Positions 1-64,000 of a stretch of DNA of 64,000 nt are shown in pieces. The notes beneath the pieces were generated by a model that worked only from the letters and a program-made list of their open reading frames with translations, was not told the origin of the DNA and ran no database searches. Position numbers and translations under genes: made by a program. The number at the start of each line of letters is the position of its first letter. Position 1 is the first letter of the stretch. The stretch covers positions 1-64,000 of the forward strand of contig LNFE01000265.1 of assembly GCA_001464575.1 (NCBI GenBank), in the 5' to 3' direction. Source of the stretch: Acidobacteria bacterium Ga0077553 (GTDB lineage Bacteria > Acidobacteriota > Terriglobia > Bryobacterales > Bryobacteraceae).

Positions 1-850
1 GGTCGCGCTTCATGAGGGCGACGGCGTATTCGTTGAGGGCGAACTTCTCGGCTTCGGCGGTGGCCTCCTTGAGGCCGGCCTGTTGGAGGGAGGCGGGGAG
101 TTTCTTGTGATACCAGGCGATGGCGGTATAGGTGGGGAGGAAGAGGGGATAGGGGAGATCGTTGCCGCGGTCGAAGCGGGCGGTTTGATATTGCAGGATG
201 GAGGAGACGAGGACGATGCCGTTGCAGGCCATGCCGCGGTCGACGAGCCAGCCGGCGAGGCCGGCGGCGCGGAAGGTGCCGTAGCTTTCACCGGTGAGAT
301 ACAGCGGCGAACTCCAGCGGTTGTACTTGCCGAGATAGAGGCGGATGAACTCGCCGACGCTGGCAATGTCGCCCTGGACGCCCCAGAATTTCTTGCCGAG
401 TTCGGGCTTGGCGGCGCGGGAGTAGCCGGTGCCGACGGGATCGACGAAAACCATGTCGGTGAAGGGCAGGAAGGTGTGGGGGTTGTCCTTCACCTGGTAG
501 GGCGGGGGCGGATAGGAGCCGTCGTCGAGCATGGGGATATAGCGCGGGCCGAGGACGCCGAGGTGGAGCCAGACGGAGGCGGAGCCGGGGCCGCCGTTGA
601 AGGCGACCATGAGGGGGCGCTTGGTGGCGGGAGAGGGATTGTCGAGGGTGTAGGCGACGAAGAAGAGGAAGGCTTCGGGGTCGCCGGCCTCGTTGAGGAG
701 AGGCAGGCGGCCGGTGGTGGTCGTGTACTGGAGCGTTTTGCCGGCGATGGTGATCGTGTGCTTCTTCTGAATCGGGGCCGGTTCGGCGGGTGGTTTGGCC
801 GGTTGGGCGCAGAGAAGGAGAGGCAGGAGCAACGAGCAGGCGAGACGCAT
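1..850 (-). CDS. Secreted serine carboxypeptidase, S10 family (partial, C-terminus off window)
   Basis: This frame is open from an ATG at 848-850 to the left edge, so the C-terminus lies outside the window. The protein starts with a hydrophobic leader (residues 1-16, ending LLLCAQ), which suggests Sec export. NGGPGS at residues 85-90, GTGYS at 140-144 and the nucleophile elbow GESYG at 187-191 (Ser189) are the hallmarks of peptidase S10, which removes C-terminal amino acids from peptides. The Asp and His of the triad would lie beyond the edge. It begins 4 bp after the stop of the MFS transporter, so the two are likely co-transcribed; a peptidase plus a transporter suggests scavenging, but that link is inference. 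The family assignment is secure, the substrate is not. Confidence 0.9.
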   Translation of the reverse strand, partial: MRLACSLLLPLLLCAQPAKPPAEPAPIQKKHTITIAGKTLQYTTTTGRLPLLNEAGDPEAFLFFVAYTLDNPSPATKRPLMVAFNGGPGSASVWLHLGVLGPRYIPMLDDGSYPPPPYQVKDNPHTFLPFTDMVFVDPVGTGYSRAAKPELGKKFWGVQGDIASVGEFIRLYLGKYNRWSSPLYLTGESYGTFRAAGLAGWLVDRGMACNGIVLVSSILQYQTARFDRGNDLPYPLFLPTYTAIAWYHKKLPASLQQAGLKEATAEAEKFALNEYAVALMKRD

Positions 851-854
851 ATGG

Positions 855-2105
855 CTAGTGTAAACGGATGCGTTTGTTGGGATTGATGAAGACCCAACAG
901 AGGGCGGCGCAGACGAGCATGACGCCGGTGATGTTGAGGGGCGTGTTCCAGTCGCCGGTTTCGCGGATGAGCATGGCGAGGACGATGGGGCTTAAGAAGC
1001 CGCCGACTTGGCCGGCCGTGTTCATGACGGCGCCGACGACGCCGGCGTGGGGCCCGGCGATGTCCATGCAGGTGCCCCAGGCGGCGCCGAGGCAGAAGGC
1101 GCCCCAACCGGCGCCGAGGGCGAGATAGAGGGCGGCGGTGGTGGGGTCGGCCGCGGCCGCGCCGAGGAGGGTGAACAGGCCGGCAAAGATGAAGCCGCTG
1201 CCGCCGGCGATGGTGCGGCCGAGGCGGAGGCCGAAGCGTTTGGTGATGGCGTCGGTGGCGAGGCCGCCGGTGAGGTCGGCGACCATGCAGGCGACCATGG
1301 GGGCGCCGGCAAAGAGGCCGAGGTCGGTGGCTTTGAAGCCGCGGATGCGTTCGAGGTAGGTGGGCATCCAGGTGAGGTAGAAATAGAACGCGTAGCTCTG
1401 GATGAAGTACATGACGCAGAGCAGCATGACGTTGCGGTCTTTGATGATGTTGAGCCAGGGGACATCGCCATGGCCGGCCTGCTCTTCGCGGCCTTCGAGG
1501 ATGAGGGCGAGTTCGGCGGCGTTGACTTCGGGATGTTCGGAGGGTTCACTGCGAAACCAGCGGTACCAGAGGATGGCCCAAACGAAGCCGACCGAGCCGA
1601 GCACCAGGAAGACCGTTCGCCATTCCATGAACGTCAGCATCCAGGCGATGAGGAGGGGTGAATAGGCGCCGCCGCCGTGGGCGCCCATGAAGAAGATGCC
1701 TTGGGCGCGGCCGCGTTCGGTTTTGGGGAACCAGCGGGAGAAGGTTTTAGCGGAGTTGGGCCACGCGCCGGCTTCGCCGATGCCGAACAAAAATCGAATG
1801 ACCAGTAAACTTCCGAAGCTCCAGGCGGCGGCGGTGAGCATGGTGAAGGCGCTCCACCAGGTGACGATGCGCATGAGGACGCTGCGGGTGCCGACCTTGT
1901 CTCCCCACCATCCGGTGGGGATTTCGAAGAGGCCGTAGGCGAGCGTAAATGCGCTAAAAACAAAGCCCATCTGCTGATCGGTGAGTCCGAGATCCCGGGA
2001 GACCTGCTTCGAGGTGATGGAGATCGCGATGCGGTCCATGTAGGTGATGGCGGCGAGCGCCACCCCGAAGGCGAGAACTTTGTAACGGGTCCGGCTGGGA
2101 GTCAT
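855..2105 (-). CDS. MFS transporter, anion:cation symporter (ACS) type
   Basis: A 416-residue polytopic inner-membrane protein of the normal length for a 12-TM major facilitator. The N-terminus has a short cytoplasmic stretch, then AFGVALAAITYMDRIAIS, in which the YMDR segment in TM1 is typical of the ACS family (hexuronate, galactarate, phthalate and other organic-anion symporters). The loop after TM2 carries GWWGDKVGTR, the MFS loop motif. Likely role: proton-coupled uptake of a carboxylated sugar or similar organic anion; the substrate cannot be read from sequence. It is the first gene of a two-gene unit with the S10 carboxypeptidase, and diverges from the gene starting at 2152, leaving about 46 bp for both promoters. 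Confidence 0.88.
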   Translation of the reverse strand: MTPSRTRYKVLAFGVALAAITYMDRIAISITSKQVSRDLGLTDQQMGFVFSAFTLAYGLFEIPTGWWGDKVGTRSVLMRIVTWWSAFTMLTAAAWSFGSLLVIRFLFGIGEAGAWPNSAKTFSRWFPKTERGRAQGIFFMGAHGGGAYSPLLIAWMLTFMEWRTVFLVLGSVGFVWAILWYRWFRSEPSEHPEVNAAELALILEGREEQAGHGDVPWLNIIKDRNVMLLCVMYFIQSYAFYFYLTWMPTYLERIRGFKATDLGLFAGAPMVACMVADLTGGLATDAITKRFGLRLGRTIAGGSGFIFAGLFTLLGAAAADPTTAALYLALGAGWGAFCLGAAWGTCMDIAGPHAGVVGAVMNTAGQVGGFLSPIVLAMLIRETGDWNTPLNITGVMLVCAALCWVFINPNKRIRLH

Positions 2106-2151
2106 GGTCTAAAGGTTGTATCACGGGTACGCTAAAATCGCAGATAAGCGA

Positions 2152-2949
2152 ATGTTGAAAATTTCGAAACGGTCCGCCACCCTCCTGGCGATGTTCTGTC
2201 TGGGTGTTGCCGGACTTCAGGCTCAAGCGCAAACGCCGGCCCCTTCTTCCTCGAACACGCAGGCTTCCGAGAAGCGCATCAACTATGTGCGCCGGCTGAG
2301 CTTGGGGGTGGGGTTGTCGGTGATTGCACTCGATACGATCAACAACGGCACGCTACAGCGATCGACCACGACACCGCCGCCGGCGACCACCGGGAACTAT
2401 GCAACGACGGTACAGCGGCAGCGCGTGGGTTATACGGGCATGTTGCAGATTCTCGTGACGAACCGGTTCGCGGTGACGGCCGGGATCGTGATGCGGCGGG
2501 TGGCGTTTACGCGGAACGGGGAGGTTTTGAGCGGGACGGACAACCCGACGACGGCTATTGATGACCGGCGCTATTCGACGGTCTTTGAGGACACGCGGGC
2601 GCGTTTCTACGATATACCGCTGACGGTTCGCTACTTTGGCAAGGACCGGACCCGGGCCGGGGGCCGTTGGTTCCTCGAAGGCGGCATTGTGCAGCGCAAC
2701 GTTTCGGGCCTGAAGTCGGCGGTGGTGACCACGCTGGGTGACACAGAGCCGAACTGCTGCAACCCGACGACGGCGAAGAATGGGGTACGCGGGGTGATTG
2801 CCGGCTTCGGCGGGCAGTTGATTGATCCGTTCGGCATCCGGGTGATGCCGAGTGTTCGCTATACCCGTTGGATGGGGGAGACGTTCAACTCGTTCTCGAC
2901 CGTGAGCAAGAAGAATCAGATTGAGGCGATGATCACCATCGGATTCTAA
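2152..2949 (+). CDS. Outer-membrane beta-barrel-like protein
   Basis: A 265-residue exported protein with no recognised family name. I chose the ATG at 2152 over the one at 2116 because the protein then opens with a good signal peptide: basic MLKISKRS, a hydrophobic core and an AQAQ cleavage region near residue 27. The rest shows alternating hydrophobic and polar residues, frequent Gly, Tyr and Arg, and strands such as RLSLGVGLSVIAL and FAVTAGIVMRRVAF, ending in ITIGF. The final Phe is the usual outer-membrane barrel signature. This fits an 8-to-10-strand porin-like (OmpW/OmpA barrel) fold. A CC pair near residue 201 is unusual. The stop overlaps the start of the next gene by one base, suggesting coupling. 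Confidence 0.7.
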   Translation: MLKISKRSATLLAMFCLGVAGLQAQAQTPAPSSSNTQASEKRINYVRRLSLGVGLSVIALDTINNGTLQRSTTTPPPATTGNYATTVQRQRVGYTGMLQILVTNRFAVTAGIVMRRVAFTRNGEVLSGTDNPTTAIDDRRYSTVFEDTRARFYDIPLTVRYFGKDRTRAGGRWFLEGGIVQRNVSGLKSAVVTTLGDTEPNCCNPTTAKNGVRGVIAGFGGQLIDPFGIRVMPSVRYTRWMGETFNSFSTVSKKNQIEAMITIGF

Positions 2950-3344
2950 TGAACTCGACGCAAGCCGGCCTCGTGTACTTTTTTTGGGTCTTCGGGGCCG
3001 GTTTTGTTTTGGGGGTGGTGCGGACGCTGTTGGTGGTTCCAGTGATTGGTGCGCCGACGGCGGAGCTGTTGGAGACGCCGTTGATGCTGGCGGCGATCTG
3101 GTTGGCGGCGAACTGGTTGGTGCGACGCTTGGCGCCGGGGGCGGCGCTGGCGGCGGGGTTGTTGGCCTTGGGGCTGACGTTGGCGGCGGAGACAGCCGTC
3201 GGGGTGTTTCTGCGGCAGATGACGGTGGTGGAGGTGTTTCTGCATCGCGAGCCGCTGAACGCAGTAGCGTACTACGGCGCTTTGCTGGTGTTTGGGTTGT
3301 TACCGGCGATACTCGAGCACTATCGCGGACGCGAAGGCCGCTAG
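2949..3344 (+). CDS. Small integral membrane protein
   Basis: A 131-residue, strongly hydrophobic protein starting in a TAATG overlap with the upstream barrel gene. About four membrane segments are visible (around residues 9-28, 40-57, 64-85 and 108-125), with charged residues confined to the loops and to the C-terminal EHYRGREGR. I recognise no family. Its last 45 bases overlap, tail to tail, the convergent gene ending at 3300. The reading is supported by the overlap with a probable exported protein and by its consistent hydrophobicity. No function is assigned. Confidence 0.62.
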   Translation: MNSTQAGLVYFFWVFGAGFVLGVVRTLLVVPVIGAPTAELLETPLMLAAIWLAANWLVRRLAPGAALAAGLLALGLTLAAETAVGVFLRQMTVVEVFLHREPLNAVAYYGALLVFGLLPAILEHYRGREGR

Positions 3345-3857
3345 CGCGAGGAGCATCCAGACCACCGTCACCAGGCCCACGCGGCGGTCCCATTTGGGCG
3401 GCAAGCCCTCGACGCGCCCCAGCTGTTGGACACCGAGGATTCCCATCATCGAAGCCGTTTCCTGCGCGGCTTGCATTTCTGATTCGAACTGGGCGGGGTT
3501 GCGCAGCCAGCGACCGTCACGATGGACGATGCCGGACTCCCAGTGGGAGACGTTGCCGGACTTGGGGCCTTGGTAGTTCCAGCGCCAATAGCCGCCGGCG
3601 ACGTGATCGCGCGGGATCCATTCGCTACCGGCTCCGGTGGGTAGGGGGCCGCGGCGGAGTTGAACGCCTTCGGGCCGGACAGTGAAGCGGGTGCGGTTGC
3701 AGAGGGCGACGAGGCCGAGATAGGTGAGCAGGGTGAAGGGCCCGACGGCGGGTCGCATCGTAGGGCCGCCGAGCCAGAGCAGGTACTGGGCGGCCACGCC
3801 GAGAGCGAAGAGGCCCAGCCCGGCCCAGAGGGGAACCCAGCGGCGGGAGCAGGTCAT
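3300..3857 (-). CDS. Hypothetical membrane-anchored protein
   Basis: A 185-residue protein with two N-terminal membrane segments (roughly residues 8-29 and 35-50), a soluble middle domain of about 100 residues containing TVRPEGVQLRRGPLPTG and GGYWRWNYQGPKSGNVSHWESG, and one C-terminal membrane helix (about 160-180). The middle resembles bacterial PH-like domains in its strand pattern, but I cannot assign it to a family. Its ATG is only 3 bp after the amidohydrolase stop, so it is likely the last gene of the operon that runs from 6756 down to 3300. Confidence 0.65.
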   Translation of the reverse strand: MTCSRRWVPLWAGLGLFALGVAAQYLLWLGGPTMRPAVGPFTLLTYLGLVALCNRTRFTVRPEGVQLRRGPLPTGAGSEWIPRDHVAGGYWRWNYQGPKSGNVSHWESGIVHRDGRWLRNPAQFESEMQAAQETASMMGILGVQQLGRVEGLPPKWDRRVGLVTVVWMLLALAAFASAIVLEYRR

Positions 3858-3860
3858 GCT

Positions 3861-4763
3861 TCAGGCCCAGTGGGGGAAGAAGGCTTTCCAGTTTTCGTAG
3901 AGGATCATGTCCTGGACCTCGTCGGGAATCTTCGGCAGGCCGGTGCCGGCGACCACCTGATTGACGTTGCGGAGCCCGGCGATGATGTTGGCCATTGTGC
4001 CGGAGGGGAAGTCCGAGCCGGGGAGAATTTTGTGTTCGACGCCGTACTCCATGGCGGTGACCATGGCCTGCCAGTAGCGCCAGGGACGGTAGTGGACGGC
4101 GCTGATATCGGCGTACATGTTGGGGCACTTGCGGATGAGGACGATGAGGTCGGTCTCCCAGGGATGGCCGAGGTGAGCGACGATCATCTTGAGGTCGGGG
4201 AAGTCCATGGCGAGGTCTTCGAGTTGGAGGGGCAGTCCCCATTTGAGCTTGGCGGCGGAGGGGAAGGTGGTGCCCTGGTGCCACATGGTGGGGAGACCGA
4301 GCTGCTGGACGCGCTTGAAGAATGGCCAATGTTTGCGGTCCTGCGGGTCGAAGTGTTGGTAGACAGGCCCGAGCTTGAGGCCCTTGAGCTTCAGGGTGTT
4401 GACGCAGTAGTCGAGGTGCTCGATGCAGTCGGGGCGGTTGGGGTCGACGCTGGCCCAGCCTTCCATTTTTTCGGGGTGCTGGGCGACGTATTCGGCGATG
4501 ACTTCGTTGGGGATATCGAGGCCGCAGGCTTTGGCTTGGAGGCCGAAGACGACGACGTGGGACATCTCTTCGGAGGCCTTCCAGTGGCTTTCGGGGGTGG
4601 AGTCGTAGACGTGCTTGTCGAGGTTGGCCGAGTAGGCGAGGCCCCCGCTGCGCTTCAGCTTCACGAGTTTCGAGGCCAAGGCCTCTTCGGCATACTGCTC
4701 GCTAATGTGGTCCGGGTACCACATCAAGTGTGTGTGGCAGTCGATCATCTTTCTTTCGCTCAT
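3861..4763 (-). CDS. Amidohydrolase 2 family metal-dependent hydrolase
   Basis: A 300-residue TIM-barrel hydrolase of the amidohydrolase-2 family. The start at 4761-4763 is preferred over an upstream ATG because it has a perfect GGAGG 7 bases before it and puts the strand-1 metal motif DCHTH at residues 8-12. The later metal and catalytic positions are visible as WHQGT, MIVAHLGHP and GSDFP near the C-terminus. Relatives hydrolyse or decarboxylate small cyclic or carboxylated substrates in the cytoplasm. It overlaps the upstream enolase-superfamily gene by ATGA and shares an operon with an acetamidase/formamidase, so the three probably degrade one organic amide or lactone. The substrate is unknown. 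Confidence 0.9.
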   Translation of the reverse strand: MSERKMIDCHTHLMWYPDHISEQYAEEALASKLVKLKRSGGLAYSANLDKHVYDSTPESHWKASEEMSHVVVFGLQAKACGLDIPNEVIAEYVAQHPEKMEGWASVDPNRPDCIEHLDYCVNTLKLKGLKLGPVYQHFDPQDRKHWPFFKRVQQLGLPTMWHQGTTFPSAAKLKWGLPLQLEDLAMDFPDLKMIVAHLGHPWETDLIVLIRKCPNMYADISAVHYRPWRYWQAMVTAMEYGVEHKILPGSDFPSGTMANIIAGLRNVNQVVAGTGLPKIPDEVQDMILYENWKAFFPHWA

Positions 4764-5881
4764 TCCTTTACCTCCATGGTTCGTAGGGCATCCCAATCGA
4801 GCTCCACGCCGAGGCCCGGGCCGGGCGGGGGCGTGAGCCAACCGTCTGCGATCATACCCGGCCCGGTGATGATGTCGCGCGCGTAGCGCAGGGGGCCGAA
4901 GGTCTCGATGGGATAGGGTAGCTCCGGCAGGGCAATGGCCAAATGGGCGCAGGCGGCGGTGGCGATGCCCATTTCGGCCTGGCTGCCGAGGATGCAGGGT
5001 ACGCCGACGGCGGTGGCCAACGCGAAGATTTCGGCGGCGGCGCGGAGGCCGCCGGCTTCGGCGACATAGACGTTCCAGACGTCGGCGGCTTCGGCGCGGG
5101 CGAGTTCATAGGCGTCGCGCAGCGTTTGGCAGCTTTCGTCGGCCATGACGGGCAGACCGGTTTGCAGGCGCAGGGCGCGGGCGCCTTCGAGATTGCGGCG
5201 GCCGAGGGGTTGTTCGAACCAAGCGACGGGGGCGGCAGCGGAGAGGGTGCGCATGGCGAGGGCCGCTTCCGGCACCGTGCGCCAGGCCATATTGGCATCG
5301 AGGCGCAGCGGGAAATCGACGGCGCGGGCGACGGCTTCGACGGCGGCTAGATCGACGGCGAGTTCGCGGCCGACCTTGAGCTTGATGGCTTGAAAGCCGG
5401 CGGCGCGGCCGGCGGCGGCATCGGCGGCCATCTCTTCCGGCGACTTTTGATAGATGCCCCAGGCGAGGGGCGCGCGTTGGCGACGCTGGCCGCCGAGGAG
5501 GGCCCAGACGGGGACGCCGAAGTGGCGGCCGGTGGCGTCGAGGAGCGCCATTTCAAAGGCGGCGCGGAGGTAGGGGGCGCTGAGTTCGCCGCCGAGGACA
5601 CGGTCAATTTCGGCGAGGACGGTGGGGATGGCGAGGGCGTCGAGACCCTTGATGGCGGGGGCGATCAGCTTGCGGGCGGCGTGGCAGAGGGAGTGGCCGA
5701 TGCGGGGGAAGGTGATGGAGATTTCGCCGAGACCTTCGACGCCGTCTTCGGTGAGCAGGCGGATGATCCCGAACTCGGAAGCGGTGACGGGGTCGGCGAG
5801 ATTGAGGCCGGAGCGGACCGCTTCCTTGCGGGGGGCGCGGATGGAGAAGACTTCGACCTGGCGGATGCGCGAGCCGCTCAT
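4760..5881 (-). CDS. Enolase-superfamily (mandelate racemase/muconate lactonizing) enzyme
   Basis: A 373-residue protein with the superfamily's N-terminal capping domain and C-terminal barrel. The KxK motif is seen in AIKLKVG, and the three metal ligands in LDANMAW (Asp), FEQPLG (Glu) and MADES (Asp). These enzymes abstract an alpha proton from a carboxylate to racemise, lactonise or dehydrate it. Where muconate-type members usually have a second lysine base before GG, this one reads NVYVAEAGG, so the acceptor chemistry may differ. The start at 5881 overlaps the stop of the formamidase gene by ATGA; the longer frame to 6496 is the antisense-like extension through that gene and was discarded. 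Subfamily and substrate are not determined. Confidence 0.9.
   Translation of the reverse strand: MSGSRIRQVEVFSIRAPRKEAVRSGLNLADPVTASEFGIIRLLTEDGVEGLGEISITFPRIGHSLCHAARKLIAPAIKGLDALAIPTVLAEIDRVLGGELSAPYLRAAFEMALLDATGRHFGVPVWALLGGQRRQRAPLAWGIYQKSPEEMAADAAAGRAAGFQAIKLKVGRELAVDLAAVEAVARAVDFPLRLDANMAWRTVPEAALAMRTLSAAAPVAWFEQPLGRRNLEGARALRLQTGLPVMADESCQTLRDAYELARAEAADVWNVYVAEAGGLRAAAEIFALATAVGVPCILGSQAEMGIATAACAHLAIALPELPYPIETFGPLRYARDIITGPGMIADGWLTPPPGPGLGVELDWDALRTMEVKE
4771..4775 (-). promoter_or_regulatory. Ribosome binding site deciding the amidohydrolase start
   Basis: On the minus strand the bases read GGAGG, seven bases before the ATG at 4763. It lies inside the end of the upstream enolase-superfamily gene, as expected for a coupled pair, and rules out the longer reading from 4841. 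Confidence 0.75.
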
Positions 5882-6756
5882 AGATACCTCTTGGCGACCT
5901 TGGCGGCCACGGCGCCGGACTGGTAATAGCCGACCGAGATCTGGCCGGTGTGGGTCAGGAGATCGTAGGCTTTCCAGCGGTCCCAACCGTAGGCCTGCTC
6001 CATCCAGAGGATGAGCCAGGCGTAGGCTTGGGCGATGCCGCGTTCGAGGGGCGTGGCGGAGGAGACGCAGACGATCTCGTCGGCCGTTTCGATGCGGGGG
6101 CCGGGGATGGTCCAGCCCTTTTTGAGGTCGACGGTGATCTCGGTTTCGGCCGGCATTTCGAGGCCCGAGGCGGAGAGTTCGCCGTGGCCCATGGCGGCGT
6201 GGGCGTCGCCGAGATAAAGCAAGGCGCCGGGGACGAAGACGGGGAGAAAGAGCGTGGCGCCTTCGGCGACTTCGACGATATCCATGTTGCCGCCGTGGGG
6301 GCCGGCGGGGTTGGTGGTGGGCACGCCCCAATCGGGGGCGGTGCCGATGCAGCCGAGCATGGGGCGGTAGGGGATTTTGGCGTGGGCGCTCCAGTGAATG
6401 ACGCCGTCGGAGATTTCGCAGACGTGGGTGCCGGGCGGGCAATCGGCGCCGAGCCATTCGGCGAGCATTTTGGGGTCGGAGGTGCGGGTGAAGCATTGGC
6501 CGAGGGTGGGGCGGATGCTATGAATGGTGACCGCGAGGGTGTCGCCCTTTTCGGCGCCGTGGACGAAGATGGGGCCGGTGGTGGGATTGGAGTAGGGCAT
6601 GGTGGCTTTGTTGCGCACGTCGGCTTCCGTGCGGATCTGGCCGGAGAAGGCGTCCTGGCTTTCGACGCGGAGGCGGGCGCCGGGTTCGACGCGGACGCGG
6701 GGTTGGTCGAAGCGATTGAATTCGTAGCAGAGCCGGCCGAGTGTGACGTGTTCCAT
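5878..6756 (-). CDS. Acetamidase/formamidase family protein
   Basis: A 292-residue FmdA/AmdA-family enzyme. Family features include NPTTGPIFVHGAEKGDTLAV, the Gly-rich GPHGGNMD, and LYLGDAHAAMGHGELSASG, which carries the conserved Asp, His and Glu of the active-site and metal region. The family hydrolyses short amides to ammonia and a carboxylate in the cytoplasm. The ATG at 6754-6756 gives the family's normal N-terminus (MEHVTLGR); longer readings run through the divergent esterase gene. It is the first gene of the operon with the enolase-superfamily enzyme and amidohydrolase. Only 28 bp separate it from the divergent gene at 6785. Confidence 0.92.
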   Translation of the reverse strand: MEHVTLGRLCYEFNRFDQPRVRVEPGARLRVESQDAFSGQIRTEADVRNKATMPYSNPTTGPIFVHGAEKGDTLAVTIHSIRPTLGQCFTRTSDPKMLAEWLGADCPPGTHVCEISDGVIHWSAHAKIPYRPMLGCIGTAPDWGVPTTNPAGPHGGNMDIVEVAEGATLFLPVFVPGALLYLGDAHAAMGHGELSASGLEMPAETEITVDLKKGWTIPGPRIETADEIVCVSSATPLERGIAQAYAWLILWMEQAYGWDRWKAYDLLTHTGQISVGYYQSGAVAAKVAKRYL

Positions 6757-6784
6757 GTTCCATCCAGGATAGAATTCCTTCACG

Positions 6785-7867
6785 ATGCGCACACTGCTCT
6801 TTCTAGTCCCCTGGACGCTATTGGCCCAAGGGCCGCCGGCCCGGATTGTTTCCCCGGAGGTGCATGCGGACCGGCGCGTGACGCTGCGGTTCCGGGCGCC
6901 GAACGCGACGAAGGTGATGCTGAACCGGGAGGGCGCCCGGCCGGCGGAGATGACGAAGGGGGAGAACGGGGTGTGGTCGATTACGACGGAGGCGCTGACG
7001 CCGGACCTGTACGGGTACTCGTTCAACGCGGACGGGGTGAGCCTGATTGATCCGGGGAACCCGAGCATGAAGCCTAACCTGCTGGGGACGACGAGCATGT
7101 TCCATGTGCCGACGGCGGACGCTTCGCTGGCGTGGGAGCGTCGCAACGTGCCGCATGGGGCCGTGCATCACCACTTCTACGATTCGGCCATTTGCCGGGA
7201 GGCTCGGGACCTGTATGTGTACACGCCGCCGGGTTACGATCCGAAGGGCAAGACGAAGTATCCAGTGCTGTATCTGCTGCACGGCTTCAGCGACGATGCG
7301 CGGGGATGGACGGCGGTGGGGCAGGCGCACTTCATCCTCGACAACTTGATTGCCGAGGGGAAGGCGAAGCCGATGCTGGTGGTGATGCCGCTGGGCTATG
7401 GCGATTCGGGCGTGCTGCTCAACCGGGAGTTGCGGTTCAAGAGCTTTGACCTGTTCCGCGAGTCGTTGACCAAGGAGATCATCCCCTTGGTGGAGAAGGC
7501 CTACCGCGTGAATCCGGACCGGAGCCATCGCGCGTTGGCGGGCCTATCAATGGGCGGGGCGGAGACGCTGTTTATTGGCTTGAACCGGCTAGAGCTGTTC
7601 TCGCATTTGGGGGCATTCAGCTCTGGCGGCCTGCCGCCTGATCTGGCGGCGACCATTCCGGGACTGGACGCGAAGGCGAATGCAAATTTAAAGGACTTCT
7701 GGATTGCTTGCGGGAAGGACGATGGCTTGATTGGCGCCAACAACAAGTTCGTTGAGTTTTTGAAGGAGCGCGGGGTGAAGCACGAGTATGTGGTCACCGA
7801 GGGTGCCCATACGTGGCTGGTTTGGCGGCGGTACTTGGCAACGCTAGCGCCGCGTTTGTTCCGCTAG
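6785..7867 (+). CDS. Secreted esterase (esterase D/feruloyl esterase-like) with N-terminal E-set domain
   Basis: A 360-residue protein. Residues 1-15 form a signal peptide (LLFLVPWTLLAQG). Residues about 20-108 look like the CBM48/E-set beta-sandwich seen in front of many sugar esterases (RVTLRFRAPNATKVMLN, TPDLYGYSFNADG). The esterase domain follows, with LLHGF at 164-168, the nucleophile elbow GLSMGG at 253-258 (Ser255) and a C-terminal GAHTWLVW His. Relatives remove feruloyl, acetyl or similar acyl groups from plant polysaccharides outside the cytoplasm. It diverges from the formamidase operon. Its last 4 bases overlap the convergent DUF1080 gene. Confidence 0.9.
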   Translation: MRTLLFLVPWTLLAQGPPARIVSPEVHADRRVTLRFRAPNATKVMLNREGARPAEMTKGENGVWSITTEALTPDLYGYSFNADGVSLIDPGNPSMKPNLLGTTSMFHVPTADASLAWERRNVPHGAVHHHFYDSAICREARDLYVYTPPGYDPKGKTKYPVLYLLHGFSDDARGWTAVGQAHFILDNLIAEGKAKPMLVVMPLGYGDSGVLLNRELRFKSFDLFRESLTKEIIPLVEKAYRVNPDRSHRALAGLSMGGAETLFIGLNRLELFSHLGAFSSGGLPPDLAATIPGLDAKANANLKDFWIACGKDDGLIGANNKFVEFLKERGVKHEYVVTEGAHTWLVWRRYLATLAPRLFR

Positions 7868-8592
7868 TTCTTCAGCGGACGGATTTTGATGCTGCGGAAC
7901 CAGGCGGCGTCGCCGTGGTTCTGCAGCGCGATGGGACAGAGTTTGTCCGGCTGATTGGCGAGGGCCTTATAGATTGGCGACTCTTTGGTCCAACGGTCGG
8001 CGGTTTTGGCGAGGGCGGCGGGGGCGTCCATTTCGCCTTCGGCAACCTTGATGCCGTTGAGCCAGTGTTCAAAGTGTTTGCCCTTGACGAGGACGCGGGC
8101 CTGGTTGAACTCGCCGACGGGCTTGGCGGCGGCCTGGGCCGCGGGGACCATGCCGTAGAGGGCACCGGCTTGATAGTAGGCGCCGCGCTGGGCGTCGCGG
8201 TGGCCTTCCTGGGTGCCGGCGGAGCGGGTGCCGTCGCGTTTAGTCGCGTAAGCGTTGGCGAGTTCTTCGAACTTCTTGTACTCCTTGATGCGCTTCTCGT
8301 CGAGCCAGAAGCGGTCCTGGATGCGGTATTTCAAGCCGCTGTTGCCGCCGGGGGACACTTTCCATTCGAAGGCGAGTTCGAAATCGGCGTACTTGGCGGC
8401 GGTGAAGAGGTCTTCGCGGAGCTTGGGGTGGGGGACGGACTTGAGGCAGGCGTCTTCGATGGTCCAGGAGTCGCCGGGGGGGGTCTGCTTGCGGATGTCG
8501 TTCCAACCCTTCATGGACTTGCCATCGAAGAGGAGCTTCCAGCCGGCGGCTTTTTCTTCGGGGGTCAGGGTGTTGGGATCCGCGGCTTGCAA
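7864..8592 (-). CDS. DUF1080 (3-keto-disaccharide hydrolase-type) protein
   Basis: About 242 residues of a DUF1080 beta-sandwich. The N-terminal pattern EKAAGWKLLFDGKSMKGWND, then WTIEDACL, FELAFEWKVSPGGNSGLKYR and, near the end, FEHWLNGIKVAE and AWFRSIKIRPL are diagnostic. DUF1080 proteins are usually exported and act on glycosides or bind glycans. Here the best start is a TTG at 8590-8592 and no signal peptide precedes it, because the upstream gene ends only 19 bp away. Either the leader has been lost or the start is elsewhere. Likely co-transcribed with the acyltransferase upstream. Confidence 0.85.
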   Translation of the reverse strand: MQAADPNTLTPEEKAAGWKLLFDGKSMKGWNDIRKQTPPGDSWTIEDACLKSVPHPKLREDLFTAAKYADFELAFEWKVSPGGNSGLKYRIQDRFWLDEKRIKEYKKFEELANAYATKRDGTRSAGTQEGHRDAQRGAYYQAGALYGMVPAAQAAAKPVGEFNQARVLVKGKHFEHWLNGIKVAEGEMDAPAALAKTADRWTKESPIYKALANQPDKLCPIALQNHGDAAWFRSIKIRPLKN

Positions 8593-8611
8593 GGTGGCCG
8601 CCCCAGACCCG

Positions 8612-9715
8612 CTATGCCTTCCTGGGGGCGCCGAAGATCCAGCCCCAGGGGGCTCGGCGGACGGCCAGTTCGTAAGTCAGCAGGCTGACTACGGCAGAGC
8701 CGGCCGCCGTGACGACGAACTTCGCGGCCAAGGGCCAGGGAGAGGCTTTTAAGCCGACTGCAATCGCAACCACGGGGAAGCAGTGGAACAGGTAGACCCA
8801 ATACGCGCTGCCGGCCAGGTAACTAAGAACGGGAGAGCGCGACGAGGCGAAGCGCAGGAAGAGTCCGGTGATGCCGAAGATGAAGAGCCACGTCATCACT
8901 GCGGCCAACACCGTCGCAATGGCGTGGGTCGGTTGAGGGGGATCTGGAACCTTGCCGAAGACTTCGTAGAGCTGAGCGGCGAGGGGCAAATACGCGAACA
9001 CCAGCAGAGTCGCTCCGGCGACCTGCCAGCCGGCGAAACGGTGCCAGGTGGTGAGCGTGTCACGCAGTGGATACAAGAACCAGCCGATGCCGTAGAAAAA
9101 CGCATAACAGAGCACAATCGACGGTTTGGGCGCCAGCTCAAAATCGGGATCGAACCCGGCGCCGAACTGCGTGAAAAGGAGAGCGGCTGTTACCACCACC
9201 AGTACTGGCCAACGCCAGGGGCCTTGCCAGAAGCGGGCAAAGGGGGCGTCCCAGCGGAGGGTGGCTTGGCCCAGGAGGCCGGCCAGGATCGAATAGCCGA
9301 GCAGGTAGTGGATAAACCAGAGATGGAGCGTCACCAAGTGGTATTCGGTGAAGTCCGGATGGTGCCGGAGGGTTTCCTGGCGGACGTAAAAATACAGAGG
9401 AGGCAGGAAGACGGCAAGCGGGATGCCGAGGCGAAGGGCGCGATGGCGCAGAAACCCGGCGGCGCCATGGCGGGTAAATACCATTCGCGCGAAGAAGCCG
9501 GCCAGGACAAAGAACAAGGGCATGCGAAACGCATGGATGTAGAAGTAGAGCAGGTCGAAGATCTGGCTGCGGGTCGCGTCCTGGTAGGGCCAGAACTGGG
9601 GCGGCGTGTTGAACTGCGCGTAGGGCACGGCGGAGTGCAGTACGATCCCGAGAAACATCAGGACCGCCCGCAGGTTATCGAGACTGTAAATACGGTCGAT
9701 TCCCTGGCTCGTCAT
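8612..9715 (-). CDS. Membrane acyltransferase, acyltransferase-3 family
   Basis: A 367-residue polytopic membrane protein. The opening RIYSLDNLRAVLMFLGIVLHS, with a His in the first membrane helix, and FYIHAFRMPLFFVLAGFF are standard acyltransferase-3 (OpgC/OafA-like) features. These proteins move acyl groups from acyl-CoA or another donor to a sugar or glycan at the cytoplasmic membrane. About ten membrane segments are visible. I take the ATG at 9713-9715; an earlier ATG at 9769 would overlap the divergent gene at 9738. The C-terminus ends just before the DUF1080 gene. Confidence 0.85.
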   Translation of the reverse strand: MTSQGIDRIYSLDNLRAVLMFLGIVLHSAVPYAQFNTPPQFWPYQDATRSQIFDLLYFYIHAFRMPLFFVLAGFFARMVFTRHGAAGFLRHRALRLGIPLAVFLPPLYFYVRQETLRHHPDFTEYHLVTLHLWFIHYLLGYSILAGLLGQATLRWDAPFARFWQGPWRWPVLVVVTAALLFTQFGAGFDPDFELAPKPSIVLCYAFFYGIGWFLYPLRDTLTTWHRFAGWQVAGATLLVFAYLPLAAQLYEVFGKVPDPPQPTHAIATVLAAVMTWLFIFGITGLFLRFASSRSPVLSYLAGSAYWVYLFHCFPVVAIAVGLKASPWPLAAKFVVTAAGSAVVSLLTYELAVRRAPWGWIFGAPRKA

Positions 9716-9737
9716 AACCACATACACTAACAGAGCT

Positions 9738-10595
9738 ATGAATCGGCTTGTCTTTCTCCTATTGGCCACTCTCCCTCTGCTGGCGCAGTACCCGCCCGTG
9801 CTGCCGGAGGCGAAGGAGGAGGTCTATGCGACCGTGGGCGAGACGGCGTTGCGGCTTTGGATCTTCTCGCCAGACCGGGCGGCGGCGAGGCCGCGGCCGG
9901 CCATCGTGTTCTTTTTTGGGGGCGGCTGGACGGGCGGGACGCCGGGGCAGTTTCAGCAGCACGCCAAGCTGCTGGCGGCGCGGGGGATGGTGGCGATTCT
10001 GGCGGATTACCGCGTGGCGACGCGGCATCAGGTGAAGGTGGATGCGTGTGTGCGGGATGCGAAGGCGGCGATGCGGTACGTGCGGGGGAACGCGAAACGG
10101 CTGGGCATTGATCCGCAGCGCATCGTGGCCGCGGGCGGGTCGGCGGGCGGGCATCTGGCGGCGGCGACCGCTTTCGTGCCGGGGTTTGAGGAGGCGGGCG
10201 GCGTGAGTTCGCGGCCGAACGCGTTGGTCTTGTTCAACCCCGTTCTGGTGCTGGGCGCGGTGCCGGGGGTAGAGCTGCCGAAGGATTCGATCCGCCTGGA
10301 CGCGGCGCGTTTTGGGGTGCCGGCGACGGAGATTTCGCCGTACCACCATCTGCAACGCGGCGGGCCGCCGGCGATCGTGTTCCATGGGGAGGCGGATACA
10401 ACCGTGCCGTTTGTGTCGGTGCAGCTTTACCGGGAGAAGGCCGTGGGGCTGGGCCTGACGTGTGAGGTGGTGAGCTACCCCGGCCAGGCCCATGGCTTCT
10501 TCAACTATGGGCGGGGGAACAATGAGTTTTATGAAAAGACCACGGCGCGGATGGTGGAGTTCTTGACGAAGCTGGGCTACTTGGCCGGGGCTTGA
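9738..10595 (+). CDS. Secreted alpha/beta hydrolase, HSL-type esterase
   Basis: A 285-residue hydrolase with a signal peptide (residues 1-16, LLLATLPLLAQ). The oxyanion-hole segment FFFGGGWTGG is at 58-67, the nucleophile elbow GGSAGG at 133-138 (Ser135), an Asp in HGEADTTVPF and a catalytic His in GQAHGF. This is the hormone-sensitive-lipase/acetyl-esterase group, acting on small acyl esters; many relatives in this phylum sit with polysaccharide-degrading genes. It is divergent from the acyltransferase (22 bp between starts) and overlaps the convergent FAD oxidoreductase by 19 bp. Confidence 0.9.
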   Translation: MNRLVFLLLATLPLLAQYPPVLPEAKEEVYATVGETALRLWIFSPDRAAARPRPAIVFFFGGGWTGGTPGQFQQHAKLLAARGMVAILADYRVATRHQVKVDACVRDAKAAMRYVRGNAKRLGIDPQRIVAAGGSAGGHLAAATAFVPGFEEAGGVSSRPNALVLFNPVLVLGAVPGVELPKDSIRLDAARFGVPATEISPYHHLQRGGPPAIVFHGEADTTVPFVSVQLYREKAVGLGLTCEVVSYPGQAHGFFNYGRGNNEFYEKTTARMVEFLTKLGYLAGA

Positions 10596-12226
10596 TACTG
10601 CAGCACCTGGCCGTCTTTTTCGAGGCGCGTGCGGAGTTCGGCGTAGGGCACGTCCTGCACGGCTACGTTCTTATCGATGGCCATGACGGCGGCCGTCGCG
10701 GCCGATTGGCCCAGGATCATGAAGACGGGCTCCATGCGGATGGAACCATAGGCGATGTGGGAGCTCGATAGGCAGACGGGGACGAGCAGGTTCTCCACCT
10801 GGCCCTTCTTGGGCACGAGGGAGCCGTAGGCGATCTGATAGGGGCCGTTGGTGCTGACGCCGATGTCGCCTTCGTTCTGCACGTAGCCTTCGGGCGTGAT
10901 GTAGCGCTGGATATTGTGGGAGTCGATGCCGTAGGAGCCCATGCCGACGGAGTCCGGCGTGGGGCGTTTCTTCGTAAGTTCGTGCTCGGTCATGACGTAT
11001 TGGCCGGTCATCCGGCGGGCCTCGCGGATGTACATTTGATGTGGCCAGTTCCCGTTGTCCTTGAACTCATCCTTGGCGAGTCCCCATTTGCTCATGGCGG
11101 CGCGGACATCGGCAGGGACGCGGGGGTCGTTGGCGACGAAGTAGAGCCAGCCTTGCTGGTAGCGGACGTGTTCGTCGAAGATCTCCTGGCGGCGGGCGTA
11201 AGTGGCTTCGGGATAGTCCCAGTTGCGTCCGATGTTGTCCGTGCTGAAGGGGCCGTGGTTATTGGTGTCGGTCTTGGCGTTGGGGATGGCGTCGTACTTG
11301 TTGAAGGTTTCGGTCCACCCGGCTTGATAGATGCGGGCGAGGAGTTCGTACTCTTTGGGGTCGTAGCCGGCGGGCTTTGCAAAGGGGATCCGATTCTTTT
11401 CGACTTGCGTGAGGCACATGCGGAAGCAGTAGGCCTGGACTTTGCTGTCGGCGGCGCCGTACTCGCCCGGGGGTTCGGTGCTGATGCGGGGGAGGACGCC
11501 GCTCTTGGGATCGCCGGGCACGACGTAGGGCGAGATGGGCGACTTCAGGACGCCGAAGTGATGGCGATGATGGAGCACGCCGGTTTGGACGCCGGCCCAC
11601 TTTTCGCCGTACTGCTGCATGGACTCGCGGCCGACGTGGTAGCTGACGCCGGCGGCGGCCATCAGGTCGCCTTCATAGGTCGAGTCGAGGAACATTTTGG
11701 CGGCGTAGGTTTTGCCGTCGAGCATCGTAATGGAGACGATTCGGCCGCCCTCTTTCTTTACACCCTTCTCGCGGTCGAGCCAGGAGTTGCGGAAGACGGG
11801 AATTTTCATCTCCTTCACCCACTGTTCGTAGACGCGTTCGGCGACATGGGGTTCGAAGATCCACATGGTGCGGGCTTCCTGGTCGAGCGCGACGGTGCCT
11901 TGACCCTTGTTGCCGAATTCGGACTGCTTCTGCCACTTCCAGGCCGCGGGCTTGGCGTAGTGCTGCCAGACGCGATGGTAGAACTCACGGGAAAGGCCGC
12001 CGATGACGGCCTTATTGCCGGAGTCGGTCCAGCCGAGGCCGCCGGCGGTGAGGCCGCCTAGGTGCTTTTCCGGGCAGACTAGGGCGACGGATTTTCCCAT
12101 GGTTTTCGTCTGGACCGCGGCGGTGACCGCACCCGAGGTGCATCCGTAGATGACGACGTCGTAGGTGGCTGGCGCCGCGGTCCCGGCCGTGGTGGCGAGA
12201 GCGGCAAGAAAGAGAGACCGAAACAT
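10577..12226 (-). CDS. Secreted FAD-dependent oxidoreductase
   Basis: A 549-residue FAD-dependent protein of the FAD_oxidored type. It has an N-terminal signal peptide (about 1-18), followed by the Rossmann start TYDVVIYGCTSGAVTAAVQTKTMGKSVALVCPEKHLGG. In this subfamily the usual GxGxxG is relaxed to GCTSGA. A second family feature is MFLDSTYEGDLMAAAGVSYHVGRES. Substrates are unknown in most members; genomic partners suggest oxidation of sugar or sugar-acid derivatives. It is a single gene, convergent with the 9738 esterase. Confidence 0.9.
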   Translation of the reverse strand: MFRSLFLAALATTAGTAAPATYDVVIYGCTSGAVTAAVQTKTMGKSVALVCPEKHLGGLTAGGLGWTDSGNKAVIGGLSREFYHRVWQHYAKPAAWKWQKQSEFGNKGQGTVALDQEARTMWIFEPHVAERVYEQWVKEMKIPVFRNSWLDREKGVKKEGGRIVSITMLDGKTYAAKMFLDSTYEGDLMAAAGVSYHVGRESMQQYGEKWAGVQTGVLHHRHHFGVLKSPISPYVVPGDPKSGVLPRISTEPPGEYGAADSKVQAYCFRMCLTQVEKNRIPFAKPAGYDPKEYELLARIYQAGWTETFNKYDAIPNAKTDTNNHGPFSTDNIGRNWDYPEATYARRQEIFDEHVRYQQGWLYFVANDPRVPADVRAAMSKWGLAKDEFKDNGNWPHQMYIREARRMTGQYVMTEHELTKKRPTPDSVGMGSYGIDSHNIQRYITPEGYVQNEGDIGVSTNGPYQIAYGSLVPKKGQVENLLVPVCLSSSHIAYGSIRMEPVFMILGQSAATAAVMAIDKNVAVQDVPYAELRTRLEKDGQVLQYQAPAK

Positions 12227-12256
12227 CTTTCTACTGTACTTGCTGACGATATCCGG

Positions 12257-12706
12257 TCAGACGGCGGCCCGGAGTCCGTCCCGGAGCGCCCGGACTTGAT
12301 CGTGAGCGGCGCGGATTTGGATGGCCTGGCCTTCGACGATGGTGCGGGAGGCGCCGAGCTCTCCGCCCGCGACGGCGTCGGTGAACGCTTTCAGGGCGGC
12401 GTCTTCGCCTCGCTCGCACTCTTCAAGAACAGCGAGGTCTTCGCGCTTGGCGACGGCTGCCTTCAGATTGATCCATCCTCGATGGACCGTGCCACCGAGA
12501 CTGCCGGAGACTTCGGGGTGTTCTCCGGTGAGTTCCACCTGATACTGCAGAGCGCGGGCGAATTGTCCGCGCTGGGCGGCAAAGTCGGTGAGCACTTGGC
12601 GCAGTTCCGGCCGGCTGACGTCGCTGGCCGCCGCTTCAAACCCGAGTTCTCCATCTTTCAACGTCTCAATCAGGCCGTTCAGAACGGCCACCGAATCTTT
12701 GGTCAT
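12257..12706 (-). CDS. DUF2383 (PA2169-type) four-helix-bundle protein
   Basis: A 149-residue, highly helical cytoplasmic protein matching the DUF2383/PA2169 family: VLNGLIETLKDGELGFEAAA, then HPEVSGSLGGTVHRGWINLKAAV, then LEECERGEDAALKAF. The family is ferritin-like in fold, and a stress-linked role has been suggested, but no reaction is established. The start at 12704-12706 is fixed by a GGAGG eight bases upstream; the longer frame reaching 12928 has no family similarity. It stands alone between the FAD oxidoreductase and a long stretch without genes. Confidence 0.88.
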   Translation of the reverse strand: MTKDSVAVLNGLIETLKDGELGFEAAASDVSRPELRQVLTDFAAQRGQFARALQYQVELTGEHPEVSGSLGGTVHRGWINLKAAVAKREDLAVLEECERGEDAALKAFTDAVAGGELGASRTIVEGQAIQIRAAHDQVRALRDGLRAAV

Positions 12707-12714
12707 AATTAATT

Positions 12715-12719
12715 CCTCC
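12715..12719 (-). promoter_or_regulatory. Ribosome binding site deciding the DUF2383 start
   Basis: The minus strand reads GGAGG here, followed by an AT-rich spacer of eight bases and the ATG at 12706. This sets the start of the DUF2383 gene and rejects the longer upstream reading. Confidence 0.75.
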
Positions 12720-13331
12720 AGTCGGAGGGATGGGTTGCAGATGGAGGGCCATTCGGTTCCGGGCGTATAGAGGGGGTATGACTCGGCTGGCGGCTCTTCT
12801 CCTGGACCGGCAGCGCTCCGTACCCACCCGCTGGATAACTTATCCGGGACGCGGTTGCGGCGGCCGCCCCATGCCGGCTCCTTCGCCGCTGACGATGGCA
12901 GCTTGAACCTCCAATGCGACAACCGCAAGTCCTGCTCCTGGGGTGGGCAACCGATTCCCTGGTTGCGTGGCAGCGGAGGCTATTCCTATGCGCCACGGCC
13001 AGCCGACCTCGTGCCCGGCGACGACGACGCGGCTGTGATCCATTCCTCCGCGCGGCCGTAGTGGAACACGACCGTCCCAGTCCCCGGCGGGCCGATCCTA
13101 CCCACTGCGGTGCCTTTGTTCTACGGCGATCCGTAGGTGCTATGGCAGCATGGGGACTATCGCGGCTTTGTGCCGGAGCCATCGCCCGCCCGCCAGGGAG
13201 ACCTTCTCCCTCCTGCTCCGGTTGCCCGACGGGCACTCCACCGCCGCACTCGTCACAACGGATTACTTCAACTATCGAAATTGAGAGCCAATGATAAGAT
13301 CAGAGCGCGTACGCCCTGCGCCTTCTGACCT
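12720..13331. other. 612-bp stretch without a convincing gene
   Basis: Open frames of 60-175 codons exist on both strands, but none has a credible start, leader or family pattern, and they are rich in Arg, Pro and Ala as expected of chance frames at this GC content. On the plus strand, between about 13080 and 13170, a frame reads protein-like (VPLFYGDP, a stop, then VLWQHGDYRGFVPEP), as in the Tyr/Gly-rich exported proteins of these bacteria. This could be a decayed gene. The 3' part must also hold the promoter of the gene starting at 13332. Confidence 0.4.
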
Positions 13332-16300
13332 ATGATTTTCCCCTATCGCTTCCGCACGTTTGGCGCTTTTGCGCTCGCCACTCTCGCCGGTTCGGCCTGG
13401 ACCGCCCACTACCTCTCCGCCCAGCCCGCCGCGGCGCCCGCCCCTCTTGAACCCGTGCAGAAGAACTGCCAACAGTGCCACAACGCCGATAACCTCTCGG
13501 CCGGGGTCCGCGTGGACCATCTTGATACCAGCCTAGAAGACCGGCATATCCGCGTCTGGGAGGGCATTCGGCATCGCGTCCGCGACGGCTCCATGCCGCC
13601 GAAGGGCATGCCCCAACCCTCCGCCGCGGAACGCGAGGCCACCGTCGCCTGGATCACGCAAGCCATCGAAATCGCCCGCCTCCGCCCCGCCCCGAAGAAT
13701 GGCCTCGTCCGCCGCCTGACCGTCTCGCAGTATCGCAATACCCTCCGCGAACTCCTCCAGCTCGACGACGACCTGACGGAGATCGTTCCTCCCGACGCGG
13801 TCTCGAGCGACGGCTTCGTCAATAACAAAGATACTCTGCAGCTCTCGCCGCTGCTGCTTGAGTCCTACCTCGAGATTGCAGAGAAGGCGCTGAACCGGTC
13901 CATCGTCGACCCGACGCAGAAGCCCGCGATTCAAAACTTCCGCATGGACCTGGGGGCGTCGATCAATCAGAACCCGCTGCCCGAAGAGCTGATTCTGGGC
14001 GCCAACAGCCTGCTGCTCGACAACAAAGACTTCACCGTCACCGAACTCACGCCGCAGAAGCCCTTCCCGTTCCAGCCGAACCCGATGCGCACGAAGTACC
14101 GCTTCATCGAGGGCTATCAAGGCAACGACACCGTCCGCGGTTGGCGCGAGTATGACAGCATCTATCACTCCGTTTTTGCCTGCATGCGCGGCAGCAATGG
14201 CTACCCGAAAGGCAAGGCTTACGACGCCGTTTCTTCTGGCTTGCTGCTGCGGCCCGCTATTCCGAACGATGAGACCTTCGAGGCGGACGGAACGTACGGG
14301 CCGAAGGCGAATTTCAAGATCTCTCTGCGCGAGCTGCCCGACCATGGCCGGTTCCGCGTGACCGTCACGGCCGCCAAGTACGACGACGGACTGTTGCTCG
14401 ACCCCGGGGCGACGGCCCGCAGCGGCTCGGATGCCTTGACCGTCACGAACTTCACGGCGCCCCAGACGCTGACCGTGAAGCAGGCCGGCGTTTACCAGGT
14501 TGACATCCACACGCCGCGGCGGAAGGTGGAAGTCCCGGCGCCGGATACCTCGCGCCTCAACGAAGGACTGAGCGCCTCCTGGACCTTTGATGGGCAACCC
14601 GGCGGCGGTCTGGAAGGAAAAGCCAGCCTGCAGGATTCGCCGTTCGGCAAAGCGCTGACGCTGCAGGGCGATTATGACGCGCTCACGGTTCCCGGTCAGG
14701 AAGCGTTCCAGGTCGGCGCCGGAGAGTTTACGGTGGCCGCTTGGATTCAACCGAAGGCGCCGCGGCGGGCGGCGATCGTGTCGCTTGGCAGCGTGGGCCG
14801 GACACCCGGCTGGACGCTGTTTCTCGGCGGCGGCCGCAATGCGCTGCAGTTCGAAACGACGGGCCCGGACAAGCTGACCAACGGGACGATTACGTCCGGC
14901 CCCGGCGTGGTGCGGTCCGGCGCTTGGCAGCATGTCGCGGTGGTGGTAAAACGGGGGAGCAACGCGCCTTCACGGATCTATATCAACGGGGTGCAGGTGG
15001 CACGAGGCGTGATTGGCGCCGCCAACCTCGATAACGCCGGCCTGCCGCTGCGGATCGGCGGGTCGCCGAACGCCACCTCGTTCCGCGGAGATATCGATGA
15101 CGTCCGGCTGTATCGGCGCGCTCTCAGCGAAGCGGAGTTGCAAGGGTTGATTGAACCGGGCCGCAAGTTTGCCCAGGCTCCCCCGGAACCGGCGCAAGAC
15201 ATTACGCTGGCCCTGGGCGGGCGCGATTTTTCGGGCGCGCTGAAGCAACCGGCGTTCCTGGCGGTTCGCTTACCCGCCGGGCCGGTTGCCCTGCGGGCCG
15301 CCACGACGGGAGCCCTGGGCATTGAGCGGGTCGTACTGACTCCGGTGCCGGCCACGGACCCGCTGGCGCGCCGCTTCCAGACGTTTGAGAAGCGGAATCC
15401 GCGGCTGGGGGTCCAACTGGGCCTGCGCCGCGACTGCGGCAGCACGTTCGCCCCGGTGGGCTCACCGCAGGTGGTTTCGAGCGGTCAGAATTCGCGGTTC
15501 GTGTTTGAAAGCGCCATCCAGAACTTCCCTAGTCCGGAGGTGGAAAAGGATAACGTCAACTACCTGGCCGGCATCCGCGAGATTGCCGTGCGCAGTGAGT
15601 ACACCGATGATCGCGACATGCCGCGGCTGCGCATTCGCTCGGTCGAGTTTGAAGGCCCCTTCTATGAGTCGTGGCCGCCCCCCTCGCACAAGGCGATCTT
15701 CCTCGATTCGCCCCGCAAGGCTGATCCAAAGGCGTATGCGCGGGAGATCATCCGCAACTTCGCCACGCGGGCCTATCGGCGGCCCTTGGGGGAGGCCGAA
15801 GCCAACGCGCTGTTCGCGGTCTTTGACCGCTCCTTCGCCGGCGGCGGCAAGTTCCAGGACAGCGTGAAGGACGCACTGCAGGTGGTTCTGACTTCGCCGC
15901 AGTTCCTGTTCCTGGTGGAGAAGAGCGCGACCCCGGCGCCGGAGCCGCTCGACAATCACGAGCTGGCTTCCAAGCTCTCGTACTTTCTCTGGAACGGTCC
16001 GCCGGACCAGACTACGCTCCGGCTCGCCGCGGCGGGGACGCTGCGGCAGCAGTTGGATGGCGAGGTGGCCCGGATGGTGGCGGACGCTCGCTTCTCCCGG
16101 TTTATTCAGGAGTTCGCATCGCAATGGCTGAGCCTGGATAAGTTCAGCGTGCTGGAACCGGATCGGAAGCGCTTCCCGAAGCTGAACCGGCACAACCGGA
16201 CGCATCTGCGGCAGGAGCCGATTGAGTTTGTTCATTACCTGATCCGCAATAACCTGCCGGTTCGCAATCTGATTGCTTCCGATTTCGTGGTGGTGAATGA

Positions 16301-16937
16301 GGCCGTGGCGAGCTACTACGATCTAGGCGAAAAGACCGAAAGTGGTCTGCGGTATGTCGCGGTTCCCCATGGCCGCCGGGAGATGGGCGGGGTGCTGACG
16401 CAAGCCGCGATTATGGCGGGTTTGTCCGATGGCCGCGAGTCCAATCCGGTGAAACGCGGGGCGTGGCTGGCGCGGAAGATTGTCGCCGAACCGCCTGCGG
16501 ATCCGCCGCCGAATGTGCCCGCGCTAAAGGACGACGAGGGCGGCAAGCTGACGCTGCGCCAGCGGATTGAACGCCACCGCAGCCAGCCCGGCTGTGTGCA
16601 GTGCCATTTGAAGATCGACCCCTGGGGCATTGCTTTTGAGGAGTTCGACGCGGGCGGGCGGTTGAAGTCTGAACCCGCCGACGCCCGTTCGCAGCTGCCG
16701 GACAAGACGGAAGTGGCTGGCATCGACGACCTGAAGCGGTATCTCGCCGAGGACCGGATTGATCAAGTTGCCTTCAGCGTGCTGAAGCATATGGCCACCT
16801 ATGCTACGGGCCGCAGTTTGACCTACAATGAAGTCAACTATTTGAAACAGGACGGCCTGAAGCTCAAGGCCAGCGGCTACCGGATGCAGGATATGCTTCG
16901 ATACGTCGCCACCAGCAAAATCTTCCTCGAAAAGTAG
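13332..16937 (+). CDS. Planctomycete-type cytochrome (DUF1587/1592/1588/1585) with inserted LamG domain
   Basis: A 1201-residue exported protein. An N-terminal signal or anchor (about 1-32) is followed by a c-type haem motif, CQQCH at 46-50. DUF1587 comes next ([21 protein letters not shown]), then a long beta-rich section including a laminin-G/concanavalin-like domain at about 410-600 ([38 protein letters not shown]). Next come DUF1595 ([16 protein letters not shown]), DUF1592 ([18 protein letters not shown]), DUF1588 with a second haem-like CVQCH near residue 1080 (HLKIDPWG), and DUF1585 at the C-terminus. Such proteins pair with DUF1552 genes, as here. An exported redox role on polymers is suspected but not proved. 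LamG implies carbohydrate or surface binding. Confidence 0.93.
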
Positions 16938-16949
16938 CCGGAGCCCATC

Positions 16950-18290
16950 ATGAGCCTCTCTCGTAAACTCGATCGCCGCGCCTTTCTGACTGGTATGGGG
17001 GGCGCCGCGTTGGCGCTGCCGGTGCTGGACGCCATGGGCGCTGAAGTGACCAGCAACGCCCCGAAGCGCTTCTGCGCCGTCTATACCGCCAACGGCATGT
17101 CGCTGCCGCGCGCCGAGCACGACATCAGCGAATGGAGCTGGTTCCCGGCTCTCGAAAAGGACGGGCAGTTCCAGTTCGGCTTGTCGACGGCTCCGCTGAG
17201 CCCGTTCCGGAAGCAGCTGAGCTTCATGGGTGGCATGCACCACCCGAGCGGCCCGAAGGCCGACCCGCACACGTGCTCCGACATGTGGCTGACCGGCGCG
17301 CCGCTGCATAACCCAAAGCCCGGCACCTACAATACGGCCGGCCTGGATCAGGTGATCGCGCTGCATACGAAGCAGTACTGCCGCCAGCCTTCGCTGATCC
17401 TGTCGATCGACGCCGGCACTGGCTTCCTGTCGCGCACCGGCACCATCTCGTACAGCCTCGAAGGCAAGCCGATTCCGGCGGAGAACAATCCACGCCGCAT
17501 CTTTGACCGGCTTTTCCGGGGCGATCGCGAATCGCTGCAGTCCGAGCACGCTAAGCTGCAACGCCGCATCAAGCTCGTCGACGCGGTGGCGCAAAGCGCC
17601 AAGTCGCTGGAGCAGCAGCTGGGCAAGTCCGACCGGGAACGCATGGACCAGTACATGACTTCGCTGAACGAAGTGGAGTCGCGGCTGATTGCGTCCGAGA
17701 AGTGGATCGATATTCCGCTCAAGAAGCAGGACTATTCGCATCTGAACCTCGATGCGAGCTCGGAAGGCGAGCCGGCCGAATACTACCGCAACATGTTCGA
17801 CTTGATCGCGCTGGCCTTTGACGCGGACATCACGCGGTCGGTGGCGTTTATGCTCAACCGCGAAGACGGCATGGGCATCAGCGATACGTTCCCGCTGAAG
17901 CTTGGCCTGTCGAAGACGCACCACAACCTTTCCCACGCGACGGACAAGGAAGGGCAGATGCAGTTCGCCAAATACGACCTGTTCCTGAGCCAGCAGATGG
18001 CGCATTTCCTGAAGCGTCTTTCGGGCTATCAGGACCGCAACGGTTCCGTGCTCGACAACACGATCGTGCTGTTTGGCAGCGGCGCCAGCACGACGCACAA
18101 TCCGCGCAACATTCCCACGCTCGTCGCCGGCGGCGCCAACCTCGGCTTGAAGCACGGCCACTATTGGAAGGGGGGCGAAGCGCGGATGTCGAACATGTAC
18201 GTGAGCATGCTGCGGGCGCTCGAAGTTCCCGTTGAGTCCTTTGCCGATAGCACGGGCACTTTGAGCAGCCCGGTCTTCACCCGCTCCTAA
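16950..18290 (+). CDS. DUF1552 protein with twin-arginine leader
   Basis: A 446-residue DUF1552 protein. The N-terminus [25 protein letters not shown] is a twin-arginine type leader, so it is exported folded. DUF1552 patterns include [32 protein letters not shown], and, near the end, [14 protein letters not shown] and [14 protein letters not shown]. The domain resembles sulfatase/phosphatase-like or DUF1501 proteins, but no activity is established. It follows the 1201-residue cytochrome by 12 bp and precedes an SDR gene by 6 bp, so the three form one transcription unit. A second DUF1552 gene lies at the right edge of the window. Confidence 0.92.
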
Positions 18291-18296
18291 CCTCTC

Positions 18297-19055
18297 ATGC
18301 AAACAACTCGGAAAATCGCGCTGGTGACCGGCGCGGGCAGCGGCATTGGCCGCGCGGTCAGCTTGGCCTTGCAGGCCGCCAACTATTCGGTCGTCCTGGC
18401 GGGACGGCGCGTCGCGGAACTGGAGGCGACAGCGGCGCTCGCCTCCGATAGCGGCGGAGTCATGCTGCCGGTGCCCACCGACATCAGTCAACCCGATCAG
18501 GTCGCCGCGCTCTTCGAAAAGCTGGAGACGACGTTTGGCCGGATCGACCTCCTCTTCAACAACGCCGGCATGGGCACGCCGGCGGTGCCGATGGAGGAGC
18601 TGACCTTCGCGCAGTGGAGCGCCGTGGTGGGGGTGAACCTGACGGGCTCGTTCCTGTGCGCGCAGCACGCCATGCGGCTGATGAAGAAGCAGGAGCCGCA
18701 GGGCGGGCGGATTATCAACAACGGCTCGATTTCCGCGCACGTCCCGCGGCCGCATTCGGCGCCTTATACGGCGACCAAGCACGCCATTACGGGCCTGACC
18801 CGCAGCATTTCGCTGGACGGGCGGCCGTTTCGAATTGCTTGTGGCCAGATTGATATCGGCAACGCCGCGACGGAGATGACTCAGCGCATGACCGGCGGCG
18901 TTCTGCAGGCCGATGGCAGCCTGCGCCCGGAGCCGCGCATGGATGTGAAGCACGTGACGGACGCCGTGCTCTATATGGCCGGCATGCCGCTCGAAGCCAA
19001 CGTCCAGTTCCTCACCGTCATGGCGACCGAGATGCCGTTCATCGGCCGGGGCTGA
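18297..19055 (+). CDS. Short-chain dehydrogenase/reductase (SDR)
   Basis: A 252-residue classical SDR. The nucleotide-binding TGAGSGIG is at residues 11-18, the NNAG motif follows in DLLFNNAG, and the catalytic Ser-Tyr-Lys are visible in NNGSISAH and YTATKHA. NAD(P)-dependent oxidation or reduction of an alcohol or ketone in the cytoplasm is expected; the substrate is unknown. The 6-bp gap after the DUF1552 stop suggests it belongs to that operon. It is convergent with the DUF5009 gene, with one base between the stops. Confidence 0.92.
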
Positions 19056-19056
19056 G

Positions 19057-20181
19057 TTACACCTTCAGGAACAGCTTCCGGCGGTACATCCAGAGCAGCA
19101 CCCAGTAGAAGACCGCGAGCACGGCGGCGCCCCGCCAGAGCGGCGCCATGGCCGGACCGGTGAAGCTGAAGAAATCCGCGCCCAGGTGGATCCGGAAGGA
19201 ATCGATGAGGAAGCCGTCCCAGAGGTGCGCGATGAGGTATGCCGCAATGGAGTTCATGCCGATGACGACCAGCGGAAACGCCCAGCGCCGGTGGCCCTTG
19301 ACGTCAATGACCCAACTGAAGGCCGCCAGGAAGAGGAAGCAGAGCCCGCCGCTGAACACGGTCCAGGATGGGGTCCAGATGCGTTTGACGATGGGGCAAA
19401 CGCCGGCGAAGTGCAGCAGCAGTGCGGCGGCAACGGCGGCGACCCCGGCAACCAGGAACTTCTTTAGCGGCAACTCGGGAGCGGAGTCGCGGAGCCAGCG
19501 TCCGGCGGCCAGGCCGAGAATCATGGTGCCCAAGGTGGGGATGAAGCTCAGCGTCAGGTAGCCGCCCCGGTTGGCGAGGTACGGCGTCGCCCGGGGGAAC
19601 AGGTTCATGAACCAGCGGTCGAAGGCGGCGCCGTAGTTATCGGCCTTCATCCAGTGGCCAGCGAAGCCGAGTTCCGGCGCCACCGGATAGAGCGCCCAGA
19701 CGAGCCAATAGCCGGCGAGGATAACCCCGAGCGCCACCCACTGCCAGCGGGGCGGACGGAAGCCGAGCAGGAACAGGAACGGATACCCCAACCCGATCTG
19801 GGTCAGCGTATCTTCGAAGGTGAAGTTGGTCTGCGGGCTATGGGTGCTCCGCAGAAAGATGCCCATCGCAATCAGCACGAACGCCCGCCAGCAGGCGTGC
19901 CCGAAGAGCGGGCCGAGGGTGGCTCCCATCGCCATCCGGCTGGCGATGGAGTAGGGCAGCGCCACGCCAACGAGGAAGGAGAACGAAGGCTGAATCATGT
20001 CGTGCAGCGAGCAGCCTACCCATTCGACGTGCGACTGGTGATAAGCCAGGGTCTGCCACAGCCAACTATCCGGAAAGGCCTGGGCCACCAGGGGCAGCCG
20101 CAGTACCTCAGCCATCATCAAGAGCATGACGAAGCCGCGGTAGGCGTCGACGGCTTGATTGCGAATGGGGACAGGGTTCAT
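19057..20181 (-). CDS. DUF5009/HGSNAT-like membrane acyltransferase
   Basis: A 374-residue polytopic membrane protein. The opening AVDAYRGFVMLLMMAEVLRLP, the histidines in YHQSHVEWVGCSLHDMIQPSFSFLVGVALPYS, and the closing GMNSIAAYLIAHLWDGF match the DUF5009 family, which is related to the transmembrane heparan-alpha-glucosaminide N-acetyltransferase. The likely role is transfer of an acetyl group across the membrane onto an amino sugar or glycan. Its start overlaps the stop of the PQQ-propeller gene by ATGA, so the two are translationally coupled. Confidence 0.87.
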   Translation of the reverse strand: MNPVPIRNQAVDAYRGFVMLLMMAEVLRLPLVAQAFPDSWLWQTLAYHQSHVEWVGCSLHDMIQPSFSFLVGVALPYSIASRMAMGATLGPLFGHACWRAFVLIAMGIFLRSTHSPQTNFTFEDTLTQIGLGYPFLFLLGFRPPRWQWVALGVILAGYWLVWALYPVAPELGFAGHWMKADNYGAAFDRWFMNLFPRATPYLANRGGYLTLSFIPTLGTMILGLAAGRWLRDSAPELPLKKFLVAGVAAVAAALLLHFAGVCPIVKRIWTPSWTVFSGGLCFLFLAAFSWVIDVKGHRRWAFPLVVIGMNSIAAYLIAHLWDGFLIDSFRIHLGADFFSFTGPAMAPLWRGAAVLAVFYWVLLWMYRRKLFLKV

Positions 20182-21449
20182 TTCGAGGCGCGAATGCAGT
20201 AGATGGCTTTCTGGCTCCGCAGATAGAGGTCGCCGCCGACTACCGCCGGGCTCGCGATAAACACCTCATCCTTCATCGTGTTGGTGGCCAGGATCTCCAT
20301 CTTATCCGCAATCTTCAGCACAAGGACGTCGCCTTCTTCGGTGGAGAGATAGATCTTGCCATTCACGCCAATCGGCGAGGCCTTGAAGTTGTAGGGCTTC
20401 GGCAGCCGCTCCTGAAAGAGCACTTCGCCGGTGAGGGCGTTCAGGCAGCTGAAGAAGCCGTTGTCGCTGACAAAGTAGAGCCGATCGTTGATGAGGACGG
20501 GGGACGGGGTGTACGAGTTGGCCCGCTTGTTCTGCCAGACGATGGCGTCCGTTCCGGTCAGATCGCCCTTGCGGCCGAGTTTGATGGCCATCAGGTTCGG
20601 GTCCCGGTGGCCGCTCATGACGTAGACGATGCCCTTGGCGGTGACGGGCGCGGGAATGACATTTGTGCCGAGCCCGGCACACTCCCAGATCAGCTTGCCG
20701 GTGGCGAACTCGTAAGCTCGCGTCTTGTTGGTGGCGGCGACGATGATCTGCTTCTGCCCCTCATGGGTTAACACGAGCGGCGGCGCCCAGGCGCTGGGTT
20801 CATCGCGATCCACTTTCCAGATCTGCTTGCCGGAGGTCTTATCGAGGGCGAGCAGATAGGAGCCCTCTTCCTGGTCGAAACCGAGCAGGAGCGTGTTTTC
20901 GTGGAGGATGGGCGCGGTGCCTTCGCCGAAGGCCAGGCGCATGCGCATGGGCGAAAACGACTTCTGCCAGGCCAGCTTGCCTTCCATTGTGTAAACAAAC
21001 AACCCGCGCGACCCGAAGAAGGCGTAAACGTGTTTGCCGTCGGTGACCGGGCTGTTTGAAGCGAAGCTGCCATAGCGGAAGTGGTAGCCTTCGTGCGGCG
21101 TTGCCTTCAGCGCCTCCCGCTCCCACACCACTTTGCCGGTCTTCCGATTCAGGCACATGACGAGAAAGCGATGAGGCACACTGGCGGCAAATCCGCCGCC
21201 CGGCCCGCGGCCGCCACCGCCACCCGGAGTCGACAGGGGACCTTCCGGGACCGCTGTTGTAATGAACATCAGGTCGCCGAAGATGACGGGCGAGGAGTGT
21301 CCGCGTCCGGGAATCTCGGTCTTCCAAGCCACATTCTGCGTATCGCTCCACGTTGTTGGGGCCTCGCCGCGCGCCATGCCGTTTTCAAACGGACCGCGCC
21401 AGGAGGACCAATCCGCCTGCAAGAGAAGGAGGGCCAGAGAGAGAATCAT
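20178..21449 (-). CDS. Exported PQQ-like beta-propeller protein
   Basis: A 423-residue protein with a short signal peptide (about 1-13), then WSSWRGPFENGMARGEAPTTWSD and repeated propeller blades with the W-docking pattern (GKVVWEREAL, GKLAWQKSF, GKQIWKVDRDE, GKLIWECAG, NGKIYLSTEEGDVLVLK). Seven or eight blades are expected. These outer-wall BamB/PQQ-like propellers act as scaffolds or, with PQQ, as dehydrogenases; the residues needed for PQQ plus metal are not obvious, so a scaffold role is as likely. It is the first gene of the pair with DUF5009. Confidence 0.9.
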   Translation of the reverse strand: MILSLALLLLQADWSSWRGPFENGMARGEAPTTWSDTQNVAWKTEIPGRGHSSPVIFGDLMFITTAVPEGPLSTPGGGGGRGPGGGFAASVPHRFLVMCLNRKTGKVVWEREALKATPHEGYHFRYGSFASNSPVTDGKHVYAFFGSRGLFVYTMEGKLAWQKSFSPMRMRLAFGEGTAPILHENTLLLGFDQEEGSYLLALDKTSGKQIWKVDRDEPSAWAPPLVLTHEGQKQIIVAATNKTRAYEFATGKLIWECAGLGTNVIPAPVTAKGIVYVMSGHRDPNLMAIKLGRKGDLTGTDAIVWQNKRANSYTPSPVLINDRLYFVSDNGFFSCLNALTGEVLFQERLPKPYNFKASPIGVNGKIYLSTEEGDVLVLKIADKMEILATNTMKDEVFIASPAVVGGDLYLRSQKAIYCIRASK

Positions 21450-21466
21450 CTCCTGATGCTAACGCA

Positions 21467-21958
21467 ATGGCTTCCGGCAACTGTTCAGCCCCGGACGGTA
21501 TCATCGGAGGAGTGGAATTCCGTCCCGGCCCTACGCTGGTCACGAGTTTGTTTGCGGCCCTGGTTTGGTCCGTTTTAACGCCGTGCGCGATTGGCCAGTT
21601 TCTGCCTCCCGAAATCCGATACGAGGGCCGGCGCATTGTGTCGATCGACTACCAGCCGGAGTCGCAGCCCTACACCCGCACCAACCTCGAACGCCTCAAC
21701 CCCGTGAAACCGGGCGATGTCTTCGCCATTGAGGCGATCTCCACAGCCATTGAGACCCTGTTCGACTCGGGCCGCTTTGAGGATGTTTCGGTGGATGCGG
21801 CGCTGACGGCGGCGGGCGAAGTGAATCTTACGTTTCGCACCGTGCCCGCGTGGTTCATCGGTGGCGTTTACCGCGGCCAAACTCGAACTGGGGCAATCGT
21901 TCACCGAGGACTATCTGATCGAGGCCACGCAGAGCATTCTGAGCTCCCTGCGCAATAA
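21467..21958 (+). pseudogene. N-terminal fragment of TamA/BamA-like protein (leader plus first POTRA), frameshifted
   Basis: This frame holds a leader (TLVTSLFAALVWSVLTPCAIGQF) and a first POTRA-like domain (IVSIDYQPESQ, NPVKPGDVFAIEAISTAIETLFDSGRFEDVSVDA, VNLTFRTVPAWFIGGV). After about 21868 the sense of the protein jumps to another frame, which continues for 858 codons as the rest of the barrel protein (see 21861). The start is uncertain: ATG 21467, or GTG 21512 directly after GGAGGA. Taken alone the fragment could only be a non-functional 163-residue piece. Either the gene is broken, or one or more bases are missing from the assembly. Confidence 0.6.
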
Positions 21959-24437
21959 CGGTCTATACCGCGCGACGGTGGAGCCGCGATTTTCCTATGA
22001 CCCGCTTACGCAGCAGGTGCAGATTCAGTTTCAGATCAACGCCGGGAAGCGAGCCCGCTTCGTGGACCCCATCTTCACGGGCGAGAGCAAACGGACCCCG
22101 GCCAGTCTCTTCCGTGCCACGCACTGGCAGCGGGTGTGGGGCCTGATCAGCGCTAAGCACCTAACCGAACAGCGCCTGGCCAATGGCCTGGAACGGATTC
22201 GTTTCAGCTTTCAGAAGAACGATTTTCTGATGGCGCGGGTGAAGTTGGAAGGGCTGCGCTATCTGCCGGAGGCCAACCGCGTCGAGCCTACCGTGAATGT
22301 CTACGGCGGCCCCCGCATTCGGGTGCGCGCCACGGGCGCCAAACTGTCCGCTGGAAAGCTGCGCCAGCTGGTGCCGATTTATCAGGAACGCACGGTGGAC
22401 CGCGATCTGCTCGTCGAGGGCAACCGCAACATCGAAAAGTACTTCCAGACTCAGGGCTACTTTGACGCGGCGGTTGACTTCGATAATCCCACCAATCCGG
22501 GCGACGCGGAACAGACGATTGAGTACTCCATTGAGCGCGGCCTCCGCTACAAGCTCGTCCACCTGGAGATCGACGGCAATCAGTACTTCGACGACCAGAC
22601 CATCGCCGAGCGGATGTCGGTCCGCACGGCCACTCGCGTGCGATATCGTAGCGGCCGATTTTCCGACGAGCTGCTGCGCAAGGACGTTGGCGCGATCGAG
22701 GGTCTATACCGTTCGAACGGCTTCCGCGACGTGCGCATTACTTCTCGCGTGGACAAGAACTATCAGGGTAACCTCGGCCAGGTGGCTGTCTACGTTGATA
22801 TCCAAGAGGGCGAGCAATCGTTCATCGCTTCGCTCGACGTGGCCGGCGTGAACCCGAAGGATCTGGAGTTCGTGCAGAGCCAGTTGCAGACGATTGAAGG
22901 GCAGCCTTACTCGGATGCGAACATCGCCGCCGACCGGGATTTTCTGCTGAACTTTTACTTCAACAACGGGTTTCCCGATGCGGCGTTTGAGTACGCCGTG
23001 AAGCCCGCGGAGCAGCCGAATCAGTTCAACGTCCGCTACCTCATCACCGAAGGCCGCCGCAATTTCGTGCGCCGCGTGCTGGTGAGTGGCTACCGGACCA
23101 CTCGGCCCCGCCTGATCTACGACCGTATCCCAATCCAGTCTGGCGACCCGCTTTCGCAGAGCGCGATCATTGAGGCGCAACGGCGCCTCTACGAACTGGG
23201 CATCTTCGCGAAGGTCGATATTGCCTTGCAGAATCCGAACGGCCGTGAGCGCGACAAGTACGTGCTCTACCGCCTCGAAGAAGCCAGCCGCTACTCCTAC
23301 ACCATTGGCTTCGGCGCCCAGCTGGCCCGCATCGGCGGTGGCACCACGACGCTTGCCGCCCCGGCGGGCGCCCCGGGCTTCAGCCCGCGGGTTTCGTTCG
23401 GCGTCAGCCGGGCGAACTTCTTAGGGGTGGGCCATACCATTGGCCTCCGCAGCCAGATCTCGAACTTTCAGCAGCGCGTGGCCGTTTCGTACTTCGCCCC
23501 GCAGTTCACCGGCAACGACAAGCTCAACCTGAATCTGACGAGCCTTTTCGATAAGTCCCGCGATGTGCGAACCTTTGCCGCCGAGCGCTTTGAAAACTCC
23601 ATCCAGCTGGGCCAGCGCCTGTCCCGCTCCACCAGCCTGCAGTACCGCTACGCGTTCCGCCAAGTGAACATCGACGAGTCCACGCTGAACATTGATCCGG
23701 CTCTGATCCCGGTGTTTTCGGTCCCCGTACGCATTGGCATTTTTTCGAGCTCGTTCATTCGCGATCGCCGGGACGATCCGATCGACTCGACCAAAGGCAT
23801 TTTCACCACCGTCGACTCGGGCCTGGCCTATCGCGCCTTTGGCTCGCGATCCGACTTCGCGCGTTTGCTGATCCGGAACTCCATCTATCGCCGCATCCGT
23901 CGCGACGTCGTGCTCGCCCAGTCGCTCACGGTGGGCAGCATCTACTCCTTCAACGAGACTTCGCCGGACGCGAGTGTCCCGCTGCCCGAGCGCTTCTTTG
24001 CGGGCGGCGGCGCTTCGAATCGCGCGTTTCCGGATAATCAGGCGGGCCCGCGCGACTTGACCACGGGCTTTCCGCTCGGCGGAAAGGCGCTCATCAACCA
24101 GAGCCTGGAACTGCGCTTCCCGCTGCTCGGCGATACGCTGGGTGGCGTGGTGTTCCATGACGCGGGCAACGTGTACACGAGTTTGAACAAGATCTCTCTC
24201 CGCCTCAAACAGCGCGACATCACCGACTTCGACTACATGGTGCACGGGGTTGGCTTCGGCATCCGGTTTAAGACGCCGGTCGGCCCGGTGCGGCTGGACC
24301 TGGCCTACGGCCTGAATTCGCCGCGCTTCTTCGGCTATGAAGGCACGCGCGACCAGTTGATCCAAGGCGGCGGCCGGCCCGTCAGCCAGCGCATCAACCG
24401 GCTGCAGTTCCACTTCTCCTTGGGGCAGACTTTCTGA
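21861..24437 (+). CDS. TamA/BamA-like outer-membrane assembly protein (main part, reading frame shifted relative to its leader)
   Basis: An 858-residue frame made of several POTRA domains (to about residue 420; for example KYFQTQGYFDAAVDF, LLRKDVGAIEGLYRSNGFRDV, FLLNFYFNNGFPDAAFEY) and a C-terminal Omp85 barrel (about 460-858) with RFFAGGGASNRAF and the terminal LQFHFSLGQTF. Omp85 proteins insert or pass proteins into the outer membrane. The frame has no leader of its own; its first sense residues, AAKLELGQSFTEDYLIEA, normally follow the WFIGGV segment that lies in the other frame just upstream. Unless the frameshift is a sequencing error, the product would not be exported. The neighbours downstream (SurA-like, TamB-like) make a TAM-type module. 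Confidence 0.85.
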   Translation: MAFTAAKLELGQSFTEDYLIEATQSILSSLRNNGLYRATVEPRFSYDPLTQQVQIQFQINAGKRARFVDPIFTGESKRTPASLFRATHWQRVWGLISAKHLTEQRLANGLERIRFSFQKNDFLMARVKLEGLRYLPEANRVEPTVNVYGGPRIRVRATGAKLSAGKLRQLVPIYQERTVDRDLLVEGNRNIEKYFQTQGYFDAAVDFDNPTNPGDAEQTIEYSIERGLRYKLVHLEIDGNQYFDDQTIAERMSVRTATRVRYRSGRFSDELLRKDVGAIEGLYRSNGFRDVRITSRVDKNYQGNLGQVAVYVDIQEGEQSFIASLDVAGVNPKDLEFVQSQLQTIEGQPYSDANIAADRDFLLNFYFNNGFPDAAFEYAVKPAEQPNQFNVRYLITEGRRNFVRRVLVSGYRTTRPRLIYDRIPIQSGDPLSQSAIIEAQRRLYELGIFAKVDIALQNPNGRERDKYVLYRLEEASRYSYTIGFGAQLARIGGGTTTLAAPAGAPGFSPRVSFGVSRANFLGVGHTIGLRSQISNFQQRVAVSYFAPQFTGNDKLNLNLTSLFDKSRDVRTFAAERFENSIQLGQRLSRSTSLQYRYAFRQVNIDESTLNIDPALIPVFSVPVRIGIFSSSFIRDRRDDPIDSTKGIFTTVDSGLAYRAFGSRSDFARLLIRNSIYRRIRRDVVLAQSLTVGSIYSFNETSPDASVPLPERFFAGGGASNRAFPDNQAGPRDLTTGFPLGGKALINQSLELRFPLLGDTLGGVVFHDAGNVYTSLNKISLRLKQRDITDFDYMVHGVGFGIRFKTPVGPVRLDLAYGLNSPRFFGYEGTRDQLIQGGGRPVSQRINRLQFHFSLGQTF

Positions 24438-24439
24438 CG

Positions 24440-25057
24440 ATGCGGATCCTGACTGTGCTTCTGCTGCTCGCCACCTCCGCCGCCGCGGAGGTGGTGGACC
24501 GCATTGTGGCCACGGTGGGCCGCCGGGTGATCACCGCCTCTTCGGTGCGCCAGCAGATCCGGGTGGCCGCCCTTCTAGATGGCGCTCCGGCCGAAGAGTC
24601 CTATGCGGCGTTCGAGGCAATGCGCGACCGTCTGATTGATCGCCTGCTGATCCTTGAGGAGATGCGCATCAGCCGCTATGCCATCCCCGAGGGCGGCGAA
24701 GTGCAGCCCGCGCTGGACCGCGAGATCCAGGACGCCGGCGGCCCGGCGAAGTGGGCCGAACTGCTGGCCCGCTACCGGGTGACGGAGGAGCAGATTCGGC
24801 TGAGTCTGCGGTATCAGGCCGCTATCGTCCGCTTCACGCTCTATCGCTTCCGCCCCGCTGTTCAAATCGGCCCCGACCAGATTCGGACCTACTACGAACA
24901 GCGGCTGCCGGCCCAACCCAAGCCGGCGTTCGAAGAGGTCCGCGACCAGATCGAGGCCGTGCTCCGCCGCGAACAGATCAACGGCCTGCTGACGAAATGG
25001 CTCGCCGAAGTCCGGCAGCAGACCCATATTGAAACCTACGAGGAGTTGAAGCCATGA
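24440..25057 (+). CDS. Short SurA-like periplasmic chaperone
   Basis: A 205-residue exported protein with a signal peptide (1-16, LTVLLLLATSAAA). Its start EVVDRIVATVGRRVITASSVRQQI is the classic opening of SurA/PpiD N-terminal domains, followed by the helical RDRLIDRLLILEEMR and a C-terminal helix FEEVRDQIEAVLRREQ. No parvulin (rotamase) domain is present, so it is a chaperone-only version. SurA escorts outer-membrane proteins to Omp85 machines. It sits 2 bp after the Omp85 gene and overlaps the TamB-like gene by ATGA, which supports a joint role in outer-membrane biogenesis. Confidence 0.85.
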   Translation: MRILTVLLLLATSAAAEVVDRIVATVGRRVITASSVRQQIRVAALLDGAPAEESYAAFEAMRDRLIDRLLILEEMRISRYAIPEGGEVQPALDREIQDAGGPAKWAELLARYRVTEEQIRLSLRYQAAIVRFTLYRFRPAVQIGPDQIRTYYEQRLPAQPKPAFEEVRDQIEAVLRREQINGLLTKWLAEVRQQTHIETYEELKP

Positions 25058-28000
25058 GTCCCTGGCGCCGCCGCATCCTCCGAACCCTGGCGGCTCTGGT
25101 GCTGCTTTTCACCGGCCTGTTTGCGGTGGGCTTCCTGGTGTTCCAATCGGAATGGCTCCGCGAACAGATTCGCCTTCGCGCGCTTACCGAGATCGCCAAG
25201 GCCACGGGCGGACGGCCGGAGATGGGTCATTTCGACTTCAACCCGGGCACCTGGCAAGTGACCATCGACAATTTTGTCTTGCATGGCACGGAACCGGCCT
25301 CCGCCCCGCCCCTGTTTCGCGCTCCGCGGATTCTGCTCGGCTTGAAGATTCTTTCGTTCCTCAATCGGAAGGTGGATCTGCAGTCGATCGAGATTCAGAG
25401 CCCCGAGTTCCACCTGATCCGGAACGCTGACGGCACGACGAACCTCCCCTCGCCGGCCAACGCCCGGCCGCGCACGGGCGCTCCCCTGGCGGTGATCCTG
25501 GCGCTAGCCATTGACCAGTTCACCGTTCACAACGGCGTATTCACCTATAACCAGAAACAGGAGCCGTTTGCCTTTTCCGGTCGCGACCTGGAGCTCGGCT
25601 TCACCTTCGCGCCGGACCCGAACCGGTACGATGGCGCCTTGCGCTCGACGAGCTTCACGGCCGATCTCCCCAATTTCCCGCTCCCTCATTTCGCCGGCGA
25701 TCTTTCGACGGAGCTGACGGTTTACGAAGACAGCATCACCCTCCACAAGTTTCGGGCCGATGCCGGCCGGCACTCCGTGGATGGCCTGGGCGCGATTCGG
25801 GATCTGCTGCATCCCAAGATCACGCTGAAGCTGTCTGCCCGGTCCGACCTGGCCGAGACCAAGCTCGGCAAAGGCCCCGTCGCTACCGCCGGGGTGTTGA
25901 CGTACAGCGCGGAGGAGGACTATCGCTACGAGGGAGAGGCGTCGGGCCGGGGTCTCGTGACGGACTACATCACCGGGGTGAATGTCCGCACCCGCGTTCT
26001 TTTGACGCCCGCCGGGGTGCGGCTTTCAAACGTGGTTGCGGACTCGCCGGAGGGCCGTTTCTCCGGCGATGTCAATCTTCCCCGCTTCCGATCACTCGAG
26101 GTGAAAGGCAATGTGGCCGGGCTCTCGCTTGCCGCTGTCACCAGCCGCTTTGAGCTAGCGGACTTGCCTTACTCGGGGGCCATTACGGGCGCCGTGGAGG
26201 TGACCGGCCCCCTGGCTGGCCCTTACGATGCCTCCGGCGATCTCACCATCGCTCCCGGCACCACCGGCATCCCGGTGGAAGGCGCGGTGCGCGGCCGCTA
26301 TCAGCAGAGTCAGAATCTGCTCTCGTTCACCGATTCTTACGTCGCCACCCCTTCGAGTCGGCTGACCGCCTCCGGCACGCTGAACCAAACCATTCGGGTC
26401 CGCGCCTTCTCGAGCCGCCTGGCCGACCTGCCCATCAAGGACCTGCCTATTACCCTCGAACAAGGCGACGTCACCTTTGAAGGCACCGTCACCGGCGATG
26501 CCCGCAGCCCGCAGATCGCCGGGCGGGTGACCGGACGCAACGTTCGCTACGACAAGTACCTCGCCGCTAGCGCGAACGCGACGATTGTGCTCTCACCGAC
26601 CCGCCTCGACGTTTCCGGCCTCACCGCCGAAGTCGAACGCGCCACGCTCGAAGGTTCCGGCTCGCTGCTCCTGGCCGGCTGGAAGCCGGTGGAGACGGCG
26701 CCCCTGTCCGCTCGGCTGACGGCGCGCAACGTGAACTTCAAGCTCATTCCCGTGGACCTCGCAGCGGTCGGCTTTGTGAACGGCTCGGCCACGGTTTCCG
26801 GCACGCTGCAGGCGCCCGATATCACCGCGACGATTGATGTGCCGAAGCCCATCGTCCGCGGTGAGGTGTTCGACTTCCTGCGCGCCACCGCTCGCCTGCG
26901 GGGGAAGGAACTCACGGTGTCTACATTTGAGATCGGCCGCGGGACCGCCCGGCTCAGTGGTAGCGCGCAGGCCGTGGACGAAGGCCCTTTCTCCGCCAAC
27001 GTGACCTTGGCGGGTCTTAGCCTGATCGATTGGAAGGATGTCCGGGAGCAAGCCCCCGGCCTATCGGGCCGGCTGACCGGGACAGCGCAGATTTTTGGCA
27101 CGCTCAAGAACCGCGAGCCCCAACTCTCCGGCCTGACGGTGGATGCAACCCTGGGCCAGCTCACTTTGAACAAGCGGCCGATCGGCGACGTTTCGCTCGA
27201 AGGGCGCACCCAATCCGGGAACTTTGCTTTTAGCGCGCTAGGCAAGCTCCGCAATACGGAGATTCGGGGGGATGGCAATTACCGGCTCACCAACGGTTAT
27301 CCCGGCTCCGGCAGCTTCTCGTTCACCAATCTGCCGCTCGATGTTTGGAACGACTTCCAGCGGGAACCACTGCCGTTCATCGGCGTCATCTCCGCGCGAG
27401 GCCGCTTCAGCGGTCCGGCTCTTGAACCCGAGAAGTGGCAGGCGGAGCTGGAGGTCCCCCTGCTGGCGATTCGTTCAGCCCGGCCGCAGCGCATCACGAG
27501 CACCGCGAATACGCAGGACTTCGAGCTGCGCAACGACGGCCCGCTGAACTTCTCGGCGGACCGGGGCGTGATCACCATCAAACGGGCGCGCTTCGTCGCC
27601 AAGGATACGAACCTCTCCGCCACCGGCACCTTCTCGCTGGCGCAACGCCGCCCGTGGGACCTTCGGATCAATGGCAGCCTAAATTTGGCCGGGCTCAAGA
27701 CGTTTAGCCCCGAGATTCTGGCCGGCGGCATTGCCACGCTCGAAGCCAATGTCCGCGGGGAGCTCGAGAATCCGCAGGTGTTTGGCCGTCTCGACCTCCG
27801 CGACGCTTCGCTCTCGGTGGAAGATGTTCCGACCGGCCTCGATAAGGTGAACGGCCGCGTGCTCTTCGACCGCCGCCGCGCCACCATCGAGAACCGGCTG
27901 ACGGCGCAGTCCGGCGGCGGCGAACTGGCGCTTTCCGGCTTCATCGACTTCGGAGATGCCGAAACTTTCTATCGCCTTCAGGCGACCGCCGACGGCGTTC

Positions 28001-28947
28001 GCGTCCGCTATCCCGAAGGACTCTCCACCGTCGCCGACGGCACGATCAGCCTGACCGGATCGCCCACCCAGAGCCTGCTCGCCGGCAACATCACCATCCA
28101 GCGTTCCGGCTTTCAACCGCGCACCGACCTCGGCTCGCTGCTGTCCGACGCGACCTCCAGCCGCGCCAGCACCGTTTCGACGAACGAGTTTCTCAGCAAC
28201 ATGCAGCTCGATATCCGCGTGCGCACAGCGCCGAACACCCAGTTCACCACCTCACTGACGAGCGACCTGCAGGCCGACGCCAACCTGAATGTTCGCGGCT
28301 CCGCCGTCAGGCCGGTGGTGCAGGGGCGCATTGCCGTAAACCAGGGCGAGGTGAACTTCTTCGGCAGCAAGTACACCATCAAGCGCGGCGAAATCAGCTT
28401 CTACAACACAAGCAAAATTGAACCGGTGCTCGACATGGATGTGGAGACGCGGATTCGCGCGGTGACCGTCGGCATCAACTTCAGCGGCCCCGTCAACAAG
28501 CTCAACGTCTCCTACCGCAGCGACCCGCCGCTGGCGCCCACCGAAATCATCGCGCTGCTCACCGTTGGCCGCAGCCCGGATTCGATCTCCTACACGAGCC
28601 AAGGCAACCAGCAGAGCGGCAGCTTCCTGCAAACCGGCGCGAACACGCTGCTGGGCAACGCGATCTCCGCGCCGATTTCGAGCCAACTGCAGCGCTTCTT
28701 TGGCGTCAGCCGCATCAAGATCGACCCGCTGATCTCCGGGCTCGAAGGCACCCCGCAAGCCCGGCTGACCGTGGAGCAACAGGTGTCGAAGGACATTACC
28801 CTGACCTTCGTCACCACGCTCAACCGCTCCCAACAACAGGTGGTCCGGCTCGAGTGGAACCTGAGCAAGGAGTGGTCCGTGATTGCCCTGCGCGATGAGA
28901 ACGGCTCGTTCGGCCTCGACTTCCAGATCCGCAAACAGATCCGCTAG
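25054..28947 (+). CDS. TamB-like translocation/assembly module protein
   Basis: A 1297-residue protein anchored by one N-terminal membrane helix (about 9-33) and otherwise composed of AsmA/TamB-type beta-taco repeats (for example VDLQSIEIQSPEFHLI, VTGRNVRYDKYLA, GQLTLNKRPIGDVSLEG, FGRLDLRDASLSVEDV). The C-terminal DUF490 region is clear: VNQGEVNFFGSKYTIKRGEI, LDMDVETRIRAVTVGINFSGP and SDPPLAPTEIIALLTVGR. TamB spans the periplasm and works with an Omp85 partner, or in lipid transport. The overlap with the SurA-like gene and the Omp85 gene two places upstream makes a three-gene TAM-like unit. Confidence 0.92.
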   Translation: MSPWRRRILRTLAALVLLFTGLFAVGFLVFQSEWLREQIRLRALTEIAKATGGRPEMGHFDFNPGTWQVTIDNFVLHGTEPASAPPLFRAPRILLGLKILSFLNRKVDLQSIEIQSPEFHLIRNADGTTNLPSPANARPRTGAPLAVILALAIDQFTVHNGVFTYNQKQEPFAFSGRDLELGFTFAPDPNRYDGALRSTSFTADLPNFPLPHFAGDLSTELTVYEDSITLHKFRADAGRHSVDGLGAIRDLLHPKITLKLSARSDLAETKLGKGPVATAGVLTYSAEEDYRYEGEASGRGLVTDYITGVNVRTRVLLTPAGVRLSNVVADSPEGRFSGDVNLPRFRSLEVKGNVAGLSLAAVTSRFELADLPYSGAITGAVEVTGPLAGPYDASGDLTIAPGTTGIPVEGAVRGRYQQSQNLLSFTDSYVATPSSRLTASGTLNQTIRVRAFSSRLADLPIKDLPITLEQGDVTFEGTVTGDARSPQIAGRVTGRNVRYDKYLAASANATIVLSPTRLDVSGLTAEVERATLEGSGSLLLAGWKPVETAPLSARLTARNVNFKLIPVDLAAVGFVNGSATVSGTLQAPDITATIDVPKPIVRGEVFDFLRATARLRGKELTVSTFEIGRGTARLSGSAQAVDEGPFSANVTLAGLSLIDWKDVREQAPGLSGRLTGTAQIFGTLKNREPQLSGLTVDATLGQLTLNKRPIGDVSLEGRTQSGNFAFSALGKLRNTEIRGDGNYRLTNGYPGSGSFSFTNLPLDVWNDFQREPLPFIGVISARGRFSGPALEPEKWQAELEVPLLAIRSARPQRITSTANTQDFELRNDGPLNFSADRGVITIKRARFVAKDTNLSATGTFSLAQRRPWDLRINGSLNLAGLKTFSPEILAGGIATLEANVRGELENPQVFGRLDLRDASLSVEDVPTGLDKVNGRVLFDRRRATIENRLTAQSGGGELALSGFIDFGDAETFYRLQATADGVRVRYPEGLSTVADGTISLTGSPTQSLLAGNITIQRSGFQPRTDLGSLLSDATSSRASTVSTNEFLSNMQLDIRVRTAPNTQFTTSLTSDLQADANLNVRGSAVRPVVQGRIAVNQGEVNFFGSKYTIKRGEISFYNTSKIEPVLDMDVETRIRAVTVGINFSGPVNKLNVSYRSDPPLAPTEIIALLTVGRSPDSISYTSQGNQQSGSFLQTGANTLLGNAISAPISSQLQRFFGVSRIKIDPLISGLEGTPQARLTVEQQVSKDITLTFVTTLNRSQQQVVRLEWNLSKEWSVIALRDENGSFGLDFQIRKQIR

Positions 28948-28948
28948 T

Positions 28949-29656
28949 TTAAAGTTCCAGCGCGCCGCGATACCGCATGCCGGTGGTGCGGAACCATTCC
29001 CGCACCTCGAAAATCTGCATGTCGACGACGAACTCCATGTCGCCCCGCGCCTGCATCAGCTCGGGAGTCCGTTCGAAGTGCACGCGGATCGTCAGCCCCG
29101 CGCCCTGCAGTTTGGCATCCACCTTCACGGCCTTCATTGGGGTTCCGCTATTGCCAATGCGTAGGGTGGCCGAGCGCATGGCGATATCTTCCACGACGGC
29201 AGTGCCCTGATGGGCAATCCCAACCGGCAACCCGAAGATCTCGACGACGGCGTGCCGTTCCGGTGGGTCGATGAGTTCATTCAGCTTGCCCGCGTCCAGC
29301 TTCTCGTCCCGCACGCGATACAGGGCCGTCGCCTGCCGCACGGGCAACGCACCCACCCAGCGGACCAGAATATCGGCCCGATCGGGCAACGATTCCTTCT
29401 TGCCGCGGCCGATGCCACCTAGGGGGCCAGCCCCTTGATTCACGTTGGCCGGGGCATGCAGCGCGCCGGGGATGTCGCGTAGGTTTACGTTACCGGGGTC
29501 CCGCTTCGTCCACTCCAGCTTTACCGTCCGCCCACGGCTCCATGCCGAGTTCGTCAACACCTTCCGGACCGTGTCGTCGCTCCAATCGGGAAAGGCCTTG
29601 TTCGGCCAATCCGCCGCCAGCGCCAGGCTGGCCATCGCGAACCATAACAACCGCAT
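28949..29656 (-). CDS. Exported hypothetical protein of the DSPWA-like acidobacterial type
   Basis: A 235-residue protein with a signal peptide (1-15, LLWFAMASLALAA), then WPNKAFPDWSDDTVRKVLTNSAWSRGRTVKLEW. Many exported acidobacterial proteins of unknown role share such an opening (a segment like LTNSPWAK). The rest is a beta-rich domain (ILVRWVGALPVRQATALYR, TMKAVKV, VVDMQIFEVREWFR). No catalytic motif is seen. It lies 16 bp after the YdcF gene and so ends the operon that starts with the TonB receptor. It meets the TamB gene tail to tail with a one-base gap. Confidence 0.72.
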   Translation of the reverse strand: MRLLWFAMASLALAADWPNKAFPDWSDDTVRKVLTNSAWSRGRTVKLEWTKRDPGNVNLRDIPGALHAPANVNQGAGPLGGIGRGKKESLPDRADILVRWVGALPVRQATALYRVRDEKLDAGKLNELIDPPERHAVVEIFGLPVGIAHQGTAVVEDIAMRSATLRIGNSGTPMKAVKVDAKLQGAGLTIRVHFERTPELMQARGDMEFVVDMQIFEVREWFRTTGMRYRGALEL

Positions 29657-29672
29657 GCTTCTTCAGGATACG

Positions 29673-30821
29673 TTACGGGTCCAGCGGTTCGAGCGGGTCC
29701 GTTTGTAACGCATCTAAACGGGGCCGGAACTCGAGATCGAACTGGGAGATGCGTTTCAGACCTTCATAGGGGACATGGCCGATCTCCGTGCGGCAGCGCT
29801 CCGCAAACGCGGGTGCCTCAATGTAGGCGCTCTGCCCCTGGTCGGTGGTGATCAGCGCCGTCTTTTCCCACGGGAATCCATACCGCCATAGCAGGCGGGC
29901 GGCGTTCCGCAGGTTGGTGGTTGTGTGGCGGGCGTGCGGTTCAATGAGAATGGCGTCGGCGGGAATGCCGTACTCGGCCATCAACGCCTTTTTCATCTCG
30001 AGCGCCTCGCAGTAGGGCGTTTGGGAGGGATGGACGTAGCCGCCGGAGACGATGAGAAACGGGGCCAAACCGGCCTTATATCGCCGCGCCGCCAGAGTCA
30101 CCCGCGCCTTGCCCCACGGCGACATGGCCTGGCCGGGACGATCGGTCCCGGACCCAGGCACGACGATGGCGGAGTACTTGTACCGGCTCCAGTCCAGCGT
30201 CTTAGCCCGTTCGAACGCCGCCCGGTTCTCGCCTTGCTGCATGGGTTCGAAGCGGCCGGCTTCGTCGCGCCAGTTCGCTCGTAACAGTTCGAGCGCAAAG
30301 CGCAGGGGCGCATGGAAGAACTGCGGATGCCCGTCGGGCTCCTCACTCATCACCGCGCGGATGACTTCGAGCATGCGCCCGTAGTTCGGCGACTTCACAT
30401 CGAACGAGACGGCATCAATAGCCGGGTAGCGGGGCGCCTTGCCGAGGCCGTAGACATCAAAGATCCGGTTCATCCCCGCGGCCGCGCCCTCCCAGGCCGA
30501 GACGAGCAGCGGCTCTTTCTGATAGAGCCCGGTGGCCCGGAGAGGCGCATCGAGAGTGCTGACCCCGGCCAGCGCCGCGCTCACCGTGGCGATCTCGTCC
30601 GGGGTCCACCGCATGGCTTCGACGATGTTGCCCGGCTGCTGCAGGGCGGCTCGTTTGCGGGCCGCGATCGCGTCCAGACGGGGGTCCTTCACCGGCGCCC
30701 GCTCCAGGGCCGAGAGGACGTAGAAGACCTTGTCCTGCACGGGCCGCTGCAGTTCCAACGGCCGTCGGGCCGGCTGCGCCGCCAGCAGCAGCGGCAACAG
30801 GAGAGCGCTGAGCAGTCTCAT
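29673..30821 (-). CDS. YdcF/ElyC-type DUF218 protein, exported
   Basis: A 382-residue protein with a signal peptide (about 1-18) and, from about residue 215, a DUF218 domain: YKYSAIVVPGSGTDRPG, then ARYKAG-type LAARRYKAGLAPFLIVSGGY, CEALEMKKALMAEYGIPADAILIEPHARHTTTN, and ALITTDQGQSAYI. The DUF218 fold is Rossmann-like and includes SanA/ElyC proteins involved in envelope integrity; the ligand is unknown. The N-terminal 200 residues are unassigned helices. It overlaps the nuclease-like gene upstream by ATGA. Confidence 0.85.
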   Translation of the reverse strand: MRLLSALLLPLLLAAQPARRPLELQRPVQDKVFYVLSALERAPVKDPRLDAIAARKRAALQQPGNIVEAMRWTPDEIATVSAALAGVSTLDAPLRATGLYQKEPLLVSAWEGAAAGMNRIFDVYGLGKAPRYPAIDAVSFDVKSPNYGRMLEVIRAVMSEEPDGHPQFFHAPLRFALELLRANWRDEAGRFEPMQQGENRAAFERAKTLDWSRYKYSAIVVPGSGTDRPGQAMSPWGKARVTLAARRYKAGLAPFLIVSGGYVHPSQTPYCEALEMKKALMAEYGIPADAILIEPHARHTTTNLRNAARLLWRYGFPWEKTALITTDQGQSAYIEAPAFAERCRTEIGHVPYEGLKRISQFDLEFRPRLDALQTDPLEPLDP

Positions 30822-31801
30822 TTCTGAATCACCACGGGCGGTCCCGGCGGCGCTGAACCGGTGGCCGGGTTGTAGCCGGGGCCGTTGGGGTCAATCGGGT
30901 TGTTGCCGCGGGTGAAACGGAACGGCTGATCACTTTCCACCCAAGCAGTGTAAGCCAGGTCGCGCAACAGCGCCGCGCCGGAGGCCAGGCGTTCGTGCAC
31001 CAGTTCGCGCGCCCGCTTGTGGTCTTTGTCGGCCCAGGCGCCTGCTTTGTCCAGCTGGTAAACCTCTTCGACGTAGGAGGCCGCAAGGTCGAGATGCGCG
31101 AGGATCGCAGCGAAGGGATCGGCCAGCCGTTTTGGCTTGGCGACCTCTTTCAGCACGTCCTCGGTCTTCACGGCGATCAGGTCGACATACTGCGATTCCA
31201 TCCGCCCGTGGATCCGGGGCTCCCGCGTGTAGTCTTTCGGGTTCAGGCCGCTCCAGCCATCGTGATGAATGGTGTCGTGCAGCGGCTGCGCGCCGTCGCC
31301 GGTGTAGTGCCCCAGCCGGCCCATGTACCCGGCGATCTCGAGTTCCACAAACTTGGTGTCCTGCCCGCCGGCCTTCATCGCGCGGTAGCGCCGCATGGCA
31401 GCCCGCATCCGCTCGAAGTTTTCCTGGGCGGCGTAGGGCAACGTTCCGGTCCAGCGGACGTTGGTGAGCTTGCCGTCCTCCGGCTTCTGTTTCTTCTGCG
31501 CCTCGTAGAGTGCGAGGACGAACTCATAGCGGGACCGCGGGATGGAAGGCAGCATGGCGAACTGCTCTTTGAACCAGCCGTGATTGGGATCCTCGAGAAT
31601 CTTCAGCGCCGGTTCCGATGGGCTGCGCCAACTGTCGGGAATGATGGCCAGGTAGGCGATCCATTCTTCATGCGCCCGCAGAAACACCGGCCCGTCGTCA
31701 GGCAGGCTCAGCACAGCCGACCGGTTGATGGCTTGGTGGCCGCGGAGGCCCCAGCCTAAAGCGGAAGCCGCCGCCAGGATAAAGACAACCAGGGTCCGCA
31801 T
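30818..31801 (-). CDS. S1/P1 nuclease- or phospholipase C-like secreted protein
   Basis: A 327-residue protein with a signal peptide (about 1-15) directly followed by WGLRGHQAINRSAV, the N-terminal Trp-Gly and His seen in S1/P1 nucleases and zinc phospholipase C, where they bind zinc. Further candidate ligands are GRLGHYTGDGAQPLHDTIHHDG (the HxxxD / HD pattern of that fold). The expected role is zinc-dependent cleavage of nucleic acid or phospholipid outside the cytoplasm. The start at 31799-31801 is chosen because it overlaps the TonB receptor stop (TGATG) and begins the signal peptide. Which of the two activities it has is not clear. Confidence 0.78.
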   Translation of the reverse strand: MRTLVVFILAAASALGWGLRGHQAINRSAVLSLPDDGPVFLRAHEEWIAYLAIIPDSWRSPSEPALKILEDPNHGWFKEQFAMLPSIPRSRYEFVLALYEAQKKQKPEDGKLTNVRWTGTLPYAAQENFERMRAAMRRYRAMKAGGQDTKFVELEIAGYMGRLGHYTGDGAQPLHDTIHHDGWSGLNPKDYTREPRIHGRMESQYVDLIAVKTEDVLKEVAKPKRLADPFAAILAHLDLAASYVEEVYQLDKAGAWADKDHKRARELVHERLASGAALLRDLAYTAWVESDQPFRFTRGNNPIDPNGPGYNPATGSAPPGPPVVIQK

Positions 31802-34638
31802 CAGAACGCGTACCTCATGCCGAATTGGAAGTTGCGGCCCGCGCGGGTGCTGGTGATGCGGCCGAAGTCCGCCGCGCCATCCCGATTCACCACCGCGCCC
31901 GTGCAACCCGCGATGGAGCAGCCTGCGTTCAGATGGTTCGTGAGGTTCTCGCTCTCGGCGATCAGCTCCAGCGTCTGTTTTTCGGCGATCTTGATCCGCC
32001 GCGTCAGCCGCAGATCGGTCTGGAAGAAGCTCGGCCCGTTGAAGGAATTCCGCGACCGGAAGGGCAAGCGGTCGTTCAGGACGAGGTCGTTGTTCAGGTC
32101 GGTTCCCGCCAGCGGGTTGACCATATAGCCGGAGTTGAAGAAGATCACCGAGGAGATCTCAAACCCGTTGAACCATTTCATGCCGGCGGCCTGGAAGGTG
32201 GGAGCCCAGAGCCCCTGCAACACCCAGTTGTGGCGGACGTCGGCGTTCGCGTTGCCTTTGTCCCGGCTGCGCAGCGACGGATCCATGAGCGCTCCGCCTT
32301 CGAGGTCACCCTCGGCGATGGCATGGGACCAGCTCCAGGTGCTCGAAAGCTGCAGGCCCGCGCTGAACCGCTTGGTGAGCGTGAAGTCCAGGCCGTGGTA
32401 GTTGTTGTTGGAGCCGGACTCGATGAGATTGATGGCCCGGAAGCGGGTATCGGGCCGCCCGGCGGTGCCGCGATAGACGGGACGGCCGTCGGCCAGGAAG
32501 CTGGCCGGGGCGCTCAGGTTGATATCGCGGGAATACGGGGCGAACCGATGGCCCCAGTAGCTGTACTGCGCGTTCACGGCGAGGTCTTTCAGAACCTGCC
32601 GTTGGATCTGCAGGCTGCCGTTGTGGCCGTACATCACTTGAAAGTCGGGGGCAAACGCCGTGATGTTCGGCGGGGTCTGGAAGGTGGGATCGGCGGAGGC
32701 GAATAAATTCGGGAATACGGGCGAACGCGCGTCTGTACCCGGAATCGTGTAGCTCAACACGCGCCGGCCGTTGACCAGCGCGCCGTTGGCACTCGTACCC
32801 AGGCTCGGATTGTCAAAAAAGAGCCCGTAGCCGCCGCGCACCACGGTCTTTCCATCCTGGAACGGCGACCAGGAGAAGCCAAAGCGCGGCGCCCAGTTGT
32901 TCATATCGTTGTTCACTCGCTGCGAGAGGGCGAAGGGGGCCTGTTCGTCAAGCACGGGATTCAGCACCGCTTCGTAGCGGACGCCGAAATTCAGCGTCAG
33001 GCGGGGGGAGATCCGGAACTCATCCTGCAGGAAGAAATTGACGAAGTGGTACCGCAGCGGCACCGAGTTTTCGCCGAGCTCCTGCGAGAGTTGGGTGTAG
33101 GTATAGGGCCGGCTGGTCGCTGGGTCGATGGTTCCGGCTACCGTCCGCAGGTATTGGTCGAGGGGGGTGATGGCGGGCCGCGCCGGATTCGCGGCAAGTC
33201 CGCCGAAGGTGAACAGGCGGTTCAGCGCGGCCGTGATCTGGAACCCGGTGGACTGATAGTCGACACCGGCCTTCAGCGTGTGCCGGCCGAGCGACCACGT
33301 GAGGTTGTCGATGATCTGCGTCGACGTCTCGACGCTGGCCGAGCCCGCCAGCGGGTTGACGCCGAAGTTCGCCACGCCCGTAATGTTGATCTGTGCGCCG
33401 TTCGGTTGCCCTGGCACGTAGGTGTTGCGCGTCTCCGCGCGCCGGTTGATGCCGAAGCGCAGTTCGTTCAACAGCGTGGGGGAGATGACGGTCGCCAACT
33501 GGCCGGCCCCGCCATTCATGCGGTCTTCGAAGGTCAGACTCCGGCTGATGGCCGTCAGTCCACCACCGCCGCCGGGCTGGTCGTTGGTGAAGCGGTTGTA
33601 GCGGAGGAAGCCGCTGTTCTTGGAATTCAGGTTGAAGTTGAGCTTCGCGCTGGGGGTGTGGAAGGTTTCGCCGAAGGGCGAGTCCACAAGGTCGGATGCC
33701 GCCAGCCGCAAAGCCTGCGCGTTGGCCGGCAGGATCGTCACCGGCTGCGGCGTCTTCAGCGGGTTGAACTCGTCGTTGATGAAGAAGAAGAGCTTGTCTT
33801 TCTTGAGGGTGCCGGACAGGTTACCGGCCACCATCCACCACGTCTGCTCGGCTCGACGTGCGGCCAGCGGGGCGCGCGCGGAGGTGGCGTTGGGCCGGTA
33901 GAGGCCCATGCCCGATCCATGCAGTTCATTGCTGCCGGAGCGGCTGATGACGTTGATGATGCCGCCGGCGGCGCGGCCGAACTCGGCGCTGTAGGCACCC
34001 GAGAGCACCTGCATCTCCTGCACCGATTCGGGGGTGGAGATCACGAGGCGAATCTGGCGGTTGGTCCGCCGCTGCGAGTTGTCGAGGCCGTCGACGGTCC
34101 AGGTGGAGCGGTTGTGGCCGCCGAAGGTGAACTGGGTGGTGCCGAAGCCGGTGGACGGGATTCCTTTCACGCCCGGCCCGAGGAGGTGAAAGTTGTAGAC
34201 GTTGCGCGAGGTGATGGGCAGGGTGCGCACCGCCCGCTCGTTCAACACTTCGCCTTGCGCGACATCGCCTACAGTCACCAACGCGGCGTCGGCGTTGACA
34301 GTAACGCTTTCGGCCGACGTTCCCACTTTCAACGTGATGTCGATGCGACCCTGCTGGCCCACGGTCAGCCGGATGCCGGTCTGCTGATACTCGGAAAACC
34401 CGGCCGCCGAAGCCCGCAGCTCGTACTCGCCCACGCGTAACAGCGGGAAGCGGAAGTATCCTTCCTGGTTGGTGGCGCCGACCACTTCGGCGTTCGTCGC
34501 CAGGTTCCGCGCGGTGACTTTAGCGGCGGGAACGGACGCGCCGGACTCGTCTCGCACATAACCATTCAAAGCCGCGTCTGTCGCGTTTGACTGCGCCCAC
34601 AGACCCAGGGGGAGCAGAAGGAATCCAATCAGCTTCAT
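31801..34638 (-). CDS. TonB-dependent receptor with carboxypeptidase regulatory-like N-terminus (Oar-like)
   Basis: A 945-residue outer-membrane receptor. A signal peptide (1-16) precedes a carboxypeptidase regulatory-like domain (about 22-115: GYVRDESGASVPAAKVTARNLAT, GEYELRASAAGFS). A plug domain follows (about 130-240, with GTTQFTFGGHNRSTWTVDGLDNSQ and IRLVISTPESVQEMQVLSGAYSAEFGRAAGGIINVISRSG), and then a 22-strand type barrel ending FQFGMRYAF. The architecture is the large Oar/cirA-like group abundant in Acidobacteria, probably for uptake of oligosaccharides or other large ligands with TonB energy. It is the first gene of a unit whose next gene starts inside its stop codon. Confidence 0.95.
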   Translation of the reverse strand: MKLIGFLLLPLGLWAQSNATDAALNGYVRDESGASVPAAKVTARNLATNAEVVGATNQEGYFRFPLLRVGEYELRASAAGFSEYQQTGIRLTVGQQGRIDITLKVGTSAESVTVNADAALVTVGDVAQGEVLNERAVRTLPITSRNVYNFHLLGPGVKGIPSTGFGTTQFTFGGHNRSTWTVDGLDNSQRRTNRQIRLVISTPESVQEMQVLSGAYSAEFGRAAGGIINVISRSGSNELHGSGMGLYRPNATSARAPLAARRAEQTWWMVAGNLSGTLKKDKLFFFINDEFNPLKTPQPVTILPANAQALRLAASDLVDSPFGETFHTPSAKLNFNLNSKNSGFLRYNRFTNDQPGGGGGLTAISRSLTFEDRMNGGAGQLATVISPTLLNELRFGINRRAETRNTYVPGQPNGAQINITGVANFGVNPLAGSASVETSTQIIDNLTWSLGRHTLKAGVDYQSTGFQITAALNRLFTFGGLAANPARPAITPLDQYLRTVAGTIDPATSRPYTYTQLSQELGENSVPLRYHFVNFFLQDEFRISPRLTLNFGVRYEAVLNPVLDEQAPFALSQRVNNDMNNWAPRFGFSWSPFQDGKTVVRGGYGLFFDNPSLGTSANGALVNGRRVLSYTIPGTDARSPVFPNLFASADPTFQTPPNITAFAPDFQVMYGHNGSLQIQRQVLKDLAVNAQYSYWGHRFAPYSRDINLSAPASFLADGRPVYRGTAGRPDTRFRAINLIESGSNNNYHGLDFTLTKRFSAGLQLSSTWSWSHAIAEGDLEGGALMDPSLRSRDKGNANADVRHNWVLQGLWAPTFQAAGMKWFNGFEISSVIFFNSGYMVNPLAGTDLNNDLVLNDRLPFRSRNSFNGPSFFQTDLRLTRRIKIAEKQTLELIAESENLTNHLNAGCSIAGCTGAVVNRDGAADFGRITSTRAGRNFQFGMRYAF

Positions 34639-34696
34639 ACCGCTCAGGGTAGTCAGCCAATGGTTACGCGACGATCAGCAGACGCTGACAATCTGG

Positions 34697-35521
34697 TTAG
34701 AAACCCGGTATTCCCTCGCGAATTCGACGGGAGAAATCCGCCGCCCCATCGGCCGCCTTCGCCTTGGCGTTGATCAGGCTCTTGGCCTGCAGCTCCGCGA
34801 AGCTTAAGCCCGCCGCATCGAAATTCCCCAATTCATACAGCATTTCCTCCCCTTTCCCGTTGGCGATTTGCCGCCAATCCCAGCGCGAAACTCCGCCAAT
34901 GCCCCGCGCGACGAGAAAGTCCGTAAACGAGCTGGTGCAGTTGGCGCTGAGCGCGTTGTACCATTCGGCCTGCTGTCGCGCAGAATTCATCCAGCCGAGA
35001 TACTCCCGAAATAGAGCTTCGGCGTCCGCTCTGGTGAGCCGGGTGCGGTAGAGCCGCACCTCTTCATCGGTCCGGATATTCGTTCGCAACCGGATCACGT
35101 CCCGCTCATCGGCCAGGATAAAAATCCGCTCGTACTGGCGAAAGAACCCCCAGATGGCGGAGTAGCTTTCGCCGGCCTCCTTGCGCGCCTCAACCGAAGC
35201 GGTCAGGTATCCCGCCGGCCCGAAATCAAAGCTGACCAGGGCGTGCGCGATCCAGGACGATCCCCAGTGGGACACGAACAGGTCGACGCCTTTCAGGTCG
35301 CTGATTTTTACCGTCCGGTCGTCCCAGCGCGCATCGAAGTCCGTCTCCGTCCGGTAATGAAAGTTCCGCACATTGTGCAGCCGCACGGTGTCGCCGTCCC
35401 GCTCGGCCCAGGCGGTCCGGGCAACATCCGGCTGCCAGTTCCGGTCGTTCGAGGGGACCCGGCTGACCCACCAGGCTCCCGCGGCGATCACCAGCACGGC
35501 CGCCCCAAGTCTGAGCCTCAT
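34697..35521 (-). CDS. DUF4105 (Lnb N-terminal-like) envelope protein
   Basis: A 274-residue protein with an N-terminal membrane anchor or leader (about 3-19), followed by the DUF4105 pattern: RTAWAERDGDTVRLHNVRNFHYRTETDFDARW, DLFVSHWGSSWIAHALVSFDFG, IWGFFRQYERIFILADERDVI, and YNALSANCTSSFTDFL, which holds the conserved Asn-Cys pair. The fold is papain-like, so a protease or amidase role in the periplasm is possible (family inference). The start overlaps the kinase stop by ATGA; it is the last gene of the sigma-kinase-globin operon. Confidence 0.85.
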   Translation of the reverse strand: MRLRLGAAVLVIAAGAWWVSRVPSNDRNWQPDVARTAWAERDGDTVRLHNVRNFHYRTETDFDARWDDRTVKISDLKGVDLFVSHWGSSWIAHALVSFDFGPAGYLTASVEARKEAGESYSAIWGFFRQYERIFILADERDVIRLRTNIRTDEEVRLYRTRLTRADAEALFREYLGWMNSARQQAEWYNALSANCTSSFTDFLVARGIGGVSRWDWRQIANGKGEEMLYELGNFDAAGLSFAELQAKSLINAKAKAADGAADFSRRIREGIPGF

Positions 35522-38052
35522 TGTTGCGCCCTCTTGGTCCAACGCTTCACCCAGTCCGCCCGCCAGCCCCCCGCCCGGTTTTTTTCAAACAGCGCCTGGA
35601 GCGGTTCGAGCGTCCGCCGGGCCTCTGGCTTCTGGCCCACGCAGGCCAATGCCGCACCCACCGCGGACTCCGCAAACTGGCTCATCCAGTGCGTCGGCTT
35701 CACAACGCCGGCCACCAGTTCGCGGCCGGCCCGGGCTGTCGCCAAGGCCTCTTTTCCCCGCGCCAATTCCACTTGCGCCGCCGCGAGAATCACCCGGGCA
35801 AAGCCCCGTTCAATGCGGGGCGGGGGCAACTGTTTATCCAGTCCCGTCACCGCCTCCTGGGCCAGCGCCACCGCCTCGGCGTAGCGTTCCTGCTCCAGCC
35901 GCACGTAAGCCAGCTTCACCAATACACGCTGGTAGGTCACGCTCTCCCGTCCCGCCAGCCGCACCTGCTTCTCTTTGAGGATCGCGAGCGTCTCCCCGGC
36001 CGCGTTCAGGTCTCCGGCGGCCTGCTGGGCGACGGCGTAGTTGGATATCGACACGAGAAGTTCCCGGCTATCTTCGCCCAGGAACTTCGCGTAGAGCGCA
36101 TGGGCTTCGCGGTACGCCTTGCCGGCTTCGTCGAAACGCTTGAGGCTCCCCACGGTGTTCGCCAGATTGTTCAGCGTCCGCGCGAGCTTGGCGTGGCCAT
36201 CGGGATAGAGCTTGCGCTGTAGCGCCAGGGCCTCGCGAAACGCGGCCTCGCTATCGGGGAAACGGCCTTGCCGGAAGTAGAGGCTCCCCAGCGCCTCCAG
36301 CGTCTCGGCGATGGTGGTGGCTTGCCCACCGCCTTTGGCCAACGCCAGAGACTCCCGGTACGCCGCCTCGGCGCCCGCGTACTCATTGCTATCGCCAAGC
36401 GTCATCCCGTAGCTGCGCAGGATCCGCGCGCGCGTCTGGCTGTCGAGGCCGCTCGCCGGCAAGAGCCCCGCGGCTTCTCGGCATGCTGTCACCGCGGCGG
36501 CTACTTTCGCCGCCTGATGCAGCGCCAGGCACTGATGTTCCAGCGCTTCGGCCAGCACGCCGGGCGCCTGCCCGCGCGCCAGCGCCACCGCCCTCTCTCC
36601 GCTCACCGCGGCAGCGGCCGCCTGAGCCATTTGGCTCTGTCCTTCGGCCAGATAGCCGTAGGCGCTGCTGGCGCGCAGAGCTTCCCTTCGGGTCGCATAC
36701 GCCTCCGCCAACTCTGCGAACAAGGCGTTGGCCTTTTCGTATAAGCCCAAGCCGAAGTAGGCCTCCGCCATCGTCTCCAACAGATCCAACCGCGTCGCCT
36801 CCTCCATCTGCGATTCCCGAATCCGCCGTGCTCCGGCGTCGAGCAGCTCGCGGGTCGTCAGCCGGTTGCCCTGGTTCTGTTCGGGGTCGGAGGCCCGGAA
36901 CAGCCCGCGCAGAAATCCGGCCACCGTCTCGGCGCGTTGCCGCTCTTGCTCCACTTGCCGCTTCTGCTGGTATGTCACTGCGGCGAAGGCCACGAGCATC
37001 AGCGCCGCCAGCGCCCCCGCGCCGACCGCCACCCGGTTCCGCCGGATGAACTTGCCGGCGAGGTACTGCCAGGTGCCCTGCCGCGCCGCTACCGGCAACC
37101 CGCTCAGCCACCGTTCGAGATCGAGAGCCATCTCCGCCGCGGATTCATAGCGCTGTTCTGGTTCCTCCCGCGTGGCCTTGGCCGCAATCGCCCGCAGATC
37201 CTCGTCCGCTTCGGCTCCTGCTAACTCCCGCCACACCATGCCCAGCGAATAGAGGTCCGCCGCCGTCGTCACAGCCCCGCCGCCCATCTGTTCCGGGCTG
37301 GCGTAGGCCGGCGTCGCCGCGCGGAACAAGGTGGCCGTCTGGTCTCCAGGCAGCCCCCACTCGCCCGGATCGAGAGGCTTGGCGATGCCGAAATCCAGGA
37401 GCTTCACGGTGCCTTCGGCGGTCACCAGAATATTCGATGGCTTGAGGTCCCGGTGCACGAGCAGCCGCTGGTGGGCAAAGTGCACCACCCGCGCCACGTC
37501 CGCCATCAGACGGACACGCTCCCGCATCGGCTGCCGCGCGCCATACGTCACCAGGTCGACGCCCTCCACATACTCCAAAACCAGATACGGAACGCCTTCG
37601 TCCGATATGCCGCCGTCCAGCAGCCGGCAGATGTTGGGGTGCTCCAGCTTGGCGATGATTTGCCGTTCGCTCTCGAACCGGCTCAGGATCTGCCGCTGCA
37701 GCTCTTCGGGCAGCAGCGCAGGAAGCGCAATCAGCTTGATGGCCGCCCGTTGCCGGTAGCCCCCCTCAATCCGCTCCGCGTGGTGCACCACGCTCATCCC
37801 GCCCTGCCCCAGAACCTCCTGCAGTTGCCAAACCCCCAGCTGCTGGCCCGGCCCCAGCCGGCGCGCCTGTAGCAGGGGAGTTTCGAGGAAACCCTCGGCC
37901 TGCTCCTGCGCCGCCAGCAGCGATTCGACCTCTTGCCGCACCCGCGCGTTCAACCGCTGCAATCCCGCGGTCCTTTCGGCCGGCGCAAGTTCGGCCAACT
38001 CTTCGAAGGCCTCGGACGCCTGTCGCAGTTCGTCCGTACTGAGGGGCGGCAT
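35518..38052 (-). CDS. Membrane Ser/Thr protein kinase with C-terminal TPR repeats
   Basis: An 844-residue kinase. The start at 38050-38052 overlaps the sigma factor stop (TGATG). An N-terminal helical region (1-70) precedes the kinase domain: glycine loop LGQGGMSVV near 81-89, AIKLI lysine near 106, HRDLKPSN at 200-207 and DFG at 220-222. All catalytic residues are present. A membrane helix follows near residue 350 (VAVGAGALAALMLVAFAAV), then about ten TPR-like repeats to the end (for example ALEALGSLYFRQGRFPDSEAAFREAL). Such kinases act at the membrane with the outer region as sensor or docking scaffold. It probably works with the sigma factor encoded directly upstream. Confidence 0.93.
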   Translation of the reverse strand: MPPLSTDELRQASEAFEELAELAPAERTAGLQRLNARVRQEVESLLAAQEQAEGFLETPLLQARRLGPGQQLGVWQLQEVLGQGGMSVVHHAERIEGGYRQRAAIKLIALPALLPEELQRQILSRFESERQIIAKLEHPNICRLLDGGISDEGVPYLVLEYVEGVDLVTYGARQPMRERVRLMADVARVVHFAHQRLLVHRDLKPSNILVTAEGTVKLLDFGIAKPLDPGEWGLPGDQTATLFRAATPAYASPEQMGGGAVTTAADLYSLGMVWRELAGAEADEDLRAIAAKATREEPEQRYESAAEMALDLERWLSGLPVAARQGTWQYLAGKFIRRNRVAVGAGALAALMLVAFAAVTYQQKRQVEQERQRAETVAGFLRGLFRASDPEQNQGNRLTTRELLDAGARRIRESQMEEATRLDLLETMAEAYFGLGLYEKANALFAELAEAYATRREALRASSAYGYLAEGQSQMAQAAAAAVSGERAVALARGQAPGVLAEALEHQCLALHQAAKVAAAVTACREAAGLLPASGLDSQTRARILRSYGMTLGDSNEYAGAEAAYRESLALAKGGGQATTIAETLEALGSLYFRQGRFPDSEAAFREALALQRKLYPDGHAKLARTLNNLANTVGSLKRFDEAGKAYREAHALYAKFLGEDSRELLVSISNYAVAQQAAGDLNAAGETLAILKEKQVRLAGRESVTYQRVLVKLAYVRLEQERYAEAVALAQEAVTGLDKQLPPPRIERGFARVILAAAQVELARGKEALATARAGRELVAGVVKPTHWMSQFAESAVGAALACVGQKPEARRTLEPLQALFEKNRAGGWRADWVKRWTKRAQQ

Positions 38053-38594
38053 CACGCCCCGCTCAACTCCCGGTACAGCCATGTCCTCGCGTAGCTCCAA
38101 TCCCGCTTCACGGTGACGAGCGAAACCTCCAGCGCTTCGGCAATCTCCGGAAACTCCATCCCGCCGAAGAACCGCATCTCCACGACTTGCGCCTTCCGTT
38201 CGCTGACGGACGAGAGCTTCTCCATCGCCCGGTCGAGGTCCAGCAGCTCCTCCGGCCGGAGCGTCATATCGCCCGAAACCACCTGGATCGAATCGTCGAT
38301 CGAGATGGGGTCCACACCGCCATTTCGTTTTGCCGCCAAGCGGGCCCGCGTTGCGTCCACCAGGATCAATCGCATCGCATGCCCGGCCAAAGCCAGGAAG
38401 TGGGTCTTCGATTTCCAGTGCCCGCCCGAGAGCTTTACCCACGCCTCGTTTACCAATGCGGTTGGTTGCAGCATGTGTTCGCCCGCGCGGGAACGATACA
38501 ACTGAATCGCGGCCAGTTTGCGCAACTCGGAATAGAGATCAGGAAGGTCGAGCGACTTAGGGTCCGACGCCGGCATAAGGAGTTGATCTAACAC
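38052..38594 (-). CDS. ECF-like RNA polymerase sigma factor
   Basis: A 180-residue sigma factor of the ECF group that is typically next to Ser/Thr kinases (sigma-70 ECF-like, PF07638 type). Region 2 is seen in LYSELRKLAAIQLYRS and LQPTALVNEAWVKLSG; region 4 in RKAQVVEMRFFGGMEFPEIAEALEVSLVTVKRDWSYARTWLYREL, which forms the -35 binding helix-turn-helix. No anti-sigma gene is nearby; the downstream kinase, started in its stop codon, is the probable regulator. The start could also be the Met at 38576. Confidence 0.93.
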   Translation of the reverse strand: MLDQLLMPASDPKSLDLPDLYSELRKLAAIQLYRSRAGEHMLQPTALVNEAWVKLSGGHWKSKTHFLALAGHAMRLILVDATRARLAAKRNGGVDPISIDDSIQVVSGDMTLRPEELLDLDRAMEKLSSVSERKAQVVEMRFFGGMEFPEIAEALEVSLVTVKRDWSYARTWLYRELSGA

Positions 38595-38642
38595 GAAAGG
38601 TTACCAGACATCCGTTCACGCGGATTGCCGCGGGAAGAGCCA

Positions 38643-39047
38643 TCAGCCCGCCCCCGCGATCATCTCGAGGCTGACCGTTCGCAGCAGCTTCTGCCACGCC
38701 TCCCGGGTGGATGCGGAGCAGCCGCCTTCGAGAGCACGGGTAATCGCCCACAAGAGCGCCTGCTCCACCAGCGCATAGTGCCGTTCTTCCACCCCAAGAT
38801 CCCGATGCTGCTTACCCAGTTCCCGCAGCTTCGGCTTGAGCGCATCGAGATGGTCCAGGCCATCCACGGCCACCTGCAGGGTGGCGACCAGCTTGGCTGC
38901 CTGCTCCTTCATAGGAGCCTTGAACATGCTTCGCAAACTCGGGTCGAGTTCGAATAAGCGCCCGTAGAACAGCATCACCATGGGCTGGGCGACATCTTGC
39001 AACGCCTCAAAACTGTTCCGCACCAGCTGCTTTTCTTCCCGCGTCAC
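38643..39047 (-). CDS. Single-domain globin
   Basis: A 134-residue globin similar in length and pattern to Vitreoscilla-type haemoglobin and to the globin half of flavohaemoglobins. LFYGRLFELDP holds the distal TyrB10 (Tyr28), and GKQHRDLGVEERHYALVEQALL holds the proximal haem ligand HisF8 (His81). No reductase domain follows. It binds O2 and possibly NO or CO in the cytoplasm. Its start overlaps the stop of the upstream kinase by ATGA and a sigma factor follows after 48 bp, so it is embedded in a signalling operon. A gas- or redox-linked input is inferred from this position only. Confidence 0.9.
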   Translation of the reverse strand: MTREEKQLVRNSFEALQDVAQPMVMLFYGRLFELDPSLRSMFKAPMKEQAAKLVATLQVAVDGLDHLDALKPKLRELGKQHRDLGVEERHYALVEQALLWAITRALEGGCSASTREAWQKLLRTVSLEMIAGAG

Positions 39048-41737
39048 TCGATGGTTACTCCCCGGCGCTTGGCCAATTCGACGAAGCGCAAATAGTCTTT
39101 TTCAAAGTTCGGCTGCCAGCCGGGCTTGCCCCGGACCCGGTCCCACGCCGCTTTCACTTCGGCTGCCCGCCTCCCGAATTCGGCAGGCGGCAGCGAGTTG
39201 CCCACCTGGGCAATTTCTAACCCGATCAGTGCTCCCTTGGCGCGGTTCAAATCGCCGGACATCGTCCCGGCTTTTTCTCTCTGCGCGGTCGCCGCGATCT
39301 CGGCTTCGAGGGCCGCGGAATCCTGACCGGACTCGCGCATCGTCACGGCTATCCGGCCCAAGGCCTCCATCAGAAGCCGCGCGACGTTACCTTGTTGCGT
39401 TGAAAGGACTATTCGGGCGTTGGCAGCCGCCTCGCGCCAATTCGCCAACGCCTCGGCGGTCCGCCGTTCTTCCTTTAAAGCAATCCCGAACTGCCACTGC
39501 GTGTAGGAGAGATTCATCCGCATCGTTTGATTCTTCGGGTTTTTCTCGACCGCCTGCCCAATCGTGTCGAGAGCTTCCCGGAACCGGTTGAGCCGCGCCG
39601 GACCATCCGTTACCGCGGCCACCCGCATCCGCGCGATGCCCAGATCTCCCAGCGCCCGCTGGTCATCGGCGTCCGCCGCCAGTAACTCCTCGGCGATCTT
39701 CGTCATCTCCGCATACGCGACCAGCGCCTTGGCCCGGTTCCCCATGCTGGACGATGTGGGGCTGCCCTCGACGTCGCCCACGTGGCTCCAGGCCAGCATT
39801 AACTCCCGCTTCGTCCGGCTGCTGTTCGGTTCCTGCGCCAGCGCCTTTTTGAGCGCCTCGACCGAGCCCAGATACTGGTCTCGCGCCTCTTCCAGTTGGC
39901 CCTTGCGCGCCAGCGCCATGCCGACCCCAGACGCCGCCGAAGCCCGCGACATCTGCCACTCCATCTTGTCCGGCTCCGCCGTGGCCAACGAGGCGTAGAC
40001 CGCCGCTGCCTGCCGCGCGCTCGTGAGCGAGGCGTCAATGTTATCGAGCAACCGCTGGTTCCGGCTAGAGGCGAGTTCCGCCCCGGCCAAATGGCTCAGC
40101 AACTGCCGGTCGCCACCCTCTTCAAGGGCCTTGCGGGCCCGGCGTACCGCCTCGTCAAAGTGCTCCTGCGCCACGCTCAACTTGCCGGTGTACGCCGCGA
40201 CGTCCCCCTGGTGACGAATCGCTTCAATCGCTATCGCCGTGCCGCCGCCGGCGTCGGCGAGCTCCCGTGCCCGCATGTAGCTCTTCTGGGCGCCTTCGGT
40301 GTCCCCGAGATTGGAACCTAGCACCCAGCCCTGCACGTCGCCAATCCGCAACCAGCCAGCGGCCAGATCCCGGGCCAGCGAAGGATCGCCCTTCGCGTCG
40401 GCCGATAGCCGTTCCAGATATTCCAGCGCCGTCGACACGATCAACCGCCGGGCCTTGGTGGAACCGGGCAATTCGCGCACCGCGTCATGAACGTCGAACA
40501 CGAACCGGTTGGCTAACTGGCGCACCTCCTGCAAGCGCTGCTCGGCGAGCCGCCGCTGCCGTTCGGCGTAAAGCAAGCCGCCGGCCAGCACCATCACGGT
40601 CACCGCTGTCGCCAGCACGAGGCGGTGATGCCGTTCCATGAACTTCCGGGTTCGGTACCAGACCGAGTCCGGGGCCGCCACCACCGGACGATTGTCGAGA
40701 TGCCGCCGGATGTCTTCGGCGAACTGTTCGACGGTGCCATAGCGTCGCGCCGGATCCTTCGCCATTGCGCGCATCAGGATGTTATCGATGTCGCCGCGCA
40801 GCTCCGGCCGCGCTGCACTGGCGCGCACGGTGGGCGTTTCGCAGATGGCGCGCTCCAGTTCGAGGGGCGTATACTTGCCGATCTTGTGCGGGCGGGTTCC
40901 GGTGAGGAGTTCATAGAGAACCGCGCCTAAAGAATAGGTGTCGCTGGCCACCGTCACCGGTTCGCCCCGCACCTGCTCCGGGCTAGCGTAGTCCGGGGTC
41001 ATCATGCCCATGCCCTGGGTCATGGTCTCGGCGGCTTCCATGGGGTTGGCCAGGAGCAGCTTGCAGATGCCGAAATCCAGTAGACGCGGCGTACCGTTCT
41101 CCTCAACGAGGATGTTGCCGGGCTTCAGATCGCGATGGACCACGAAACGGCTGTGCGCGTAGGTGACGGCCGCGCACACGGGAAGAAACAGGCGGAGGCG
41201 GTCGGCTACCGAAAGCTGCTTGTCCTGACAGTACTGCGTGATGGGGACGCCCGGAATGTACTCCATGACGAAGTACGGTTCGCCGGTTTGCGAGGTTCCC
41301 CCATCGAGAAGACGGGCGATATTGGGATGCTCCAGACTGGCGAGCACCTGCCGTTCCCGCTTGAACCGGGCGAGCAGGAAGTCGGTATCCATGCCCGGCG
41401 TGACGAGTTTGATCGCGACATCTTTGTCATAGACGTCATCGGTACGCTTGCCCAGGTAGACCGTGCCCATGCCGCCCCGGCCCAGTTCCCGCAGGAGTTC
41501 GTAAGGACCGACGAAGCGGGTTCGGGGCGTGGTCTCCAGGTCGAGCACCGCGCTCTTCACGCTCCCGGCTAGGTTCGACTTGGTCTGGGCGTCGCTGGCC
41601 AGCAGACCGGCGACTTCGCGCTTCATCTCGTCGTCGCCGGCGCACTCCCGTTCGAGCCAGGCCTCCCGGGCGGTGGCAGGCTCCTCGAGCGCCCGGTTAA
41701 ACAGGTCTTCGGCCTGCTTCCACCGCTCCGGCGTCAT
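39044..41737 (-). CDS. Ser/Thr protein kinase with TPR-like C-terminal region
   Basis: An 897-residue kinase. The start at 41735-41737 overlaps the sigma gene stop by ATGA and begins with the usual MTPERWKQAEDLFNRALE helical leader. The kinase domain has LGRGGMGTVYLGKR, AIKLVTPG, HRDLKPGNILV and DFGICK. A membrane helix is seen at LVLATAVTVMVLAGGLLYA, and the outer part is a long alpha-helical repeat region of TPR type (for example DAGGGTAIAIEAIRHQGDVAAY). All catalytic residues are present. It forms the first sigma-kinase pair of the operon and is directly coupled to the globin. Confidence 0.93.
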   Translation of the reverse strand: MTPERWKQAEDLFNRALEEPATAREAWLERECAGDDEMKREVAGLLASDAQTKSNLAGSVKSAVLDLETTPRTRFVGPYELLRELGRGGMGTVYLGKRTDDVYDKDVAIKLVTPGMDTDFLLARFKRERQVLASLEHPNIARLLDGGTSQTGEPYFVMEYIPGVPITQYCQDKQLSVADRLRLFLPVCAAVTYAHSRFVVHRDLKPGNILVEENGTPRLLDFGICKLLLANPMEAAETMTQGMGMMTPDYASPEQVRGEPVTVASDTYSLGAVLYELLTGTRPHKIGKYTPLELERAICETPTVRASAARPELRGDIDNILMRAMAKDPARRYGTVEQFAEDIRRHLDNRPVVAAPDSVWYRTRKFMERHHRLVLATAVTVMVLAGGLLYAERQRRLAEQRLQEVRQLANRFVFDVHDAVRELPGSTKARRLIVSTALEYLERLSADAKGDPSLARDLAAGWLRIGDVQGWVLGSNLGDTEGAQKSYMRARELADAGGGTAIAIEAIRHQGDVAAYTGKLSVAQEHFDEAVRRARKALEEGGDRQLLSHLAGAELASSRNQRLLDNIDASLTSARQAAAVYASLATAEPDKMEWQMSRASAASGVGMALARKGQLEEARDQYLGSVEALKKALAQEPNSSRTKRELMLAWSHVGDVEGSPTSSSMGNRAKALVAYAEMTKIAEELLAADADDQRALGDLGIARMRVAAVTDGPARLNRFREALDTIGQAVEKNPKNQTMRMNLSYTQWQFGIALKEERRTAEALANWREAAANARIVLSTQQGNVARLLMEALGRIAVTMRESGQDSAALEAEIAATAQREKAGTMSGDLNRAKGALIGLEIAQVGNSLPPAEFGRRAAEVKAAWDRVRGKPGWQPNFEKDYLRFVELAKRRGVTIE

Positions 41738-42306
41738 GGCGCCGGGCTCTCCGTCATGTATTTTTGGAGCCAAGCTTCGGCGAACCGCTGCTCGCGGCCC
41801 ACGGTGGCGACAGAGATGCCCAGCGCTTGCGCCGTCTCCTCAATGCTCATGCCGCCAAAATACCGCAGCTCGATGACTTTCGCCTTCCGTTCGTCAAACG
41901 CGGCCAGCCCGCCCAGAGCGTCGTCGAGCGCGATGATGCCCGCGCTGCGTTCGGGCGCGAAGTTCAGAGCCTCGTCAAGGGACGCCGCTCGCTGTCCGCC
42001 GCCGCGCTTGCCGGCCACGTGCTTCCGGGCGTGGTCCACCAGAATTTGGCGCATCCGATGCGCGGCAACACCGAAGAAGTGCGCCCGGCTCTCCCAGTCG
42101 GGCAGTTCGCCGCCCGCGAGCTTCAAATACGCTTCGTGGACCAGCACCGTCGGCTGCAGGGTCGGGGCGTTCCGTTCGTCGCGGAGATAGTGGGCCGCCA
42201 GCCGTCGCAGTTCGTCGTAGATCAGCGGCGTCAGCAGATCGAGGGCTGCTTTGTCGCCGTCCTTCCAACGAGCCAGTAAGTTCGTCACCTGTCCATCGGC
42301 GCTCAT
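41734..42306 (-). CDS. ECF-like RNA polymerase sigma factor
   Basis: A 190-residue sigma factor, sister to the one at 38052. The start at 42304-42306 is chosen because it gives MSADGQVTNLLARWKDGDKAALDLLTPLIYDELRRLA, the normal region 2 opening; longer readings run into the divergent gene. LQPTVLVHEAYLKLAGG and AKVIELRYFGGMSIEETAQALGISVATVGRE give the rest of region 2 and the region 4 helix-turn-helix. It starts a six-gene unit and is divergent from the kinase-FGE gene with 67 bp between the starts, a space that must hold both promoters. Confidence 0.93.
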   Translation of the reverse strand: MSADGQVTNLLARWKDGDKAALDLLTPLIYDELRRLAAHYLRDERNAPTLQPTVLVHEAYLKLAGGELPDWESRAHFFGVAAHRMRQILVDHARKHVAGKRGGGQRAASLDEALNFAPERSAGIIALDDALGGLAAFDERKAKVIELRYFGGMSIEETAQALGISVATVGREQRFAEAWLQKYMTESPAP

Positions 42307-42373
42307 TAGCTCCACATTATACTCAGTCGGTAAAGAATCGCCTAAACCTGCCGATAGACGAAACAGGTGGAGA

Positions 42374-43990
42374 GTGAAGCTTCCCGCGCGAATTAACAAA
42401 TACGAGCTCCAGCACTTCCTTGGCGGCGGCATGTCGGAGGTGTATCGCTCGCGCGATACGGTCCTTGGGCGCACGGTAGCGGTGAAGTTGCTCACGCCGC
42501 AGGCCGCCCGGGATGCGGACACCCGCGCGCGTTTTCTGCTGGAGGCCCAGGTTTCCAGTTCCGTCGTGCACGAGAACATCATCACGACCTACGACTACGG
42601 CGAAGAGGACGGCATACCGTATCTGGTGCTCGAGTTCCTCACTGGGCGGACGCTCAAGGATTTTCTGGCCGAGGAGGCCGATTTAAGCCTGCGGAAGCGC
42701 GTCTCGATTGCGCTGCAGGTGGCTCGGGCGTTGGAATACGTTCATTCGCGCAAGTTTGTCCACCGCGACGTGAAGCCGGACAACATCCATGTCGACCCCC
42801 AGGGACGAGTGAAGCTGATGGATTTCGGCATCGTGAAGACCGAAGACGTGACGTTGACCCAGGCTGGGTTTGCCCTTGGCACGCCGCACTATGTGGCGCC
42901 GGAGCTCGTGATGGGCCAGCCGGTGACGCCGCTGGTGGATGTCTACTCCTACGGGGTGCTGCTGTACGAGATTTTGACGGGCCGCCGGGCGATCCAGGCC
43001 GACACCGTGGAGCGCATTTTTTATCTGATTCTGCACGAGCCGATTCCGATCGAACCGCTCACAGCCGCCGGGGTCCCGGACCGGCTCATCGAGATTCTGC
43101 GCGGGAGTATTGAGCGAGACCCGGCAAAACGAACCCAAAGTATGGGGGAAATCGCGGCCGACCTCGAAGATTGGTTGCACGAGAACCCCACGCAGGCCAA
43201 TCCACTGCCGGGCAAGCGCCGGGTGCAATTGGACGGGCGGATGCTGGGTGGCGCCGTGGCGCTGGCGGCGGTCATGGCGCTGGGGCTGGGCTACCTCCTT
43301 GTGAACAGTGGGAAGGCGGAGGCTCGTCTCGAACAGCACCAGCGCATTGAAGATCCCACGGGCGATATGGTGTTGATCCCGGCCGGGGAAGCCAGCTTCG
43401 GTACGGAGGGCAAACGGGTGGCGGTGCCCGCGTTCTACCTCGACCTGACCGAAGTGACGAACGAGGAGTATGGGGAGTTCTGTAAAGCGACGGGCCGGGC
43501 GTTGCCTAAAGACTTTCCCGCCGACCAACCTGGGTTTCCCGTGGTGAATGTGACCTTCGCTGACGCGCAGGCCTTTGCTTCCTGGGCGAAAAAGCGCCTG
43601 CCGACTGCCCTCGAATGGGAGCGCGCTGCCCGTGGCGATGATGGGCGCCACTTTCCGTGGGGGAACGAGCACAAACCGCATCTGGCCAACCTCCGGGACA
43701 ATCCGGAGATCCAAAAGCAGCATGCCGTATCTGCCGACGCTTACCGCACCGGCCGCAGCCCCTTTGGCATCCTGCAGATGATCGGGAACGTCAAGGAGTT
43801 TACGGCGGACCGCACCACCCCCACCGCGCTTGCCATTCGGACCTTCGCCAGCGAAGAAGAGACGTGGTACGCCATCAAGGGCGGTTCCTTTCAGAGTCGC
43901 CTCGCTGAGGCGATCACTTTCGCCATCGAACCCGTTCCCGCCAGTTACTCGGCGCCGGATTTAGGCTTTCGCTGCGCCCGCACTTTGTAG
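42374..43990 (+). CDS. Ser/Thr protein kinase fused to formylglycine-generating-enzyme-like domain
   Basis: A 538-residue protein. The likely start is the GTG at 42374 after AGGTGGAG; no ATG fits near the kinase opening INKYELQHFLGGGMSEVYRSRD. Kinase motifs are AVKLL, HRDVKPDN and DFGIVK (catalytic set complete). A membrane helix follows (about 292-315, GGAVALAAVMALGLGYLLV), and then an FGE-sulfatase/SUMF1-like domain outside (DMVLIPAGEASFGTEG, FYLDLTEVTNEEYGEFC, LPTALEWERAARG, FPWGN, GNVKEFTAD, KGGSF, GFRCAR). In such fusions the FGE-like domain is probably a ligand-binding sensor, not an enzyme. It is divergent from the sigma-kinase operon. Confidence 0.92.
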   Translation: MKLPARINKYELQHFLGGGMSEVYRSRDTVLGRTVAVKLLTPQAARDADTRARFLLEAQVSSSVVHENIITTYDYGEEDGIPYLVLEFLTGRTLKDFLAEEADLSLRKRVSIALQVARALEYVHSRKFVHRDVKPDNIHVDPQGRVKLMDFGIVKTEDVTLTQAGFALGTPHYVAPELVMGQPVTPLVDVYSYGVLLYEILTGRRAIQADTVERIFYLILHEPIPIEPLTAAGVPDRLIEILRGSIERDPAKRTQSMGEIAADLEDWLHENPTQANPLPGKRRVQLDGRMLGGAVALAAVMALGLGYLLVNSGKAEARLEQHQRIEDPTGDMVLIPAGEASFGTEGKRVAVPAFYLDLTEVTNEEYGEFCKATGRALPKDFPADQPGFPVVNVTFADAQAFASWAKKRLPTALEWERAARGDDGRHFPWGNEHKPHLANLRDNPEIQKQHAVSADAYRTGRSPFGILQMIGNVKEFTADRTTPTALAIRTFASEEETWYAIKGGSFQSRLAEAITFAIEPVPASYSAPDLGFRCARTL

Positions 43991-44021
43991 TCCTCGGTCT
44001 GGTATTTGGGCTGCGCTAGCG

Positions 44022-45185
44022 CTATCTGCCGTCGGCTAGACCGCCAACTTTACGAACGAGAATCTGGCGGGAAGGCCGCTCCACCGTACGGTACAGGAAC
44101 AGTCCGGCCGCAGCGGCAAGCGCCCAACAGACCGGCATGAGTAGCCAGTACTCCGATGACGAGGCCTGCCGGGCGGCGAGAAGGGGAAACGCGGTCAGCG
44201 CAAACAGCTTCACGACCGGTCCGTGAATCAGGTAGAACGAGTATCCCGTGCGGCCGAATCCGCCAACCAGGGACAGGAGCGGCATCATGTTGTGAAAACC
44301 CTCCCGGCGCTGCGCTAGCAGGGTGATGCCAATCAGACAGGACGATAGAATCAGGCCGCTCGCGGTGAATAGGCCGCTGACCGCCAGGGGCGGCCAGCTG
44401 GCGCCCAGAGAGCCTATCTCCAAGAGGACCCGGATGAGGAGAAACAGCGAGGCGCCGGCCGCCAGTTTCAGCATCATCCGGGGCCAGGTGATTCGCCAGG
44501 ATTCCTGCGTCTGGGTTTCGAATACGAGGCAACCGGCCGGGACATAGGCGAACCGCATGGAGGGCACCCCGAAAAACAGCCCGGAGGCGAAACAGAGACC
44601 GGTAATGGCTCCCCAGATGGCGAGGCGGCCCGTCAGCGGCAGGTTCCTCCGCTTGATGGCGAAACCAAGCAGGGGGAAGACGATGTAGCCGGCCACGATG
44701 TAGCTCAACGTCCAGGTGACCGTCAGAATGGGCCGCTCCGGAAAATAGCCAGGTAGAAGAAGAAGCTGGCTAAGGACGGTGGACAGCGAAGCGTTGGTCA
44801 CCTCGGCGCGAGAAAAGCCGGTCGCCAGATGGGCAAAGGCGACCGCCATGAGCAGAACGGTCCCATAGGGAATGTAAATCCGGACTAAGCGGAGGGCGAC
44901 GAAGCGGACATAGGAAAAACGACCGCTGGCCACACTTTGCGCGATGAAGAAGCCACTCAGCAGTAATAGGAGATTGGTGTCGGTGCTTCCCAGGCGGGCG
45001 AAGAGCCATCCGAACGAGTCCGCGGGGCTGGCGCCGGGCGATTGGAGCGATACGAATCCCGCGTAGTGGAAGAGAAAAACGACTGTCGCGGCGCAGGCTC
45101 GAAGCGCATCGAAGGCGGGGAGACGGGCGGCGCGTGGCGCAGCTTCTGATCTGGTATCCCGCAGCGGGGCAACAGTTTCGGACAT
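44022..45185 (-). CDS. Acyltransferase-3 family membrane protein
   Basis: A 387-residue polytopic membrane protein. The N-terminal RLPAFDALRACAATVVFLFHYAGFV (with the catalytic-type His in the first helix) and DTNLLLLLSGFFIAQSV followed by YVRFVALRLVRIYIPY are standard acyltransferase-3 features (O-acetylation of cell-surface polysaccharide). The start at 45183-45185 opens with a hydrophilic 30-residue leader and is preferred to the longer frame, which begins 99 bp upstream. It is the last chromosomal gene before the integrative element; only 124 bp separate its start from the left attachment repeat. Confidence 0.88.
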   Translation of the reverse strand: MSETVAPLRDTRSEAAPRAARLPAFDALRACAATVVFLFHYAGFVSLQSPGASPADSFGWLFARLGSTDTNLLLLLSGFFIAQSVASGRFSYVRFVALRLVRIYIPYGTVLLMAVAFAHLATGFSRAEVTNASLSTVLSQLLLLPGYFPERPILTVTWTLSYIVAGYIVFPLLGFAIKRRNLPLTGRLAIWGAITGLCFASGLFFGVPSMRFAYVPAGCLVFETQTQESWRITWPRMMLKLAAGASLFLLIRVLLEIGSLGASWPPLAVSGLFTASGLILSSCLIGITLLAQRREGFHNMMPLLSLVGGFGRTGYSFYLIHGPVVKLFALTAFPLLAARQASSSEYWLLMPVCWALAAAAGLFLYRTVERPSRQILVRKVGGLADGR

Positions 45186-45280
45186 GAAAAAAGTTTTGTC
45201 TAGTGTATCGTGTCCGGTTGAACGCGATAGGCCGAGGGGCACCCGTAATGGCCGGGCCATGGCGTCATGGCAAACGGTTC

Positions 45281-45300
45281 GCACTCCCGAAGGGGGGTGC
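45281..45300. other. Hairpin next to the left attachment site
   Basis: GCACTCCC and GGGGGTGC can pair as an 8-bp stem (one G-T pair) around a GAAG loop. It lies 9 bp outside the left repeat, so before the element inserted it would have been just beyond the 3' end of the tRNA-Pro gene. It may be the old tRNA terminator, but no T-run follows on either strand. Confidence 0.3.
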
Positions 45301-45309
45301 TGGGTGCGG

Positions 45310-45356
45310 AATGGTCGGGGCGGCGGGATTCGAACTCGCGACCCCTTGCGCCCAAG
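45310..45356 (-). repeat. Left attachment site (displaced 3' end of tRNA-Pro)
   Basis: The 47 bases match 55740-55786 exactly and comprise the CCA, acceptor 3' strand, T-arm, variable loop and the 3' half of the anticodon stem of tRNA-Pro. The match ends abruptly at 45356, within the anticodon loop, where the usual integrase crossover lies. No 5' half of a tRNA adjoins it, so this copy is not functional. Confidence 0.92.
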
Positions 45357-45754
45357 TTAGCCTTTCGAGGTGAGATCCGTAGGGGCGGATCGAGATAAGC
45401 CGATATCCTTTCAACGGTTTAGGCTCTTTCGCTTCGCCCCCGCCTCTGTCTGTCGCTGTACGTCACAATCCGTCACCAGAACGGGGTTACGTCACAACCT
45501 CCGTCACAAAATGGACCGGCGACCTCGCTACGAACTCAGCAACCTGGACCGGTTCGTGGACTCGGCTAGAGCGTCGGGCCGGCGTTAGGTTCGCTGCGGG
45601 GCTAGACCGAAGCGCACATGATCGCGCGGAAGCGATTCCACAAGCGATGGAGGTTCCCCTGTTGAACGGTCACTTCCCAAGCAGGTCCGAACTGTCTTCG
45701 TTGGGTGGCAATCGATTGCCCCCGCCCTCCTAAGCCTGCTAGACTGCTGATCCA
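45357..45754. other. Left end of the element: no gene seen, integrase arm-like repeats
   Basis: Between the left repeat and the first element gene there are 398 bases without a supported gene. A frame of 72 codons at 45370 is Arg-rich and runs through the CGTCACAA repeats, and a frame at 45602-45871 on the minus strand overlaps the next gene; both were rejected. The stretch holds four CGTCACAA-like sites (listed separately) and presumably the promoter of the gene at 45755. Confidence 0.6.
45459..45510 (+). repeat. Cluster of CGTCACAA repeats, left end (possible integrase arm sites)
   Basis: Four copies of CGTCACAA or a one-base variant lie at about 45461, 45471 (CGTCACCA), 45490 and 45503. 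The segment ACGGGGTTACGTCACAA (45481-45497) recurs identically near the right end at 55666-55682. Clusters of short direct repeats flanking a tyrosine-recombinase core site are typical of arm-type integrase or excisionase binding sites. Confidence 0.6.
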
Positions 45755-46522
45755 ATGAGTGAGAGCCTGCCAGCAGAGATCCTCAAACACGCGTCGAAAG
45801 CAGCTATCGGACTGTTGCCCGCGGGTTCGATATTTGCCGAGCTTTTTGATGCGATCGTGGGCCGTCAGCAAAGCAGTGCGACGGAATTCATAACGCTATC
45901 GCTTGGAGACGCGTACAGCGCCGCATCAGCTGCCGGAGTGTCTCTAGATCAACTCGAGTCGAATCAAGTCTTCAGGAGAACTCTATTTGCGGCGATGCGG
46001 GCCGCTGTAGCTACTGGGTCGGAGGAGAAGAAGCGCCGACTCCGCAATGCGGTAGTCAATGCCGCTGTACTGCCCGACAATTGGGTCGTTGACGAAGCGA
46101 AGATGCATCGACTGTTGGAGGTATGTGACGAGGATCACATAGCGTTCCTCGCAAAGCTTTCGACGGCTACCAAGTACCCGTCGTTGAATTCAGGCGCGCC
46201 TCAGATCTTTCAGCGGATCATCCCGACCCCTGCTACGCCACCTGCAGAAAGTGCGGCAGCCCGGGATCTTGACTTCCGAGCGCTTTCCGCGTTTAACCTC
46301 CTATTCAACGAAGGACTGATCTCGCGAGGAGGACTTCCGCCTCCAACTAGTCCTTCGTCTAGCGGCTTTTCAGTGGCGCCGCATTCATGGGATCATGAAC
46401 TCGAGGCGGAACTCTCGCGATACGTCGGTCATGCGGGAGGCGCTACTCGTGAGTGCAGGCTCACGAGGTTTGGCATGGGCTTTCTGAGTTTCGTTTCGCG
46501 GACACCCCTGGATGCCGAGTGA
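45755..46522 (+). CDS. Hypothetical protein, element cargo (possible Abi-alpha/DUF4393-like)
   Basis: A 255-residue soluble protein. The N-terminal half is helical (ILKHASKAAIGLLPAGSIFAELFDAIVG; FRRTLFAAMRAAVATGSEEKKRRLRNAVVNAAVLP; KMHRLLEVCDEDHIAFLAKLS), a pattern in which a region of the form KxxRLRNAVxN is followed by HIxFLxKL. The C-terminus ends LTRFGMGFLSFV, like the closing winged-helix-type segment of Abi-alpha/DUF4393-like proteins. I am not sure of that family link. The gene is the first cargo gene at the left end of the element, where defence or exclusion genes are common. No leader or membrane segment is seen. Confidence 0.7.
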   Translation: MSESLPAEILKHASKAAIGLLPAGSIFAELFDAIVGRQQSSATEFITLSLGDAYSAASAAGVSLDQLESNQVFRRTLFAAMRAAVATGSEEKKRRLRNAVVNAAVLPDNWVVDEAKMHRLLEVCDEDHIAFLAKLSTATKYPSLNSGAPQIFQRIIPTPATPPAESAAARDLDFRALSAFNLLFNEGLISRGGLPPPTSPSSSGFSVAPHSWDHELEAELSRYVGHAGGATRECRLTRFGMGFLSFVSRTPLDAE

Positions 46523-46833
46523 CCCGGCTGGGCCGCTTATGCGGCGCCAGGTCCTTCCGCCGAGCCGGTTTCCCCACCCCCGCTTCCGAAGAATCGGCGG
46601 CGCCTGCCGACGCACGTCCAAGAAAAGGCACCCCCGGCCCGAAGTCGGCTCCACCCCCCATTCGTCCTTGAGAAAATTCTGAAAAATGCCCAGCCAAATT
46701 GGGCCACCGCTGGAGAGCGGCCGATAAATGGCGACTCTCGACATGGGCGGGCTAGCTCTCGCTCGATCGTCGATGGCCCCGCAACTACCAGTGACGGCGG
46801 AGTCGAGTCAGCGCAGCAACACACCCGTACTCG
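46523..46833. other. 311-bp stretch without a supported gene in the element
   Basis: Frames of 70-119 codons on both strands overlap one another and none has a family pattern or a good start. The sequence is mostly GC-rich at its left end, with an AT-richer patch around 46670-46700 (GAAAATTCTGAAAAATGCCC). It lies between two convergent genes, the plus-strand cargo gene and the minus-strand exported pair, so it may hold their terminators, but no clear hairpin with a T-run is visible. Confidence 0.4.
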
Positions 46834-47241
46834 TCAGCCATGCTGCCAGCAGTAACTCGATCCTGCGGCGGCGTTTCTTTTGCACTGAGATCCCGCCTTC
46901 GTAGTCGCCTGACATCTGCCCGAGACGCTCTCCCTGGCGGGTCTGGGCGCGACGGCCCCAGGCATCACGCGCGTCGTCGACGGAGGTCGTTGCAGGGTTG
47001 GCTGTGACCGGGGCGCGGGTACTAATGCGGGTGCTAGGGCGGTCGTATCGGCCGGCACCATCGGAGATGCCTCTTTTGACGCCATCAGCTTTGCGACCAA
47101 CTGAGTCAGGAGGTCGACCTGGTTCGAGAGCCGCTTGACCTCGGATCGAAGCTGCGCGACCTCCGCGGAAGCATCTTGAGGCTGGGCGACGGTTGCTGTT
47201 ATTGAGGCAATGAGCAGAATGACGGCGATTCTGAAGTTCAT
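46834..47241 (-). CDS. Exported coiled-coil protein with C-terminal Cys/His zinc-binding-like motif (DUF5763-like)
   Basis: A 135-residue protein. Residues 1-19 are a signal peptide (FRIAVILLIASITATVAQ). Residues about 25-58 form a coiled coil (EVAQLRSEVKRLSNQVDLLTQLVAKLM), followed by a Pro/Thr-rich linker. The last 27 residues, GRCQATTKAGSQCKRNAAAG and SSYCWQH, match the C-x(7)-C-x(10)-C-x(2)-H spacing of the DUF5763-type motif found in many mobile-element and exported proteins. Zinc binding is likely but its role is unknown. It starts 36 bp after the stop of the next exported gene and is probably co-transcribed with it. Confidence 0.78.
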   Translation of the reverse strand: MNFRIAVILLIASITATVAQPQDASAEVAQLRSEVKRLSNQVDLLTQLVAKLMASKEASPMVPADTTALAPALVPAPRSQPTLQRPPSTTRVMPGAVAPRPARESVSGRCQATTKAGSQCKRNAAAGSSYCWQHG

Positions 47242-47277
47242 GGAGGCGAGGCTCCTTGGGCTGGGTTGGTGGTTTGC

Positions 47278-48222
47278 CTATTGAATTGGGAGCGGAAACT
47301 CGAATGAGACTGTCCCGACTATCAATTGAAAAATGACTTCTGAGGTGCCCTTCTTGGGCGGTTCGAGATAAAGCCTGCCCGTCACCGTCTGGCCCGGTCG
47401 CACGGTGTTTTCGAGCAGGATCTCGTTGGTAAGAGCAGCGATCTTTCTGGAGGCCTGCTCTCTGATCGCCTGCGCGTTTTCCAGAATCCGCCTTCGCGCC
47501 TCGTAGTCGGGAACTCTCGTTCTAGTGGTGCCAGAGTATTGACCACTCGCATAGACCGTGCCATTCGGCCCCGTCGCGCTCCCGTTAACGGCACCGTTCT
47601 CACTGCTCTCGATGGTCGTAGTTGCAGAGTTCGCTCCGGCTTCAGCGAATGCCGTTCTCCACCTCGCGCCCCGGCTGATTTTACGGGCGATGTCGTCGCC
47701 AGTGACCCCTTTCAGAATCTCGGCCGCTCCTCCAGCGCCAATGACTGATACGTTTGCAGGCGATACGAGAATCGATGTCGGCGAGTCGGCGGGACATGAG
47801 ATTAGGATGTCGATGGCGAGGTACTTATCAATCCGCAGCGCGGTCGCGACCAACGTCAGCCTTCCTTTTACTTCAATCGACCGAAAGCGGCGCCCATTCT
47901 CGGACCACTGATCGGCGTAGCTTGCATCGGCAGACCATGGAAACGGCGACAACCCTTTCAGGTTTCGCCGCGCAGCGACTTTGTCCTCCGCCGCCTTCAA
48001 TATCTTCACGGCCTCGCGCCACGGCATCGACTTGTAGTGCTGAAACTTCGCAAGGAGAATCTCATCTCGAGCGATAAACGGAAGCCCGTTGAACAGATCG
48101 CTATCTAAGAGCTCGTCGTAAGTGAGTTTTGCCAGCACCTTCGGCGGATCCAGTGCATGCAGAGTCGGCTGGCTCAGCCATACGGTCATGATCGCGATTG
48201 CGGTCGCCTTAAGCATTGGCAT
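47278..48222 (-). CDS. Exported hypothetical protein, element cargo
   Basis: A 314-residue protein with a signal peptide (about 1-23, AIAIMTVWLSQPTLHA). The mature part has an N-terminal helical section (DELLDSDLFNGLPFIARDEILLAKFQHYKSMPWREAVKILKAAEDKV), a middle with a Ser/Thr/Gly-rich repeat-like stretch (SSENGAVNGSATGPNGTVYASGQYSG), and a C-terminal beta region (VRPGQTVTGRLYLEPPKKGTSEVIFQLIVGTVSFEFPLPI). I recognise no family; the end resembles the pili-assembly or fibronectin-like beta sandwiches that accept ligands. It is upstream of, and likely co-transcribed with, the coiled-coil exported protein. Two exported proteins together as cargo suggest action at the cell surface. Confidence 0.72.
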   Translation of the reverse strand: MPMLKATAIAIMTVWLSQPTLHALDPPKVLAKLTYDELLDSDLFNGLPFIARDEILLAKFQHYKSMPWREAVKILKAAEDKVAARRNLKGLSPFPWSADASYADQWSENGRRFRSIEVKGRLTLVATALRIDKYLAIDILISCPADSPTSILVSPANVSVIGAGGAAEILKGVTGDDIARKISRGARWRTAFAEAGANSATTTIESSENGAVNGSATGPNGTVYASGQYSGTTRTRVPDYEARRRILENAQAIREQASRKIAALTNEILLENTVRPGQTVTGRLYLEPPKKGTSEVIFQLIVGTVSFEFPLPIQ

Positions 48223-48237
48223 CTCGTAAGACCGTGA

Positions 48238-48495
48238 CTATATCACTCTCTCTGAATAGGCGTAGGGCCCCGGCGTCCGGCCTATGTTACTCACGTTCTG
48301 CTCGTAGGTCGTCCCGTTGCGGGTGACGGTGCGGGTGGGGCTATCTATCTTCGGAACTTCCGAAGATGTCTTCTCCCGCCATGCCCGAACGGTTTTCTCA
48401 TCAACGCCCGACGTGCTTCGCGATCTGATTATCACTCAGCCCAGCGCACCGCGGATGGTCCAGCGCACGGCAACGCAGAATCTACGTTCCTGAGT
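48238..48495 (-). pseudogene. Remnant of a ParB/Spo0J-like protein (HTH region), frameshifted
   Basis: Reading the minus strand from about 48495, one frame gives ALDHPRCAGLSDNQIAKHVG; it then needs a one-base shift, after which a second frame gives VDEKTVRAWREKTSSEVPKIDSPTRTV. The joined text is the usual helix-turn-helix and linker of ParB-like proteins on plasmids and islands (SDNxIAxHVGVxxxTVxxxRRE, then a kinked tail DGKTYxxxNIGR). The upstream part is cut by a TAG a few codons earlier, so no complete gene remains. The extra G in a GGG run is the simplest explanation of the shift. It shows that the element or an ancestor carried a partition or transcription factor gene. Confidence 0.6.
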
Positions 48496-48539
48496 CGGTC
48501 CGCGGGAGCCAAGCCGACGCCTGGCCCCCCACCCTGCGC

Positions 48540-48785
48540 CTACGTCCGCCGCGCATCCATCACGCGGTCGAACACTTCTTTCGGCACTCGCACCGTCACC
48601 TTTCGCTTCCCGAACCCGGTCGCGATCAGGCCGGGCTCGCCTTTGAAGATCTTGTACGCGGTGCTGTAGCTCATATGCAGGCGAGACGCGATCGTCTTGA
48701 TCGAAGCCGGCCACTCCGCGTCGTAGGTGATCGGCTTCGGCGGCTCCTGACGCTTGGCGATCAGGTCGCGGATGCGGCGGCGCAT
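48540..48785 (-). CDS. Small HTH DNA-binding protein
   Basis: An 81-residue protein. The centre is a helix-turn-helix (IKTIASRLHMSYSTAYKIFKGEPGLIATGFGKRKVTVRVP), with an N-terminal basic helix. It is of the type of excisionases and island regulators whose helix-turn-helix is followed by a wing-like arginine or lysine stretch. Its start lies 25 bases inside the end of the upstream gene 48761-49198 on the same strand, so the two may be coupled. Confidence 0.62.
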   Translation of the reverse strand: MRRRIRDLIAKRQEPPKPITYDAEWPASIKTIASRLHMSYSTAYKIFKGEPGLIATGFGKRKVTVRVPKEVFDRVMDARRT

Positions 48786-49198
48786 GTTTCCCTCCGGTCT
48801 TGGGTCAGTTCTACAGTCAGTTCGCCGCCCTCTTCAGATCGAGATACGTGGCCCGCACCGAAGCCAAGCGTCTGCAGGTAAGCGGCCGTTAGCATGCCGT
48901 CCTGTATGGAGTCTCCGCCGTGAAGTTCGCGGCATAGGCGAATGGCTTGGGCGACGAGCAACAAGTCAGTGCCGCAGCAATTCCCCATCGCGTAATCGAA
49001 CTCCCGGCGAACGATTGCGTCGACGGCTTTTTGTGACAGGTTCACGCCGAGTTGGACGGCGGGATGCTGCAGGCCTCCGTTCGCAACGCGGAAGTCCGTC
49101 AAGTCCGGCCAGGTCTCGGGCATCTGCCTTGCCGCATCGGCGATAAAGGCGACGGGCTGAAGGCGCGGCTCCGCGCTAGACTCTTCTTTAGGTCTCAT
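48761..49198 (-). CDS. Hypothetical protein, element gene
   Basis: A 145-residue soluble protein with no family recognised. Its middle is helical (NLSQKAVDAIVRREFDYAMGNCCGTDLLLVAQAIRLCRELHGGDS). Two adjacent Cys are seen (Cys73-74 region). It overlaps the small HTH gene at its end. An imperfect palindrome lies about 35 bp upstream (49233-49256), suggesting a controlled promoter. The frame has no homology I can name; the length, the start ATG and the lack of competing frames support it. Confidence 0.55.
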   Translation of the reverse strand: MRPKEESSAEPRLQPVAFIADAARQMPETWPDLTDFRVANGGLQHPAVQLGVNLSQKAVDAIVRREFDYAMGNCCGTDLLLVAQAIRLCRELHGGDSIQDGMLTAAYLQTLGFGAGHVSRSEEGGELTVELTQDRRETCAAASAT

Positions 49199-49232
49199 GA
49201 AACGATTACTCCGTTTTTTGGGATTTAGGAAT

Positions 49233-49256
49233 GCGTAAGGGGTGCAACCCTTGCGC
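49233..49256. promoter_or_regulatory. Palindromic site upstream of the gene at 48761-49198
   Basis: GCGTAAGGG and CCCTTGCGC are near-perfect arms (one T/C difference) separated by six bases. The site lies 35 bp upstream of the minus-strand gene starting at 49198 and 70 bp beyond the stop at 49327. It is not followed by a T-run in either direction, so an operator is more likely than a terminator. Confidence 0.4.
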
Positions 49257-49326
49257 GTTCCGTTACTGGAGAATAACAGCGATTCGCCACAGAATCAATG
49301 ATTTTCCGTAATGGCGGATCTCATGG

Positions 49327-49554
49327 TTAATCGGCGCCGCCGCCACGCCGGCCAGCTTTCTTGCCGGTGAGGGGTTCCGGGCTCCAGTCGGCGAGGCGGC
49401 CGAACCGCGCGAGGCTCAATGCGTTCCGTGCGGCGATGAGTGCCGCGGTTGCCTCGAGCATTTGAGCGTCGGCGCTCGACATCATGCTCTCTATTTGCTC
49501 AGGCGTGAAGGTCCGGCGGACGTCGCGAAGAGCGAATTCTTTGCGGGATGGCAT
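49327..49554 (-). CDS. Small hypothetical protein
   Basis: A 75-residue protein: MPSRKEFALRDVRRTF, then helices EQIESMMSSADAQMLEATAALIAARNALSLARF, then a Gly/Lys/Arg-rich tail. No family recognised. Its promoter region contains one of the repeated AGCT-like operator sites (49566-49583), shared with the opposite gene at 49705, which supports it as a real regulated gene. The C-terminal basic tail would allow DNA or RNA binding, but nothing proves it. Confidence 0.5.
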   Translation of the reverse strand: MPSRKEFALRDVRRTFTPEQIESMMSSADAQMLEATAALIAARNALSLARFGRLADWSPEPLTGKKAGRRGGGAD

Positions 49555-49565
49555 GCCCCATAATT

Positions 49566-49583
49566 GGCTTAACCGCTCAAGTT
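49566..49583 (-). promoter_or_regulatory. Operator-like site O1 (AGCTNNAGCGGNNAAGCT type)
   Basis: The minus strand reads AACTTGAGCGGTTAAGCC, identical over 15 bases (49567-49581) to the sense-strand site at 54429-54443. The site lies 12 bp upstream of the 75-residue gene and about 120 bp before the gene starting at 49705, so it could act on both. A common regulator within the element is inferred. Confidence 0.6.
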
Positions 49584-49704
49584 CGTCAAGGGGAATTGTT
49601 ATGATCGATGAAGGCCGCCTAGGTCGCGCCTCATGAACGCGACTGAAGGCCGAGAGCCCTACTCGGGGGCGGCCACTTCAGCGTAGGGATTCGTCGAGGG
49701 AACG

Positions 49705-50511
49705 ATGGTCGAAGCACGCGAAGACAGTCCCGCGGGATTGGACGCCAAGCAGCATCAGTTAATGGCTGACCTTGAAGTGGTCTTCCGCGAAGGGGTGGAG
49801 CCGCTTCTCGTTGCAGTAAGATCAGGAGACTGCGTTCGTATCACCGATACGCTCGAGGCTTTTGCATTGCAAGCCATGGACGCCGGGGCAGCAGCGTTTT
49901 GGATGTTATTGCGATTCGACGATGGGGCAGAAAAGTTCCGGGAAGCGTTACGGATTTTCATCGACTGCCGTCTTATGCCGGCCGTTCGGGAGGCGGGCCA
50001 GTCTCCAATCGAGTTTGACCGCAGGCTGTATGCTCGGACTCGCGGAGTCATCATTGCGATTGGCGCCAGGGAGGAGACCTGGAACGCAAGGGCGCGACGC
50101 GAATGGGCCAGGCGGGCAGATGCAACCGCCTTAGTAAAAACGGAAGGAGTGGAGTTGGGCTCCGAGGCGACGGTGGCGACCATAGGGGAGGCTCCGGCTG
50201 GCCGAGGCAGTTCACTGAGCGCCGAGTCATGTTCGGCAACTGCCACCAAAGCCACGGTCTCAATGATCGGTGAACCTTTGAAAGTGGAGCAGCTTCTCGA
50301 TCGCGGCGATCGCCGGGGAGCTTACGAGGAGTGGAAGCGGGTCCAGGATGAGCGGGATTCCGGCCGGAAGATTGGTGATCTGATCAAGAAGTCGAAACGC
50401 GATGGCAGGGAGAAAGTCTATCGCGCCGAGTTCGATAAATGGCTTGCCGGAGCCCTCCGCGAAGAGTCCGTAATGACCAAGCGGATTCGTGATTTCCTGC
50501 TCTCAGAGTAG
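49705..50511 (+). CDS. Hypothetical protein with C-terminal helical domain, element gene
   Basis: A 268-residue soluble protein. The N-terminal half is a helical domain (HQLMADLEVVFREGVEPLLVAVRSGD; ALQAMDAGAAAFWMLLRFDDGAEKFREALRIFIDCRLMPAVREAGQSP), then an Ala/Glu/Ser-rich linker and a C-terminal basic helical segment (DRGDRRGAYEEWKRVQDERDSGRKIGDLIKKSKRDGREKVYRAEFDKWLAGALR). The segments KIGDLIKKSKRDGREKVYRAEFDKWL resemble helix-turn-helix proteins that read DNA, but I cannot name a family. It precedes the three 21-bp iterons by 14 bp. It may be a DNA-binding partner of the replication genes. Confidence 0.65.
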   Translation: MVEAREDSPAGLDAKQHQLMADLEVVFREGVEPLLVAVRSGDCVRITDTLEAFALQAMDAGAAAFWMLLRFDDGAEKFREALRIFIDCRLMPAVREAGQSPIEFDRRLYARTRGVIIAIGAREETWNARARREWARRADATALVKTEGVELGSEATVATIGEAPAGRGSSLSAESCSATATKATVSMIGEPLKVEQLLDRGDRRGAYEEWKRVQDERDSGRKIGDLIKKSKRDGREKVYRAEFDKWLAGALREESVMTKRIRDFLLSE

Positions 50512-50525
50512 CGACCGCAATCGCA

Positions 50526-50588
50526 TTTTCCTGACTCGAAACCTGACTTTCCTGACTCGAAACCTGACTTTCCTCACTTGAAACCTGA
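50526..50588 (+). repeat. Three tandem 21-bp iterons upstream of the excisionase-like gene
   Basis: Three adjacent units (50526-50546, 50547-50567 and 50568-50588) each contain TTTCCTGACTCGAAACCTGA or a close variant (the third has TCACTTG). The first two differ at one base only. A 21-bp period places the units on one face of the helix. They end 53 bp before the start of the excisionase-like gene and precede the replication genes, so a control site or a second origin element is possible. Confidence 0.75.
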
Positions 50589-50641
50589 CTTGTTAGGAGC
50601 CCCATACTGCCCTTGTCCCTACTTGGGACCGAGGCAAAACG

Positions 50642-50872
50642 ATGAATGTAGAAATGAATCCGGTGCCATCGCTTCACCGGCCAGAGTTCCGGAATGAACA
50701 CCAGGTAGCCGACTACCTCAACCTCAACGTGTCGACCATTCGGAAGTGGCGGCAAACGGGGAAGGGCCCCAGAGCATTGAAGTTCGGCGCCGCAGTCCGC
50801 TACCGACAGGCCGACGTTGACGAATGGCTCGCCACCCGGCCCGAGATCGGCGGCGAGGGAGCGGCCGCCTAA
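50642..50872 (+). CDS. Excisionase-like helix-turn-helix protein
   Basis: A 76-residue protein with the MerR/excisionase-type helix-turn-helix: RNEHQVADYLNLNVSTIRKWRQTGKGPRALKFGAAVRYRQADVDEWL. In such proteins the conserved GPxxxKxGxxVRYRxxDvxxWl wing binds DNA. It could act as excisionase (Xis) for the integrase or as a regulator (AlpA-like) of the replication genes. Its stop overlaps the start of the next gene by one base (TAATG), so it begins a unit with the next two genes. Confidence 0.85.
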   Translation: MNVEMNPVPSLHRPEFRNEHQVADYLNLNVSTIRKWRQTGKGPRALKFGAAVRYRQADVDEWLATRPEIGGEGAAA

Positions 50873-51645
50873 TGCCGACTCGAAACGGAAGGGCCACCGT
50901 GCCAAGCGGCCCCACTGCACCCACAGACTCCAACGTATCTCGAGATTTGACCCGCCCGCAGCGCTTCGCCTCCGCGGCCGACTTCCTCGCTTCCCTTCCT
51001 CCCCACGACGGGCAACCGCGGCTCGCCACGGCGGCTACGACCCATCTCCGAGCGATTCCTTCGCGATTCAGTCACCGCCCGGAGAGCGTCGACGAACTGC
51101 TGCGGGACTTCATGCTCTTCGCCGTCGGTCGAGCGCTCGCCCCCGGCTGTCCGAGCGGAGGTTTGCTTATCCTGGAGGGGCCAACCGGCCGGCTGCCGAT
51201 GTTGATGTTGTGGGACCCAGGTTCGCTGGCGGGGTGTCGCCACCCCTTAACGGGAATTGGTTACTGGTGGAGGGACAGCGCGGAGGGTCCGCTCATGGCG
51301 TTTGGGTGCGGCCCGAACAATGCCTGGCTCGTGGGGCTCACTGATCTAGGGCAGGAAGTCAATACCGTGCCGATGTCATCATCCGCTGCGGCCTGGGGCT
51401 TTCTCAATCGAGCCCGCTGCGCGAAGTATGGTCCTGTGGGTTACTGCCTCTACTCGACGGCCGCTGCCATCCGGCGTGGCTGGACTGCTGAGATATTGAA
51501 ACTCGATTGCGTGGCGTCGATATCCGTTCCGGATCCGGATCTGCGCCTGATCCGCGCGGACCGCGATCAGCTATGGGCCGAAGCTCTCCGCCTTTATTCG
51601 GAGGGGCGCCGCTGGCGGGAGTTTCCGGAGGACATTCATGGGTAA
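50872..51645 (+). CDS. Hypothetical replication-operon protein with VapE-like C-terminal tail
   Basis: A 257-residue protein starting in a TAATG overlap with the excisionase-like gene. The central part (LLRDFMLFAVGRALAPGC, LILEGPTGRLPMLMLWDPG, GIGYWWRDSAEGPLMAFGCGPNNAWLVGLTDLG) has no family I recognise. The last 45 residues read LIRADRDQLWAEALRLYSEGRRWREFPED, the same kind of segment that in VapE-type helicases follows the FWP motif; the primase-helicase downstream has RIAADREQIWAEAVALFKDGAKWWPDNPK. So part of a VapE-like C-terminus is present twice. It overlaps the next gene by 8 bases. Confidence 0.7.
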   Translation: MPTRNGRATVPSGPTAPTDSNVSRDLTRPQRFASAADFLASLPPHDGQPRLATAATTHLRAIPSRFSHRPESVDELLRDFMLFAVGRALAPGCPSGGLLILEGPTGRLPMLMLWDPGSLAGCRHPLTGIGYWWRDSAEGPLMAFGCGPNNAWLVGLTDLGQEVNTVPMSSSAAAWGFLNRARCAKYGPVGYCLYSTAAAIRRGWTAEILKLDCVASISVPDPDLRLIRADRDQLWAEALRLYSEGRRWREFPEDIHG

Positions 51646-53635
51646 CTACCTCTCCGGCGCCGCGGTTCTATCGGGGTTCGATGAACTGATCGAAAAGCCT
51701 CTGACGGCAGAAGACTACCGCAGCTTGGCCGCCCGCTGGCTGCGTCCCGAGGATGCGGCCGCCGCTGGCCTGTATCGCGTGGACGGGCCGAGCGGGGGCT
51801 ACTTGATGGGTTCGCCCCGCAAGAGCTTCCCTGGCGTCTGTATCCCGTATCGCGACCCGGTTACCGGGGACGTGGTGCTGCAGCGCATCCGCGTGGACGA
51901 TGCCGCCCGGCCCGCCCAGATCGGGCTTGACGGCAAGCGGAAGGCGCCACCGAAGTATCAGGGGGCCATCGCATCGCGAAACCATGGATACTTCCCGCGT
52001 GGAGTGACAGCGGACCACATGGCCGCCGTCGAGATCCCCGTCGTCATCACCGAAGGCGAGTTCAAGACGTTGGCCCTATGGCGCCTCTCCAACCACGAGG
52101 CCGCCGCACCGCGGTTTCTACCCGTCGGTCTCTCGGGGGTTTGGAACTGGAAAGGCCGCATTGGCCGCCGGACGGCTTCTGACGGGACGCGAGAGGACGA
52201 GCACGGCGTCATTCCGGACCTTCGCCGGATCGGGTGGGAAGGCCGCCGAGTCGTGATCGCTTTCGATGCTGACCTGGCCACAAAGCCCCAGGTCGAGGCC
52301 GCCCGCCGAGCCCTATCTCGAGAGCTCCGCAACGCGGGGGCTATCGTCGCTGTACTCGAATGGCCGGCAGCCGAAGGCAAGGGTATCGACGACCGCCTCG
52401 TCACTGTGGGCCCGGAGAAGGTTCTGGCCGATTTCAACGCTCTGGACTTCGACCGGACGACCGGCTGGAAGGCGAAGCTACGCCGGACGGACAAAGACAA
52501 GCCGAAGGCGTTCCTGCTCAATGTGGACATCGCCCTGCGCAACGCGCCCGAATGGGAAGGCGTGTTCGTGTTCAACGAGATCCGGCAACGCGTCTGCGTA
52601 GTCGAGCCACCGCCCATCGGTGGGCCGGTTCCCCGCGATTGGACCGATGCCGACGACACCGCCACGGCGATCTGGATGCAGACCCAGGGTATCGACGTGG
52701 GCCGCGATACAGTTGGGCCCGTGGTGCAAGCGCTGGCGAGAGAGAACAGCGTCAACCCGCTCGCGGATTGGCTCAACTCGCTGCGCTGGGACGGAACGCC
52801 ACGAGTCGATGGCTGGCTGGTGGAATACTTCGGCGTCGAGCCATCGACCTACGCCGCCGCCGTCGGCCGCATGTGGCTGATAAGCTGCGTCGCCCGCGTC
52901 CTGAAGGCAGGACCGGTACAGGCTGACTTCATGTTGGTGCTCGAAGGCGATCAGGGGATCGGCAAGTCAACCGCGCTGCGGGCCTTGGCGGGTGATGAGT
53001 ACTTTTCCGATGGAAGCATCGACCTGCACAACAAAGACGCCCAGCTTCACGCGCTGCGCTACTGGATCCTCGAATGGGGCGAGCTCGACGCGCTGCGGAA
53101 GGCCGAGGTCACCAGTATCAAGGCGTTCATATCGCGCCAGACCGAGAGCTTCCGGCGCCCGTATGGGCATCACATCGAGGAGGTTCCCCGCCGATGCGTA
53201 TTCGCCGGAACAACCAACCGCGGCGACTACCTGAAGGACGAAACAGGAAATAGAAGATTCTGGCCGGTTCGATGCACCCGCGCCGATGCTGCCCGGATCG
53301 CTGCCGACCGAGAGCAAATCTGGGCCGAAGCCGTGGCGCTGTTCAAAGACGGGGCGAAGTGGTGGCCGGACAATCCGAAGATCCTGGAGGCCATTGAAGC
53401 CGAGCAAGCCGAGCGCATGGAGGCTGACCCGTGGCTGCCAGATGTTGAGACATTCGTCGATCAAAAGCGGGAGGTCAGGGCGGAGGCAGTCCTCGCCCAC
53501 CTGGGCATTGATCTTCCCCGGCGTGGCCAACCTGAGCGCAATCGGGTGGGCCGTTGCCTTCGGGCTCTCGGATTCAAGCCGACCTACACCCGAGAGATGG
53601 GCCGATGCTACGTGAGGCCGGAAACATGCTTGTAG
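51638..53635 (+). CDS. Primase-helicase of the Toprim/VapE (P4 alpha-like) type
   Basis: A 665-residue protein. Residues about 1-90 form an N-terminal domain (LTAEDYRSLAARWLRPEDAAAAGLYRVDGPSGGY). A Toprim-like (DUF3854-type) primase region follows, with the Glu of VVITEGEFKTLALW at 140 and the Asp pair of VVIAFDADLA near 210-212. The C-terminal helicase is of the VapE family, with Walker A GDQGIGKST at 437-445, ILEWGEL as Walker B, FAGTTNRGDYLKDETGNRRFWPV near 525-540, and DREQIWAEAVALF. Such proteins start and unwind replication of satellites, P4-like elements and plasmids. The AT-rich repeat block at its 3' end is the likely target. Confidence 0.92.
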   Translation: MGNYLSGAAVLSGFDELIEKPLTAEDYRSLAARWLRPEDAAAAGLYRVDGPSGGYLMGSPRKSFPGVCIPYRDPVTGDVVLQRIRVDDAARPAQIGLDGKRKAPPKYQGAIASRNHGYFPRGVTADHMAAVEIPVVITEGEFKTLALWRLSNHEAAAPRFLPVGLSGVWNWKGRIGRRTASDGTREDEHGVIPDLRRIGWEGRRVVIAFDADLATKPQVEAARRALSRELRNAGAIVAVLEWPAAEGKGIDDRLVTVGPEKVLADFNALDFDRTTGWKAKLRRTDKDKPKAFLLNVDIALRNAPEWEGVFVFNEIRQRVCVVEPPPIGGPVPRDWTDADDTATAIWMQTQGIDVGRDTVGPVVQALARENSVNPLADWLNSLRWDGTPRVDGWLVEYFGVEPSTYAAAVGRMWLISCVARVLKAGPVQADFMLVLEGDQGIGKSTALRALAGDEYFSDGSIDLHNKDAQLHALRYWILEWGELDALRKAEVTSIKAFISRQTESFRRPYGHHIEEVPRRCVFAGTTNRGDYLKDETGNRRFWPVRCTRADAARIAADREQIWAEAVALFKDGAKWWPDNPKILEAIEAEQAERMEADPWLPDVETFVDQKREVRAEAVLAHLGIDLPRRGQPERNRVGRCLRALGFKPTYTREMGRCYVRPETCL

Positions 53636-53829
53636 CGCGTTTCAACCGTTTTGTTGCGCGTTGTAGCGCGTTTTGTAGCGCGTTTAAGTCCAATCTCATC
53701 AACGCTGTAGCGCGTGTTGCGGGTTTATTTCCCAGAAAGATATATGTGTTTGAGCAATATGAAATAGGGAATACATATACGCGGGGGGGTTATATAGGAA
53801 AAGACGCGCTACACGCGCAACGCGCTACA
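53630..53829. other. Putative replication origin: iterons on both sides of an AT-rich block
   Basis: Left of the block the sense-strand iteron TTGTAGCGCGTTT occurs at 53630, 53661 and 53673 (12-bp period for the last two), with variants at about 53651 (TTGTTGCGCGTT) and 53706 (TGTAGCGCGTG). Right of it the reverse-complement ACGCGCTACA recurs at 53804 and 53820, with a related ACGCGCAA between. The middle, about 53718-53800, is AT-rich (AAAGATATATG, GAATACATATAC, TTATATAGG) in a GC-rich element. This layout, directly after the primase-helicase stop, matches origins of P4-like elements and iteron plasmids. Confidence 0.75.
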
Positions 53830-53944
53830 TCGCCCTATGACCCATCGGCGGATCTCAAGAGTCGATCAGCTTCCGACATTGCGGCCGGAGATCCCGCCAG
53901 GTACCAGCAGCCTCAACGCCCCATCCGGGCGCTTTCAAGGACAC

Positions 53945-53948
53945 GGAG
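53945..53948 (+). promoter_or_regulatory. Ribosome binding site deciding the start of the second HTH gene
   Basis: GGAG lies five bases before the ATG at 53954, whereas no such site is present before the earlier ATG at 53837, so the shorter 79-residue reading is preferred. Confidence 0.55.
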
Positions 53949-53953
53949 TGATC

Positions 53954-54193
53954 ATGCGCGAAGACAATGAAAGGCCCGTCCGCATCCGAGACGCCGCATT
54001 CCTGGCCGGCTTGAATCCGGATACCGTCCGTCGCTGGGTTCGACAGGGACGAATCCGGGCATGGGGCCGATGGGGCTACACGTCAGTACTCGTCTCTGAT
54101 CTACTGCCACCGATCGAGCGCAAGCCATCTCAAGGGGTGACCGAAAAGACCGTGCGAAAGGTCACGCCCGCGCCGGGCTCCGGGAAACCCTAA
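53954..54193 (+). CDS. Small HTH protein, excisionase-like
   Basis: A 79-residue protein with the helix-turn-helix IRDAAFLAGLNPDTVRRWVRQGRIRAWGRWGYTSVLVSDLLP, the layout of excisionases and MerR-like island regulators. I chose the start at 53954, with GGAG five bases upstream, over the ATG at 53837, which would add a leader rich in Ser, Pro and Arg. A role as excisionase or origin-bound regulator is likely; two HTH proteins of this type are present in the element. Confidence 0.75.
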   Translation: MREDNERPVRIRDAAFLAGLNPDTVRRWVRQGRIRAWGRWGYTSVLVSDLLPPIERKPSQGVTEKTVRKVTPAPGSGKP

Positions 54194-54375
54194 GGCTGCC
54201 CTTCCTTGCGCTTCTTCGCTGCGGCACTCCGCACCGCGGCTGAGGCGGCTGCAGCCTTCTTCGCCCGCTCTGACCGCTGCTCCGGGGTCATCGCCTCTGC
54301 GGCTCGCTTACCGCCGATCTTTCCGCCCCTTCGGCCCATCTCTCGCATGACCTGCTCGATGACATCCTTCCGCAT
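54190..54375 (-). CDS. Small KGG/RGG-type basic protein
   Basis: A 61-residue protein rich in Arg, Lys, Ala and Gly: MREMGRRGGKIGGKRAAEAMTPEQRSERAKKAAAASAAVRSAAAKKRKE. The pattern GGKIGGKRAxxMTPEQRSExAKKAA is that of small KGG-type proteins common in acidobacterial and other genomes, thought to bind nucleic acid or to be stress-related. The first ATG at 54373-54375 has little RBS support; an internal Met 9 or 12 residues later is possible. Its stop overlaps the convergent HTH gene by 4 bases. Confidence 0.6.
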   Translation of the reverse strand: MRKDVIEQVMREMGRRGGKIGGKRAAEAMTPEQRSERAKKAAAASAAVRSAAAKKRKEGQP

Positions 54376-54382
54376 CCCTCTA

Positions 54383-54400
54383 AGCTAAAGCGGAAAAGCT
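54383..54400 (+). promoter_or_regulatory. Operator-like site O2 (AGCTNNAGCGGNNAAGCT type)
   Basis: The bases AGCTAAAGCGGAAAAGCT fit the same spaced pattern as O3 and O1: AGCT, two bases, AGCGG, two bases, AAGCT. It is 8 bp upstream of the KGG-type gene on the minus strand, and so could repress it; O3 lies 26 bp further on. Confidence 0.5.
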
Positions 54401-54426
54401 GCCGATGCAACTGCGCTCAGCTTGAC

Positions 54427-54444
54427 AGCTTGAGCGGTTAAGCT
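54427..54444 (+). promoter_or_regulatory. Operator-like site O3 (AGCTNNAGCGGNNAAGCT type)
   Basis: AGCTTGAGCGGTTAAGCT is an imperfect palindrome between the divergent KGG-type gene and the integrase, 46 bp before the integrase ATG. Fifteen of its bases (54429-54443) recur in inverted form at 49567-49581. It follows a possible -35-like TTGACA at 54422 (CTTGACAG), and TAATAAT with TACT lies downstream at 54445-54453, so it may overlap the integrase promoter. Confidence 0.6.
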
Positions 54445-54476
54445 AATAATACTTGTGTGCGACCCCTTATCGCACC

Positions 54477-54484
54477 GAAGGAGA
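54477..54484 (+). promoter_or_regulatory. Ribosome binding site deciding the integrase start
   Basis: GAAGGAGA lies five bases before the ATG at 54490. It makes this start much better than the ATG at 54457, which would add eleven residues without an RBS. Confidence 0.7.
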
Positions 54485-54489
54485 TTCGA

Positions 54490-55665
54490 ATGATTAGGAA
54501 AAGAGGCCTGCATTGGCACATGGACGTTTCCATCAACGGGGTTCGCTATCGCGAGCCGTTGCGCACCACCGACAAGCGTGAGGCGAAAGAGGCGGAGAAG
54601 CGGCGCGTTTCCGAGATCCTCGCCGGCAAGGGTAGTTCGCTCGCTGGCCGGGAGTTTGCCCGCCTTCCCTTCACAACGGCGCTGGAACAATTGATGGAGG
54701 AACGAAAGCCACACGTCGCACCCAAGACCCAGGAAGTCGACAAGAACCGCTCGAAGCCGCTCTGCCGGTACTTCGGTGACCGTCCGCTCAATCGGATCAC
54801 AGCCGCCGACATCTCGACGTTCCAGCGCAAGCGGTTGGCCGGCGAAGGCTTCGACGCAGCCGGGGGCGCCCGCACGATCAACATGGAGGTCACCCTTCTC
54901 CGAACTTTAATGCAGAAAGCAAAACTCTGGGGACGCTTGCGGGAAGACGTCAAGGCCCTGCCGGAGAGCTCGGCGCCGATCGGCCGCGCTCTCACGGCGG
55001 AGGAACTCCGGCATCTCTTCGCCGTCTCAGCCCAAAGCGAACGCTGGTTGGTCGTGCGTTGCGCCATGACGATTGCGTTGGCCACCGCCGGCCGCGGCGT
55101 CGAGTTGAAGGGTCTGCGCTGGCAGCATGTGGACCTGTTCTCTCGGATGCTCCGCTTTGAGCGCTCCAAGACGGCTGGCGGCCTCCGGACGATCCCGCTG
55201 ACGGTAGACGCCATGCACGCTCTGACGGCGCTCCGTGCCCGCGCTGAGGCCTTTGGGGCGGTGGAGGACGAGCACTATATCTTCGCGGCCTGCGAGAACC
55301 TGCAGTTCGACCCGACGACGCCAATGAAGGGCTGGAGAACCGCTTGGCGTTCGCTGGTGGAGGAAGCAGCAACCCTCGCGGGCGATGCGGCCGAACGGGC
55401 CGGGGAGAACCGGGCGACCGCTGAGAAGCCCTTCCGTGGGCTCCGCTTTCACGACCTGCGTCACTGCTCAGTAACGATGCTGGCCGAAGCCGGCGTCTCG
55501 GATGCAACGCTCATGAGCATCAGCGGCCACCTCAGCCGGAAAATGCTGGAGCACTACAGCCACGTCCGCATCCAGGCGAAGCGGGAAGCGGTCACCCACC
55601 TGCCTTCCGGGCTGTTCCCGACGAGGTCGGAGAAGGAAGCCGAGCCGACTGGAAAAGCCCAATGA
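54490..55665 (+). CDS. Tyrosine integrase of the element
   Basis: A 391-residue tyrosine recombinase. The N-terminal arm-binding part (MIRKRGLHWHMDVSINGVRYREPLRTTDKREAKEAE) is followed by the core-binding domain and the catalytic domain. Catalytic residues are visible: Arg202 in GRGVELKGLRW, Lys227 in SKTAGG, His321 and Arg324 in HDLRH, His347 in SGHLS and the nucleophile Tyr356 in EHYSHV. The gene ends 75 bp from the right attachment repeat, the usual layout for tRNA-site integrases. It carries out insertion into, and with an excisionase removal from, tRNA-Pro. Confidence 0.94.
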   Translation: MIRKRGLHWHMDVSINGVRYREPLRTTDKREAKEAEKRRVSEILAGKGSSLAGREFARLPFTTALEQLMEERKPHVAPKTQEVDKNRSKPLCRYFGDRPLNRITAADISTFQRKRLAGEGFDAAGGARTINMEVTLLRTLMQKAKLWGRLREDVKALPESSAPIGRALTAEELRHLFAVSAQSERWLVVRCAMTIALATAGRGVELKGLRWQHVDLFSRMLRFERSKTAGGLRTIPLTVDAMHALTALRARAEAFGAVEDEHYIFAACENLQFDPTTPMKGWRTAWRSLVEEAATLAGDAAERAGENRATAEKPFRGLRFHDLRHCSVTMLAEAGVSDATLMSISGHLSRKMLEHYSHVRIQAKREAVTHLPSGLFPTRSEKEAEPTGKAQ

Positions 55666-55696
55666 AACGGGGTTACGTCACAATCCACGTCACAAT
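55666..55696 (+). repeat. CGTCACAA repeats, right end (possible integrase arm sites)
   Basis: Two CGTCACAA copies (55676 and 55688) lie between the integrase stop and the right attachment repeat. ACGGGGTTACGTCACAA (55666-55682) is identical to the left-end segment 45481-45497. They have the same orientation at both ends of the element. They are a candidate for integrase arm binding. Confidence 0.6.
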
Positions 55697-55741
55697 CGCT
55701 GATCGGCGAGAGCGGCATCAGCCGCAACTCGTTGATTGCAA

Positions 55742-55819
<78 letters not shown>

Positions 55820-55842
55820 CAAACCTCTAGTTTAGCACTCTC

Positions 55843-56643
55843 CTACCGGGCTCCCTCCACCCGCAGATACGTCGCCGCCGCGCGGTAGCGCACCTTCTCA
55901 CTCTTGTCCCCAAACAATCCCGCTACCTTCCCCCTTCGCGAACCATCCCGCGACGCCGCCACCAACTGCAGACCCGCCGCCCGCACACTCCAATCCTCGT
56001 CCACAAACGACCGGTCAATCATCGAAGCACAATCCTTGCTCCGCTTTCTCGGGTCCTGACAAACTATCAACAACGCCGTCGCCCGCGCCGAAAAGGTCGC
56101 GTCCGCCAACATATGGCTCACCGCCGATACCCCCTGCCCCAAGCCCGGCACCGGCACAAAGACCAATCCCCGCTGCGCCACAAACAGAATCGCCGACTGC
56201 GGCGTCTTCAGCTTCCGCATCATGCCTCGCAACTCCTTCTTCACGAAGCTCGATTTCGCCTTCGCCTCCTCCGCGTAAATATCCTCCAGCAACTCCAGAC
56301 CCGCCGGATCGCCAATCCGCCACAACGCCTGCGCGGCCGCATACGCCACCTCCGGCACCTCGTCCCCCAAGGCCGCCTTCAGCAACGGATAGCGGCGCCG
56401 GTCGCCGAGCTCCGCCACGGCGTCCAAAGCCGCCTGCCGGACGAGAACGTCCTTATCCTTCACGAGCGACGTCAACAGATCTGCTGCCGGGTCCTTGGCC
56501 GGCAGCAGACTCAATGCGACAGCGACCTCCCGGCGGCGGTCCGGGCCCTTCTCGACAAAGCCGTCGCGCAACACCTTTCTCGCCTGCTCAGCCGGTTGAC
56601 CCCAGACCAAGCCAGCGGCCAATATCAATCCTAAAAGTCGCAT
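55843..56643 (-). CDS. Exported HEAT-repeat protein
   Basis: A 266-residue protein with a signal peptide (1-16, [14 protein letters not shown]). The rest consists of alpha-helical HEAT-like repeats ([69 protein letters not shown]), as in lyase-like HEAT_2 proteins. Such repeats bind protein or other partners; no enzymatic motif is seen. It lies 24 bp upstream of (outside) the tRNA on the same strand and diverges from the sulfatase pseudogene. Confidence 0.82.
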
Positions 56644-56678
56644 GTTTCCCTCTCGTGCGGTCTGATAAACTCGGCCCC

Positions 56679-58270
56679 ATGCAGCGCCGCCAATTCCTTC
56701 GTCTCGCCTCCGCCACCGCCGCGCTCCCGGCCATGGCCGCCCCGGACCGACCGAACATTATTCTGATTATGGCCGACGACTTGGGATGGTCCGACATCGG
56801 CTGTTACGGCTCGGAGATCGCGACGCCAACCCTGGACCGGTTGGCCGCCAACGGCATCCGCTTCACTCAGTTTTATAACACCGCCCTCCCCATCAGGCCG
56901 GCATCGGCCATATGATGAACGACTACGGCCTGCCCGGCTACCGTGGCGACCTGAACAAGAGTTCCGTCACCATCGCCGAGGTTCTCAAGTCCGCCGGCTA
57001 CCAGACGGCGATGACTGGCAAGTGGCATGTGACGCCACGGTCCCGCGCCGACAAAGGGAACTGGCCGCTGCAGCGTGGCTTCGACCGCTTCTTCGGCACT
57101 ATCGACGGCGCGGGCAGCTTCTACGACCCCGCCACGTTGACGCGCCAGAACGAGACCATTGCGCCCGAGTCGAAGGATTTTTACTATACGGACGCCATCG
57201 GCGAAAACGCCGCGGCGTATATCGAAGAGTTCAGCGCGAAGCCGAGCCCCTTCTTCCTCTACATGCCCTTCACCGCGCCGCATTGGCCGTTGCATTGCCC
57301 GGAAGACACGGTGGCGAAGTACAAAGACACATACAAGGACGGCTGGGACGCACTGCGCGAAAAGCGGTTCGCCAAGCAGAAGAAGCTCGGCCTTGTGAAG
57401 ACCAACTGGGAATTGACCCCGCGGGACAAGTCCGTTCCGGCGTGGGAAGACGCCCCGAATAAAGAGTGGGAAGCGCGTCGGATGGCCGTCTACGCGGGCA
57501 TGATCGACCGGCTGGACCGGGCGATCGCGCGGGTGGTCCGCACGCTCGAACGGAAGAAGCTGCTCGAGAACACGCTGATCCTGTTTTTCGCCGACAACGG
57601 CGGGTGCGCCGAAGGCATGTCTGCACCGCCCCCGAACCAGGACCCGAATTCGTCGATCAAGCCGACGAAGACCCGTGAAGGTTTACCCGTCCGCTACGGC
57701 AATACGCCGGACATTCTGCCGGGGCCGACGGACACCTACACAAGCTACGCGACGCCGTGGGCGAACACCTCGAATACGCCGTTCCGCATGTATAAGCACT
57801 GGGTGCACGAAGGCGGCATTTCGAGCCCGCTGGTGGCTCATTGGCCGGCGGTGATCAAGCGCCGCAATGCCATGTCGAGCGAACCCGGCCACCTGATCGA
57901 CATCATGGCGACTTGCGTGGACGTGGCGAAGGCGAAGTATCCGGCGACCTGGAAGGGCGAACGGATTCAACCCATGGAGGGCAAGAGCCTGGACCCGGTC
58001 TTCCGGACGGGACGCCGGACGCCGCATGAAGCCATCTACTGGGAGCACGAAGGCAACCAAGCGATTCGCATGGGCCAATGGAAACTGGTGAAGGTCCACA
58101 AAGGCGAATGGGAGCTTTACGATATCGATGCTGACCGGACGGAGCTAAACAACTTGGCGACCGCGCAGCCGGAGCGCGTCAAGGCGATGTCCGCCAAATG
58201 GGAGGCCTGGGCCAAGCGAGCCAACGTCGCTCCGTGGCAGAGCTGGGCCCAGGCGAAGAAGAAGGGTTAA
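56679..58270 (+). pseudogene. Broken sulfatase (arylsulfatase-like), active-site motif deleted
   Basis: Residues before the break: a twin-arginine-like leader ([20 protein letters not shown]) and the sulfatase opening [46 protein letters not shown], with the two metal-binding Asp. At about 56885 the frame changes; the other frame continues as [29 protein letters not shown]-type AMTGKWH and the rest of the family to the stop at 58270. In relatives about 13 codons lie between NTA and PHQ and hold the C/S-x-P-x-R motif that is turned into formylglycine; this segment is absent. The protein cannot be a working sulfatase unless the deletion is an assembly error. Confidence 0.85.
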
Positions 58271-59847
58271 CCGCGGCGGCTGCTGGCGACGTGCCGGCGA
58301 GCCGTCCACTTGGCGTCCAGATATTCGCCCATGTTCAGCGTTCCGGTGATCTGGTCGCCGCTGAGCTGGCCGGTGAATTCAAACTGCAGCGAGTCGCCGT
58401 GCCGTTCGGTGTAGCTGCTGTTGAGGCGGACCTTGTTGCCCTCCATCTGACCCATCAGATCGCGGGAGACGAAGTCACCCTGATGGGTGCCTTCGATCTG
58501 CCCGTTCACTTGCTTCAGATGCAGCACGTGCGTGGACTTGCTGGCGAGGTATTGAATCTCGACATCCCAACGCCCCGTGAGGTCGGCGGTGGGAGCGGCG
58601 TTCGAGACGGGCGCGGCGGCGGGCGGCGCCTTCAGCGTGGCGACGATCCGGTCGGCCACGATTTTCTCGTCACCATTGGCCATCATGTAAGGGACGACCT
58701 GGATGGTTGTCTCGTTGGCGCCCGTGGGGAGAGCTATGCGCGGCGAGGTGGTGAAGAGATGGCGGGCCAAGGCCCGCCCGGTGATGCCCGTCTTGGCCGG
58801 GTCCCATTTGATGACCAGGGTGGGCGTGTTGTTCGAAAGGCCCTCGGGTTGGCGAACCGTGGTGGTGACGCTGGGGATGGACGCGACCTGCTTGGCGATG
58901 TAGTCCAGCCGGGCGGTCCAGGTGTTCCATTCCGCCTTGTGGTCTCGCTTCATCCACATCTCCACCGCCATCAACATGCCCATCGCCTCTTCCTTACCGA
59001 TCTTGAGCGCGCGGGCGAAGCCATGATGTGGGGCGCTGTGCACCCAGGCGGCCTGGACCAGATCCTTGCGGCCGAGCAGGAGTCCGGTCGTCTGTGGGCC
59101 GCGCATGCACTTGCCGCCGCTGTAGGCGACGAGGGTGGCGCCGGCTTCGAGGTGAACATTGGGGACGGTGAGGCCTTCGGCCGCGGCATCGACGAAAACG
59201 GGGACGTTGTGCTTTTTGGCGATGTCGCAGATGACCTTCGTCGACAGGGGGCTGCGGTCGGCGTTGGGGCCGGCAAGAATGTAGACCATGGCGGTCTTCG
59301 GGCCGATTGCGAGTTCAAACTCTTCGACGGTGCCGGCTTCGATCACCTTGGCGCCGACGGCGCGGATGGCGGCGTCGTAGACGTTGCGAGAGTGCTTCGG
59401 GATGATGACCTCGTCCTTGGCGAAGCCTTCGAGGTTGGGCAGCCGGACGTGGAGGTCGGCGTTGCCGCCGGCGATGCAGGCCGCGGTGGCATGCGTGATC
59501 GCCGCCGAGCAGCCGCAGGTGACCATGCCCCATTCGGCCTTGGTGATCTCCGCGAGGCGGGCGCCGATGCCGGCCATGAGTTCATCGATATGGACGTAGT
59601 GCTGGGCCGCTTCGGTCATGGCCGCGCGCACTTCCGGCAGCATCGTGGAGCCGCTGATGATGGTGAACGTGCCGCGGGCGTTGACGAGCGGCTGTACGCC
59701 GATGGATTCATAGATGGCGGCGCCCAGCTTCAGGCCGCCCGACGGAGCGGCCGTCGCTTTGCCGGGCAGAAGTCCCGCCAGAATGCCAAATGCGGAGCCG
59801 CGAAACACATCGCGGCGGGGAAGCCGTTTCGAGAAGAATTCCATCAT
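58267..59847 (-). CDS. SelA-like PLP-dependent enzyme with Tat-like leader and C-terminal beta domain
   Basis: A 526-residue protein. The N-terminal LPRRDVFRGSAFGILAGLLPGKA is a twin-arginine-type leader. Residues about 45-425 match the SelA/DgaE-like PLP fold (VNARGTFTIISGSTMLPEV, CGCSAAITHATAACIAGG, VDAAAEG, and the PLP lysine in YSGGKCMRGPQTTGLLLG). Relatives include selenocysteine synthase and D-glucosaminate-6-phosphate ammonia-lyase; with the leader, a true SelA role is unlikely. The last 95 residues form a separate beta-rich domain (TGRWDVEIQYLASKSTHVLHLKQVNGQIEGTHQGDFVS). It is convergent with the sulfatase pseudogene, overlapping by 4 bases. Confidence 0.88.
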   Translation of the reverse strand: MMEFFSKRLPRRDVFRGSAFGILAGLLPGKATAAPSGGLKLGAAIYESIGVQPLVNARGTFTIISGSTMLPEVRAAMTEAAQHYVHIDELMAGIGARLAEITKAEWGMVTCGCSAAITHATAACIAGGNADLHVRLPNLEGFAKDEVIIPKHSRNVYDAAIRAVGAKVIEAGTVEEFELAIGPKTAMVYILAGPNADRSPLSTKVICDIAKKHNVPVFVDAAAEGLTVPNVHLEAGATLVAYSGGKCMRGPQTTGLLLGRKDLVQAAWVHSAPHHGFARALKIGKEEAMGMLMAVEMWMKRDHKAEWNTWTARLDYIAKQVASIPSVTTTVRQPEGLSNNTPTLVIKWDPAKTGITGRALARHLFTTSPRIALPTGANETTIQVVPYMMANGDEKIVADRIVATLKAPPAAAPVSNAAPTADLTGRWDVEIQYLASKSTHVLHLKQVNGQIEGTHQGDFVSRDLMGQMEGNKVRLNSSYTERHGDSLQFEFTGQLSGDQITGTLNMGEYLDAKWTARRHVASSRRG

Positions 59848-59911
59848 GGAACTACTGTACGCCTATCGCCGCGGTAATGAAAACTGGGGGCCGAATGCCC
59901 TACACTGAGGC

Positions 59912-61300
59912 TTGGTTTCCATCCGCCTTGTGCTTGCGCTGCTGATTGCGGCGGTAAGCGCCGTTAACGTTGTCCGTAGCGTGCGGCAGTCGCTCACGAT
60001 TGACGAAGCCATGTCGTTTCTATCGTTCTCGTCAAAGCCACTGACGGAGATGTTCGTCTACTACGACGCGAATAACCATGTGCTGTTTACGCTCTTGTCG
60101 CGGGTTTGCTTCCTGACGCTGGGGGATGCGGAGTGGGCCATCCGGCTGCCGTCCGTGCTGGGAGGAATCGCGTTTCTGATTCTGCTGGCGATGCTGTTGC
60201 GGCGGTTGCTGGGGGAGACGTGGACGGCCGTGGCGGCTTGGGCGGCAGTCGCGTCGAACCCGCTGCTGCTGGATCATCTTTCGGCGGGGCGGGGATACGG
60301 GTTGGCGCTGGCGTTCTGGATGGCGGCGGTGTGGGTGTTGGGCGGCGGGCTGGAGGGCGGAGGATGGCGGCGGTGGGCCGGCGCGGGTGCGCTGCTGGGG
60401 TTGGCCTTGGCGGCGAATCTGAACCTGTTGTTCGCCGGGGTGGCGGTGGGGTTGACATACAGCCTGTTCCAGGGCCGCGCCGGGGCGAAAGCGGCGGCGG
60501 CAATGGGCGCTAGCGCGCTGTTGGTGACGGCGCCGCTTCTCTATCCCGCGCTGCGCCATGCCACGCGCGATAACTTTTACTACGGCGCGGCGGATTGGGC
60601 CCATTCGCTGGACCAATACGTTTGGCAAGTCCTGATGCCGGTACACGGCGACTTCAACCTGGATACGGCGTTGCCCGGCCAGAAGCTCGCGGTCACGCTG
60701 TTTCTCCTGGCCATCGGGCTCTCGGTCCCCCTGCTGTGGAAACGGCACACTGCGCTGTTTGTGGGGTTGCCGGCGTTGCTGCTTTTTGGCCTTTACGACG
60801 CCGCGCACCGGTTCGCCGGGGTGAACTTGCCGCTGGGGCGGACCACCCTGCCGCTGTTTGCCGCCTGCCTCCTGGCCGCCGCGGCGGTGGCGGCGCTCCC
60901 GTACGCGCGATACGTGCTGGTGCCGCTGTTCCTGTTGCTGACGGGATCTCATCTGGCGGCATCCCGCTGGGAGTACTACGGCGAATGGCCGGAAGACGCG
61001 GAAAACAAGACACTAGCGGCGGTTGCGAAACAGCAGCCGGGCAAGATCTGCTCGACCTGGACGCTGGTGCCGTCCTTGAACTACTACCGGCTCCGGTATG
61101 GGCTGGAAGCTCCGGAACTGGTTTTCAACGAACGGGGGCCGGAATGCGTGTGGTTCTTTGCCACCGCCGGCGATCAGCAGTGGCCACACGAGCAGGGCTA
61201 CCAGGAAGTGGCGGCAGGCGGACAGTCGAAAGTAAAGGTCTATCGAAACCCCGCGCCGTCGTCGATTGGGTCAGGTGAAGGAAAGGTTAACGGACGGTAG
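59912..61300 (+). CDS. GT-C membrane glycosyltransferase (GT39/ArnT-like)
   Basis: A 462-residue polytopic membrane protein of the dolichyl- or polyprenyl-phosphate-mannose type. The first periplasmic loop holds the catalytic-type acid in SLTIDEAMSFLSFSSKPL, and YYDANNHVLFTLLSRVCF and SAGRGYGLALAFWMAA are features of such proteins. It would transfer a sugar from a lipid-linked donor at the outer face of the membrane. The only start near the natural beginning is a TTG at 59912 with GAGG directly before it; the true start is not certain. The end overlaps the convergent ankyrin gene by 14 bases. Confidence 0.82.
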   Translation: MVSIRLVLALLIAAVSAVNVVRSVRQSLTIDEAMSFLSFSSKPLTEMFVYYDANNHVLFTLLSRVCFLTLGDAEWAIRLPSVLGGIAFLILLAMLLRRLLGETWTAVAAWAAVASNPLLLDHLSAGRGYGLALAFWMAAVWVLGGGLEGGGWRRWAGAGALLGLALAANLNLLFAGVAVGLTYSLFQGRAGAKAAAAMGASALLVTAPLLYPALRHATRDNFYYGAADWAHSLDQYVWQVLMPVHGDFNLDTALPGQKLAVTLFLLAIGLSVPLLWKRHTALFVGLPALLLFGLYDAAHRFAGVNLPLGRTTLPLFAACLLAAAAVAALPYARYVLVPLFLLLTGSHLAASRWEYYGEWPEDAENKTLAAVAKQQPGKICSTWTLVPSLNYYRLRYGLEAPELVFNERGPECVWFFATAGDQQWPHEQGYQEVAAGGQSKVKVYRNPAPSSIGSGEGKVNGR

Positions 61301-62777
61301 TGGGCCCATCGGGCAGAGGTTCCAGATCCGTGGACACACCCGCAGCGGCCATCACTTTCCGCAGGGCAGCCGCGGTGGGGGGAGACAGTCGGAGGTTGCC
61401 GGTGCGGTTCACGCCGTCCGCAATGCGAAGGGGAGTCCACCCTTGCTTGTTCTTGCGGTTCCAAACTTCAATCCGCGCACCCTTCTCCGCGAGCAGCAGC
61501 ACAACAGCCGGGAGATGCTTATACGCCGGGCCATGCATGGCGGTATCACCATTCGCGTCGACGGCGTTGATGTCATTGCCGAGGTCGAGAGCGACCTGTA
61601 CCGCTTCGAGGACTTCGCTTTCGGTGCCGGCGTCCTCATTCGGTGAACGGGTGCCGACGCCGGCGGCCACCATGAGCGGGGTAGTGCGGTCTTCGTTCGG
61701 CAATAAGGGGTCCGCCCCGAGAGAGGCGAGCAGCCGCATATATTCAGCGTCGGCACTGCGCGCGGCCATCAGAAACGGGGTGGCGCCAACGGTGTTGAGC
61801 GCGCTGAGCCCGGCGTTGCTTTTTACGGTCATACGCGCGTTCACGTTGGCGCCCTTGGCGACGAGTTTGCGGGTCAAGGCGAGGCTGTCCATGCTTCCGG
61901 AGCCAGCAGGGGCGGGATCATTACTGCCGGTTCCCGGTTTGCGCACCCAGGTGATGGTGTGGAGCGGGGTCCAGCCAGGGCCGGCTGCGTTCGGATCAGC
62001 GTCGGCATCGAGAAGGGCGGCAGCCACTTCAAAGTGCGCGTTGGCCACGGCGAGATGCAGCGCCGTCATGCCGGCTTTGATATTGCCCGGCTCCGTGGTG
62101 CTGGCGCCCGCCGGCCGCCGGGCCCGGGCGGGCAGCGCCTCGTTGGGGTCGGCACCGCTTTTGAGAAGCGTCCGGACTACCCCAATGTGGCCTTCGCGGG
62201 CAGCAAACAGGAGCGGCGTGAAGCCACCTGTCGAGCGGGCGCGCAGATCGGCTCCAAACTCAATGAGTTGCTCAACCACTTCGGTATGCCCTTCCGCGGC
62301 AGCCCACATGAGCGCCGTCTGGCCGCGCCACGCCTCTTTACGATTGACGTCGACGACACGGGCCAACAGTAGCTTCACCGCGTCCTTCCGGCCGGTCCGG
62401 GCGACGGTCATCAGAGGCGTTTCGCCTTCTGGCGAACTCCGGTTCGGATCGGCGCCGGCTTTCAGCAGCCGGTCGATCATCGCCGCGCTGCCATTCAGGC
62501 AGGCGAGATAAAGCGGCGTGGCGCCGTGAAGATTGGCGGCATTGGCGTCCGCGCCTTGGGCCAGCAGGGCGGCGGCTGACTCGGCGTCATCCCGCTCCAC
62601 GGCCCAATGGAGAGCGGTCGAACCATCCGGCCCTTTGGCATGGACATCAGCCTTCTGGCTGAGTAGTTGGCGGATGCCCGCCGCGTCACCGCGGCGGGCG
62701 GCGTCGAGCAGGCTCGTGTCCGACGCGCTGGCGGCAAAGGCCACGGCGCAAAGCAAGACTGGGTAATAGAGCTTCAT
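61287..62777 (-). CDS. Exported ankyrin-repeat protein
   Basis: A 496-residue protein with a signal peptide (1-18, YYPVLLCAVAFAASAS) followed by ankyrin repeats of the usual DGSTALHWAVERDDAESAAALLAQGADAN form, about nine to eleven of them, the last near NGDTAMHGPAYKHLPAVVLLLAEKGA. The repeats bind partner proteins; no catalytic domain is present. Its start overlaps the stop of the upstream DUF1552 gene by ATGA, a pairing that suggests a complex or a common function with the exported DUF1552 and cytochrome proteins. Confidence 0.92.
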   Translation of the reverse strand: MKLYYPVLLCAVAFAASASDTSLLDAARRGDAAGIRQLLSQKADVHAKGPDGSTALHWAVERDDAESAAALLAQGADANAANLHGATPLYLACLNGSAAMIDRLLKAGADPNRSSPEGETPLMTVARTGRKDAVKLLLARVVDVNRKEAWRGQTALMWAAAEGHTEVVEQLIEFGADLRARSTGGFTPLLFAAREGHIGVVRTLLKSGADPNEALPARARRPAGASTTEPGNIKAGMTALHLAVANAHFEVAAALLDADADPNAAGPGWTPLHTITWVRKPGTGSNDPAPAGSGSMDSLALTRKLVAKGANVNARMTVKSNAGLSALNTVGATPFLMAARSADAEYMRLLASLGADPLLPNEDRTTPLMVAAGVGTRSPNEDAGTESEVLEAVQVALDLGNDINAVDANGDTAMHGPAYKHLPAVVLLLAEKGARIEVWNRKNKQGWTPLRIADGVNRTGNLRLSPPTAAALRKVMAAAGVSTDLEPLPDGPTTVR

Positions 62778-64000
62778 CCGAGTGAGGCTGGCTGGAGCAG
62801 TTCGCTGATCTTTCCTTCGCTGTCAGCGAAGGTATCGAGATGCACCCCGACCTTGTCGAGGAGTGTCAGGTGCAGATTGGCCAAGGGCGTGGGCTGCTTG
62901 TAGCGGAGATGGTGTCCGCCCTTTACCTTGCCGGCGGCGCCGCCGGCGACGACGATCGGCAGATTCACATGGTCGTGGACGTCGGGGTTGCCCATGCCGC
63001 TGCCGCAAAGCAGCAGAGAGTTATCGAGCAGCGTGCCGTTACCTTCCCGGGTAGATTTGAGCTTGCCCAGGAAATAGGAAAACAGACTCATGTGGTAGGC
63101 GTTAATTTTGGCCACACGGGCCATCTTCTCCGGGTCGCCCGAGTGGTGGGTCAGGGGGTGATGCGGATCGGTCACGCCCGCCTCGGGATAAACCCGCGTA
63201 CTGGCCTCGCGTGCTAACTGGAAGGAGATGACGCGGGTGATGTCCGCCTGCATGGCGAGCACCTGGAGATCGAACATGAGCTTGGCGTGGTCTCCATAGG
63301 AAGCGGGTACACCGACAGGGCGATCGACATCCGGAAGGGCCGAGCCGTCGGTTTGCTTTTCGGCCTTCTGGATGCGCCGCTCCACTTCGCGAACGGCTTC
63401 GAGATACTCTCCAACTTTCGTGCGATCGCCGGCGCCGAGTTGGCCCTGAAGCCGGGCGATGTCAGAAGACACCCAGTCGAGAATGCTCGCATTCTTGCGC
63501 AACTCCGCACGCCGTTCGGCCGCGCTGCCCCCTTCGCCAAACAGGCGTTCAAACACCAGGCGAGGATGGGCTTCCGCCGGCAGAGGGGTTGTAGGCGACG
63601 ACCAGGACAAATTGTTCTGGTAAACGCACGCATAGCCGTTGTCGCAGTTGCCGATGGTGGTGAGCAGATCCATCGCCAGTTCCATGGACGGCAGGGGCGA
63701 ATCCTTGCCGATATGGCGGGCCGCGATCTGGTCGACCGTGGTGCCGAGTTCGTAATCTGTTCCTTCCGTCAGCTTGGCCTTGGCGGCACTGAGGAAGGCG
63801 GCATTCGCGGTGGCGTGGTTGCCGGGCGAATAGGCGTTCTTCAGTTCAAGATTACTGATGACGGTCAGTTGATCGAGGTACGGAATGAGGGATTGAAGAG
63901 TCGGCGAAAGCCGGGTCATCCGCCCGAGTTCGGGCGGGGTCCACTGCGAAATCGTCGCTCCCATGGGGATGTAGACAAAGCCCAAACGGCGGACGGGCGA
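62774..64000 (-). CDS. DUF1552 protein (partial, N-terminus off window)
   Basis: At least 408 residues of a DUF1552 protein, open to the right edge. Family segments include RLGFVYIPMGATISQWTP, SNLELKNAYSPGNHATANAAFLSAAK, SMELAMDLLTTIGNCDNGYACVYQNNLSW, RLVFERLFGEGG, SDPEKMA-type HSGDPEKMARVAKINAYHMSLF and LLLCGSGMGNPDVHDHVNLPIVVAGGAAG. It belongs to the subgroup with a canonical C-terminal TFADSEGKISEL. The leader and probably a DUF1592-type cytochrome gene would lie beyond the edge. It is coupled to the ankyrin gene by ATGA. Confidence 0.92.
   Translation of the reverse strand, partial: SPVRRLGFVYIPMGATISQWTPPELGRMTRLSPTLQSLIPYLDQLTVISNLELKNAYSPGNHATANAAFLSAAKAKLTEGTDYELGTTVDQIAARHIGKDSPLPSMELAMDLLTTIGNCDNGYACVYQNNLSWSSPTTPLPAEAHPRLVFERLFGEGGSAAERRAELRKNASILDWVSSDIARLQGQLGAGDRTKVGEYLEAVREVERRIQKAEKQTDGSALPDVDRPVGVPASYGDHAKLMFDLQVLAMQADITRVISFQLAREASTRVYPEAGVTDPHHPLTHHSGDPEKMARVAKINAYHMSLFSYFLGKLKSTREGNGTLLDNSLLLCGSGMGNPDVHDHVNLPIVVAGGAAGKVKGGHHLRYKQPTPLANLHLTLLDKVGVHLDTFADSEGKISELLQPASLG

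Follow-up and report, generated by a model that had tools for sequence, protein, structure and literature searches.

In SaPIs, the origin lies just past the rep gene and is the target of the C-terminal domain of Rep (PMC7581432), and PICI origins have been described as always having an AT-rich region with a set of iterons on either side, a layout stated to occur in 'no other known bacterial replicon' (PMC6092414). The SaPI/Gram-positive PICI origin was described by Ubeda et al. 2007, whose account is taken here as relayed in PMC7581432 and PMC6092414, and the rep-ori of EcCICFT073 was tested by plasmid replication (PMC6092414).

The 64,000-nucleotide stretch of Acidobacteria bacterium Ga0077553 analysed here (contig LNFE01000265.1; hereafter, the window) contains an integrative element of about 10.4 kb, bounded by 47-bp perfect direct repeats of part of a tRNA-Pro gene (45310-55739 plus the second att copy). 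Sequence comparisons make it very probable that positions 53631-53829 are the replication origin of this element, whose own Rep would bind the facing iterons located there via a C-terminal winged helix. Judged by its layout, the origin is of the SaPI/PICI type, a kind already known. The features of the element outside the proposed replicon are as follows.

45310 to 45356, plus strand: attL, 47 bp that match part of tRNA-Pro perfectly
50642 to 50872, plus strand: small HTH protein (HTH_17, 2.6e-11; weak AlpA match)
53837 to 54193: HTH ORF, MerR/excisionase-like (E about 1e-4), starting within 10 bp of the last iteron
54484 to 55665, plus strand: tyrosine integrase (PF00589), adjoining the tRNA-Pro att site
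55740 to 55786, plus strand: attR, within the intact tRNA-Pro gene (55742-55818, minus strand)

Among the ten element proteins scanned against PHROGs, no convincing virion or packaging match was obtained, and no packaging or phage-interference genes were recognised. Short direct repeats of the TTACGTCACAA type lie beside both att sites (45459-45497 and 55665-55690) and are plausible integrase arm sites. A good sigma-70-like promoter (TTGACA, 17, AATAAT) is located at 54422-54450, just before the integrase gene.

The gene preceding the proposed origin encodes an intact primase-helicase, of which no second copy was found in the same genome.

51638 to 53635, plus strand: rep, intact, encoding an initiator of 665 aa that combines primase and helicase parts (DUF3854 at the N-terminus, then a VapE-like AAA+ helicase and, at the C-terminus, a winged helix)
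53432 to 53632, plus strand: Rep residues 599-665, winged helix predicted from the structure model, putative iteron reader that tracks iteron sequence

Rep matches PF12965 (7.6e-19) and the VapE-like family PF05272 (1.1e-76; 257.5 bits, above the gathering threshold of 25), and its DUF3854 part is presumably Toprim-like. Sequence and fold comparisons both give as the closest solved structure 7pds, an entry with the title 'PriRep1 with dsDNA' that we take to be SaPI1 Rep, in agreement with this title and the molecule name. Chain 7pds_A matches Rep at 1.3e-43 alone and at 1.4e-81 with a family profile, and the predicted Rep fold matches 7pds with an E value of 4e-28. In the structure model the N-terminal 120 residues are poorly predicted, whereas pLDDT is about 90 over residues 600-660, where the predicted winged helix is composed of three helices (600-607, 615-621 and 631-643) and two strands (647-651 and 655-659).

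Directly upstream of rep, an ORF of 273 aa (50824-51645, plus strand) encodes a degenerate VapE-like paralog (PF05272, 2.2e-8) that lacks the Walker A lysine (EGPTGRLPM, compared to EGDQGIGKST) and that, in a viral scan, matched solely VapE-like helicases at about 25-30% identity. This ORF could have arisen by decay of a rep copy, or its product could act as an inhibitory subunit.

The array at the 3' end of rep is composed of nine copies of TGTWGCGCGT, six forward and three reverse, two of the nine carrying one mismatch, around a core of about 80 bp.

53631 to 53640, plus strand: iteron L1, TGTAGCGCGT, includes the rep stop codon
53652 to 53661, plus strand: iteron L2, TGTTGCGCGT
53662 to 53671, plus strand: iteron L3, TGTAGCGCGT
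53674 to 53683, plus strand: iteron L4, TGTAGCGCGT
53706 to 53715, plus strand: iteron L5 (inner), TGTAGCGCGT
53715 to 53724, plus strand: iteron L6 (inner), TGTTGCGGGT, one mismatch, at 9-bp pitch from L5; the matching position is occupied in relative L013
53725 to 53803: AT-rich core, putative melting region, includes the least stable 70 bp of the window (GC about 39%)
53783 to 53798, plus strand: core block GGGGGGGTTATATAGG, the sole long core block kept in L013, also present in the VapE origin of contig L022
53804 to 53813, minus strand: iteron R1, TGTAGCGCGT
53813 to 53822, minus strand: iteron R2, CGTTGCGCGT, one mismatch
53820 to 53829, minus strand: iteron R3, TGTAGCGCGT

The preliminary description had reported facing iterons on the two sides of an AT-rich block, directly after the stop codon of the primase-helicase gene. 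Their arrangement, direct on the left and reverse on the right, is borne out, but there are more copies than it listed; likewise, the position at the 3' end of rep holds, but the array begins at the stop codon itself (TAG, 53633-53635), which lies inside the first iteron. Exact copies of TTGTAGCGCGTTT occur at 53630-53642, 53661-53673 and 53673-53685, and exact reverse copies of ACGCGCTACA at 53804-53813 and 53820-53829. None of 2000 dinucleotide shuffles of the 320-bp region equalled the array itself, which scores 6 facing copies at k = 7, 8 and 10; the best shuffles gave 5, 3 and 2 facing copies, respectively.

The stability minimum of the whole 64-kb window lies exactly between the two arrays. 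By nearest-neighbour energy, the least stable 70 bp are 53734-53803, at -84.2 kcal/mol, compared to -90.1 for the next minimum and to an element mean of -106.9 (sd 5.5); GC content is 38.8% over 53700-53799, against about 60-65% in the surroundings. This result bears on the possibility that the iterons serve chiefly in copy control or incompatibility, in the manner of P4 crr or of handcuffing iterons, with replication starting elsewhere. A double role is common for iterons, and in P4 ori and crr are separate sites; on the other hand, the least stable DNA of the window lies in the same block as the repeats, and the 11-mer iteron TGTAGCGCGTT has four exact copies in the 6.45-Mb genome, all four within these 200 bp, with no further exact copy found in the element or the genome. 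We therefore regard a site devoted mainly to copy control as unlikely and favour an origin.

Close relatives of Rep are scarce: a single-sequence scan found none in IMG/VR, and genome contigs yielded one, the Acidobacteria MAG locus L013, the sole relative found above 60% Rep identity (76%), so that the close comparison consists of one pair. L013 carries six left and three right iterons around and past its own rep stop codon, with left spacings identical to those of the window (21, 10, 12, 32 and 9) and right spacings of 10 and 7, compared to 9 and 7 in the window. Every L013 copy reads GTAAYG where the window has GTWGCG, the L013 iteron being CGTAACGC, and the core has drifted except for GGGGGGGTTATATAGG. 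The suggested check of whether relatives conserve the iterons and not the intervening bases comes out in favour of an origin in this pair, and more strongly than was asked for, in that positions are kept, letters change together in all copies and the core, bar that one block, is not conserved. The C-terminal part of Rep is only 46% identical between the two proteins, compared to 77-81% for the other domains. An array whose positions and number are kept while its letters are rewritten in concert is what would be expected if it were read by a changing protein domain.

Separately, the core block GGGGGGGTTATATAGG adjoins facing iterons at 2707-2721 of L022, a phage-like contig whose PrimPol-VapE protein shares only 24% identity with the window Rep. 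The motif GGGGGGTTATATAGG alone was rejected as an origin marker, since among the fetched stretches of seven IMG/VR contigs carrying it only one, L022, has a VapE gene. Enrichment of TATAGG in cores (4/15, compared to 0/300 shuffles) was not relied on, because the motif was picked post hoc and L022 had been fetched by this very motif.

In VapE loci drawn from genomes, IMG/VR, and phage and plasmid records, the 330 bp that follow the VapE gene were surveyed for 7-mers present as facing copies, with no sequence prescribed, a strict threshold of at least 5 copies and one member taken per 60%-identity Rep cluster. At this threshold, facing copies were found downstream in 17 of 27 clusters, compared to 0 of 27 inside the gene and 0 of 2700 shuffles. 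A further set, obtained with a different query, gave at least 5 copies in 6 of 25 clusters and in none of the in-gene, upstream and far controls, and at least 4 copies in 15 of 25 clusters, compared to 1-3 in the same controls. The clusters missed by the strict exact-repeat test (10/27 and 19/25) may reflect degenerate iterons, shifted positions or real absence; a clear facing array was not found in L003, L004, L007, L089, L138, L154 and others, and L002 escaped the windowed test, since its array precedes the called stop. The layout is stereotyped, with inner iterons at a pitch of about 9 bp, a core of mostly about 70-120 bp and, often, outer copies. Facing arrays were present in the complete records of Marinobacter phage PS3 (score 5) and plasmids pKNA06 (6) and pGO128 (5); Pseudomonas phage vB_Pae_U5, with a score of 4, falls under the strict threshold. 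In L006, a locus from another genome of this phylum, facing GGTGAACG iterons (GGTGAAC), which we presume to be close to the P4 iteron, come after a DUF3854/D5 helicase (about 3613-3720, locus reversed).

The survey also bears on two other explanations of the repeats. One is that they are operators through which a transcription regulator, such as the HTH protein at 53837-54193, would control its own gene and that of the integrase; operators can consist of repeats, and no more than 10 bp separate the last iteron from the start of this MerR/excisionase-like ORF. However, a simple scan detected no sigma-70-like promoter in the block, the single one being that at 54422-54450, before the integrase. 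Moreover, the array is kept in L013 although the ORFs that follow differ from those of the window, and across phages and plasmids it goes with rep and not with any particular downstream gene, these genes being variable; nor would an operator need an unstable core between facing arrays. We consider an operator role very unlikely. A second explanation, that the repeats are integration/excision sites of the Int/Xis arm type, is suggested by the position of the block, 1.9 kb from attR and adjoining a Xis-like ORF, but the TTACGTCACAA-type direct repeats beside both att sites fit arm sites better, and the same layout is found after rep both in plasmids and in phages where the integrase lies elsewhere. 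This is the least credible of the alternatives, and we attach next to no weight to it.

Which part of Rep would read the iterons was addressed by comparing iteron similarity with domain identity across the 67 loci with clear arrays. In partial Mantel tests, which control only partly for shared ancestry, iteron similarity correlated with identity of the C-terminal domain once helicase identity was accounted for (partial r 0.41, 0/2000 permutations), whereas it showed no correlation with helicase identity once the C-terminus was accounted for (-0.10). Recognition-helix class agrees with iteron class in nearly every close relative: among the 27 close Reps for which both classes were called, every Rep with a G..LK or G.FFK helix has CCAC iterons (13/13) and every one with S..LK has CCAAC (8/8), and GAFFR occurs with CCAAC (5) or CCTAC (1). 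In the IMG/VR contigs L159 and L197, the Reps are 95-98% identical up to residue 625 (helicase 96%, residues 600-625 98%) but only 53% identical in helix 3 plus wing; the iterons read GTCCCAC in L159 and GTCCAAC in L197, with much of the core alike. These comparisons make a strong case, though not proof, that the C-terminal winged helix of Rep reads the iterons.

Taken together, these data support the earlier suggestion that the block is a self-recognised origin, on the basis of the L013 array, the recurrence of such arrays after VapE helicases, the tracking of iteron sequence by the Rep C-terminus and the similar plan of the Sfi21 origin. By analogy with the SaPI/PICI work, Rep, encoded immediately upstream, would bind the facing iterons via its C-terminal winged helix, such that two Rep assemblies, one on the left and one on the right array, would stand opposite one another with the unstable core between them. 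These assemblies would then melt the core and load themselves as helicases for replication, with priming carried out either by the N-terminal primase-like part of Rep or by a host primase.

More broadly, facing iterons around an unstable core probably form a type of origin that is common among VapE-family helicases, be it in phages, plasmids or satellites, and in which each Rep would read its own iteron through recognition helix and wing, the helix predicting the iteron. If so, the origins of many VapE replicons become predictable from sequence. Within the window, the analysis very probably identifies the replicon of the present element. The dozens of Rep-iteron pairs, the natural near-identical Reps with switched iterons and the fixed geometry constitute a test set for origin choice by self-loading initiator helicases, in which L159 and L197 are a ready domain-swap pair. 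No paper joining VapE helicases and iterons was found in the literature searched, which left most subscription papers outside, and priority is not established.

Among known systems, the alpha protein of satellite phage P4 resembles the window Rep in being a primase-helicase that itself binds iterons, but differs in helicase family. The annotated origin of Streptococcus phage Sfi21 (NC_000872, 34487-34784) lies, like that of the window, directly after a helicase gene, here of the D5 type, and has paired facing TTAGTTAC repeats at 8-bp pitch around an AT core, but has fewer iterons and a helicase that matches Pox_D5/DUF5906 and not VapE. In the SCCmec Cch2 origin (PMC7581432), the iterons lie just past the helicase gene and are bound by the C-terminal domain of the helicase, as predicted for the window; however, these are three direct AAGTG iterons, and Cch2 belongs to the SaPI5 Rep type and not to VapE. 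Gram-negative PICIs such as EcCICFT073 (PMC6092414) share with the window an origin placed after pri-rep, with one iteron set on each side of an AT-rich region, as well as an AlpA-like HTH gene and an integrase, but their iterons differ, and the window element, with no known helper phage, is at most a candidate PICI. The SaPI/Gram-positive PICI origin also lies immediately 3' of rep, with iteron sets around an AT-rich region and a self-loading Rep helicase recognising the origin by its C-terminal domain, as would the window Rep, a homolog of 7pds PriRep1. It differs in iteron sequence, and in that the packaging and phage-interference genes of those islands are not recognised in the window element, whose origin is followed by an HTH ORF and int and has its nearest relative locus in an Acidobacteria MAG. 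Given the phage and plasmid cases with facing iterons, we argue that the restriction of this layout to PICIs (PMC6092414) is too narrow on sequence grounds. What is new with respect to these systems is the present member and its iteron sequence, the presence of this layout in phages and plasmids as well, and the covariation of recognition helix and iteron.
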